The notes below the pieces were generated by a model. That model saw only the letters and a list, made by a program, of their open reading frames with translations, was not told the origin of the DNA and made no database searches. Position numbers and translations under genes: made by a program. From NCBI RefSeq assembly GCF_000336935.1, contig NZ_AOME01000070.1, positions 102,065 to 137,537 of the forward strand: a DNA stretch of 35,473 bases. The letters run 5' to 3'. The stretch is from Halococcus salifodinae DSM 8989. GTDB lineage: Archaea; Halobacteriota; Halobacteria; Halobacteriales; Halococcaceae. Below are positions 1 through 35,473 of the stretch, in pieces (positions within the stretch are counted from its first letter, which is position 1; the number at the start of each line of letters is the position of its first letter).

Positions 1-469
1 CCTCGTACGGCGGCCGGCTCGAATCGATGTGCTCGGCGTACTCCCGTTTGAGATCGAGCAGCTCCTCCAGAATCGGCGCGAACGTCTCGAAGTCGTCCTC
101 GGCTTTCGCCTCCTTCCAGACCGGGAGCGCCTCGCTCGTTGTCTGGGAAATTTCGGCGACGAGATCCGTCGGAACGCGCGCCGCGCGGTCATACTGGCGA
201 CGGATCTCTCGGACGACGGCGGCCTGTTCGCCCGAGAGATCCGCACTCTCAGCCTCCTCGAGTGCGGTCTCGGTCTCGTCCTCGACGAGGAGTTCGTGGC
301 TCGTCGCCGATAGCGCCGAGCGCTGGGCCGAGCGTGCCGGCGTGCCGCCGTCGGGCATCATGACTTCCTGATCCCAGCTCAGCACGCCCGCTGCGCTCTG
401 GATGTTGGAAATCCGCTCGTAGCGTTCGAGGAGATCGTCGTAGGCGTCGACCGTGGCGTCGGATGCCAT
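1..469 (-). CDS. M32 family metallocarboxypeptidase (N-terminal part, cut by window edge)
   Basis: The reading frame starts at the ATG whose complement is at 467-469 and stays open for 156 codons to the left edge, so only the N-terminal third is visible. The translation carries the N-terminal signature of thermostable (Taq-type) M32 carboxypeptidases: the SWDQEVMMPDGG segment near residue 25, followed by an Ala/Ser-rich helix and a Glu-rich helical region. The family is a cytosolic metal-dependent enzyme that removes C-terminal residues; its HExxH zinc motif would lie outside the window, so activity cannot be judged. A TATA-like ATTGATA at about 493-499 lies 25-30 nt before the ATG, which fits a leaderless transcript separate from the M20 gene upstream on the same strand. 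Confidence 0.85.
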   Translation of the reverse strand, partial: MASDATVDAYDDLLERYERISNIQSAAGVLSWDQEVMMPDGGTPARSAQRSALSATSHELLVEDETETALEEAESADLSGEQAAVVREIRRQYDRAARVPTDLVAEISQTTSEALPVWKEAKAEDDFETFAPILEELLDLKREYAEHIDSSRPPYE

Positions 470-505
470 ACCCGACAGCCGGCGCGCCGCCCTATCAATT
501 CTTGC

Positions 506-1636
506 CTACCGGCCGATCGATTCGGCCGCCTCGCGGTAGGTCTCGTAACACCGATCGAGGACGGCGAGCGACACGCTCTCGTCTTTGGTGTGGGCCTCGC
601 CCTGCTCGGCGGGCCCACAGATCACGCAGGTCACGCCTGCCTCGGCGAGCCAGCCCGCGTCGGTCGCGTGGGGTTTCGTGACGAGTTCGGGCTCGCTCTC
701 CTGAGCCTCGGCGGCGGCCGCGCGAACCGCCTCGGCGAACGCCTCGTCGTCACACGCCATTGGCGGGAGGTCCTGATCGACCGTCCACTCAACGCGTTCC
801 GAATCCTCGACGGCCGCCAGCGGAGCGCGCTCGCCCGGAACCGTCCGTTCATCCACGGTGATCGAACACGACTCCGGAATGACGTTCCACGCCGAGCCAC
901 CATCGATCTCGGTCACGACAACGCTTCCCCGTACCCGCTCACCGAACACGTCGGTGGATGGTGCGTCGATCCCGCGAACGGTCTCGACTGCCTCGCACGC
1001 GGTGTAGACGGCGTTCTCGCCGGCTTCGGGTTCGCTCGCGTGGGCTGCCGTCCCGCGGGCGGTGATGGTGCTCGCCCGCCGGCCTTTGTGTGCCACCGCG
1101 ACATCGGTCGTTCCAGGAGCGGAGTAGCCCGTCGTGCCCTCGCCGATGATCGCGTAGTCGGGCGCGAACCCCTCGTCGATGGCGTGGCGTGCGCCCTCGC
1201 CGCCGATCTCCTCGCCGGCGAAACTCGCGAAGACGAGTTCCACTGTAGGGTCGGTGTCGTCGGACTGCGTCCGACTGTCCGAGGTGCGTAGCACCTCGCT
1301 ATCGCGGAAGGCACACATCGCGGCCGCGACCGCGCCCTTCATGTCCGCCGCACCGCGGCCATAGAGCCGGCCATCGCGTTCCTCGACGACGTACTCGCCG
1401 TCCGCTGTCTGTGAATCGTCCGGTGGAACCACGTCGTGGTGACCGACGAGCGCGATCGACTCGTCCGCGTCGGCATCCGTGTTTCGGCGGGCAATGACGT
1501 TGCCAACCCCATCGCGGGTCACGTCGGCGTCGGTCCCCTCGCGGAGCCAGGTCTCGATGAAGTCACCAGCATCGGTCTCGTCGTCGTGACTCGGGATCGC
1601 AACGAGGTCGCGGGTGAGATCCGTGGCAGCAGCCAT
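506..1636 (-). CDS. M20 family metallopeptidase / ArgE-DapE-like deacylase
   Basis: 376 aa. M20 di-metal site residues are visible: GHHDVVPP near residues 65-72 (His66, Asp68), the bridging Asp98 in GRGAADMKG, the catalytic Glu pair in GEEIGGEG (142-143), a Glu near 166 and a C-terminal His in EAHTKDES near 349. The family hydrolyses amide bonds of acylated amino acids or dipeptides in the cytosol; the substrate here (acetylornithine, succinyl-DAP, dipeptide) cannot be told from sequence. An upstream in-frame start at 1717 exists, but the ATG at 1636 is preferred because a TTATG TATA-like element sits 25-30 nt before it and family homology starts there. It is divergent from the PIN-ATPase gene. 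Confidence 0.85.
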   Translation of the reverse strand: MAAATDLTRDLVAIPSHDDETDAGDFIETWLREGTDADVTRDGVGNVIARRNTDADADESIALVGHHDVVPPDDSQTADGEYVVEERDGRLYGRGAADMKGAVAAAMCAFRDSEVLRTSDSRTQSDDTDPTVELVFASFAGEEIGGEGARHAIDEGFAPDYAIIGEGTTGYSAPGTTDVAVAHKGRRASTITARGTAAHASEPEAGENAVYTACEAVETVRGIDAPSTDVFGERVRGSVVVTEIDGGSAWNVIPESCSITVDERTVPGERAPLAAVEDSERVEWTVDQDLPPMACDDEAFAEAVRAAAAEAQESEPELVTKPHATDAGWLAEAGVTCVICGPAEQGEAHTKDESVSLAVLDRCYETYREAAESIGR

Positions 1637-1719
1637 GGAAGCACAGTCCACGAGAAACGGCATAAGCCCTTCCGCCCGCGCTTGAACACCCTTTTGATCC
1701 TGCCGGCCGAACGACACGC
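1637..1719. promoter_or_regulatory. Divergent promoter region, M20 peptidase / PINA-like ATPase
   Basis: This 83-nt gap separates two divergent start codons. On the minus strand a TTATG element lies about 28 nt before the M20 ATG; on the plus strand a TTTTGA element lies about 28 nt before the ATG at 1720. Both spacings match leaderless haloarchaeal transcription. No operator palindrome was seen. Confidence 0.5.
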
Positions 1720-3609
1720 ATGACTGTCGTACCGGACACGAGCGCGGTTATCGACGGACGCGTGTCCGAACGAGTGGAGAGCGGTTCGTTCGAGGGGGAG
1801 ACCGTTGCGATCCCCGAGGCGGTCGTCGTGGAACTCGAATCTCAGGCCAACGACGGCCGCGAGTCGGGCTGGGACGGGCTCGAAGAGCTCCAGCACCTCG
1901 CCGAACTCGCTGACGAAGGGACCATCGATGTGGAGTACGTCGGCCGGCGGCCGGGCGACGGCGAGCGCCACGCTTCCGACGAGGGGGCCGTCGACGCGTT
2001 GATCCGCGATCTCGCTGCGGAGGAGGAGGCCACGCTACTCACGAGCGACAAAGTCCAGAGTGAGGTCGCCCGCGCGAAAGGACTCGACGTCGAGTACGTC
2101 GATCCCGAGATCCGGGGAGACGCGCCCGAGCACCTCGCGATCGAGGACTTTTTCGACGACGAGACGATGAGCGTCCACCTCAAGACCGGGGTCGCACCGA
2201 TGGCGAAGCGCGGTGCGGTCGGCGAGATGCGCTTCGAGACGATCGGCGACGACCTGCTCACGGAGGACGATCTCCAGGAGTGGATCGCGGAGATCGAGAC
2301 CGCCACGCGGGCGTCGAGCGACGGGTTCACCGAACTCGATCGGAACGGGATGACGATCGTCCAGTTCGGCAACTACCGGATCGCGATCGCCCAGCCACCG
2401 TTCGCCGACGGGCTGGAGATCACCGCCGTGCGGCCGATCGTCGAAACCGAACTCGACGACTACGACTACGCCGACGACCTCCGTGAGCGACTGCTCGATC
2501 ATCAGCGCGGCGTCCTGATTGCGGGCGCTCCCGGGGCCGGGAAGTCGACGCTCGCTGGTGCGGTCGCGGGCTTTCTGGCCGATTCGGCGTTCTCGGTCAA
2601 AACGATGGAGAAGCCCCGCGATCTCCAGGTCGGTCCCGAGATCACCCAGTACACCGAACTCGACGGCCGGATGGAGAACACCGCGGACTCGCTGTTGATG
2701 GTGCGGCCGGACTACACCATCTACGACGAGGTCAGGAAGACCGAGGACTTCTCGGTGTTCGGGGATATGCGCCTCGCGGGCGTCGGGATGATCGGCGTGG
2801 TCCACGCCACGCGAGCGATCGACGCGCTCGGGCGGCTGGTGGGCCGGGTCGAGCTCGGGATGATCCCCCAGGTCGTCGATACCGTGGTGTACGTCGAGGC
2901 GGGCGAGATCGATACGGTCTACGACGTTCGAACCGAGGTCAAGGTCCCCGAGGGACTCACCGAGGAGGACCTCGCGCGGCCGGTGATCCAGGTTCGAGAC
3001 TTCGAGACCCAGCGGCCGGAGTACGAAATTTATAGTTTCAATCGCCAGGTCGTCACCGTTCCGGTGGGCGACGCCGACGAGGAGGACAGCGGCGTGGATC
3101 GGATCGCGAAACAGGAGATCGAGCGCGAGATCCGGTCGGTCGCACACGGCAACTGCGAGGTCGACCTGAAAAGCGCGAACACCGCAGTCGTCTACGTCGA
3201 GGAGGCCGACATCTCGACGGTGATCGGCAAGGGCGGCGGGCGGATCACCGATATCGAGAACCGACTCGGGATCAGCATCGACGTGCGGACGTTCGACGAG
3301 CGACCGGGCGGTCGGGGCCGATCGGGAAACGCGAATAGCGGTGGTGGCGGCAGCCACGGCGGGAGCGGCGGTGGCGGAGCGAGCGGCGCGGGCGATATCG
3401 TCACGCCCGAGATCACCTCGCGACACGTCGTGATCCCGATGGACGGCTACGCTGGCGAGACGGTCGAGATCCAGGCCGACGGCGAGTACCTGTTCACCGC
3501 GACCGTCTCACGGGGCGGCGAGGTTCAGGTCTCGCGTGGCAGCGCGATCGCGGAGGAACTCGAAAACGCGATCGACCGCGGCCGGCAGGTCACCGTCGCA
3601 CCGTCGTAA
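1720..3609 (+). CDS. PINA-like ATPase: PIN domain, VirB11/PilT-type ATPase and KH domain
   Basis: 629 aa. An N-terminal PIN domain (about 1-130) begins with the acidic VVPDTSAVIDG motif. It is followed by a VirB11/PilT-type ATPase domain with Walker A GAPGAGKST at 269-277 and the RPDYTIYDEVR acidic segment. A KH domain carries the VIGKGGGRI loop near residue 500. A Gly/Ser-rich linker (about 540-557) leads to a C-terminal TRAM-like beta segment. Archaeal proteins of this architecture include Sulfolobus PINA, reported as a hexameric ATPase promoting Holliday-junction branch migration with Hjm and Hjc. A role in recombination is therefore inferred; the KH domain would also allow RNA binding. 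It stands alone on its strand. The TATA-like element 28 nt before the ATG suggests a leaderless mRNA. Confidence 0.85.
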   Translation: MTVVPDTSAVIDGRVSERVESGSFEGETVAIPEAVVVELESQANDGRESGWDGLEELQHLAELADEGTIDVEYVGRRPGDGERHASDEGAVDALIRDLAAEEEATLLTSDKVQSEVARAKGLDVEYVDPEIRGDAPEHLAIEDFFDDETMSVHLKTGVAPMAKRGAVGEMRFETIGDDLLTEDDLQEWIAEIETATRASSDGFTELDRNGMTIVQFGNYRIAIAQPPFADGLEITAVRPIVETELDDYDYADDLRERLLDHQRGVLIAGAPGAGKSTLAGAVAGFLADSAFSVKTMEKPRDLQVGPEITQYTELDGRMENTADSLLMVRPDYTIYDEVRKTEDFSVFGDMRLAGVGMIGVVHATRAIDALGRLVGRVELGMIPQVVDTVVYVEAGEIDTVYDVRTEVKVPEGLTEEDLARPVIQVRDFETQRPEYEIYSFNRQVVTVPVGDADEEDSGVDRIAKQEIEREIRSVAHGNCEVDLKSANTAVVYVEEADISTVIGKGGGRITDIENRLGISIDVRTFDERPGGRGRSGNANSGGGGSHGGSGGGGASGAGDIVTPEITSRHVVIPMDGYAGETVEIQADGEYLFTATVSRGGEVQVSRGSAIAEELENAIDRGRQVTVAPS

Positions 3610-4254
3610 ACGACAACAGTCGACCGCTTTTTTCGGGATGGTTGCGCTCTGGAGCGGCGGCTGTGGTGCGGGCCTGGCGTCTCGACGAGCGGAGCGAGTC
3701 GAGGCTCAGGAGAGCCTGCTCTCCTGGCGGATGAAGGGCGAGGTCACGAACGCCGGAGCACGCGCTGCGCGTGGTTCGAGGGAGCGAAGCTCCCTCGTCA
3801 TCACGAAAGGCGCTTCGCGCCTTTCGAACGACTTCGAGTTCTCGTTCGCTTCGTCTGCTCACGGGCGCGAAGCGTCCTCAGAACGGCTTTGCCGTTCTGA
3901 TGGGCTGCACGAGAGCTTCGATCTCGTGAACGCCCGTTCGCATGGTCCGCGGGACCGAAGGTCCCGCGCTACTCACGAGAACGAAGTGAGTGACCGAGGG
4001 TTTCGGGGGTATTGTGCGGTTTGCGGTCGTGGTGCGGTGGGCAACTGGGTTGTACCGCGAGCGACCGCAGGGAGCGAGCGGGGGTTTTTGATCCACCGGA
4101 AGACGCGAAGCGTCTTCCGAGCCTTCGTTCGCTCCGCTCACGAAGACACATTTTTGCAAGCGGGGGTCGCGCGAGCGCAGCGAGCGCGATCCCCCGCAGC
4201 AAAAAGGTGGGGTCGCATCGTAATGTTCAGTACGCGCCAGTCGATAGGAGTGGT
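3610..4254. repeat. Composite palindromic intergenic element, copy 1 (A to C read left to right)
   Basis: This 645-nt gap has no credible gene. It contains, on the plus strand, the 20-nt A box CCTGGCGGATGAAGGGCGAG (3723-3742); a B module starting ACCGCGAGCGACCGCAGGGA and ending in GTTTTTGAT (4054-4092); and a C module bounded by TTTTTGC (4151-4157) and GCAAAAA (4199-4205) around complementary GGGGG/CCCCC arms. Between them are perfect palindromes with 3-nt loops: 3778-3796 (GAA), 3804-3826 (TTC), 3878-3900 (TTT), 3949-3967 (GAA) and 4098-4118 (GAA). The same modules, in the same relative order, occur at 11334-11646, 24711-25094 and 26217-26481. This copy lies after the PINA-like gene, but its orientation is opposite relative to that gene, so the C end faces the halocyanin start. 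Short ORFs here were judged spurious because frames differ between copies. Confidence 0.8.
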
Positions 4255-4824
4255 ATGAGCGAAACCGACGCCGACGGACCAGTGAGCCGCCGGGGGTTCC
4301 TCCGGACGGCAGCGGGGGCGGCGGCCGTCGCGGGTGCGAGCGGCACGGCGGCGGCACAGGAAGGCAACAGTTCGAGCGGGGGTGGTGGCGGTACGACGAC
4401 AGTGGAGGTCGGTGCGGGATCGGGGACCTCTTTCGGACCCGAGGAAGCCACCGTCGCGCCCGGCGGCACCGTCGTCTGGGAGTGGACCGGCGAGGGCGGC
4501 GCACACAACGTCGTCGCCGACGACGGGGCGTTCGACAGCGGGAGCCCGGAGGAAGGGAGCGACATCACGTTCGAACACACCTTCGAGGAGACCGGCGAGT
4601 TCGCCTATCACTGTGCACCCCACGAGGCCGTCGGGATGGTCGGGACGATCGTCGTTCAGGAGGGCGGCGCGAGCAGCGGGGGCGGGGAGTCCTCGGGGCC
4701 CGCGGTTCCGAACAGCGCGAAGACCCTCGGCGTCGCCACGATGAGTTTTATGCTCTCGACGCTCGGCCTCGCCTACGTCTTCATGAAGTATGGCGGAGAC
4801 TACGACAACGCACTCGAAGAGTAG
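4255..4824 (+). CDS. Halocyanin (blue copper protein), Tat-exported, C-terminal membrane anchor
   Basis: 189 aa. A twin-arginine signal (SRRGFLRTAAG from residue 11) is followed by an Ala-rich stretch and a Ser/Gly linker. The type 1 copper site has all four expected ligands: His84 (GGAHNV), Cys120, His123 and Met128 (YHCAPHEAVGM). A second Ser/Gly linker leads to a C-terminal transmembrane helix (about 163-182). Halocyanins carry electrons between respiratory complexes on the outer membrane face; the anchor at the C-terminus rather than a lipobox is consistent with that location. The ATG at 4255 is preceded by GGAG at 4247-4250 and by an AT-rich patch near 4219-4228. The gene stands alone directly after the composite element's C module. 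No oxidase gene is in the window. Confidence 0.9.
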   Translation: MSETDADGPVSRRGFLRTAAGAAAVAGASGTAAAQEGNSSSGGGGGTTTVEVGAGSGTSFGPEEATVAPGGTVVWEWTGEGGAHNVVADDGAFDSGSPEEGSDITFEHTFEETGEFAYHCAPHEAVGMVGTIVVQEGGASSGGGESSGPAVPNSAKTLGVATMSFMLSTLGLAYVFMKYGGDYDNALEE

Positions 4825-4945
4825 TCTCGCAGAGAGAGTCCGAACCGGTCTCGCCCACGCTAACCGGCGATACAATCACACGAATTCTTCTCCACGGCAA
4901 ACATTCACGCGACCACACGATTGAACAGGACCGGGCCGGTAGCGG

Positions 4946-5734
4946 GTGCCAATGGGGCTGCATTCCCGATTTCGGCAGCCGGAACACGTCGGCAAGAACC
5001 GCTGTCTCGCATGTACGGTGGTCAACGTCGGAATCGCGATCGCGGCGAGCGCTGCGATCGGACTGTGGGTCGCTGGCGCAGGGGTGGCGGTACTCGTGGG
5101 CTGTCTCGTCGTCATCTATCTCAGGGGGTATCTCGTACCAGGCACTCCAGCGCTGACCAAGCGCTATCTCCCGGATCGGGTGCTTCGTTGGTTCGGAAAA
5201 GCACCGACACAGCCGTCGACCTCCGCGTCCTTTTCACCCGAAGAACTTCTGATAGATGCAGGAGTGATCGGCCCGTGCGAACACGCTGACGATCTCTGTC
5301 TCCAGCCCGATTTCCGGGCGGCGTGGCGCGACCGGATCGAGACCGTTCGGGAACGTGACCCGGGATCAAGAGACCTCGAACGCGCGATTGACGACTCTGA
5401 CGACCGTCTGACGTTCGAGAGGGTCGACAGCAACGTCATCGCGCTTCACGACAACGCAACCGTCGGCCAGTGGAGTTCCGACGCGGCGATCGTCGCTGAT
5501 GTGGCCGCGACCGACGTCGTTCCGTCGGTCGTTCCCTCCTGGCAGCGACTGACGCCCGTCGAGCGACTCCAGCTCCTCGGTAGCCTCCGGCTGTTCCTCG
5601 AAACGTGCCCGGCGTGTGACGGTGCGGTGGAACTGGACGAGGAGGTCGTCGACTCGTGCTGTCGGTCGTACGACGTAGTCCGCGCAGCCTGTCAGGGCTG
5701 TGACGCTCGGGTGTTCGAGATCGAGTGGACCTGA
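4946..5734 (+). CDS. Conserved haloarchaeal membrane protein with Cys pairs (function unknown)
   Basis: About 262 aa from the GTG at 4946; an ATG two codons later (4952) is an equally good start. Near the N-terminus is a CLAC pair (about residues 20-23) immediately before one or two transmembrane helices (about 25-65). The rest is predicted soluble. The C-terminus has a zinc-ribbon-like arrangement: CPAC, then SCC, then CQGC close to the end, so a bound metal is likely. I recognise it as a haloarchaeal conserved hypothetical type but can assign no function. It lies between halocyanin and tRNA-Gln, with a 121-nt gap on the left in which nothing clear is seen. Confidence 0.7.
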   Translation: MPMGLHSRFRQPEHVGKNRCLACTVVNVGIAIAASAAIGLWVAGAGVAVLVGCLVVIYLRGYLVPGTPALTKRYLPDRVLRWFGKAPTQPSTSASFSPEELLIDAGVIGPCEHADDLCLQPDFRAAWRDRIETVRERDPGSRDLERAIDDSDDRLTFERVDSNVIALHDNATVGQWSSDAAIVADVAATDVVPSVVPSWQRLTPVERLQLLGSLRLFLETCPACDGAVELDEEVVDSCCRSYDVVRAACQGCDARVFEIEWT

Positions 5735-5744
5735 CCGACTCGCA

Positions 5745-5760
5745 ACGACAAAAGAACTGC
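5745..5760 (-). terminator. T-tract terminator after tRNA-Gln
   Basis: On the minus strand the sequence just past the tRNA 3' end reads TTCTTTTGTCG, a short T run without a strong hairpin, as expected for archaeal RNA polymerase termination. It also falls just past the end of the plus-strand gene ending at 5734. Confidence 0.45.
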
Positions 5761-5778
5761 CACCCGTCCGCGAAGCCA

Positions 5779-5851
5779 TAGTCCCGAGCGGATTCGAACC
5801 GCTGTCATGGGCTCCAAAGGCCCATATGATTGGCCACTACACCACGGGACT
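5779..5851 (-). tRNA. tRNA-Gln (anticodon TTG)
   Basis: The minus strand folds as a 73-nt cloverleaf: acceptor stem AGTCCCG/CGGGACT with discriminator A (complement at 5779), a D arm starting TGGTGTAGTGGCC, an anticodon loop CTTTGGA closed by a GGGCC-type stem, and a T arm with GGTTCGAATCC. The anticodon TTG (complement at 5815-5817) reads CAA glutamine codons. No intron and no encoded CCA were seen. Archaea charge this tRNA with glutamate and then amidate it; that is general knowledge, not visible here. A structured copy of the acceptor-stem sequence lies immediately 5' (5868-5915). Confidence 0.95.
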
Positions 5852-5867
5852 TCTCACTACGTTCAAA

Positions 5868-5915
5868 GTCCCGTGAGGATCGCAAATCCTCCGGATTTGC
5901 TCACCACCACGGGAC
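5868..5915 (-). repeat. Hairpin copying the tRNA-Gln acceptor stem, 16 nt upstream of the tRNA
   Basis: On the plus strand GTCCCGTG (5868-5875) pairs with CACGGGAC (5908-5915), and inside it GCAAATCC (5882-5889) pairs with GGATTTGC (5893-5900) around a TCC triloop. The outer arm on the minus strand, with flanking bases, reads GGTCCCGTGGTGGTG, closely matching the tRNA 5' end AGTCCCGTGGTGTAG. It may be a remnant of a duplicated tRNA end (an integration scar or tRNA fragment) or an element acting on tRNA transcription or processing. The inner stem follows the same triloop-palindrome style as the composite elements elsewhere in the window. Confidence 0.7.
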
Positions 5916-5998
5916 CTCAGCCCGAAGTATCGCCGGATCGCACTTGAACGCTTCGAGACTCGCCCTTATGTGTCTGGGTCACCCGAAGTCGAGCAGAC

Positions 5999-6391
5999 GT
6001 GGCCGACGAACGGATGGCGTCCCACGAACCGCCGACGAGATTGGCTGACGGAGCACTCGCTGCGGCCGTTCTCGTCATTGCGATCGTGGTCGTCCGGAAC
6101 CGCGAGATCGACGTCTCCCTCTCGGTGATCCTGCTCGGTGCTGGATCGACCGTGGGCTTCGAGGTACTCGCCGGTCGCGATCCCGAGCGCGTCCGTCGGC
6201 TCTGGGCCCGGCCAGCACTCAGAGCCGTGATCGTCAGCACCGCCCTCTGTCTCGGCGTGTTTGCCGTGGTCGTCTCCGCTGGTTGGCTCGTTATTGCAGG
6301 TGCGGCGGCACTCGGCTGTTATTTCGTCGTCCTCGTACTCGCCGCGTCAGGAATCGTCCCACCGCCGGAGACGTGGGCCGACAGACAGTAA
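5999..6391 (+). CDS. Small haloarchaeal membrane protein (unknown function)
   Basis: 130 aa from the GTG at 5999. A TTAT element at 5966-5969 lies 30 nt upstream, supporting a leaderless GTG start; the ATG at 6014 is the alternative. Three to four hydrophobic segments are visible (about 20-36, 42-60, 78-98 and 100-120), with short charged loops containing an RDPERVRRLW stretch. No known domain is recognised. It is convergent with the DtxR-fold regulator, leaving 28 nt between their stop codons. Confidence 0.65.
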   Translation: MADERMASHEPPTRLADGALAAAVLVIAIVVVRNREIDVSLSVILLGAGSTVGFEVLAGRDPERVRRLWARPALRAVIVSTALCLGVFAVVVSAGWLVIAGAAALGCYFVVLVLAASGIVPPPETWADRQ

Positions 6392-6419
6392 GTTCGATTT
6401 TGTGCGCGTTTGCGAAAAA

Positions 6420-6851
6420 CTAGTCCGCCGCGCCGGGCTCGGCGTCGAGCAGCGCACAAACGTCCTCGTCGGGGGCGAAGCAGTCGGGACACTGGGGTTC
6501 GCGGTCGATGATGGTGTCGAGGCGCTCGGCCACCGTTTCGTCGATCACGCTTTCGAGCTGGCTCGCCTCGGCGCGGAACTCCTCGACGTCGAGCACCTCC
6601 ACGAGGAACCGCTCGATGATGCAGTACGTCTGGAGGGAATCACGCGCGCGCTCGATCCCTTCGTCGGTCAGCGTGACGCCCTTGTACTTCTCGTGGTCGG
6701 CGAGCCCGCGAGATTCGAGCTTCCCGATCATCTCGTTGGCGCTCGCGGGGCTCACGTCGAGAGTATCGGCGAGCCTCCCGGTCGCTGCCGGGCCGTTCTC
6801 GACCTGCTGGACGAGATAGATCGCTTTCAGGTACTGCTCGGCCGTGTTCAT
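6420..6851 (-). CDS. DtxR-fold transcriptional regulator with altered metal site and Cys cluster
   Basis: 143 aa. An N-terminal winged helix (about 1-70) ends in the KYKGVTLT wing typical of the DtxR/MntR family, followed by the helical dimerisation domain. The residues that normally ligate metal appear changed: the family's paired His near 'VRHHRLLE' reads TYCIIERF, the HEEAxxxEH segment reads RAEASQLESV, and the usual C-terminal PHG motif is replaced by CPDCFAPDEDVC. No SH3-like third domain is present. The ATG at 6851 overlaps the stop of a 20-codon ORF (ATGA). A GTG three codons upstream is possible but lies inside that ORF. The gene is last in a chain with a ferritin-like gene and beside sufCBD, so iron or Fe-S status sensing is inferred. 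Confidence 0.85.
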   Translation of the reverse strand: MNTAEQYLKAIYLVQQVENGPAATGRLADTLDVSPASANEMIGKLESRGLADHEKYKGVTLTDEGIERARDSLQTYCIIERFLVEVLDVEEFRAEASQLESVIDETVAERLDTIIDREPQCPDCFAPDEDVCALLDAEPGAAD

Positions 6852-6910
6852 GGCGACCACCGCCTGTGATCGCCGTGAGCCAGTCGAAGCGGCGCTTCGA
6901 CACTGTTCAC
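6848..6910 (-). CDS. 20-codon ORF (sORF C), coupled to the DtxR-fold regulator
   Basis: The frame is GTG at 6910 to TGA at 6848-6850 and encodes MNSVEAPLRLAHGDHRRWSP. Its start overlaps the stop of sORF B (GTGA) and its stop overlaps the ATG of the regulator (ATGA). It shares 11 of 20 residues with sORF B (by hand alignment), including MN-x-VEA, R-x-AH and RRW. It could be a genuine microprotein, a translational-coupling device or a decayed duplication of the regulator's start region; about 13 of 20 codons end in G or C, lower than in flanking genes, which weakens the protein-coding case. Confidence 0.45.
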   Translation of the reverse strand: MNSVEAPLRLAHGDHRRWSP

Positions 6911-6969
6911 GCGAGCCACCTCCGGCACGGAGCGTGTGCTCGTCGATGCTTCGCTTCGACGGTGTTCAT
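6907..6969 (-). CDS. 20-codon ORF (sORF B), between the ferritin-like gene and sORF C
   Basis: The frame is ATG at 6969 to TGA at 6907-6909 and encodes MNTVEAKHRRAHAPCRRWLA. The ATG overlaps the ferritin-like stop codon (ATGA) and its own stop overlaps the GTG of sORF C (GTGA). The two ORFs are equal in length (63 nt with stop) and about 63% identical without gaps by hand count, so they look like a tandem duplication. The peptide is basic and ends in an aromatic RRW motif, unlike most haloarchaeal proteins, which are acidic. Function unknown. Confidence 0.45.
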   Translation of the reverse strand: MNTVEAKHRRAHAPCRRWLA

Positions 6970-7448
6970 TCGCGTTCCTCCATGAGTTTCGTGACCTCCT
7001 CCGCTCCCTCTGCTTCCTCCTCGCGAATCGCCGACAGCGTCCCGACGAGTCGTTCGCGCTCGATGCCGAACTCCACAGTACTGGACTCGATCGCGGCGAT
7101 GAGATCGTCGTAGAACTTGTAGGCGGTTTCCTCGTTGCAAAGCTGATCGTAGAGCACGCCGTCGGTGTCCCGATCGCGCTCGTAGTGGTCGGCGACGAGT
7201 GGTTCGATCTGCTCGAACGGGATCTGCTCGGCGTCGAGTTCGTCGATCAGCCCCGAGAGACGGTCGCGGTGCTCGGCCGATTCCTCGGCGGCGTGCTCCA
7301 GTAAGTCCTCGATTGCGGGGTCGAGATCCGCCTCGAACGACTGGTAATGCTGGTGGGCGCGCGCTTCGACGACCTCCTCCAACACGACCCCGATCTGGAG
7401 GAGACGGGCGAGCTGGTGGTCCGAGGCCACCGGCTGGCTCACGCTCAC
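6966..7448 (-). CDS. Ferritin-like / rubrerythrin-type diiron protein
   Basis: 160 aa from the GTG at 7448. It is an all-helical, Glu-rich protein with ferritin-like features: a first helix EEVVEARAHQH, an ExxH motif in EESAEHRDRL, a third helix NEETAYKFYDD and a final Glu-rich helix. The last ExxH His is not obvious, so the diiron site may be modified. The GTG was chosen because homology begins at VSQPVASDHQ and because it forms a GTGA overlap with an 18-codon ORF; a second GTG two codons on (7442) is also possible. A longer frame reaching 7565 would run through the promoter and into sufD. Position next to Suf genes and a DtxR-fold regulator suggests iron storage or handling. Confidence 0.7.
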   Translation of the reverse strand: MSVSQPVASDHQLARLLQIGVVLEEVVEARAHQHYQSFEADLDPAIEDLLEHAAEESAEHRDRLSGLIDELDAEQIPFEQIEPLVADHYERDRDTDGVLYDQLCNEETAYKFYDDLIAAIESSTVEFGIERERLVGTLSAIREEEAEGAEEVTKLMEERE

Positions 7449-7501
7449 GGGGACCACCCGGAAAAGATGCGCTCGAAAACCGATGCCTCGTGGACGTCCA
7501 T
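7445..7501 (-). CDS. 18-codon leader ORF (sORF A), coupled to the ferritin-like gene
   Basis: The frame is ATG at 7501 to TGA at 7445-7447 and encodes MDVHEASVFERIFSGWSP. A TATA-like CTTAAG is centred 26-27 nt before the ATG, the spacing at which haloarchaea start leaderless transcripts, so this would be the first codon of the mRNA. Its stop overlaps the ferritin-like GTG start (GTGA). Fifteen of 18 codons end in G or C, similar to neighbouring genes. Like sORF C it ends in W-S-P. It may be a microprotein or a leader ORF that controls translation of the following gene. Confidence 0.5.
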   Translation of the reverse strand: MDVHEASVFERIFSGWSP

Positions 7502-7524
7502 ACCGTTGTTCGTGAACGGAAGAA

Positions 7525-7530
7525 CTTAAG
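7525..7530 (-). promoter_or_regulatory. TATA-like box of the sORF/ferritin-like/DtxR operon
   Basis: CTTAAG on the minus strand, just past the sufD stop codon at 7534, centred 26-27 nt before the ATG at 7501. It would give a leaderless transcript independent of suf, although read-through from sufCBD is also possible because no T-tract terminator is seen between them. Confidence 0.45.
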
Positions 7531-7533
7531 CGA

Positions 7534-8745
7534 TTACTCCCGCAGCCGCTCGGCCACGAGGTCATCGAGGTCGTCGCGGAACTCCTCGACGGCGATCTCT
7601 TCGAGCACCGGCACGAAGAAGCCCTCGACGAGCATGTTCCGTGCCATGCGTGGCGACACCCCGCGCGAGGTCATGTAGAACAGGTCCTGCTGGTCGACCT
7701 GTCCCACGGTGGCGGAGTGGCTCGCCTCGGTGTCGTGGTTGTTGATGATGAGCTTCGGCGAGGCGTCGGCCTCGCTCTCGTCGCTCAGCATCAGGGTGTT
7801 CTCGCGCTGGTACGAAGACGTATCCCACGCGTTCGAGCCGACGTCTTGAACGCCCTCGTAGACCGACCGGGCGTCGTCGTCGAGCACGCCACGGGTCACG
7901 AGGTCGGCGGTCGTGTGTTCGGCCTCGTGCCAGACCCGCGCGGCGACGTCGAAGTGCTGGTCGTTGTGACCGAAGAACGCGCCGACGATCTGGGACTCCG
8001 AGCCCTCGCCCAGAAGTCGGGTCTCGACCGAGGACTTGGTGAGTCGCGAGCCGACGTTCCCTTCGATCCAGTTGATCGTGGCGTGGCTGTCGGCGTGACC
8101 GCGCTTGAGGGTGTAGGTGTACGTCTCCTCGTCGACGTTCTGGAGCGAGCCGTACTGGACGTTCGAGTTCTCGCCGGCGTCGATCTCGACGATCCCGGAG
8201 TAGTATCGCTCGCCGTCGACGTCCTCGCCCGTCGTCTGACGCTCCAGAATGGTCACCGAACTCGATTGCTCGGTGACGACGAGGGTGTAGTTGAACAGCG
8301 ACTGGGAGTTCATCCGCGTGCGAACGGTGACGTCCTCGGCATCGACGCCTTCGGGGACGTAGACCACGGTTCCAGTGCTGAAGAGTGCGGTCGAGAGCGC
8401 GGTGAGGTAGTTGTCTTCGGGATCGACGACCGAGCCGAAATGCTCCCGAACGAGCTCCTCGCGCTCGTCGAGCGCTTCGGCGATCGACATGACCTCGACC
8501 TCGCTGGGCCCGACCTGGTCCTTCTCCTCGGCCGCAGTGAGGGGATCGACGAACCCCTCGAAGTCGAGATCGTAGAGGTTGGTCCAGTTGCGTCCCGGCG
8601 TCCGGATGACGTCGGGCATTTCCAGCTCTTCGAGCGTGTCGAGCGCGTCGAGACGTGTCTCCAGCAGCCACTCGGGTTCGTCGAGTCCCTCGGAAATCTG
8701 CCTGACCTGCTCCTCCGTGAGGTTTGCGTGTACCTGTGTACTCAT
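7534..8745 (-). CDS. sufD: SufD, Fe-S cluster assembly scaffold subunit
   Basis: 403 aa, last gene of sufC-sufB-sufD. An N-terminal helical segment (DEPEWLLETRLDALDTLEEL) is shared with SufB and is followed by the right-handed beta-helix core. The C-terminal region is the conserved SufBD signature with HNDQHFD, the NNHDTEASHSATVG stretch and the MARNMLVEGFF end. SufD pairs with SufB and the SufC ATPase to build Fe-S clusters in the cytosol. Only 21 nt separate it from sufB, so it is co-transcribed. The desulfurase SufS and sulfur carrier are not in the window. Confidence 0.95.
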   Translation of the reverse strand: MSTQVHANLTEEQVRQISEGLDEPEWLLETRLDALDTLEELEMPDVIRTPGRNWTNLYDLDFEGFVDPLTAAEEKDQVGPSEVEVMSIAEALDEREELVREHFGSVVDPEDNYLTALSTALFSTGTVVYVPEGVDAEDVTVRTRMNSQSLFNYTLVVTEQSSSVTILERQTTGEDVDGERYYSGIVEIDAGENSNVQYGSLQNVDEETYTYTLKRGHADSHATINWIEGNVGSRLTKSSVETRLLGEGSESQIVGAFFGHNDQHFDVAARVWHEAEHTTADLVTRGVLDDDARSVYEGVQDVGSNAWDTSSYQRENTLMLSDESEADASPKLIINNHDTEASHSATVGQVDQQDLFYMTSRGVSPRMARNMLVEGFFVPVLEEIAVEEFRDDLDDLVAERLRE

Positions 8746-8766
8746 TGCGATAATCCGATGGGGAGC

Positions 8767-10200
8767 TTACCCGAGGCTCCCTTCCATTTCGAGTTCGATC
8801 AGCCGGTTGAGCTCGACCGCGTACTCGATGGGTAGTTCTTCGGTGATCGGCTCGATGAACCCGGCAACGATCATCTGCTTTGCGTCGTCGTCGTCCAATC
8901 CTCGGGACTGGAGGTAGAACACGTCCTCGTCGCCGATCTTCCCCACAGTAGCCTCGTGGGCGACGTCGACCTTCGACTCCTCGATCTCCATGTACGGCAT
9001 CGTGTCCGACGTGCTCTCGTTGTCGAACATCAGCGCGTCGCACTCCACGCTCGTGGAGGAGTTCTCTGCGCCGTCGGAGATGTGGACGAGGCCACGGTAG
9101 TTCGTGCGGCCGCCGTCCTTGCTGATACTCTTGGATTCGATCGTGGACTTGGTGTCGGGCGCGTTGTGGTAGACCTTCGCGCCGGTGTCGATGTTCTGGC
9201 CCTCGCCCGCAAAGGCGATCGTGATGTGGTTGTCCGTCGCGCCGCGGCCCTTGAGAATGGTCGAGGGGTAGAGCATCGTGGCCTTCGAGCCCATCGATCC
9301 CGAGATCCACTCCATCGTGCCCTCGCGCTCGCAGATCGCGCGCTTGGTGTTGAGGTTGTAGGTGTTCTTCGACCAGTTCTGCACGGTCGAATACTGGACG
9401 TGGGCGTTCTCGCCGACGAACACCTCAACGCCACCCGAATGGAGGTTGAACTCGCTGTACTGCGGGGCCGAACAGCCCTCGATGTAGTGGACTTCCGAGT
9501 TCTCCTCGGCGATGATGAGGGTGTGCTCGAACTGGCCCATCCCCTCCGAATTCATCCGGAAGTACGCCTGGATCGGCATCTCGACCGTGACGTCCTCGGG
9601 GACGTAGACGAACGAGCCGCCCGACCAGATCGCGCCGTGGAGCGCCGCGAACTTGTTGTCGCTGGCGGGCACGCAGTTCGTCATGAAGTGCTCTTTGACG
9701 ATCTCCTCGTGCTCTTGGACTGCCTTGTCCATGTCACAGAAGACGACGCCCTTCTCCTCCCAGCGCTCCTGCATGTTCTGGTAGACGATCTCGGACTCGT
9801 ACTGTGCGCCGACGCCCGAGAGCGCGTTCTTCTCGGCTTCGGGGATGCCGAGCTTGTCGAAGGTGTCCTGGATCTCGTCAGGGAGGTCGGTCCAGTCGTC
9901 GACACCGCCGCGGGCGTCGATGTCGGGACGGATGTACGGGACGATCTCGCCGATGTCGACCTCCGAGAGGTCGGGCTGGCCCGGCCAGTCGGTCGGCATC
10001 GGCATCGCGTGGAACTGCTGGAGCGCGCGCAGGCGGCGCTCCAGCATCCACTCGGGCTCGTCCTTGTCTTCGGAGATCAGGCGGATCGTCTCCTCGTCGA
10101 GATCGCCCTTTTCGGCGCGGAACGCCGAACTCTCCTCTTTTTTGAACTCGAAGCGCGCTTCCGAGTCGGTCTCGCGCAGGTGGTCTTGGTCGGAACTCAT
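8767..10200 (-). CDS. sufB: SufB, Fe-S cluster assembly scaffold
   Basis: 477 aa, a normal length for SufB. The acidic N-terminus leads into DEPEWMLERRLRALQQF, then a central beta-helix including GQFEHTLIIAEENSEVHYIEGC (here quoted in part: EHTLIIAEENSEVHYIEGC), whose Cys lies in the SAPQYS context typical of SufB. The C-terminal half has NNHITIAF-like repeats, the HEATVGKIGDEDVFYLQSRG block and the final MIVAGFIEP segment. SufB is the scaffold on which the nascent cluster forms, in the SufBC2D complex. It is the middle gene, 28 nt after sufC. Confidence 0.95.
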   Translation of the reverse strand: MSSDQDHLRETDSEARFEFKKEESSAFRAEKGDLDEETIRLISEDKDEPEWMLERRLRALQQFHAMPMPTDWPGQPDLSEVDIGEIVPYIRPDIDARGGVDDWTDLPDEIQDTFDKLGIPEAEKNALSGVGAQYESEIVYQNMQERWEEKGVVFCDMDKAVQEHEEIVKEHFMTNCVPASDNKFAALHGAIWSGGSFVYVPEDVTVEMPIQAYFRMNSEGMGQFEHTLIIAEENSEVHYIEGCSAPQYSEFNLHSGGVEVFVGENAHVQYSTVQNWSKNTYNLNTKRAICEREGTMEWISGSMGSKATMLYPSTILKGRGATDNHITIAFAGEGQNIDTGAKVYHNAPDTKSTIESKSISKDGGRTNYRGLVHISDGAENSSTSVECDALMFDNESTSDTMPYMEIEESKVDVAHEATVGKIGDEDVFYLQSRGLDDDDAKQMIVAGFIEPITEELPIEYAVELNRLIELEMEGSLG

Positions 10201-10228
10201 GGTGTGTGTTGTAGTGGTCGAAGCCTTA

Positions 10229-11146
10229 TCAGGCTGTCTCGTAGGCTTCCTCGCGGACCCAGTCGTACCCCTCGTCCTCGAGCTTGTGGGCCAGATCCGC
10301 GTCGCCGCTTTTGGCGATCTTGCCGTCGAGCATCACGTGGACGTGATCTGGCTCGACGTAGTCGAGGATCCGCTGGTAGTGGGTGATCTGGAGGATGCCC
10401 GCGCCCTGCTCGTCGCGGAGCGCGTTGATCCCGTTCGAGACGTCCTGGAGCCGGTCGATGTCGAGCCCGGAGTCGATCTCGTCGAGCACCGCGATCGACG
10501 GCTCCAAGATTGCGGCCTGGAGCACCTCGTTCTGCTTTTTCTCGCCGCCCGAGAAGCCCGCGTTGAGGTAGCGCTGGGCGAACTGGGAGTCCATGTCGAG
10601 CTGTTCCATCTTCTCGGCCATGATCTCCTGGAACTCCGCGACGCCGACGTCGCCCTCCTCGACATCGCCTTCCATCGGCGAGGTGTCGTAGCCCGCGTCC
10701 TCGTCGTCCGCGTCGGCCTCTGCTTCCTCGCCCTCATCGTCCTCGAAGAGCTCCTCGCGCTCTTCGAGCTTGGCGTTCAGGGCAGTCCGAAGGAAGTTCA
10801 CCATCGTGACGCCCTCGATCTCGGCGGGGTACTGGAAGCCGAGGAAGACGCCGAGCGCCGCGCGCTCGTTGGGTTCGAGATCGAGGAGGTTCACCGTCCG
10901 CATGTCCTCGGGGATCTCGATGTCCTCGAACTCGTCTTCGTCGAGATGGACGAGCACTTCGCCGTCGGTGACTTCGTAGGCAGGGTGGCCGGCGATGACC
11001 TTCGCGGTCGTCGACTTCCCTGACCCGTTCGGTCCCATCAGTGCGTGGATCTCGCCCGATCGAACTTCGAGATTGACCCCGTCGAGGATCTTCTCGCCGC
11101 CCTCCGCGACCTGTGCGTGGAGGTCCCGTAGCTCTAAGCGTGCCAT
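10229..11146 (-). CDS. sufC: SufC, ABC-type ATPase of Fe-S cluster assembly
   Basis: 305 aa from the ATG at 11146 (MARLELRDLHAQV). It has Walker A GPNGSGKST, the ABC signature FSGGEKKQNE and Walker B IAVLDEIDSGLD, matching the SufC-specific pattern. An acidic insertion between Walker A and the signature (about 100 Asp/Glu-rich residues around EDDEGEEAEADADDEDAG) makes it longer than the roughly 250 aa of bacterial SufC; such acidic insertions are usual in salt-in archaea. It powers conformational change of SufB-SufD. It is the first gene of the operon. An alternative ATG at 11194 would add 16 residues (METIIRSTGQQ...), which look non-conserved. Confidence 0.95.
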   Translation of the reverse strand: MARLELRDLHAQVAEGGEKILDGVNLEVRSGEIHALMGPNGSGKSTTAKVIAGHPAYEVTDGEVLVHLDEDEFEDIEIPEDMRTVNLLDLEPNERAALGVFLGFQYPAEIEGVTMVNFLRTALNAKLEEREELFEDDEGEEAEADADDEDAGYDTSPMEGDVEEGDVGVAEFQEIMAEKMEQLDMDSQFAQRYLNAGFSGGEKKQNEVLQAAILEPSIAVLDEIDSGLDIDRLQDVSNGINALRDEQGAGILQITHYQRILDYVEPDHVHVMLDGKIAKSGDADLAHKLEDEGYDWVREEAYETA

Positions 11147-11644
11147 TGTCCTATCGTCCGTCTGTTGGCCCGTCGACCTGATAATGGTTTCCATTCACCG
11201 GTAACGATTTTCGATGGGGGAAAATTTGTTTGCCGCGAACGGAACTCACGAGCGAGTATCGCGTTGCAGAATCGGTGGTGAGCGGCCGCCCGCGGAGCGG
11301 GGTAGTGCGGTCGGCGGTGTGGTTCGGTGCGGTCCTGGTGGATGAAGGGCGAGTGAGTGAAACGAACGAGGGCTTCGGCGGTGCTGTGTGGAGCGGTTGC
11401 GGGGCGGAGAGTGTCAGCAACTGTACCGCGAACGAGGCCACAGGCCGAGTGAGCGGGTGTTTTTGATGAACCTTTTTGCAAGGGGTTGAGCGCGCCGGAG
11501 GCGCGCGAACTCGTTCGAGACGGCTTCGCCGTCTCGTGATGTCATCAGAACGCGAAGCGTTCTGATTGCAAGCAAGAAATCGAAGATTTCTTGCACTGAC
11601 GAAAATCGCGAAGCGATTTTCGAACCACCCCGCAGTAAAAAGGT
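11147..11644. repeat. Composite palindromic intergenic element, copy 2, plus sufC upstream region
   Basis: This 498-nt gap has no convincing gene. The A box is at 11334-11353 (plus strand, CCTGGTGGATGAAGGGCGAG), extended to a GGCTTCGGCGGTG end at 11383. A B module (11425-11467) starts ACCGCGAACGAGG and ends TTTTTGAT. The C module is bounded by a perfect 10-bp inverted repeat, GAACCTTTTT (11468-11477) and AAAAAGGTTC (11637-11646), whose outer edge touches the polB stop codon. Perfect 3-nt-loop palindromes fill C: 11490-11506 (GGA), 11516-11536 (TTC), 11544-11566 (GAA), 11572-11594 (GAA) and 11600-11622 (GAA). Read in the polB direction the order is stop, C, B, A. The remainder (11147-11330) holds the sufC promoter area; no clear TATA box could be fixed. 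Confidence 0.8.
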
Positions 11645-14416
11645 TCAGGTGAAACTTTGGAGCCCGGTCTGGGTCTGGCCGGATTTGACCTCCTGCCACG
11701 AGACGCCGACCGCCTCGATGACGCGCGCGATCGGTCCCTGAAGTGTTTTTTCGAGCATCTTCTCCCAGTTGACCTCGAACTCGTCGGGAATCTGGTCTTC
11801 GTACTCGAAACAGATCACGTCGGGCGTGCGCCGGAACTCGGTGTAGAGGGCCTGTTCTTCGGGGCTGAACGTCGACTCGTCGACATCCTCGAAGAAGTCC
11901 GGATGGATACGATCGAGATAGAGCCGTTTGGGTTTGCTGCCGCGCTGGAAGTTCGTCCCGAGGAGGAGGTTCGCGTACTTCGCACCGCGGACCTGGGCGG
12001 TGTCGGTGTCGTAGTCGTCGAGACGCTTGCCGATCCCACCCGGGATGCCGATCTCGTCGAGCGGAACGGAGCCCTCCGCGCTGAACTCTTCGATCACGTC
12101 GTGGACGTAGGTTTCGACCTCGTCGAGGTCCTCGCCGTGGACGATCCGCTCGATCACCTCGTGCTGGACGCGTTTGGTGATCGGTGCGATGTCCGAACGC
12201 TTGTACTCGAAGCCCGTGATATCGACGTCGTCGACGTCTTTGCCCTCCTTCCAGATGATGTGGCCGGCGTAGCGTTTCTTCTTGCCGGCCTGGAAAAACC
12301 GTCGGTAGAGCTTCTCGAACTCGATCTGGAAACGGTGGTCGTCGGCGTTGAGTGTGTCTCGCGCGAACTCATCGTACGCTTCGTTGATGTGGTCCTCGAT
12401 ATCGAAGGCCTGCTCGATGGCTGCCTCTTTCGTGAGGTCGGCACCAAGCTCTGTCATTACACTGTCGGTATCTCCGTACGTCACCTCGTAGTCCATCTCG
12501 TTCGCGGCGCGCTCGGTGAATGAGATGACCTCCCGGTTGGTGGAGGTCACGCCTGCACTCATCGCCCGGTCGTAGAGTCGGAAGCGATCCCAGCCGAACA
12601 CGCCGTAGAGGCTGTTCATGATGACCTTCACGGCCTGCTGCTGGCGGTCGAATCGCTGGTACTCGCCGGTGCCAGGGGAGTGATCGTCGCGACGAGCTTT
12701 CTTCTCCTCGCGTTCGGTGAGGAGCTCGTCCACCATCTCCCGGATCATCCCATCGGGTTCCTTCCGGAAGTGGATTCCAGTGGGTGTCTGGTAGGTCTCG
12801 CCGTCGTAAGTATCGGGATCGACCTGGGTTTCGGGCGAGGCGTTGATCGTCACCATCGACATTGGGTATAAACTTTTCAAATCGAGTACAGAAACCATCT
12901 CTTTCACGCCGGTGATGGGATCGAACACTGCACCGCCCTCGAAGTCCTCGGTCTCCTGCTGGCCCTTCGAGGGGAGCGCGAACTTGCCGTGGGCCTCGTG
13001 GAGGACGTACATGTCGACGGCGTCGCCGGGTGTGGTGGCGTCCTCGAGCTTGCAGCCCACGAAGGTGGCGACTTCCTGCCAGAACGGGATCACGCCCTGC
13101 TGGCGGTCGATCTCGACACAGAGCTCCACGTCCCGGAGGTTGTATTCGAGGAGTCGCTCGGGATCGTCCTCCCAGAGATCGCCGATGTCGCCCGGATAGC
13201 GTTCCTTGCCGGCGTCGAGTTCGACCTCACCCACGGCGTCCAACCGATAGGAGTCGAGCTCGGTGAACTGGGTGCGCTGGTAGGCGTACAGCAGATCGAA
13301 CACCACCCGTCCTTTGACGTTCGGCCCCTGCCAGTCCGATCGCCAGACTTCGTTCACCCGTGAGAGGCGATCGGGGTCGAGGTCGTGTTCCTCACAGCCC
13401 GCGCCCCCGAGCTCTTCGAGCCGGTCGATGAAGTACGGCGCGTCGAAATCGGTGAAGTTCCAGCCGGTCATGACGTCCGGATCGGTGTCCTCGATGTAGT
13501 CGAGAAACGCCGCGAGCATCGCCTCCTCGGTGTCGAATCGGTACACGTCGGCGTCGATCTCGTCGTCCTCGCTGCCACTCTCGCTGCTGTCGCCGCTGCC
13601 GCCGTCGATCGCCTCGTACCCCGCGAGCTCCTCGGGCCCCATCTCGCCGCCAGGCGCTTCGTAGAGCCAGACGGCGTACTCGTCGCGGGCGGAGTCGTGA
13701 CTCGACAGACAGACGATGGTCTCCTCGCCGTCCTCGGGGAACCCCGAGCGGTCGTCGACCTCGATGTCGAAGGTGCAGACCCGGGCTTCGGCTTGCATCT
13801 CGATCGGTTCGACCTCGTCGAGGGGAACGACGAGCGCGTCGTCCGTCGCCCGTCGTTCGGGGACCCGAAGACCGCTCGTCACGTCCGTGTCGATCAGGAA
13901 CCGGTTCGGGAACAGCACGTCGGCCTCGTAGTGATCGAACCGATCCCGAATCTGGCCGACATCGCGCGGGGTCTGGCCGAAGATCTTGGTGAGTGACTCG
14001 CCACGAATGCTCTCGTAGGCGTCGCCCTCGACGGCCGACTCCTCCCAACCGGTGATTCGATCGTGATCGAGCCGGTCGTCGTCCTCGTCGAGCGATGCGG
14101 TCGGCGCGTAGAAATAGGGCCGAAACCCGTGAACGCGGACGTGTTCGACCTCGTCGTCCGCCGTGCGGCCGAAGACGTGGATGATCGGCGTCTCCTCGTC
14201 GCCGCTGCCCTCGATCGTGTAGTCGACCTGGGTCACCGCGATCTCCACAGTACTATCGGCGTCGGGGTAACGCCGTGCGGCGGGGTCGGTGATCTCGGCG
14301 TTCGCCCCGCCGTCGCCAGCGACCGCTCGGGCTGCCGTCGCCGCTGCCGACCGATCGCTCCCGCCCGGTGCGACGCTGTCGCCGAGCGTCGCCTGCGTGG
14401 TCCCCTCCTCAGTCAT
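11645..14416 (-). CDS. polB: Family-B replicative DNA polymerase (PolB)
   Basis: 923 aa. The 3'-5' exonuclease motifs are present: FDIEVDD (about 215), GWNFTDFDAPYF (Exo II) and YNLRDVELCVEID (Exo III). So are polymerase motifs A (DLKSLYPMSM, about 511), B (KVIMNSLYGVFG, about 600) and C (YGDTDSV, about 646) with both catalytic aspartates. The C-terminal QTGLQSFT resembles a PCNA-interacting box (QxxLxxF). No intein interrupts motifs A-C, sites often occupied in haloarchaeal polB genes. The ATG at 14416 is preferred to longer frames because a TTTTTA box lies 25-29 nt upstream. It copies chromosomal DNA with proofreading, probably together with PolD. The gene stands alone; the stop codon abuts the C module of a composite element. 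Confidence 0.97.
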   Translation of the reverse strand: MTEEGTTQATLGDSVAPGGSDRSAAATAARAVAGDGGANAEITDPAARRYPDADSTVEIAVTQVDYTIEGSGDEETPIIHVFGRTADDEVEHVRVHGFRPYFYAPTASLDEDDDRLDHDRITGWEESAVEGDAYESIRGESLTKIFGQTPRDVGQIRDRFDHYEADVLFPNRFLIDTDVTSGLRVPERRATDDALVVPLDEVEPIEMQAEARVCTFDIEVDDRSGFPEDGEETIVCLSSHDSARDEYAVWLYEAPGGEMGPEELAGYEAIDGGSGDSSESGSEDDEIDADVYRFDTEEAMLAAFLDYIEDTDPDVMTGWNFTDFDAPYFIDRLEELGGAGCEEHDLDPDRLSRVNEVWRSDWQGPNVKGRVVFDLLYAYQRTQFTELDSYRLDAVGEVELDAGKERYPGDIGDLWEDDPERLLEYNLRDVELCVEIDRQQGVIPFWQEVATFVGCKLEDATTPGDAVDMYVLHEAHGKFALPSKGQQETEDFEGGAVFDPITGVKEMVSVLDLKSLYPMSMVTINASPETQVDPDTYDGETYQTPTGIHFRKEPDGMIREMVDELLTEREEKKARRDDHSPGTGEYQRFDRQQQAVKVIMNSLYGVFGWDRFRLYDRAMSAGVTSTNREVISFTERAANEMDYEVTYGDTDSVMTELGADLTKEAAIEQAFDIEDHINEAYDEFARDTLNADDHRFQIEFEKLYRRFFQAGKKKRYAGHIIWKEGKDVDDVDITGFEYKRSDIAPITKRVQHEVIERIVHGEDLDEVETYVHDVIEEFSAEGSVPLDEIGIPGGIGKRLDDYDTDTAQVRGAKYANLLLGTNFQRGSKPKRLYLDRIHPDFFEDVDESTFSPEEQALYTEFRRTPDVICFEYEDQIPDEFEVNWEKMLEKTLQGPIARVIEAVGVSWQEVKSGQTQTGLQSFT

Positions 14417-14439
14417 GGAGTGTGGTTCGCCCCCGCCGG

Positions 14440-14445
14440 TAAAAA
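14440..14445 (-). promoter_or_regulatory. TATA-like box of polB
   Basis: TTTTTA on the minus strand, 25-29 nt before the chosen ATG at 14416, in otherwise GC-rich DNA. The spacing implies a leaderless mRNA and supports this start over upstream in-frame codons. Confidence 0.5.
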
Positions 14446-14555
14446 TCCCCGCGGTCGTCGCGTCGAACCCCGGCCTGGCTTGCCGTTTCGGTCGCCGGGC
14501 AACGTCGGCCGAATCCGCAAACACTATTGCTTGGCACATGGTACCGCGATACAGC

Positions 14556-14738
14556 ATGTCAAACGCTACCGATCGGCCCGACCCGCCCGCACGGACGGCC
14601 GCCGAACCGTCGCCGCCGGCCGGCCTCGAAACCACCGAACGCTACGAGATCGACGACGGCGTCGTGTTCTACGACGCGGCGAATCCGCTCGCGTGGCTCG
14701 AAGCGGGCCACGCGCTCCGGCTCGCAGACCAGATCTGA
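14556..14738 (+). CDS. Small conserved haloarchaeal protein (60 aa, unknown function)
   Basis: 60 aa. A Pro-rich N-terminus is followed by a conserved-looking core, RYEIDDGVVFYDAANPLAWLEAG, quoted in part as DDGVVFYDAANPLAWLEAG, which I recognise as a recurrent short haloarchaeal family without known function. No membrane segment or Cys pair. A CTATT element at about 14524-14528 lies roughly 30 nt before the ATG, suggesting a leaderless mRNA. It is divergent from polB with 139 nt between starts. Confidence 0.7.
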   Translation: MSNATDRPDPPARTAAEPSPPAGLETTERYEIDDGVVFYDAANPLAWLEAGHALRLADQI

Positions 14739-14782
14739 ACCGGTACGGAATCCTTTTGCGCGGCGGACCCGGTACTCCGGGC

Positions 14783-15124
14783 GTGTCAGACGACTCGCCG
14801 GGCGATTCGACACTGGACGACGCCGGCGACTCGCTGCCGGGGACGGATCTCGGGTTCGACGTCGGGGCACTCGATGCGGAGCTCGGGCCCGACGATCCGT
14901 CGGTTTCGATCCCCGATACGTCGGACGCCGACGCGTCGCCGGAGCTCCTTCAGGCGTTCTGGGGGAGCGTCTTCGCGCTCAAGATCGGCGTGATCGCGGC
15001 GACCCTCGGCCTGCTGTTCGGGTTCTTCCAGGGTCGGTGGCGGCTCGCGGGGCTCGGCGTCGCGATCGGACTCGTGGCGTTCGCGAACGGCTATCGGCAG
15101 TACCGACGGTATCAAAACCGCTAA
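14783..15124 (+). CDS. Small acidic haloarchaeal membrane protein (unknown function)
   Basis: 113 aa from the GTG at 14783. The first 60 residues are acidic and rich in Asp, Ser and Pro. Two transmembrane helices follow (about 63-83 and 88-104) and a basic tail RQYRRYQNR. A TCCTTTTGC patch at about 14750-14758 sits 25-30 nt before the GTG. No functional domain recognised. It precedes the small winged-helix gene by 24 nt, so the two may be co-transcribed. Confidence 0.65.
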   Translation: MSDDSPGDSTLDDAGDSLPGTDLGFDVGALDAELGPDDPSVSIPDTSDADASPELLQAFWGSVFALKIGVIAATLGLLFGFFQGRWRLAGLGVAIGLVAFANGYRQYRRYQNR

Positions 15125-15148
15125 CCGACCGTGGCCGGTAGAACGAGT

Positions 15149-15400
15149 ATGGACACTGCCCGTATGGACACTACCCGGGACGACCGCGCGCTCGCGCTGC
15201 TGCGCGAGATCGACGCCAACGGGCCGTTCGCGGTGCGGACGCTGCTGTCGCGGTACGATCTCTGCGAGAGCGATCTCCACGGACTGTGTGCGGAGCTCCG
15301 GGCAGCGGGGTTGCTCGCGGAAGCGGAGGTGGCCGGCGAGCGCGGGTATCGAACCACCGAGCGCGCTCGGAAGGAACTCGAACAGGTCCGGAAAGCGTAG
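15149..15400 (+). CDS. Small winged-helix-like protein
   Basis: 83 aa from the ATG at 15149. The core reads as helix-turn-helix followed by a wing: ALLREIDANGPFAVRTLLSR, then a CESDLHGLCAELRAAGLL recognition-helix region, then RGYRTTERARKELEQV. It probably binds DNA; the target is unknown. A 15-nt direct duplication encodes both a first ATG (15149) and a second (15164), so the protein may begin MDTARMDTTRDD or MDTTRDD. It lies between the small membrane-protein gene and mre11. Confidence 0.65.
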   Translation: MDTARMDTTRDDRALALLREIDANGPFAVRTLLSRYDLCESDLHGLCAELRAAGLLAEAEVAGERGYRTTERARKELEQVRKA

Positions 15401-15453
15401 CTCCCCGTCCGTGACGGTGTTACCGACGATCACTTTCACTCCATACTGGGGTG

Positions 15454-15493
15454 TTTAATAACCACCCACCGGTTAGATCCACGCCAAATGAGG
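15454..15493 (+). promoter_or_regulatory. Promoter and ribosome-binding site of the mre11-rad50-nurA-herA operon
   Basis: A TTTAATA box at 15454-15460 lies about 42-48 nt before the mre11 ATG, giving a leader of roughly 20 nt. That leader carries GAGG at 15490-15493, eight nt before the start codon. This operon therefore seems to have a leadered mRNA, unlike most promoters in the window. Confidence 0.5.
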
Positions 15494-15501
15494 ACGAGAC
15501 G

Positions 15502-16860
15502 ATGACCACGCTCCTCCACGTGAGCGATACCCACCTCGGAAAGCGCCAGTACGGGAGCGATGTTCGGCGGAAGGACTTCGCAGACGCGTTCGAGCAAGCC
15601 ATCGACATCGCTCTCGGCACACATCCGGAGCACGACAACGACCCGGTCGACGCGGTAATTCACACCGGTGATCTGTTCGATCGGCGGACGCCGCCGCTTC
15701 CCGTGGTCAGAAACTGCATCCGAACGCTCCGCAAGCTAGAGGACGGCGAGATTCCGTTTTACGGCATCGTCGGCAACCACGAGCGGAAGATGGACGACCA
15801 ATGGCTCGACCTCATCGAGGAGACGCGGACTGCGAGCCGTCTCAATCACGTGCCGACGACGGTCGGCGATGTCGCGCTCTACGGTATCGATTCGGTGACG
15901 AAGCCAGCGTGGGACGCCACCGAATTCGACCTCGAAGAACCCGACGACGGGGACGCCTTTCGACTGCTCTGTATGCACCAGTTGCTCCACCCTCCGGTGC
16001 CCGAAATCATGGCCGACCACGCGACCGCCGAGACTATCGAAAAAGCGGACCTCACAATCGACGCACTCGCACTCGGCGACTACCACGAAGCCGAGGAGGC
16101 GGTCGTCGACGGCGTCGATGTCTGGTATCCCGGTTCGACCGAACGCTGTAGCGTGGGCGAGGAGGCCCCCCGGAGCGTGTGTCTGCTTGACATCGAGGAC
16201 GGAACGCTCAGACGGCGCGCGATCGAACTCGATACCCGGGAGTTCCGGCACGTCGCCATCGAGTTCGGCGAGGACGACGGCTACGGGCACGCAGAGCGCG
16301 TCATCGAGCGCCACGACCTCGATGGAGCGGTCGCGCTCGTCGGGCTGCGCGGCGAGCGGAGTTCGGTCACGGCGAGCGCGGTCTACGACCTCGCTACTGA
16401 GCGCGGCGCGGCCGTCTGCAAGGTCGACGACGACCGGGGACGCGAGGCGCTCGATGCCGAACACGGCCCGTCGGGAACGGTCAAGCGTCCGGACGAACTC
16501 ATCGAGGAACGCCTCGCCGAGGCGTCGCTCGGCGGCGTGACGAGAGACGTCGAGGCGCGCGTTCGCGGCGACAACGACCTCGGGACGAGCCACGTGGCCG
16601 ACTGGGCCGAAGAGCGCATCAGAGAGGCCCAGTCCACGGCATTCGACGACGGCGATTCGAGCGGCGAGACGGAACGTAACGGGGAAGCGGGCGTCGCCGA
16701 CGCTGACGCCGCTACGGTTGACGACGACACGGTCGCCGACACCGATTCCGGCACCGCCGCCGATGGCGGCGAAGACTCGCGACTCGATTCGTGGACCGGG
16801 ACGACGGAACACGACGAAAGCGGCGGAAACGAGACGGACGACGGGGAGGGACGACGGTGA
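15502..16860 (+). CDS. mre11: Mre11, DNA double-strand-break repair nuclease
   Basis: 452 aa. The phosphoesterase motifs are in order: DTHLG (Asp9, His11), GDLFD (Asp57), GNHE (Asn92, His93), MHQLLHP (His159) and GDYHEAE (Asp193, His195). The last motif is G-H-x-H in most Mre11/SbcD proteins; here the first His is Asp, a change I believe occurs in other haloarchaeal Mre11 proteins. The C-terminal 110 residues are acidic and low in complexity. Mre11 is a Mn-dependent exo/endonuclease that works with Rad50 on broken ends. It is the first gene of a four-gene operon and overlaps rad50 by 4 nt (GTGA). Confidence 0.95.
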   Translation: MTTLLHVSDTHLGKRQYGSDVRRKDFADAFEQAIDIALGTHPEHDNDPVDAVIHTGDLFDRRTPPLPVVRNCIRTLRKLEDGEIPFYGIVGNHERKMDDQWLDLIEETRTASRLNHVPTTVGDVALYGIDSVTKPAWDATEFDLEEPDDGDAFRLLCMHQLLHPPVPEIMADHATAETIEKADLTIDALALGDYHEAEEAVVDGVDVWYPGSTERCSVGEEAPRSVCLLDIEDGTLRRRAIELDTREFRHVAIEFGEDDGYGHAERVIERHDLDGAVALVGLRGERSSVTASAVYDLATERGAAVCKVDDDRGREALDAEHGPSGTVKRPDELIEERLAEASLGGVTRDVEARVRGDNDLGTSHVADWAEERIREAQSTAFDDGDSSGETERNGEAGVADADAATVDDDTVADTDSGTAADGGEDSRLDSWTGTTEHDESGGNETDDGEGRR

Positions 16861-19800
16861 AGATCAAGCGCCTGCGTCTGGAGAACGTCCGCAGCTACGA
16901 CGATCAGACAGTCGAGTTCCCCGACGGCGTCATTCTCGTTCACGGCGAGAACGGCTCGGGAAAGACGTCGCTGTTGATGGGGATCTTCGGCGGACTCTTC
17001 CTCTCGAAGATCACGAGCGTGGGGTCGAACAGCTTCACGCTCGAAGACCTCGTGCGCCGCGGCGAGGACAGCGCGTGCGTCGAACTCGTCTTCGAGGTCG
17101 GCGGCACTGCGTACACCACGGAGTGGCGGCTCCATCGGACGAGCACAGCTTCGACGGCCGAGCTCACCTCCTCAGCGCTCTCAAATCCAGTCACGGGCGT
17201 CCGTGACGTCCGCGCGGCAGTGGTCCAGCTCGTCGGGCTGGACGCCGAGGACTTCGCCAGTTCGGTCTATGTCAAGCAGGGCGAGGTCGACCGCCTCATC
17301 GACGACGAGGACCGGACGACGACCATCGATAGCTTACTTGGACTTGACGAGATAGATAACCACACCGAGCGAATGAAACAGGCCCGGCGGGCGGCCGGTC
17401 GTGTTCGGGAGGCGAACGCCGAACGGCGGCGTGGACACCAGGAGGACCGCGACGAGTACGACCGCGATGAGGCCGACTTCCAACGAGAGATCACCGCGCT
17501 CACCGATGACATCGAGGCGGCGGAGGGGGACGTCGAGACGGCCGAAGAGTATCTCGGCAGACTCAAAGACCACCGACGGGAGAAGACGGCTGCGCTCGAC
17601 CGCTACGAGGACCTCGTCGAGAAGGCGCGGGCGAAAGCCGAGCAGGTCGAGCGCGTCGAGGCAAAGCGCGGCGAACAGCAGTCGGCCATCGAAGACGCCG
17701 AAAGCGCCATCGAGGACGCAGAGGACGAAATCGAGCGTATCGAGGCAGAAATTGCCGACCTCGGCGAGGGGGTCGAGTACGACCTCGGTGACGAGGAAAG
17801 CGCCGAAGCGGCACGCGAGGGAGTCACCGCAGCGCTTACCGAGGCGAGCGCCGAGCGCGCCACCGCCGAGAGTAAACTCGAAAGCGCACGCGAAGAACAC
17901 GAACGGCTCGTCGACGAGCGCGAAGCCGCGACCGAGACGCTCGACGAACTGACTGACGAGCGTGAATCGCTCCGCGAGCGGTACGAATCCATCGAAGAGC
18001 GTGCCGAAGCGGCTGAATCGGCCATCGAGGAAGCTATCGGGAAACGAGACCGTCGCGCCGCGTCGTTCCTCCCGAAGCCCGAGGCGGCGGACGTGACCGA
18101 CGAACACCGCGAGGCGGTCGGGGAGCGTCTCGACACGCTCTGCGAGAAGCGCGAAGCGGCGACGAACGCACTGACCGAGGCACGCACGAAACGGGAGGTG
18201 AAGGCGTCGGCGCTTGAGGAGGCGCGTGCGGAACTCGCTGACCTCGAAGAGCGCCTCGATTCACTCGGCGAGCAACGTACAACGATCTGCGAGGAGATCG
18301 AGGCAGCGAAAGCCGAGGTGGAAGCCGCCGAGGGCGAACTCGCAGAGAGGGTTGAAAACCTCGCGTCGGACGGTGATGAACTCGGGATCGCCGTGTCCAT
18401 CGAAAGTCTCGGCGAGGCCAGGAACGACCACCTCCCCGCCCGCCGCGACGAACTCACCGACGCGCTCGGGGACGCAAAGAGCGCGATCGCCGCTCTGAAC
18501 ACGGAGGAACGACAGTACACCGAAGATCTCGACGAGCTACGAAATCTCGGCGAGGGCGGGACGTGTCCGACGTGCGGGCAGGCGGTCTCGGAGGCCCACG
18601 TCGAGGACGAAATCGCCGAACTGGAGGACGAGCTCGCGGACATGCGCGAGCGGAAGGCGGCCAAAGAAAGCGAGCGAGAGGCGATCGCCGCGGAACGAGC
18701 CGACCTCGACGGACTTCGTGAGCGCATCACCGAAACCATCGAGTACCGCGACGACGCTCTCGAAGCGCGTCGAGAGAAACTCGACGACCTGTGCGAACGC
18801 GAGAGCGACATCGATGCCGAGGTCGCCGAGACGAGCGGCGAGGCCGACGCTATGGGAGAAGAGATCGCGCGCATCGAAGGCCAGCTCGACGACTTCGACG
18901 AGCGCATCGCCGCGCTCGAAACCGACGAGTCCGAGGCGCGCGAGGGAGTCTCTACCGGCGAAGCCGTGATCGAGGGGTTCGAAACCGTCGCGGAGCGCCG
19001 CGAAGCGCTCGAAGTGGCCGAAACGGAGCGCGAGGACGTCGTAGACGACATCAGGGATATCGAGAACGACATCGAAGAGAAACAAAGCGAGGTCGAGTCG
19101 CTCGACGGCGCGCTCGACTCTCAACGGGGGACAGTCGAGAACCGCGAAACGGCGCTGGCCGAGGCCCGCGAGCGCGTCGAGGCTGTCGAGGAGGCGAAAT
19201 CGACGGTCGAGGGGGCCGTCGAGCGCTACGACACCATCGACGACCACGAAGCGACGATCTCTCGGGCGACCCAGCGCATTGCGGGGGCCGAGCGGGCTAT
19301 CGAGGACTTCAACGAACAGTTGGCAACGCTGGACCGCGAGCTGGCGAAGGTCGAGGAGGAACTCGACGAACACGACGGTCGGGACGAGATCGAGGCGGAG
19401 ATTCGAGAGACGGAAGCACGCATCGAGAAGCGCGAGGCGACGCGCGAGGAGTACGCCACTCGGGTGCGCCGGCTCCGTGACGAGCGAAGCAAACTCGAAA
19501 TCGAGCGCGACAACTTAGAACGGCTGAACGAGCGCATCGAACGTTGCGAGCGAAAGGAGCGCTGGGCCGACGACGTCTACCAGGAGATCGAGATGGTGCT
19601 CTCGGTGTACCAGCGCGTGAAATCCGAACTCCGTGAAGAGTACCTCGCGTACATCAACGAGTACACGAACGAGGTCTTCGGGAAAATCTACAAGAACACC
19701 GGCTACCAGCAGGTCCAGATCGAGGAGATCCACAACGAGCGCCGGGAGACCTACGACTACGCGATTCGGCTGTTGCGCGACGATGGGGCCCGCGAGAACC

Positions 19801-20174
19801 CGACGAACGCGAGCGGCGGCGAGCGCGCCATCGTCAACCTCGCGCTCCGGGCGGGCATCTATCGGCTCATCGCTGAGATGGGTGGTGGCGACCGGAGTAC
19901 GCTGCCGCCGTTTATTCTCGACGAGCCGACGACGTTCCTGGACGAAGGCCACGTGGGCCAGCTCGAACGAATGCTCCGGACGCTCGACGACTGGGACGTC
20001 CCGCAGGTAATCGTCGTGAGCCACGACGAGCGGTTGATTCACGGTGCGGACCACGAGTGCGCCGTGAGGAAGGACGCCGCGACGAAGACGAGCCGCGCCG
20101 AGATGCACGTCGCGGGTCAGTCTCGGGGCGCTGATGGCGGGGATGTCGGCGTCGCATCGGGAGGTGACGACTGA
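16857..20174 (+). CDS. rad50: Rad50, SMC-like ATPase of the Mre11 complex
   Basis: 1105 aa from a GTG at 16857 that overlaps the mre11 stop. The N-terminal ATPase half has Walker A GENGSGKTS (30-38). Long Glu/Arg-rich coiled coils (about 190-560 and 590-900) flank a zinc hook, CPTC at 570-573. The C-terminal half carries the ABC signature NASGGERAIVN (about 984) and Walker B FILDEPTTFLDEG (about 1019). It tethers DNA ends and gates Mre11. At 1105 aa it has longer arms than the roughly 880-900 aa Rad50 proteins of many archaea. The TGA is followed directly by the nurA GTG. Confidence 0.96.
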   Translation: MKIKRLRLENVRSYDDQTVEFPDGVILVHGENGSGKTSLLMGIFGGLFLSKITSVGSNSFTLEDLVRRGEDSACVELVFEVGGTAYTTEWRLHRTSTASTAELTSSALSNPVTGVRDVRAAVVQLVGLDAEDFASSVYVKQGEVDRLIDDEDRTTTIDSLLGLDEIDNHTERMKQARRAAGRVREANAERRRGHQEDRDEYDRDEADFQREITALTDDIEAAEGDVETAEEYLGRLKDHRREKTAALDRYEDLVEKARAKAEQVERVEAKRGEQQSAIEDAESAIEDAEDEIERIEAEIADLGEGVEYDLGDEESAEAAREGVTAALTEASAERATAESKLESAREEHERLVDEREAATETLDELTDERESLRERYESIEERAEAAESAIEEAIGKRDRRAASFLPKPEAADVTDEHREAVGERLDTLCEKREAATNALTEARTKREVKASALEEARAELADLEERLDSLGEQRTTICEEIEAAKAEVEAAEGELAERVENLASDGDELGIAVSIESLGEARNDHLPARRDELTDALGDAKSAIAALNTEERQYTEDLDELRNLGEGGTCPTCGQAVSEAHVEDEIAELEDELADMRERKAAKESEREAIAAERADLDGLRERITETIEYRDDALEARREKLDDLCERESDIDAEVAETSGEADAMGEEIARIEGQLDDFDERIAALETDESEAREGVSTGEAVIEGFETVAERREALEVAETEREDVVDDIRDIENDIEEKQSEVESLDGALDSQRGTVENRETALAEARERVEAVEEAKSTVEGAVERYDTIDDHEATISRATQRIAGAERAIEDFNEQLATLDRELAKVEEELDEHDGRDEIEAEIRETEARIEKREATREEYATRVRRLRDERSKLEIERDNLERLNERIERCERKERWADDVYQEIEMVLSVYQRVKSELREEYLAYINEYTNEVFGKIYKNTGYQQVQIEEIHNERRETYDYAIRLLRDDGARENPTNASGGERAIVNLALRAGIYRLIAEMGGGDRSTLPPFILDEPTTFLDEGHVGQLERMLRTLDDWDVPQVIVVSHDERLIHGADHECAVRKDAATKTSRAEMHVAGQSRGADGGDVGVASGGDD

Positions 20175-21464
20175 GTGGACCGGAACGCGTTCGGTGTCGT
20201 CAGACAGCTGTTCGAGCACATCGATGAGAGCGTGCCGGGCGAGCCGGTCTCTCAGACGGAGTACGCCCGTCGCCTGTTTTCCTTGCTCGGGCGTGACGGC
20301 GGGCAGGTGGAGGCACTTGGCGAAGTGGACTGTATGAAGACGCGGACGACCGACCTCGGCACGTGGAGCGAGGATCCGTGGGCCGAGCACACGTACGGTC
20401 TCGACGCCAGCACCACCCGGCCGATGGAGTACAACAACGGGCTCGTCGTCGATACCGCGAACGCGAAACTCGGCGTCTCGGGTGCGAGCGGCGACCGTGC
20501 GCTCGAACGGGCGGGAACGATACGCTCGGTCGTGTACTTCGACGACGATGAGAGTCGCTTTTTCACCAGCGCGTTCGAGGACGGGAGCGGGTACGTCGAC
20601 GGCGAAGTGCTCGCCGTCCCCGGAACCGCCGACCGAGCGGCAGACGTCACGCGGTGGATATCGACGGCAGCACAGCGCCTCGCCGAGGGCCGACACGCCC
20701 TCGAACACGCGGAGACCATCGATGGAGCGTTGTTCATCGATGGGTCGACCTATCCGCTGGGTGTCCTCTACTGGCTCATGCTCGAAACCGTCGACCGGAT
20801 GCCGGTGCCGGACACGTGGGAGAAACCACGAGAGATCGTCGCAAACTATGTCGACCTAGTCGACGCCCTCTACGAGAAGGACCTGCCGGTGCTCGGAGTC
20901 GTGAAGACCTCGATGACCGGCCAGGTTCTCGACGCGCTCGAAGCGAAGATCGACCGTCACGATCTCACCGACGAAGACGGGCACACGCTCGACGTCCCGT
21001 GGCGACGCGACCACCAGTTCGTCGGCGAGGTGCTGCGCGACGGGAGCCTGAACCACCTGACGTACACCTCGTGGCTCGTCCACGAGCAGAGCATCGATGG
21101 CCGGCCGTTCGAGATGTTCTCGACAGTCGCAGACCAGTTGAGACACGGCGACCCAGCCGACTACCGCCGTGCGTTCTTTTACGTCCGCCTGCCGAAGACG
21201 GGTGGCGTGTTTCGCGTCGAGACTCCGCTGCTGATGCTCGAAGACGACGAGCGCCGCGGGGCAATCCAGCGAAAGGCGCTGAAGGAGATCGCCCGGAGCA
21301 GGGACGTTCCCCAAGCGGTCAAGCGTGCTGACCGCATCGCCCGCATCAGTCCTGACAACCGCGAGACGATCCGTGAATTCATCACGTCAGCCGAGAGCTA
21401 CCACGATTACAACGAGGATGGCCGCTGGAAGGACATCGAGGACCCGAATGAGGTAACCCAATGA
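20175..21464 (+). CDS. nurA: NurA 5'-3' nuclease
   Basis: 429 aa. The GTG at 20175 follows the rad50 stop with no gap. NurA-type RNase-H-like fold acidic residues are seen in NGLVVDTANAKLGVSG (about 93-108) and GALFIDGSTYPLGVLYW (about 185-200). A late HTYTSW/YVRLPKTGGVFRVE block is also typical. NurA resects 5' strands together with the HerA translocase after Mre11-Rad50 has opened the end; neighbour order supports the assignment. The stop overlaps the herA ATG (ATGA). Confidence 0.88.
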   Translation: MDRNAFGVVRQLFEHIDESVPGEPVSQTEYARRLFSLLGRDGGQVEALGEVDCMKTRTTDLGTWSEDPWAEHTYGLDASTTRPMEYNNGLVVDTANAKLGVSGASGDRALERAGTIRSVVYFDDDESRFFTSAFEDGSGYVDGEVLAVPGTADRAADVTRWISTAAQRLAEGRHALEHAETIDGALFIDGSTYPLGVLYWLMLETVDRMPVPDTWEKPREIVANYVDLVDALYEKDLPVLGVVKTSMTGQVLDALEAKIDRHDLTDEDGHTLDVPWRRDHQFVGEVLRDGSLNHLTYTSWLVHEQSIDGRPFEMFSTVADQLRHGDPADYRRAFFYVRLPKTGGVFRVETPLLMLEDDERRGAIQRKALKEIARSRDVPQAVKRADRIARISPDNRETIREFITSAESYHDYNEDGRWKDIEDPNEVTQ

Positions 21465-23398
21465 GCGACAATCCACTTGAGGACGACCCCTTCGAAACGG
21501 ACGACGACCGCACCGACGACACTACTGGAACCGATATCAACGACGGGACGGACGCGACCGGAACCGTCGACGACTCGGAGGAGGACAGCGAGCAGGCTGG
21601 GACGGTGCTGTCCGAACAGCGTGTCCCGAACTCGGCCACCGATCTCGGTTCCCGTGAGATGGGCCACGTGCTCGCGAGCGAGACAATCCACGTTAGCCGG
21701 GACGAGTACACGGTCAACGCCTACGTCGCCACCGAGCGCCGTGATCGAGTGCGGGTCGGCGATTACGTTCAGATTCCGTATCCCGACAGCGAGGACGTCC
21801 TGTTCGCCGTTGTCGACGGGTTGCGCTACGAGCCATACACCGACCTCGACGATCGCTCTGACACGCACAACCTGATCAACCGCGAATCCGCGCTCGACGA
21901 GTCCGAGTTCGTGCTGGTCGCCGAACTCGAACCGATCACGATCCTCTCCGTCGATGGCGACGCCGAGGATGCGGGCGAACAGCATAAAGAGAGCAGCGAG
22001 GCGCTCTCACGGGGTATCGTCAACAAAGTCCCGAAGCCGAACACGGGCGTCGAACTCACCGAAGACGAAGCCTACCTGCGCGAGGGGCTGAACATCCCAC
22101 ACTCGGGCGTCTTCTGTGGGTATCTCTCGGTCGGCGGCAGCGCGATGGAAGTGAACGATGAGCCGTTCCCTTACTACCTCGCCAACCCAGGCATCGGTCT
22201 CGATGGGGAAATTGAGCCGGGCGAACCGGCTGTCTTTCGACACGCGCTCGTCGCCGGATCGACCGGAAAGGGGAAGACCCACTTCGCAAAGAACCTCCTC
22301 CGGCAATTCATGGGAGAGAAACGCTATCCGATAGAGAACCACGAAACCGGCGAGCTCGAACGAAGTCGGCTGAACGTCGTCGTCTTCGACCCCGAGAACG
22401 AATACTGGCAGATGCGCGAGGACGGCGACCTGCCCGACGGGGCACGACAGCGACTCGAACGGAAGGGCATCGAGGTCGGCGGCGTCGATGATTTGGAGGT
22501 GTTCGTGCCCGACGTGGCGAACACGACCGCCCCGGCAACGGGCCAGAGTCGATCGTTTTCGATCCCCTTCTCGCTGGTGCGCTCGCGGCCGGAGCTATTG
22601 ATGCCATACGAACCAACCCCTGTAACCCGCGGCGCGCTCGAAGGCTGTCTCTCCTCGTACTTCGAACAAGAGGGTGGGACACCGACCTACGAACGATTCA
22701 GGAACTATCTTGACGCAAACGTCGACGAAAATAGTTCACTCAGGCAACAGCACGAGATCGCCGATGGGACCTGGAGCGCGGTCATGCGTCGGGTGAAGGG
22801 TGGAGACGGAGCCTTCGGTGATGTGTTCGATGGTGGGGGCGGCGGAAGCACCGGCGCGAACCCGCTCAACGAGATCTCGGGCGAGCTGTTCCGCGAGGGA
22901 CAGGTGACGGTGATTCCGACCGGCCACCTGCGTGGCGGGAAAGAAGAACTCGTCGTGCTCTCGGCCCTTTCTTACGTCATCGAGAATAAGATATCCGATC
23001 ACGATGTCGATAGCCACGTCAAAGACACGCCGCTGCTTCTGAGCGTCGACGAGGCGCACAACTACCTCTCGGGAGCGAAGACGCTGCGTGGGAAGTATAT
23101 CATCGAGAGAGCGCGTGAGGCGGCCAAGCAGGGCCGAAAGGACAAACTCGGATTGTTGATGATTACCCAGAACCCCGAGGACATCGACGACGAGGTTCTC
23201 AAGCAGACGAACACGAACGTCTTCCTCGGTCTCCGCGACGAGGTGGTTGAGAAAGTGCCGTCCGTACCTGCGGAGTTCAAGCGCGATATCCCGAAGTTCA
23301 GCAAGGGACAGGCGGTCGTCAAGGCACCGGACGTCGAGGCGGTAGAGGTCATTGGTCTACCGTACTGCGTGACGAAACACGGCAAGCATGACAACTGA
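21461..23398 (+). CDS. herA: HerA bidirectional DNA translocase
   Basis: 645 aa. An acidic disordered N-terminus (1-60) is followed by a HAS-barrel region (about 60-200) and the FtsK/HerA-type ATPase core: Walker A GSTGKGKT (about 265-272) and Walker B LLLSVDEAHNYL (about 525-536). A late LMITQNPEDIDDEVLKQ segment looks like sensor/arginine-finger region. HerA forms a hexamer that pumps DNA into NurA. It is the last gene of the operon. A 96-nt gap with a new promoter precedes pan. Confidence 0.93.
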   Translation: MSDNPLEDDPFETDDDRTDDTTGTDINDGTDATGTVDDSEEDSEQAGTVLSEQRVPNSATDLGSREMGHVLASETIHVSRDEYTVNAYVATERRDRVRVGDYVQIPYPDSEDVLFAVVDGLRYEPYTDLDDRSDTHNLINRESALDESEFVLVAELEPITILSVDGDAEDAGEQHKESSEALSRGIVNKVPKPNTGVELTEDEAYLREGLNIPHSGVFCGYLSVGGSAMEVNDEPFPYYLANPGIGLDGEIEPGEPAVFRHALVAGSTGKGKTHFAKNLLRQFMGEKRYPIENHETGELERSRLNVVVFDPENEYWQMREDGDLPDGARQRLERKGIEVGGVDDLEVFVPDVANTTAPATGQSRSFSIPFSLVRSRPELLMPYEPTPVTRGALEGCLSSYFEQEGGTPTYERFRNYLDANVDENSSLRQQHEIADGTWSAVMRRVKGGDGAFGDVFDGGGGGSTGANPLNEISGELFREGQVTVIPTGHLRGGKEELVVLSALSYVIENKISDHDVDSHVKDTPLLLSVDEAHNYLSGAKTLRGKYIIERAREAAKQGRKDKLGLLMITQNPEDIDDEVLKQTNTNVFLGLRDEVVEKVPSVPAEFKRDIPKFSKGQAVVKAPDVEAVEVIGLPYCVTKHGKHDN

Positions 23399-23463
23399 GA
23401 CGATAAAACCGATCGTCCCGTTCATTGTCCGGTTTCGACCGTCTCGGTTCACTGGACCCGAAG

Positions 23464-23471
23464 TCTCTTAT
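23464..23471 (+). promoter_or_regulatory. TATA-like box of pan
   Basis: TCTCTTATG in the herA-pan gap; its TTAT core lies 25-28 nt before the ATG at 23495, as for a leaderless transcript. Confidence 0.55.
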
Positions 23472-23494
23472 GAACCAGCGCCCTATCGCTGGCA

Positions 23495-24709
23495 ATGACC
23501 GATACGGTGGACGACGTGGAGCAACCGTACGATACAGACGCCTCACACCAGGAGAAGATCGATTCGCTCGAAGACCGCATCGACATCCTCGACGCCCAGA
23601 ACGAGGAGATGCGCGACAAGCTGCTCGACGCGAACGCCGAGAACAACAAGTACCAGCAGAAGCTCGAACGGCTCAACCACGAGAACAAGAAGCTGAAGCA
23701 GTCGCCGCTGTTCGTCGCCACAGTCCAGGAAGTCGCCGAGGACGGCATCATCATCAAACAGCACGGCAACAACCAGGAGGCGCTCACCGAGGTCACCGAC
23801 GAGCTCCACGAGAAGCTCGAACCGGGCTCCCGTGTCGCGGTCAACAACTCCCTTTCCGTGGTCACCGACCTCTCGGACGAGACCGACGTCCGGGCGCGGG
23901 TGATGGAAGTCGAGGAGAGTCCCGGTGTCGACTACGACGACATCGGCGGCCTCGCGGAACAGATGAACGAAGTGCGGGAGACCGTCGAGCTCCCGCTCGA
24001 GAGCCCGGAGATGTTCGACGACGTCGGCATCCAGCCCCCATCGGGTGTGCTGCTCCACGGGCCACCCGGCACGGGCAAAACGATGCTCGCGAAGGCGGTC
24101 GCGAACCAGACCGACGCGACGTTCATCAAGATGGCTGGCTCGGAGCTCGTCCACAAGTTCATCGGTGAGGGCGCGAAGCTCGTCCGGGACCTCTTCGAGG
24201 TCGCCCGTGAACACGAGCCCGCGGTGATTTTCATCGACGAGATCGACGCGATCGCCTCGAAACGCACCGACTCCAAAACGTCGGGCGACGCCGAGGTCCA
24301 GCGCACGATGATGCAGCTCCTCTCCGAGATGGACGGGTTCGAGGAGCGCGGCGAGATCCGGATCATCGCCGCCACCAACCGCTTCGACATGCTCGATCGC
24401 GCCATCCTCCGGCCCGGCCGGTTCGACCGGCTCATCGAGGTTCCCAAACCCGACGCCGAGGGTCGCGAGAAGATCTTCGCGATCCACACCCAGGAGATGA
24501 ACCTCGCCGACGATGTCGAGTTCTCGGAGCTCGCGGCGGACGCGACCGACGCCAGCGGCGCGGACATCAAGGCGGTCTGTACCGAGGCCGGGATGTTCGC
24601 CATCCGCGACGAGCGCACCGAGGTCCGGATGACCGACTTCGACGAGGCGTGGGAGAAGATCGAGGCCGACGAGGAGGCGACCGGCGACGTGACCAAAACC
24701 TTCGCCTAA
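23495..24709 (+). CDS. pan: PAN, proteasome-activating nucleotidase
   Basis: 404 aa. An N-terminal coiled coil (about 20-72) is followed by an OB domain with [11 protein letters not shown] and the AAA+ module: Walker A GPPGTGKT (about 189-196), Walker [10 protein letters not shown] (about 243), the second region of homology [21 protein letters not shown] (quoted in part: [18 protein letters not shown]) and sensor-2 [12 protein letters not shown]. The C-terminus ends TKTFA, a variant of the hydrophobic-Tyr-X tail that docks in the 20S proteasome. It unfolds substrates for the proteasome. No proteasome subunit is nearby. The stop codon is followed within 2 nt by a composite element. Confidence 0.97.
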
Positions 24710-24960
24710 ACAACGTTTTTACGTCGTCGGGTGGCCTCCCTCCGGTCGGCCACCACTCTCTGCTCACGGGTGCGGAGCACCCGTTCGCACGGTACGAGGG
24801 ACGCTTCGCGCCCCTCGCTATCGCCGGCGCTTCGCGCCGGCTGTAAGAGGTTCCTTCGGAACCTCTCTACTCGCAAAAACGTTGATGAAAAACTCCCGCG
24901 AGCGCCCGCTGGGCGCTCGCGGTGAGAACACTGGCGCTCTCCGCGACCGCAACCGCACCG

Positions 24961-25038
24961 CCACGCAACCGCCGACCGCAACCGCCACGCAACCGCCGAC
25001 CGCCACGCAACCGCCGACCGCCACGCAACCGCCGACCG
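24961..25038. repeat. Four 18-bp direct repeats inside composite element 3
   Basis: Four identical copies of CCACGCAACCGCCGACCG lie at 24961-24978, 24985-25002, 25003-25020 and 25021-25038, with a 6-nt CAACCG spacer after the first. They lie between the B and A modules. The unit is a multiple of three and reads as a TQPPTA-type peptide repeat in one frame, but no gene could be supported. Exact identity suggests recent slippage or selection. Confidence 0.85.
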
Positions 25039-25272
25039 CAACCGCACCGCCGAAGCCCTCGTTCGCTTCGCTCACTCGCCCTTCATCCACCAGGTCCGCA
25101 CCGTAATACCACAACATCCGCAGCACGATTCGTCGGAGTCGGGGTCATTCCGACGGAAGCTGTGGTCGGTAGAACTGAGGCGCGTGGTGGCCGTACACGG
25201 CGTATCGAGGTCGAAATTGGACCGTATTTAGCGGCAGGCTCCGCCAACATCTCACACAAGCAAGTATTAATC

Positions 25273-25278
25273 TTTATA
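25273..25278 (+). promoter_or_regulatory. TATA box of the alkaline-phosphatase-superfamily gene
   Basis: TTTATA within AATCTTTATACCC, 26-31 nt before the ATG at 25304, in a locally AT-rich stretch; the clearest archaeal TATA box of the plus-strand genes here. Confidence 0.65.
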
Positions 25279-25303
25279 CCCACGCTGATCCCCGGTATAT
25301 GTC

Positions 25304-26218
25304 ATGCGCAGACTCGGCCGGCACGTCGCCGACGCCTACCGCAACCTCCGCCACGGTGGGCCCGACGTCATCCGGGAGTTTCTTTCGCGGGCGTACTTCG
25401 GAACGGTCCCCTCCGTCGATCCCGATCCTGTCTACGCCGAGGACTGGGACCTCCTGATCGTGCTCGACGCCTGCCGGGCCGACCTCTTCGACGAAGTCGT
25501 GGCCGACGGCAGCTACGAGGGTCTCTACGGCGGCGAATCCCGCATCTCGGCCGGCAGCACCTCGACCGAGTGGATCGAAGGCGTCTTCGGTGACGCCGAC
25601 CCCGACGACCTCCGCGATACGGCGTACATCACGGGCAACCCCTACTCCGAATCCCATCTCGACGAGGAGTCGTTCGGCCTCGTCGACGAAGTCTGGCGGT
25701 ACGCGTGGGACGACGAACTGGGAACGATCCCCGCACGACCGCTGACCGACCGCACCATCGCCGTCGGCCGCGAGCGCTCGTTCGATAGGATGGTCGTCCA
25801 CTACATGCAGCCACACTTCCCCTCGATCCCCGACGGCGACCGCGATACGGGCGTCACCCTCGACGAGTTCGGTGACGAATCGATGTCGGTCTGGGAGGAG
25901 CTTCGCTTCGGCCAGCGGACCGAGAGCGAGGTCTGGGAGAGCTATCGCGCGAACCTCGAATACGTGCTCGGCGAGGTGCAGCTCCTGCTCGATCACGTCG
26001 ACGCCGACCGGGTGGTCGTGACGGCGGACCACGGCAACGCCGTTGGCGAGGCGGGACTGTACGGCCACGCCGAGGGCGTCGCGCTCCCCTGCCTCCGAGA
26101 AGTGCCGTGGTGTAAAACCACCGCGACCGATCGCCGGGTCCACGAACCCGCCCAGTACGACGCTACCGCGACCAGCGGCACGACCGCCGCACGGCTCAAG
26201 TCGCTTGGCTACGCCTGA
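25304..26218 (+). CDS. Alkaline-phosphatase-superfamily hydrolase (phosphatase/phosphodiesterase/sulfatase-like)
   Basis: 304 aa, no signal peptide or membrane segment. Superfamily metal ligands are visible: an N-terminal Asp in LIVLDACRAD (about residue 55), a Ser/Thr nucleophile region AGSTSTEW (about 83-90), a mid His in YMQPHFPS, and ADHGNAVGE (Asp242, His243) followed by YGHAEG. The nucleophile is Ser/Thr, not the Cys of formylglycine sulfatases, so a phospho-substrate is more likely. Haloarchaea keep many such genes near cell-surface glycan loci. A second superfamily member and a flippase-like gene follow, so a role in surface polymer modification is plausible but unproven. A composite element begins at its stop codon. 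Confidence 0.8.
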   Translation: MRRLGRHVADAYRNLRHGGPDVIREFLSRAYFGTVPSVDPDPVYAEDWDLLIVLDACRADLFDEVVADGSYEGLYGGESRISAGSTSTEWIEGVFGDADPDDLRDTAYITGNPYSESHLDEESFGLVDEVWRYAWDDELGTIPARPLTDRTIAVGRERSFDRMVVHYMQPHFPSIPDGDRDTGVTLDEFGDESMSVWEELRFGQRTESEVWESYRANLEYVLGEVQLLLDHVDADRVVVTADHGNAVGEAGLYGHAEGVALPCLREVPWCKTTATDRRVHEPAQYDATATSGTTAARLKSLGYA

Positions 26219-26593
26219 ACGTTTTTACTGCGGGGGTTCGCGCCCTTCGGGCGCTCAACCCCTTGCAAAAACGTTCACCGGAGCGGCGAAGCCGCTCCGA
26301 GCCCTCGTTCGCTTCGCTCACGAGGACATGAAAAACTCCCGCTCGCTCCCTACGGTCGCTCGCGGTGAACCGCGCTCGTTCCACTCGCGCGGACGCTATC
26401 TCCCACACAGCTGACCGCAGCCGCGCCGCCGAAGCCCTCGGTCACTCACTCCGTTCGTTCCCTCGCCCTTCATCCACCAGGAGAGCGAAATCCCCCTGAA
26501 GCACCCACCTCCTGACCCACCGCTCGCCCACCGACCACTGACCCGACTCCGGAAAGTCCTTGACCGGCGGGAGCGCCACTTCGGACAGTAGCC
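26219..26593. repeat. Composite palindromic intergenic element, copy 4
   Basis: This is the most compact copy. From the preceding stop codon: C module with perfect 10-bp inverted repeat GAACGTTTTT (26217-26226) and AAAAACGTTC (26267-26276), nested GGGGTT/AACCCC arms and a GCGCCC-TTC-GGGCGC core (26240-26254). Then a free palindrome 26279-26299 (loop GAA), the B module ATGAAAAACTCCCGCTCGCT to CGCGGT (26328-26366) and the A box complement at 26462-26481. Nothing gene-like was found; 26482-26593 is plain upstream sequence of the next gene with no obvious TATA box. Confidence 0.8.
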
Positions 26594-27844
26594 GTGCCCT
26601 CGAAACCGAATCTCCTCGTGCTCTGTGTCGACTGTCTCCGCGAGGACTGTCTCGCGTCGAGCGCGTCCGACACACCGTTTTTGGACGATTTCAGAGCATC
26701 GGGACTCGCCTGCGAGCAGCTCTTTGCGACCGCGACCACCACGACGCCCGCGGTTGCGAGCCTCCTCACGGGCTCGTACTCCGAGCGCAACGGCGTCCAC
26801 TCGCTCCAGCACGGCCGGCTCGATCCCGAGGTCCCGACGCTCCCCGGAATCCTCGGCGAGCACGGCTGGCACACCGAAGCCCTCGCCACCGGCCCGCTGG
26901 TCGCCGAGACCGGCCTCGATCGCGGGTTCGACGTCTACCGCCACCGCGAAGAGGACGAGTCGCTGTTCGGCGACTGGCGCGAGACTGCCCACGACCGCCT
27001 CGCATCGCTGTCGGAACCGTTCGCGGCGTTCGTCCACTGCTGGGAGCTCCACGAGGACATCGACGTGCCAGCCGCGTACGACGAGCCGGCCTACGGCGAC
27101 ACCGACTACACCCGCGCACTCAGCGCGCTCGATCGGGAACTCCGTGATCTGGTCGAGACGCTCCCCGAGAACACCCTCGTCGCGATCCACGGCGACCACG
27201 GCGAGAGCATCACCCACCGCCACAACCCGCTGCGGCTCCTCGGAAAGAGCGTCCGCGACGCCATCCGATACTACGGCGGCGTCGACACCCGCACCATGGT
27301 CGGCCGACTGAACCGTGCGCTCGACGGGCTCGGCCCCGACATCGATGACCACTTCCTCGAAAACGGCCACGGCGAGAACGTTTTCGACTTCACGACCAAC
27401 GTTCCCTTCCTCCTCGCTGGGCCGGGAATCGACCCCGCGACGATCACCGCTCAAACCCGCCAAATCGACGTACTCCCGACGCTGCTCGCGGCGCTCGACA
27501 TCGATGTCGATGCCGGAACGGACGCCGAAATGGACGGCGATGCGCTCCTGCCGGCGGACGACGTCACCGACCGGCCAGCGTACATTCGAGCGTGCGGTGC
27601 GTCACTCCACCGCACGCGCAACTGGGCGCGCGCGATCCGTCACGACGGCGCGAAGTACATCGAGTATCCCGACCGCGAGTGGTCCGCGGAATGCTACGAT
27701 CTCGACGCCGATCCCCAGGAACTCGCCTCGATCGAGGCCGACCGGCTCGCGGCGCGGCTGCAACGTCACCTTCCAACCGAAGAGCTCGGCGACGCCGAAC
27801 GACTCGACATCGACGCCCGGCTTCGAGATCTCGGCTATCTCTAA
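26594..27844 (+). CDS. Sulfatase-like alkaline-phosphatase-superfamily protein lacking the CxPxR motif
   Basis: 416 aa from the GTG at 26594. The sulfatase fold is clear: LLVLCVDCLRED (Asp13), the nucleophile loop TTTPAVASLLTGSYSERNGVH (quoted here as TTPAVASLLTG) and HGDHGESI. In true sulfatases this loop is C/S-x-P-x-R-A-S-L-L-T-G; here the Cys is Thr (about 50) and the Arg is Val, so formylglycine activation is not expected and hydrolysis or transfer of phosphate-linked groups is more likely. No signal peptide. It converges with the flippase-like gene; the two stop codons share the sequence CTAA. Confidence 0.82.
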   Translation: MPSKPNLLVLCVDCLREDCLASSASDTPFLDDFRASGLACEQLFATATTTTPAVASLLTGSYSERNGVHSLQHGRLDPEVPTLPGILGEHGWHTEALATGPLVAETGLDRGFDVYRHREEDESLFGDWRETAHDRLASLSEPFAAFVHCWELHEDIDVPAAYDEPAYGDTDYTRALSALDRELRDLVETLPENTLVAIHGDHGESITHRHNPLRLLGKSVRDAIRYYGGVDTRTMVGRLNRALDGLGPDIDDHFLENGHGENVFDFTTNVPFLLAGPGIDPATITAQTRQIDVLPTLLAALDIDVDAGTDAEMDGDALLPADDVTDRPAYIRACGASLHRTRNWARAIRHDGAKYIEYPDREWSAECYDLDADPQELASIEADRLAARLQRHLPTEELGDAERLDIDARLRDLGYL

Positions 27845-28878
27845 GCTGGCCGGCCCACGATCGACGCACCACGGATCTTGATCGTCGCCGCCGCGGCGGC
27901 TCCCAGGCTGTTGGTCAGGAAGAACCCGCCGACGCTGTGAATCGTCACCGCCGCGGTCGCGATCGTCGGGCTCACGCTCGTCACGAGCACCAGGAGGGTG
28001 ATGTTGACCGTCTCGATCCCGCCGAGCCCGCCGGGTGTCGGGACGATGCTCGCGGTGGTCCCGATCGGGACGACGAAAAACGGGATGTAGATCGGCACCG
28101 ACGCGCCGACAGCGAGCAGCGCGACCCAGAGCCCGAGCGCCTGGCACGCCCAGCCGGTCGCCGAAAAGGCGAGCGCGGCCGCCACCCGCCGCCGATCGCC
28201 CGCGACGCGCTCGACCGCCTCGACGAAGTTCCCGATCCGGGTTGCGATTTCGTCCGGTTCGAGGGGATCACCTGGAAGCACGCCCGAGATCCGCCGGATC
28301 ACCGGCGTCAGGCCGCTCACGAGCCGGCGCTGGAGCGCGACGCGCCGCCGCCACGCAAGCGCGGCGAGGAGGGGAAGACCGACCGCCGCCACGATCACGC
28401 TGGCGACCAACACTGCGAGCCCATCGCTGAGCGCGACCGCAGTGGCGTAGTAGCCGACCCCGACGACCGCAAAGGACAGCGAGGGAACGAAGTTGAGCGC
28501 GTCGAGGCTCGCGATGGAGGCGAGCGCGGTCTCGAACTCCGTGTCGGAGATGTCGGTCAGCAGCCACGCCGTGACTGGCTCGCTGCTCGCCTGACCGAAC
28601 GGCACCACGTGGTTGATGAACGCCGCAGCGGCGGTGACGAGCACCGAATCGAACGACGAGAGATCGACGCCGAGCGCCGCGAGGATACACCGAAGAGCGA
28701 GCCCCCACGCGAGGAGCCACGCCACGATCGTCGCGGCGACGACACCGACGAGCGGGAGACTGGCGCGCGCGAGCGCCGCGAGCACGTCCTCGACGCCGAC
28801 GAACCAGAACAGCGCGACGAACACGACGCCGGCGGCGGCGAACCCGACGAGCACCGACGAGAGCTTTCCGCGACGCAT
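27841..28878 (-). CDS. Flippase-like integral membrane protein (UPF0104/LPG-synthase TM family)
   Basis: 345 aa with about eight transmembrane helices. Family hallmarks include the AAAFINHVVPFGQASSEP loop (quoted in part: FINHVVPFGQASSEP), the internal charged stretch PDEIATRIGNFVEAVERV and the late VPTPGGLGGIE motif. This is the membrane half of lysylphosphatidylglycerol synthase-type proteins, grouped with putative lipid or lipid-linked-sugar flippases and with AglD C-terminal domains. No glycosyltransferase domain is attached. Together with the two superfamily hydrolases it suggests a surface-polymer neighbourhood. Confidence 0.85.
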   Translation of the reverse strand: MRRGKLSSVLVGFAAAGVVFVALFWFVGVEDVLAALARASLPLVGVVAATIVAWLLAWGLALRCILAALGVDLSSFDSVLVTAAAAFINHVVPFGQASSEPVTAWLLTDISDTEFETALASIASLDALNFVPSLSFAVVGVGYYATAVALSDGLAVLVASVIVAAVGLPLLAALAWRRRVALQRRLVSGLTPVIRRISGVLPGDPLEPDEIATRIGNFVEAVERVAGDRRRVAAALAFSATGWACQALGLWVALLAVGASVPIYIPFFVVPIGTTASIVPTPGGLGGIETVNITLLVLVTSVSPTIATAAVTIHSVGGFFLTNSLGAAAAATIKIRGASIVGRPA

Positions 28879-28965
28879 ATCAGTCCCACACGGGGGGAGC
28901 GCTTGAACCCGGCGGAACCGCTCCGTGACTCGGGGATCGTCCTTCGTTCCGAGACCGGGTCGGCG

Positions 28966-28976
28966 ATATACTTATC
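28966..28976 (+). promoter_or_regulatory. TATA-like box of the FG-GAP lipoprotein gene
   Basis: ATATACTTATC; the TTAT core at 28972-28975 lies 25-28 nt before the ATG at 29000 and argues for that start rather than longer upstream frames. Confidence 0.55.
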
Positions 28977-28999
28977 CCGTCGACCCCCAACCGTGGCGT

Positions 29000-30775
29000 A
29001 TGCGCGAGGGGTTCCGACCGATCGTTCTCGTCGCTGCCGTGGTGCTCGCGGGCTGTCTCGGCGGGGCGACGGGCGGAGCTCCCTCGGACACTGCGCTCTC
29101 GTTCGCCACGGCCGACGACGCCGGTCTCGACTACGAGACGACGGATTCGGGCCTCGGCAACGGCAACGACAGCGTCTACGCCGCGGACTACGACAACGAT
29201 CTCCAGACCGATCTCCTCGCCATCGGCGGTGACGACCCCACGCTGTTCCACAACACCGGCGGCGCGTTCGAGCGATCGGAGGCACTCCCCACGATACCGG
29301 GCCACGTCCAGAGCGCGCTCTTCTTCGATCGTGACGTCGACGGCTGGCAGGACCTCCTCGTGCTCCGGCGGAACGCCACACCGGTCTTCCTCGAAAACCG
29401 CGAGGGCGAGTTCCACCGAGCCGACGTGGGACTCGACGACGAGCTCGCGATCCCGGTGAGTGCAAGCGCCGGCGACTACACCGGCGACGGCTGTCCCGAC
29501 CTCTTCGTCGCCCAGTACGGCGACTGGGAGAACACCACCCCGAGCGCGTGGAACGCGCCGACCACGCTCATCGAGGAGGACAACGGCAACCCGAACCTGC
29601 TCTACCGCGGGACCTGCGCGGACGCCACGAACGGAAGCGGCGGGTTCGAGCGCGCTACTGACGCCGGGATCGAAGGGGCACACTGGAGCCTCGCGACCAG
29701 CTTTGTCGACCTCAACGGCGACGGTCGATCCGACATCCACGTCGCGAACGACTACTACAACGACACGATCTACTACAACGAGGGCGATGGCACGTTCGAA
29801 AAGCGAGTCCTCGGCGAGCAGACCGATCGAAACGGGATGTCCTCCGAGACGGCGGATCTCGACGGCGACGGCCAGCTCGACCTGTTCGTCACCAACATCT
29901 ACTTCCCCGAGAACACGAGCGCGCTGTCCGAACAGGAGCGCGAGCTGTTCGAGAGCTTCGTCGAGAATCGGCTCGGCAAGCGGATGCGGGGCAACAACGT
30001 GCTGCTCGGAGCAAACGAGACGAACAGTACCGACGGGACGGATGGAGCGAACAACGCCGGCAGCACCAGCAGCGCCGGCGACGCCAACAGCACCAGCGTC
30101 GGCGACGCCAACAGCACCAACGCCAGCGACACGGGGTTCACCTACGCCGGCGAGCGTCTCGGCCTACACCGCGGCGGCTGGGGCTGGGCGGCCGCGATCA
30201 CCGACTTCGACAGCGATGGCGAACAGGACGTGTTCCACACCACCCAGACCGTCATCGCATTCAACGACTCCGAGCCACGGTACCCGACCCCGATGACGTG
30301 GGTCCAACACGACGGCGACTTCTACCGCCAGAGCGCGACCGGTATCGGGTTCGAATCGACCAACGGCCGCGGAGTCGCCCATCTCGACTACGATCGCTCC
30401 GGGACCGCTGACCTCGCGCTGGCGACCTACGACGATCGCCACCGGCTCTACCAAAACAACGCCTCGCAGGGTAACAGCCTCCAGGTTCGCGTGCAGTCGG
30501 GAAGCCTGAACCACACCTCGCTCGGCGCGCGAGTGTCCGCCACTACTGGCAACGACACCCAGCTCCGGGTGAACACTGCAAAAGCCGACTATCAGTCCCA
30601 GGACACCCGCTTCCTCCACTTCGGGCTCGGTGAGAGCGAGTCGGTCTCGAAACTTCGGGTGGTGTGGCCCGACGGCACGGAGCGCGTCCTCGAAAACGTC
30701 TCGGCAGGACAGCGAATCGTGGTGACGCCAGGCGGCATCGCCGACCACGCCAGCTATCGGAACGCCACGGGCTGA
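29000..30775 (+). CDS. FG-GAP repeat / ASPIC-UnbV (CRTAC1-like) secreted lipoprotein
   Basis: 591 aa. A short signal peptide ends in a lipobox (LAGC, near residue 20), so the protein is probably lipid-anchored outside the cell. At least seven Ca-binding-type FG-GAP repeats follow, with DxDxDG loops such as DYTGDGCPDLF, DLNGDGRSDIH and DLDGDGQLDLF, forming a beta-propeller. The C-terminus is the ASPIC/UnbV domain (SLGARVSATTG, LHFGLGESESV, VVWPDGTERV). A low-complexity insert rich in Asn, Ser, Gly and Thr (about residues 343-378) interrupts the propeller and contains N-x-S/T sequons. Likely adhesion or extracellular binding; ligand unknown. Confidence 0.88.
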   Translation: MREGFRPIVLVAAVVLAGCLGGATGGAPSDTALSFATADDAGLDYETTDSGLGNGNDSVYAADYDNDLQTDLLAIGGDDPTLFHNTGGAFERSEALPTIPGHVQSALFFDRDVDGWQDLLVLRRNATPVFLENREGEFHRADVGLDDELAIPVSASAGDYTGDGCPDLFVAQYGDWENTTPSAWNAPTTLIEEDNGNPNLLYRGTCADATNGSGGFERATDAGIEGAHWSLATSFVDLNGDGRSDIHVANDYYNDTIYYNEGDGTFEKRVLGEQTDRNGMSSETADLDGDGQLDLFVTNIYFPENTSALSEQERELFESFVENRLGKRMRGNNVLLGANETNSTDGTDGANNAGSTSSAGDANSTSVGDANSTNASDTGFTYAGERLGLHRGGWGWAAAITDFDSDGEQDVFHTTQTVIAFNDSEPRYPTPMTWVQHDGDFYRQSATGIGFESTNGRGVAHLDYDRSGTADLALATYDDRHRLYQNNASQGNSLQVRVQSGSLNHTSLGARVSATTGNDTQLRVNTAKADYQSQDTRFLHFGLGESESVSKLRVVWPDGTERVLENVSAGQRIVVTPGGIADHASYRNATG

Positions 30776-30815
30776 GGATCCTCGCGTCTGCTACTGACGG
30801 TCGTACCGCTGAGCG

Positions 30816-32126
30816 TCACTCCCGATCGGGTCGCGGCCCCGGCAGCGCCCGCAACGAGCGCGGCGGGATCAGGTAGGTCGCCCGGCGTTCGACGTCGAGG
30901 AAGTCGACGATTCCACTGTGGTGGGCGTCCGCGCCGCCGAGATCGTCCATCGCTTTGCGCGCCTCGATGAAGCTCTCCATCCCGCGCTGGATCGAGTTGA
31001 AGTTCATCCCGGCGTCGTAATCGGGCGACGTCCCGACCCCCTCCGACCGCCGGAGGATCTGGGGGTCGAAGTCGTCGTCGCGCGCCCGTGCAGTCTTCTG
31101 TGCGTGGCCCAACCGGCCGTGGTCGTCGGCCTCGCCCTCCAGATCCTCGGCCATCTCCTCGGTGACGCCGCTCTGACCGCCGAGGTTCTCGCCGGTTTCG
31201 CCGACTTCCTCCGCGGTGTGTGCGGTGCTGAACATCTGAGTTACGCGGGCGTCGGCGTCGAGGTCGTACCACGCGTCGAGGTCGATCCCCAGCCGCGAGG
31301 AGAGCTGGGTGGTGCCGCTGGCGAACGGTCCTTCTCGAACGGTCACGCGATCCTCGGCGGGGTTGGTGTCCTGATAGCCCGACTTGTACCCCATCGAGAG
31401 CGGGGCATCGTCGTCGATCGCGTCGTGATCGATCTTCTCGGCGGGCAGTCCCCGCCCGACGACGCCGGTACGGCGATCGACCACCGAGAACACATCGCCG
31501 ATCCCCGCCTCCATCTCGATTCCGTTGAGCGTGTCCTGCTCGCCAAACAGCGCCTCCTCGACCGCGAGCGGGATCGAGCCGTAGTCGCTGTTCAGGGTCA
31601 AGAGTGCGTCGGCGTCGTCGGCACGGTCGGTCGGCTCGTCGAGTTCGTCGAGCACGGCCGTCGGCGTCGGAAGATCGATGTCGTCAGGCAGCGACGCGTC
31701 GAACCGGGCGAAGTACGCGGGCGCGTACCCGAACATGAACAGGAGGCCGTCGTTGAACGTCGCGCCGGCTTCGCCGCCGGTGCCGCGCTCGAAGGCTCGT
31801 TCCACGGTCGAAAAAGCGCTCTCGACGGTCTCGCGCTCGTCGTTCGTCGGCGGCACCGACCCGGTGTACGAAAGCGAGAGCAGCACCTGGTGGCGCGGGA
31901 GAACGGTGTCGCCGTTGGCATCCGTGACGAGGAATTCGTTCCACGCGTGCTGTCGCTCGGGGAGCGACGCGAGGTCCTCGGGGCCGTGGGGAAACTCGGG
32001 CTCACTCGACGAATCGGCGTTCGCCTCCATATCGAGACACGCCGACAGCGCGCTCGCGCCACCGATCGCCACCGCGCTTTTTACGAACGCACGGCGATCG
32101 ATCGGCTGGGGAGGATCCGATGGCAC
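30816..32126 (-). CDS. DyP-peroxidase-like Tat lipoprotein
   Basis: 436 aa from a GTG at 32126, chosen because it places DRRAFVKSAVAIGGASALSAC (quoted in part: DRRAFVKS), a twin-arginine motif, and the lipobox LSAC at the normal distance; a TTG upstream near 32174 is possible. The body resembles dye-decolourising peroxidases: a late GHAQKTARARDDD block with the candidate proximal haem His, followed by QILRRSEGV and MNFNSIQRGMESF. The distal motif, usually GxxDG, reads GYKSGYQDTNP, so the catalytic Asp may be replaced. Exported and lipid-anchored, probably a haem protein or a non-catalytic relative. It converges with the FG-GAP gene, 40 nt apart. Confidence 0.7.
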   Translation of the reverse strand: MPSDPPQPIDRRAFVKSAVAIGGASALSACLDMEANADSSSEPEFPHGPEDLASLPERQHAWNEFLVTDANGDTVLPRHQVLLSLSYTGSVPPTNDERETVESAFSTVERAFERGTGGEAGATFNDGLLFMFGYAPAYFARFDASLPDDIDLPTPTAVLDELDEPTDRADDADALLTLNSDYGSIPLAVEEALFGEQDTLNGIEMEAGIGDVFSVVDRRTGVVGRGLPAEKIDHDAIDDDAPLSMGYKSGYQDTNPAEDRVTVREGPFASGTTQLSSRLGIDLDAWYDLDADARVTQMFSTAHTAEEVGETGENLGGQSGVTEEMAEDLEGEADDHGRLGHAQKTARARDDDFDPQILRRSEGVGTSPDYDAGMNFNSIQRGMESFIEARKAMDDLGGADAHHSGIVDFLDVERRATYLIPPRSLRALPGPRPDRE

Positions 32127-32242
32127 GGCCGGGCCAACGGTGTCGGAACGGAAAGCTGTGTCGTCGTGTGACAAATTCGCCAACAGCGGTCGCGATTGTC
32201 GGGACGACCGCGGCCGGCTGGCAGTCTCGGCCGGCGATGGCG

Positions 32243-33166
32243 CTACGCCGGGAGCGTTTCGGCGAGCGTATCGACGAACGCCGCCGACCGTTCGACGTGC
32301 GGGAGGAGTTTGGCGTCGTCGAACACCACCAATCGGGCGTCGGCGGCGTCGGCGATCTCTCGACCGCGTTCGAGTCCGGGGAGGTCGGCGTCGCGGCCCC
32401 AGACGATCGTCGAGGGGATGTCGAGTGCGGCGAGTCGATCGTCGAGATCGACGTCGGGATCGAGAAACCCGCTCACGAACGAGGCGGGAGCGAACCGCGC
32501 GCCCGGCTGGTGGGTCGTCCGCCAGCGATAGTCGATGTACTCCTCGGTGAGGATCGACGGATCGGCGATGGCGTGATCGCGCTCGAAGTACCGGAGCGAG
32601 GGTTTGCTGGTGAGGAGGTTGAACAGCGCCTCGCCCACGAACGGCGCACGGAGCAGCGAGCGGAGCCACACCCGGCGCTCGGGCATCGTTTCGGCGGTCG
32701 GACAGACGAGGACGAGTTCGGTGAAGCCGGCGTCCTCGGCGGCGGTCGCGGCATACGCACCTGATAGCGACGACGCGACACAGATCGCGTCCTCGGTGAG
32801 ATCGCTGGCGAACTCGGTCACGAACGTGGTGTAGAGCGACGCGGAGTACACGAGAGGCGGCCGATCCGAGCGTCCGAACCCCGGAAGATCGGGCGCGATC
32901 ACGTGGTACTCGGCAGCGAGCTCCTCGAAGACCCGCTCGAACTCCCGGCTCGATCCGGCAGCGTTGATTCCGTGGAGGAGCAGACAGTCGGGGTCGTCCG
33001 GATCGCCCGCCTCGGTGTAGGTGATATCGAACCCGCGCCAGCGGTACGTGTGCTGGGTACCGGCAAGCGCGTGATCGAGCACGCCCGCACGACCGGTCAA
33101 TGCACGATTGGTCACGGCGACGAATCCCGCGCCAGCGAGGGCACCGACGGCGGCGCGAAGCTTCAT
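32243..33166 (-). CDS. Alpha/beta-fold hydrolase
   Basis: 307 aa. The start at 33166 is fixed by a TTTATA box 25-30 nt upstream. An N-terminal hydrophobic segment (about 5-20) may anchor it. Then comes the core: oxyanion loop LLLHGINAAG, APDLPGFGRSDRP, nucleophile elbow ASSLSG (Ser in place of the usual first Gly of GxSxG; nucleophile probably the second Ser), acid WGRDADLPGLE and a final catalytic His in LLPHVERS. This is an esterase, lipase or related hydrolase; the substrate is unknown. It is followed, on the same strand, by the DyP-like gene 116 nt later. Confidence 0.88.
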   Translation of the reverse strand: MKLRAAVGALAGAGFVAVTNRALTGRAGVLDHALAGTQHTYRWRGFDITYTEAGDPDDPDCLLLHGINAAGSSREFERVFEELAAEYHVIAPDLPGFGRSDRPPLVYSASLYTTFVTEFASDLTEDAICVASSLSGAYAATAAEDAGFTELVLVCPTAETMPERRVWLRSLLRAPFVGEALFNLLTSKPSLRYFERDHAIADPSILTEEYIDYRWRTTHQPGARFAPASFVSGFLDPDVDLDDRLAALDIPSTIVWGRDADLPGLERGREIADAADARLVVFDDAKLLPHVERSAAFVDTLAETLPA

Positions 33167-33190
33167 GTGGATGCCAACGGGCAACCACGG

Positions 33191-33196
33191 TTTATA
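33191..33196 (-). promoter_or_regulatory. TATA box of the alpha/beta hydrolase gene
   Basis: On the minus strand the sequence reads GTATAAACC, 25-30 nt before the ATG at 33166, indicating a leaderless transcript. Confidence 0.65.
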
Positions 33197-33353
33197 CGTG
33201 GTGATGGTCTCCGACCGGCAGCGACCGGCGAACGGCCACAACGATTATGAGAGGGGGCATACATCCTCCGACGAACCGATGTCGAAAAGCGATCGCTGCT
33301 GTATCGTGTGTTGAAGACGATGGATCTCAATCGTTAATCTCTATGACGAATTA

Positions 33354-33397
33354 TTTATATAGTGTTGTTCAGTTAATCTACGCGAAAGTGGACGGAG
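33354..33397 (+). promoter_or_regulatory. Promoter and ribosome-binding site of the winged-helix gene
   Basis: TTTATATAG at about 33354-33362, in the most AT-rich stretch of the window (33330-33380), lies 45-50 nt before the ATG at 33405. GGAG at 33394-33397 is 7 nt before the start. This would give a short leadered mRNA. Confidence 0.55.
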
Positions 33398-33404
33398 ATA
33401 CGAC

Positions 33405-33701
33405 ATGCCAGAAACGCCAACCATCGAAGCCGAGGCCACGACAGAGGAAAACGCCAGCGAGTTCGTGACGGGATCGGCGGCGCGCGTCGCCGTGCTCGAA
33501 CGGCTGGTCGAGGGACCCGCGGCCCCCGACGAGATCGCTGCCGAGCGATCCGTCAGTGCCGCCAGCGCAAAGGACGCAGCGGCGGAGCTCCGGGAACGTG
33601 AACTCGTCGAGCTCCTCGTTACCGACGACGAGCGCGTGTACGGGCTCACCGCGAAGGGCGAGCGAACCCTGTTCTTCCTCGAAACGGAGGGGAAGGTCTA
33701 G
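33405..33701 (+). CDS. Small winged-helix transcriptional regulator (ArsR/MarR-like)
   Basis: 98 aa. An acidic N-terminal tail of about 25 residues precedes a winged helix: ARVAVLERLVEGPAAPDEIA (helices 1-2), SVSAASAKDAAAELRERELV (recognition helix) and the wing RVYGLTAKGERTLFFLE. No metal-binding Cys or His motif is seen. It probably binds DNA as a dimer; the target is unknown. It is divergent from the hydrolase gene and tandem with the beta-helix gene, whose start lies 87 nt downstream. Confidence 0.75.
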   Translation: MPETPTIEAEATTEENASEFVTGSAARVAVLERLVEGPAAPDEIAAERSVSAASAKDAAAELRERELVELLVTDDERVYGLTAKGERTLFFLETEGKV

Positions 33702-33788
33702 CGACCGTTCGGACCGCTTCGAGGGGGACGGATGCAGTCCGCAAGTCTCGGAGGGGTTTTTGCGAAACAACCAACCAGCGAAACACTG

Positions 33789-35473
33789 ATGCCACGCAAT
33801 GATAGCGGATGCGGCCGGAGGGGTAGCGAGACGGGAAGCGACTTCGCCATCGATCGGCGTTCGTGTCTGAAAGCCGCGGGGATCGCCGCCGGTTCAGCCG
33901 CGCTGTTTTCGGGATCGGCGAGCGCCGCGGAACACCGGGGGATCCGGTTCAAACGAACCGTAAACATGGTCGAGGACGCCGGCTGCGATCCGACCGGCAC
34001 GGAGCCGTGTGACGAGCAGTTGCGAGCGGCGGCCGACGACTACACGCTCCTGAAGTTCCCGGCTGGAACCTACAAGTTCACCGAGAAGAACGTCGTGCTC
34101 GACACCACGAACCTGGGGTTCCGCGGCGAGGGTGACGTTCGCTTCGCGGTTCCCGAGGGGTACAACGAGAAACTGCTCGTCGCCGACCGTGGAACCGGGC
34201 TGCTGTTCGAGAACATCGACATCGATCAGCGAGCCCACGGAGCGACGCCGGGACTCCATCTCGGGGCGGCCGACGATCTCCAAATTCACGACGTCGAGTA
34301 CATCGGCCAGGGTATCCACTTCGACAGCGAACCGCGCAGCGAGGGCGGCGGGAACCCGGCGGTCACGAACGCGCTCTCGCCCATCGTTCGTTCGGCGGAC
34401 GGCACCGGTGTCGTCGAGAACGTGACGGTGAACGACGCCGGTCTGATGGGAGCGTACAACCGCGGTGAAGGACGCGTCGGCGTCTGGATCGGGATGAGCA
34501 CCAGGGGAACCATCACACTCCGGGGTTGTCACATCGAAGGAGTCCCGAACAACGGCCTCTACTGCAGTCGAACCTACGGTGTCGTCCGTGTCGAAGGCGG
34601 AACCTTCAGGAACAACGACATCTCACAGGTCCGGATCGGCAGCGAGGGGAGCTACGTCGATGGAGCGACCATCGAGGTCGACGCTGGGGCGAGTAGCAGC
34701 CCCAATCCGGGGCAGATGCTCAACGGACGCGGGGTCCGCTTCGAGGTCGGCTCGCTCGACACCGCCGGACCGGAGGTCCGAAACTGTGACATTACGATTG
34801 CCGACGCCTCCCACTCCGGTGGCGGAGTGGTCGCGTCGGGCGATATCGGGCGGTTCGACGTTCGGAACACCCGTATCAAGGTCGATGTCGACGGCGTTCG
34901 CGGTGTGCTCGCGAAGGATCCGACCGGCGGAGCCTACAACACCGGTACACCGTACGACGGCACGCTGCGGAACGTCAGCGTCACCGGAAGTGCGGGCGGG
35001 ACATCGGCAATCGAGCTGCGCCAGCGCTCCGGATCGGTGATCGAAGGGTGTTGCCTCCAGGTTTCAGGAGCCGATCGGAATGGTGTCACAGTGGTCGATT
35101 CGGACGACTGTGTCCTCCGGAACGGAACGATCGACGTGACGGGCGAGTCAGTTGTCCGCGAGAACGCATCGGTCGCCGTCAGCGGGATCGGCGATAGCGG
35201 CACCTGCCCGGCTCCGAGCGGTGCGTCGCCATCCCAGCCGCAGCCAGAGCCCGAACCACAACCAGAATCGTCGGAACCGGGTCCGGACGCGGACGTCCTG
35301 ACGATCGAGGGCGCATCGGGGGCGGACTACGAGCTCGCGGCGAGCGAGGGTCTGGCGAAAACCACCACGATGGACGGAGCGACGATCGATCCGAACGACA
35401 CCATCGACGGGGCGACCGCGACCGGCCAGGTCGGTGGCAGCGGCCGAGACAGCTTCGCCATCGGCGGTGAGAT
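33789..35473 (+). CDS. Tat-exported right-handed beta-helix protein (C-terminus beyond window)
   Basis: At least 561 codons are open from the ATG at 33789 to the right edge. The signal is twin-arginine (IDRRSCLKAAGIAAG) with an Ala-rich cleavage region. The next 420 residues have the short repeating turns of a parallel beta-helix: many G-x-V/I-x-N/D motifs such as GVVRVEGGTFRNNDIS and VRNCDITIADASHSGG. A Pro/Glu/Gln linker (PQPEPEPQPESSEPG) then leads to a second domain starting VLTIEGASG, as found in haloarchaeal secreted proteins. Such proteins often bind or cleave polysaccharides; catalytic residues were not identified. A GGTTTTTGC patch about 30 nt upstream may be its promoter. Confidence 0.82.
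   Translation, partial: MPRNDSGCGRRGSETGSDFAIDRRSCLKAAGIAAGSAALFSGSASAAEHRGIRFKRTVNMVEDAGCDPTGTEPCDEQLRAAADDYTLLKFPAGTYKFTEKNVVLDTTNLGFRGEGDVRFAVPEGYNEKLLVADRGTGLLFENIDIDQRAHGATPGLHLGAADDLQIHDVEYIGQGIHFDSEPRSEGGGNPAVTNALSPIVRSADGTGVVENVTVNDAGLMGAYNRGEGRVGVWIGMSTRGTITLRGCHIEGVPNNGLYCSRTYGVVRVEGGTFRNNDISQVRIGSEGSYVDGATIEVDAGASSSPNPGQMLNGRGVRFEVGSLDTAGPEVRNCDITIADASHSGGGVVASGDIGRFDVRNTRIKVDVDGVRGVLAKDPTGGAYNTGTPYDGTLRNVSVTGSAGGTSAIELRQRSGSVIEGCCLQVSGADRNGVTVVDSDDCVLRNGTIDVTGESVVRENASVAVSGIGDSGTCPAPSGASPSQPQPEPEPQPESSEPGPDADVLTIEGASGADYELAASEGLAKTTTMDGATIDPNDTIDGATATGQVGGSGRDSFAIGGE

Follow-up and report, generated by a model that had tools for sequence, protein, structure and literature searches.

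Results

Organization of the operon

We analysed a stretch of 35,473 nucleotides from Halococcus salifodinae DSM 8989 (contig NZ_AOME01000070.1, positions 102,065 to 137,537), called here the window. On its minus strand, 3' of sufC-sufB-sufD (SufC was labelled from its ABC-ATPase motifs, and sufB and sufD were identified separately), lies an operon composed, in this order, of a leader ORF, a ferritin-fold gene, two mini-ORFs and a gene for a DtxR/MntR-type regulator. The leader mini-ORF (7501-7445), which has equivalents in relatives, comprises 18 codons for MDVHEASVFERIFSGWSP followed by a stop, and overlaps through GTGA the GTG start of the gene for the 160-residue ferritin-fold protein (7448-6966). 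The stop of the latter overlaps through ATGA the start of mini-ORF 1 (6969-6907; 20 codons, MNTVEAKHRRAHAPCRRWLA and stop), a junction at which relatives also have relays, and mini-ORF 2 (6910-6848; 20 codons, VNSVEAPLRLAHGDHRRWSP and stop) is connected by GTGA to mini-ORF 1 and by ATGA to the regulator gene (6851-6420, 143 aa). The junctions therefore read GTGA, ATGA, GTGA and ATGA. When the sequence was re-read, the coordinates that a first-pass annotation had given for the five ORFs proved exact, and the four NTGA junctions were all present where it had placed them.

A TATA-like box, CTTAAG (7530-7525), precedes the leader, its first base being 29 nt 5' of the leader ATG. Shine-Dalgarno (SD) or SD-like motifs are found on the same strand 5' of the ferritin-like start (GGGTGG, 7454-7459), 5' of mini-ORF 1 (GGAGG, 6977-6981), at the 3' end of mini-ORF 1 (GGAGGTGG, 6916-6923) and 5' of the regulator start (GGCGGTGG, 6857-6864), so that each inner mini-ORF terminates in such a motif. 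The similar C-terminal residues of the two mini-ORFs (RRWLA and RRWSP) are due to this arrangement, since the SD motif and the overlap dictate them.

Both DtxR-family domains, Fe_dep_repress (PF01325, 5e-18) and Fe_dep_repr_C (PF02742, 1e-10), were detected above the cut-off in the regulator, whose solved relatives are MntR, IdeR and DtxR. In Haloferax, HVO_0863 bears the name TroR (PMC11349517). Since Haloferax loci contain the suf genes, the ferritin-like gene and then the regulator, the protein studied here is likely the TroR orthologue, a link made by gene position and not by an accession match. The ferritin-like protein gave a weak match to PF02915, below the cut-off. Its AlphaFold model, obtained from 21 orthologues, has five helices and a pLDDT of 85, and the best Foldseek matches of this model are Dps and bacterioferritin (TM about 0.75, E about 0.01). 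The assignment to the ferritin fold, the four-helix bundle of ferritin, Dps and bacterioferritin, is thus sound, and the function is putative.

Tandem origin of the two inner mini-ORFs

The inner mini-ORFs are related to each other, which had escaped the first-pass annotation: a 59-nt unit is present twice in tandem, and its two copies have diverged to 37 identical positions out of 59. Within it, a 36-nt direct repeat (minus strand, 6968-6933 and 6909-6874, spacing 59) is 78% identical between copies, and each copy contains a GTCGA...TCGAC hairpin. The second relay of the window was born by tandem duplication of this unit. The first 14 nt of the two mini-ORFs resemble the start of the regulator gene (12/14 and 10/14 alike), from which they may derive. 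Searched against its own genome, the 59-nt unit matched significantly at the native locus only, and we have rejected the idea of a mobile repeat on the ground of this single location. Likewise, a known RNA element was rejected, no credible Rfam match being obtained. The double unit folds better than its shuffled versions (z -2.4). In a close relative, the spacer between the ferritin-like and regulator genes is 160 nt long and carries two palindromic blocks; it still consists of one 55-codon relay ORF.

We evaluated how often such a chain arises by chance in the window alone, by shuffling the 114-nt spacer with its length allowed to vary by one. Of the trials, 15% yielded an all-overlap chain and 2.5% a two-link one; with spacers of such size taken singly, a chain formed in 15-24% of shuffles. 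The chain is less improbable than it seems, partly because the ATGA at the regulator start follows automatically from a conserved Met-Asn. The statement that chance would rarely produce four such junctions was therefore too strong for the window, which by itself is suggestive and not decisive. We count the observation as real because relatives conserve it, and absence from close relatives was the result that the first-pass annotation had itself named as speaking against its proposal.

Spacers between the ferritin-like and regulator genes are mostly bridged by small ORFs throughout Halobacteria

We collected 183 loci with an adjacent ferritin-regulator pair, which fall into 101 lineage clusters and have spacers of -4 to 184 nt. 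Considering strict -4 overlaps throughout, the two genes overlap directly by 4 nt in 61 loci, are connected by one relay in 105 and by two relays in four. The 13 others were inspected singly: they have gaps of at most 8 nt, relays joined at -1, +1 or +2 nt, or a start that had been mis-set. Among these failures of the strict chain, two distant loci overlap directly once their mis-set start is corrected, one locus has a -1 overlap, two have relays that end 2 nt short, two have relays that begin past a 1-nt gap, and one has an 8-nt gap. We did not find in the 183 loci any untranslated ferritin-regulator spacer longer than 8 nt.

Among the 58 lineages with a spacer, 53 have strict relay ORFs against 13.6 expected (P about 1e-30, a value that overstates independence as the lineages are related). 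In spite of relatedness the excess over chance is large; when only mutually dissimilar spacers were kept, 16 of 20 were strict relays. Single relays go with a gap of 1 modulo 3 and pairs of relays with a gap of 0 modulo 3, and this shift of frame offset with zero, one and two relays is what the relay model predicts. Relays at this junction are from 6 to 63 codons long. An SD-like motif precedes the regulator in 86 of 93 lineages and the ferritin start in 64 of 101 (background 26% in both cases), and it is present 5' of the relay, at the site corresponding to that of mini-ORF 1, in 51 of the 53 relay lineages. Small ORFs and overlaps are thus kept across Halobacteria while length and sequence change, which strongly supports the suggestion of the first-pass annotation that the tiny ORFs act as translational relays.

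The frame of the proposed relays is conserved but not their peptides

Close pairs differ at 293 codons of the relay peptides; 251 of these changes are non-synonymous and 42 synonymous, compared with 342 non-synonymous among 650 changed codons in the neighbouring 3' end of the ferritin-like gene. Between genera, both the sequence and the length of the relays are unrelated, and leader peptides are unrelated as well. These comparisons indicate that the relay frame is under selection and the peptide is not. The first-pass annotation had also considered that the tiny ORFs encode microproteins and proposed to look for the peptide sequences in relatives; relay peptides diverge freely there, so this reading is disfavoured.

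The leader ORF and its predicted leaderless start

A TATA-like box is located 28-31 nt 5' of the start in 88 of 101 lineages; at a distance of 29-31 nt, this start is that of a coupled mini-ORF in 67 lineages, where the leader overlaps the ferritin start, and that of the ferritin-like gene itself in 21. With a stricter scoring, the box is found at the true offset in 86 of 101 lineages and at displaced offsets in 8-26, i.e. far above the controls. In Haloferax, 72% of protein-coding transcripts are leaderless (PMC4983044). The spacing of the box is that of leaderless transcripts and supports the prediction that the leader start is leaderless. The first-pass annotation had made the same proposal, and its idea agrees with the spacing in most relatives.

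In one Halococcus, 5 of 457 operon-first genes are preceded by a box and a leader ORF coupled in this way, compared with 0-1 at control offsets; such leaders are therefore uncommon. Other coupled leader ORFs with a TATA box in that genome, predicted to be leaderless, encode, for example, MVPDRRPAAGEERP and MVASPPERLA, each followed by a stop.

The leader ORFs are also enriched in the motif G[TC]ATCG (7470-7490 in the window): of 66 dissimilar lineages, 23 have it against 1.4 expected, mostly 9-16 nt past the predicted transcript start and mostly in frame as GTA-TCG or GCA-TCG. This enrichment suggests an additional role of the leader, and the motif may be an operator, an RNA element or a codon effect.

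Probable relays between other gene pairs

In 800 kb of a related Halococcus, the 188 same-strand spacers of 10-200 nt are distributed over the three frames as 73/53/62, without preference. In the same 800 kb, a blind search found about a dozen relay chains, the ferritin-regulator chain among them. We traced three candidate pairs in relatives, the genes being named from reading the sequences and not from a family search. Between mevalonate kinase and isopentenyl phosphate kinase (IPK), there are 20 direct overlaps, 8 relays and 2 loci with neither; these relays are single ORFs of 19-144 codons, the one of 144 codons belonging to the genome of the window. Between AhbA/B-like and SirC-like genes, we counted 6 direct overlaps, 13 relays of up to 106 codons and 4 loci with neither. 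The longest spacers of this pair share similar stretches, as though a repeat had entered them without breaking the frame. Both pairs exceed chance (P 3e-4 and 6e-6, uncorrected for relatedness), and DUF655-KsgA, with relays in 6 of 27 loci, is at chance level (P 0.64). Since two pairs obey the rule and the third does not, the relay pattern is not an artefact of base composition. A relay rule valid for all spacers of the genome was rejected, in view of the flat frame offsets and of DUF655-KsgA. SufB-SufD was uninformative as a control, its spacers being mostly very short and the usable loci few.

Discussion

The arrangement described here is best explained by a continuous transfer of ribosomes along the operon. 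A ribosome would enter a leaderless mRNA at its 5' end, on the leader ORF, stop at the GTGA of the leader and reinitiate on the ferritin-like gene; after the ATGA of this gene, repeated termination-reinitiation across the relay mini-ORFs would deliver it to the regulator. Selection would maintain an unbroken frame-to-frame contact and, where reinitiation takes place, an SD motif; the peptides would be by-products. Reinitiation in Haloferax is abolished by separations of 22-23 nt (PMC10666635), and an SD motif there is inactive de novo in 5'-UTRs, yet it assists reinitiation at overlaps (PMC6728339). It follows that an operon-internal gene needs a ribosome arriving from directly upstream, and, as this handover is needed, any spacer that arises must be translated. 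The comparison of relatives shows that frames, overlaps, box spacing and SD motifs are conserved and that the peptides are unconstrained. On this comparative ground we consider it very probable that the three mini-ORFs are translational relays which keep ribosomes contiguous; we infer from it the translation of the mini-ORFs, the leaderless state of the mRNA and the dependence of the regulator on relay translation. Many lineages have a direct -4 overlap and need no relay, so that a relay is not indispensable.

Stop codons are rare in GC-rich DNA, so short ATGA-bounded frames are expected, and indeed the shuffling of a single spacer yields a chain often enough for one locus to be fortuitous. 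The comparative test nevertheless refutes chance as an explanation: the number of relay lineages is several times that expected and the frame distribution is flat in the genome-wide and gene-pair controls, which leaves this reading hardly credible. That the mini-ORFs produce functional microproteins is very improbable. Within Halococcus, the leader peptide is conserved over its first half (E-A-S-V/I-F), but the third positions of this stretch are also conserved, which indicates a nucleic-acid constraint; relay peptides show neither constraint nor similarity between genera, and the SD motif together with the overlap accounts for their W-S/L-P/A endings.

Two regulatory roles could be imagined for the same elements. 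Each additional termination-reinitiation step might lose or gain ribosomes and thereby tune the amount of regulator relative to the ferritin-like protein; relatives with zero, one or two relays and SD motifs of differing strength would fit this idea, as does the variation of reinitiation efficiency among gene pairs (PMC10666635). However, close relatives differ widely in how many relays they have and how long these are, without an evident optimum, and we consider such a role unlikely, though less so than a metal-responsive attenuator, in which the leader ORF or the RNA structure of the relays would sense iron or manganese and control downstream translation. The folding of the double unit, the G[TC]ATCG enrichment and the metal dependence of the regulator, predicted from its family, make an attenuator conceivable, but it is improbable given the lack of a credible Rfam match, the relays of unrelated sequence and length between genera, and the many lineages that have no relay.

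The relay reading is closest to the termination-reinitiation of haloarchaea (Huber et al. 2019, PMC6728339; Huber et al. 2023, PMC10666635), with which the NTGA overlap, the internal SD motif and the group of organisms are shared. There, pairs at -4 nt were shown by experiment to be strictly coupled, with a steep dependence on distance. Coupled genes have an NTGA or 1-nt overlap, or a gap of a few nucleotides, and an SD motif at the reinitiation start; we found both features here. However, in the pairs of Huber et al. two full genes touch, whereas here a spacer is bridged by non-conserved mini-ORFs, single or in tandem. Both papers class pairs with longer spacers as uncoupled, and a term search of the 2023 article (PMC10666635) returned no mention of small ORFs.

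The leader ORF resembles the leaderless RTGA small ORFs of mycobacteria (Shell et al. 2015, PMC4633059) in its overlap and in a kept architecture with a changing peptide. The latter are, however, bacterial, only 5'-terminal and documented by one two-species example of conservation (PMC4633059), whereas here there are also internal relays between two genes, and the conservation extends over about a hundred lineages. In the leader, too, the architecture is conserved and the peptide is not. Mycobacteria also possess MIRUs, a tandem case of which is found at senX3-regX3. These short repeated units, which can be in tandem, contain an ORF coupled by -4 nt to the next gene (reviewed in PMC12548453), like the 59-nt unit. 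MIRUs are dispersed and apparently mobile (PMC12548453), whereas the 59-nt unit, which has the -4 nt coupled internal ORF and is not a dispersed multi-copy repeat, was duplicated locally in tandem and has no other significant copies in its genome; most relays are unrelated to each other in sequence. Finally, mgtQ, located between mgtC and mgtB, is a small ORF in an intergenic region and promotes translation of the gene that follows it (PMC8092293), as proposed for the relays, but it acts via acidic residues and alternative RNA structures, so that its sequence matters (PMC8092293); the sequence of the relays is free, their changed codons being mostly non-synonymous and not those of conserved functional residues. 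We found no description of internal relay ORFs conserved across a class in a limited literature search, which is weak evidence of novelty. The proposed mechanism is the known termination-reinitiation, and the internal conserved relays would be a new form of this coupling.

More generally, haloarchaeal operons could hold a class of reading frames selected solely for translatability, insertions of 6 to 144 codons at former 4-nt overlaps surviving only as stop-to-start relays; we see this generalization as evenly balanced between right and wrong. If it is true, natural spacers would give a genome-wide read-out of the genes that truly need translational coupling. The gap modulo 3 together with the overlaps constitutes a purely genomic coupling test for neighbouring genes. 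The relays also bring evolutionary support to the contact requirement of archaeal termination-reinitiation, previously known from reporters, and call for caution, as many profiled short ORFs may be conserved for being translated and not for their peptides. Synthesis of a metal regulator would be tied to that of a ferritin-fold protein throughout Halobacteria.

Elsewhere in the window, on the plus strand (15502-23398), Mre11- and Rad50-like genes are followed by two more genes with junctions of -4, 0 and -4 nt; this cluster is a directly coupled operon.

Follow-up and report, generated by a model that had tools for sequence, protein, structure and literature searches.

Micro-ORFs between a ferritin-like gene and a DtxR-family regulator of haloarchaea are probable frame-locked translational relays

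In Haloferax volcanii, overlapping genes are coupled by termination-reinitiation, according to a 2023 study (PMC10666635). In the first pair tested there, a gap of 13 nt cut reinitiation by 60% and one of 22 nt abolished it; spacings of 13 to 14 nt cost much of the reinitiation and 22 to 23 nt nearly all of it. The same study reports that in Escherichia coli the final 15 nt of the upstream gene are enough for coupling. The terms "short ORF," "small genes," and "unannotated" are absent from the text of the 2023 paper. A transcription start site (TSS) study of H. volcanii sought uORFs in 5′-UTRs of 150 to 250 nt (PMC4983044). The gene pairs of Huber (2019, PMC6728339; 2023, PMC10666635) resemble the locus described here in their ATGA overlaps, in a Shine-Dalgarno (SD) sequence inside the upstream ORF, in their haloarchaeal origin, and in their strong dependence on distance. 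No published relay at the junction of a ferritin-like gene and its regulator, or in haloarchaea, was found in the open-licence literature searched.

The window, that is, the whole stretch of DNA that was analyzed, comprises 35,473 nt of Halococcus salifodinae DSM 8989 (NZ_AOME01000070.1, positions 102,065 to 137,537). Its minus strand carries, in this order, genes resembling sufB and sufD, the ferritin-like gene, and the gene of a DtxR-family regulator (Table 1). The Pfam match of the ferritin-like protein has an E value of 4e-4 and 21.1 bits, slightly below the curated cut-off of 22.8, and one homologue is annotated "ferritin-like domain-containing protein." The H. volcanii counterpart of the regulator is presumably TroR, HVO_0863, judging by gene order. 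The name TroR for HVO_0863 appears in a published study (PMC11349517). The named loci closest to the window's junction were those of Halococcus morrhuae and Halococcus thailandensis, in a comparison from which the window's own record is possibly absent.

The 117 bases between the ferritin-like gene and the regulator are filled by two 20-codon micro-ORFs. The ferritin-like TGA (6968-6966) is overlapped by the ATG of micro-ORF 1, whose own TGA is overlapped by the GTG of micro-ORF 2; the TGA of micro-ORF 2 is supplied by the regulator's start, ATGAAC, and is overlapped by its ATG (6851). The chain thus holds three -4 overlaps, the stop/start overlap (or close spacing) that marks termination-reinitiation. 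A hairpin is possible at the end of micro-ORF 2 (window 6852-6874, minus strand; arms GGCGATCAC and GTGGTCGCC), with the SD in its 3′ arm; among the loci listed for it (L011, L005, and L123, these being our locus labels), L011 changes both arms (CGC/GCG) by eye, and the stem would be kept. An imperfect inverted repeat (GTCCCGTG...CACGGGAC) was also seen by eye 3′ of the regulator, at about 5870-5930.

Table 1. Features of the ferritin-like gene/regulator junction and its surroundings in the Halococcus salifodinae window
Feature	Position in window	Strand	Remark
TATA-like element TTAAGT	7524..7529	-	5′ micro-ORF ATG lies 28 nt behind it
5′ micro-ORF, 18 codons, MDVHEASVFERIFSGWSP, predicted leaderless	7445..7501	-	TGA overlaps the ferritin-like GTG start
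Ferritin-like gene, GTG start	6966..7448	-	Weak Pfam Rubrerythrin PF02915 match
SD-like GGAGGA in the last codons of the ferritin-like gene (LMEERE*)	6976..6981	-	Positioned for the micro-ORF 1 start
Micro-ORF 1, 20 codons, MNTVEAKHRRAHAPCRRWLA, ATG start	6907..6969	-	4-nt overlap with each neighbour
SD GGAGGTGG within micro-ORF 1, read there as R-R-W	6916..6923	-	
Micro-ORF 2, 20 codons, MNSVEAPLRLAHGDHRRWSP, GTG start, tandem duplicate of micro-ORF 1	6848..6910	-	4-nt overlap with each neighbour
SD-like GGCGGTGGTC within micro-ORF 2, part of a possible hairpin (3′ arm)	6855..6864	-	
DtxR-family metal-dependent regulator	6420..6851	-	PF01325 E 5e-18, PF02742 E 1.3e-10

The junction from the ferritin-like gene to the regulator was surveyed at 192 distinct haloarchaeal loci. 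A first set of 183 loci, selected because their proteins resembled those of the window, gave 154 distinct junctions once identical ones were collapsed. Family f7 was nearly missing from this set and was filled by a second batch from an even draw, which supplied 38 usable loci, many from initially missed families, and which was fetched after the rule reported below had been noticed. Loci with the regulator only (L002, L182), with a contig ending before the regulator (L223), or copying another (L217, a copy of L172) were dropped.

Nothing lies between the two genes in 70 of the 192 junctions, which have a direct ATGA overlap. Four more (three Haloferax and one relative) have a 4-nt gap that is also readable as a 3-codon ORF, and seven have a spacing of -1 to 8 nt without a relay; the latter have TAA or TAG or a non-overlapping stop, so the 4-nt overlap is not essential. 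In the other 111 junctions, 13 to 217 nt separate the two genes, and 109 of these gaps are bridged completely by one or two ORFs with stop/start overlap, including that of L133, which closes with a 1-nt TGATG overlap. Both exceptions have micro-ORFs, one ending 2 nt before the regulator (L172) and one starting 1 nt after a TAG (L023). All long gaps of the second batch were bridged (29 of 29), and the space between consecutive ORFs never exceeded 8 nt in any junction. The micro-ORFs range from 6 to 74 codons. The gap length was 1 mod 3 in 106 of the 111 cases (binomial against 1/3, 5e-44, uncorrected for kinship), which is the exact requirement of a single ORF with a 4-nt overlap at both ends, and the five gaps of other lengths are two-ORF chains (the window's own, L011, L019, L198, and L023). 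Some of the longest relays to the regulator, reaching 74 codons, occur at the f7 loci (L189-L207). At L185 22158-23842 (Haladaptatus halobius plasmid NZ_CP085338), a second ferritin-like/regulator pair was seen, with a direct 4-nt overlap and adjoining dpsA.

In 98 of the 111 long-gap junctions, an SD-like 5-mer lies upstream of the regulator (8.8 expected under a composition null), inside the upstream relay ORF and before the downstream start. The SD for the next start sits near the stop of each micro-ORF, and the RRW shared by the two micro-ORFs of the window is the SD CGGAGGTGG read in frame. Their shared M-N is a product of the RTGA stop/start overlap: a start that overlaps a TGA needs A as its next base, and residue 2 of the relay ORF is accordingly restricted to N, S, T, I, R, K, or M (110 of 111); 21 of the 111 relays begin RTGAAC. 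The reading of the SD depends on its frame. For instance, GGAGGTGG gives R-R-W, and GGAGGGATC in another frame gives E-G-S/F, which matches the TEGST and PEGFP ends found in other genera. The RRW and WSP ends, which the sequence-only reading of this DNA had listed as shared peptide features, are therefore in-frame SD sequence rather than peptide homology; the upstream 18-codon ORF does end in WSP, as micro-ORF 2 does. With a forced M-N and an SD-derived RRW, shared ends say little about peptide function.

The two micro-ORFs of the window had been described in that reading as tandem paralogues, and the pair is real, on the minus strand, with overlapping stops and starts. The translations have 11 of 20 residues in common and the ungapped nucleotide identity is 37 of 59 nt (63%), as it had counted by hand. 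In the core, outside the forced start and the block of the SD, 23 of 33 nt were identical, and 20,000 first-order Markov resamples never reached this level. The description of both peptides as basic holds clearly for micro-ORF 1 (about +4) and only slightly for micro-ORF 2 (about +1). It had further been suggested that the two are duplications of the regulator's start region that kept the overlap signals. A duplicated unit and kept overlap signals agree with our results; copying of the regulator start as a general origin was rejected, because micro-ORF starts (nt 5-17) have near-background identity to their own regulator start (mean 4.11 of 13, compared to 3.68 for internal windows), with an identity of at least 9 of 13 in 1 of 100 cases compared to 0.4%. 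A changing number of about 60-nt units across haloarchaea, for which it had proposed a test, was seen in few cases and is not the main pattern: in most relatives the junction sequence is unrelated, which the reading had itself named as refuting a repeat unit. What the unrelated sequences have in common is frame and overlap.

Two-unit similarity was found at L023 (12 of 5000 resamples as good) and, more weakly, at L012 (161 of 5000), and the two ORFs of L011 are dissimilar to each other (4097 of 5000). At L012, the two-unit junction reads through as a single 40-codon fusion ORF that contains GTGAAC in frame; the sufD-like and ferritin-like genes of this locus are more than 1 kb apart, with other sequence between them. 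No resample out of 5000 was as good as the match of micro-ORF 1 to L031 (MNTESAELLRAHAHPEGFP). By these comparisons, the remaining shared residues, VEA and AH, reflect the duplication, and the AH region is also part of an older unit visible in L031. The unit itself was found at one locus only in this genome, the best other match having an E value of 0.07, and a dispersed repeat element, with the many genome copies typical of MIRUs, was rejected on this ground.

The weight of the survey lies in the length of the gaps. Under a Markov null, 24.3 of 82 junctions were expected to be bridged when the junction length was free and 65.7 of 82 when it was fixed; GC-rich resampled gaps of the same length are thus often bridged, openness alone is weak evidence, and the evidence rests on the length frame. 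Were the gap a mere spacer whose SD starts the regulator on its own, with open frames as a by-product of high G+C content, both the SD-like sequence in 98 of 111 junctions and the frequent bridging at fixed length would be accounted for. However, such a spacer leaves the 1 mod 3 length unexplained, and control junctions are unbridged. Among annotated gene pairs on four stretches of haloarchaeal plasmid DNA, those separated by 13 to 184 nt were evenly distributed among the three frames (14, 14, 13), and 2 of 41 were bridged. Of the suf gene junctions just upstream of the ferritin-like gene, sufC-sufB was bridged in 1 of 26 cases and sufB-sufD in 0 of 6 (30 suf loci, one dropped per junction, one of these missing and the other without a start). 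We therefore regard a spacer as very unlikely. Another reading would have the junction conserved as an RNA hairpin or as a binding site for the regulator, the ORFs being incidental. The window's junction folds better than its shuffles (z -2.79), and a stem over the SD is possible in micro-ORF 2, but most genera have unrelated sequence at the junction and 70 of 192 loci have none at all, which makes this highly improbable. A tree of both proteins (FastTree, 192 rows) requires no fewer than 26 switches between relay and direct overlap and no fewer than 65 changes in gap length, so the pattern goes beyond a few inherited events.

The peptides themselves appear to drift. Divergence was measured in 19 disjoint sister pairs selected for equal gap length, a regulator identity of at least 0.85, and a micro-ORF identity of at least 0.55, a choice that favours alignable pairs. 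In these, the pN/pS of the intergenic micro-ORFs, to which these figures apply as distinct from the 5′ ORF, was 0.94 (pS 0.195, pN 0.182), compared to 0.06 for the regulator (pS 0.186, pN 0.011). This means that the non-synonymous sites of the micro-ORFs change at the regulator's synonymous rate. Over all equal-length pairs, with no floor on micro-ORF identity, the value was 1.02. The acidic bias of the regulator is absent as well (D+E about 10% in the micro-ORFs versus 21%). The purifying selection expected of small-protein genes is thus not seen, and on these pN/pS values a functional peptide was rejected. Functional small proteins, duplicated in Halococcus salifodinae, would fit the 19- to 20-codon units that look homologous across families (micro-ORF 1 and L031), but the wide range of lengths and the absence of any micro-ORF from 70 of the 192 junctions also tell against them, and we consider them very unlikely. 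A -1 frameshift where the ferritin-like gene ends, reaching the micro-ORF as a C-terminal tail, would likewise entail selection on frame, since the micro-ORF is in frame -1 relative to the gene before it. However, the tail would be hypervariable and neutral, and a start codon placed exactly at the stop is the documented haloarchaeal signal for reinitiation; a frameshift has very little probability in our judgment. For the intergenic micro-ORFs, it is the coupling that is conserved and not the peptide, the frame being kept in 106 of 111 junctions and the rest being two-ORF chains.

A related arrangement precedes the ferritin-like gene. A TATA-like element with an ATG 20 to 35 nt behind it was found at 141 loci, and at 132 of these the ATG is in the relay frame, opening an ORF that ends on the TGA over the ferritin-like start. 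These ORFs have 8 to 20 codons in 129 of the 132 cases, and the ATG lies 28 to 30 nt from the element in 121. Archaeal TATA boxes lie about 28 to 30 nt from the transcription start, so the 5′ micro-ORFs are predicted to be leaderless. RTGA linkage together with a leaderless small-ORF start, the combination known from mycobacteria, is hence present at 132 of 141 loci, with the TSS taken from the TATA spacing only. The frame rule is broken at 9 of the 141 loci, and the TATA-plus-ATG pair is absent from 12 of the 154 loci of the first set. In the second set, 20 of 21 loci agree with the rule and 17 of 38 are without the pair. At 14 second-set loci that were inspected, mostly ones without the pair, the ferritin-like gene itself is usually at the leaderless position (L201 is an exception), and no 5′ relay is then needed. 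The f7 loci (L189-L207) mostly have a ferritin-like gene that is itself leaderless in appearance, without a 5′ micro-ORF. In most loci, a leaderless micro-ORF is predicted to play the same relay role before the ferritin-like gene.

Architecture, frame conservation, neutral peptide evolution, and SD placement, all read directly from the DNA, make it likely that the micro-ORFs are frame-locked, sequence-free translational relays for termination-reinitiation between the ferritin-like gene and the regulator; we infer that they are translated and that reinitiation sets the level of the regulator. A ribosome finishing the ferritin-like gene would terminate at its TGA and restart at the overlapping ATG, make a short unimportant peptide, and terminate at the TGA overlapping the regulator start, where reinitiation would be aided by the SD within the micro-ORF. 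Inserted DNA would break the coupling unless it contained an open frame of the right length, and only frame-locked ORFs would survive. The two relays in series here would be the result of a unit duplication, and the leaderless 18-codon micro-ORF would pass ribosomes to the ferritin-like gene likewise. Relays may expand and contract by recombination between repeated RTGAAC starts, although most relays begin otherwise, and two relays may lower the regulator's share, each step losing some ribosomes. Alternatively, the strong SD could permit independent initiation at the regulator. Tentatively, we suggest that haloarchaea may keep unannotated genes selected only for being translated, with frame, overlaps, and SD kept across an order and a neutral peptide, and that the ratio between regulator and ferritin-like protein is perhaps determined by the number and length of relays in series, as by a dosage dial.

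If true, the junction is a natural repeated experiment in which coupling itself is under selection, with at least 65 length changes, the frame kept, and a peptide drifting at the synonymous rate. The distance rule for reinitiation would become testable in evolution, and there would be a sequence signature for the genome-wide discovery of relay ORFs. Surveys of small ORFs would include peptides that are functionless as peptides. For this operon, a leaderless micro-ORF followed by SD-assisted reinitiation would answer how genes behind a leader are translated.

Several known systems resemble these relays in part. The pairs of Huber (2019, PMC6728339; 2023, PMC10666635) are overlaps of full genes, whereas here apparently dispensable micro-ORFs would re-establish an overlap where DNA has been inserted. 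The "coupled" small ORFs of mycobacteria (Shell 2015, PMC4633059) are leaderless and RTGA-linked to a downstream gene, and in one example the linkage is conserved and the sequence is not. However, those ORFs are bacterial and, in the examples considered, lie upstream of annotated genes, whereas the relays here are archaeal, occur also between genes and in series, and come with order-wide frame statistics. MIRUs (Supply 1997, via PMC12548453) share a small ORF inserted at a start codon, -4 coupling, and repeated units, but they are dispersed and apparently mobile, whereas the unit here is single-copy and unrelated between most genera. In bicistronic designs with an upstream nonsense ORF (PMC5995908, PMC13255528), a short meaningless ORF also delivers ribosomes onward; these are engineered, whereas the putative relays here are natural and conserved. 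A short ORF that delivers ribosomes is thus already in print for bacteria (PMC12548453, PMC4633059), and the haloarchaeal relay, as read from these junctions, is a new form of it.
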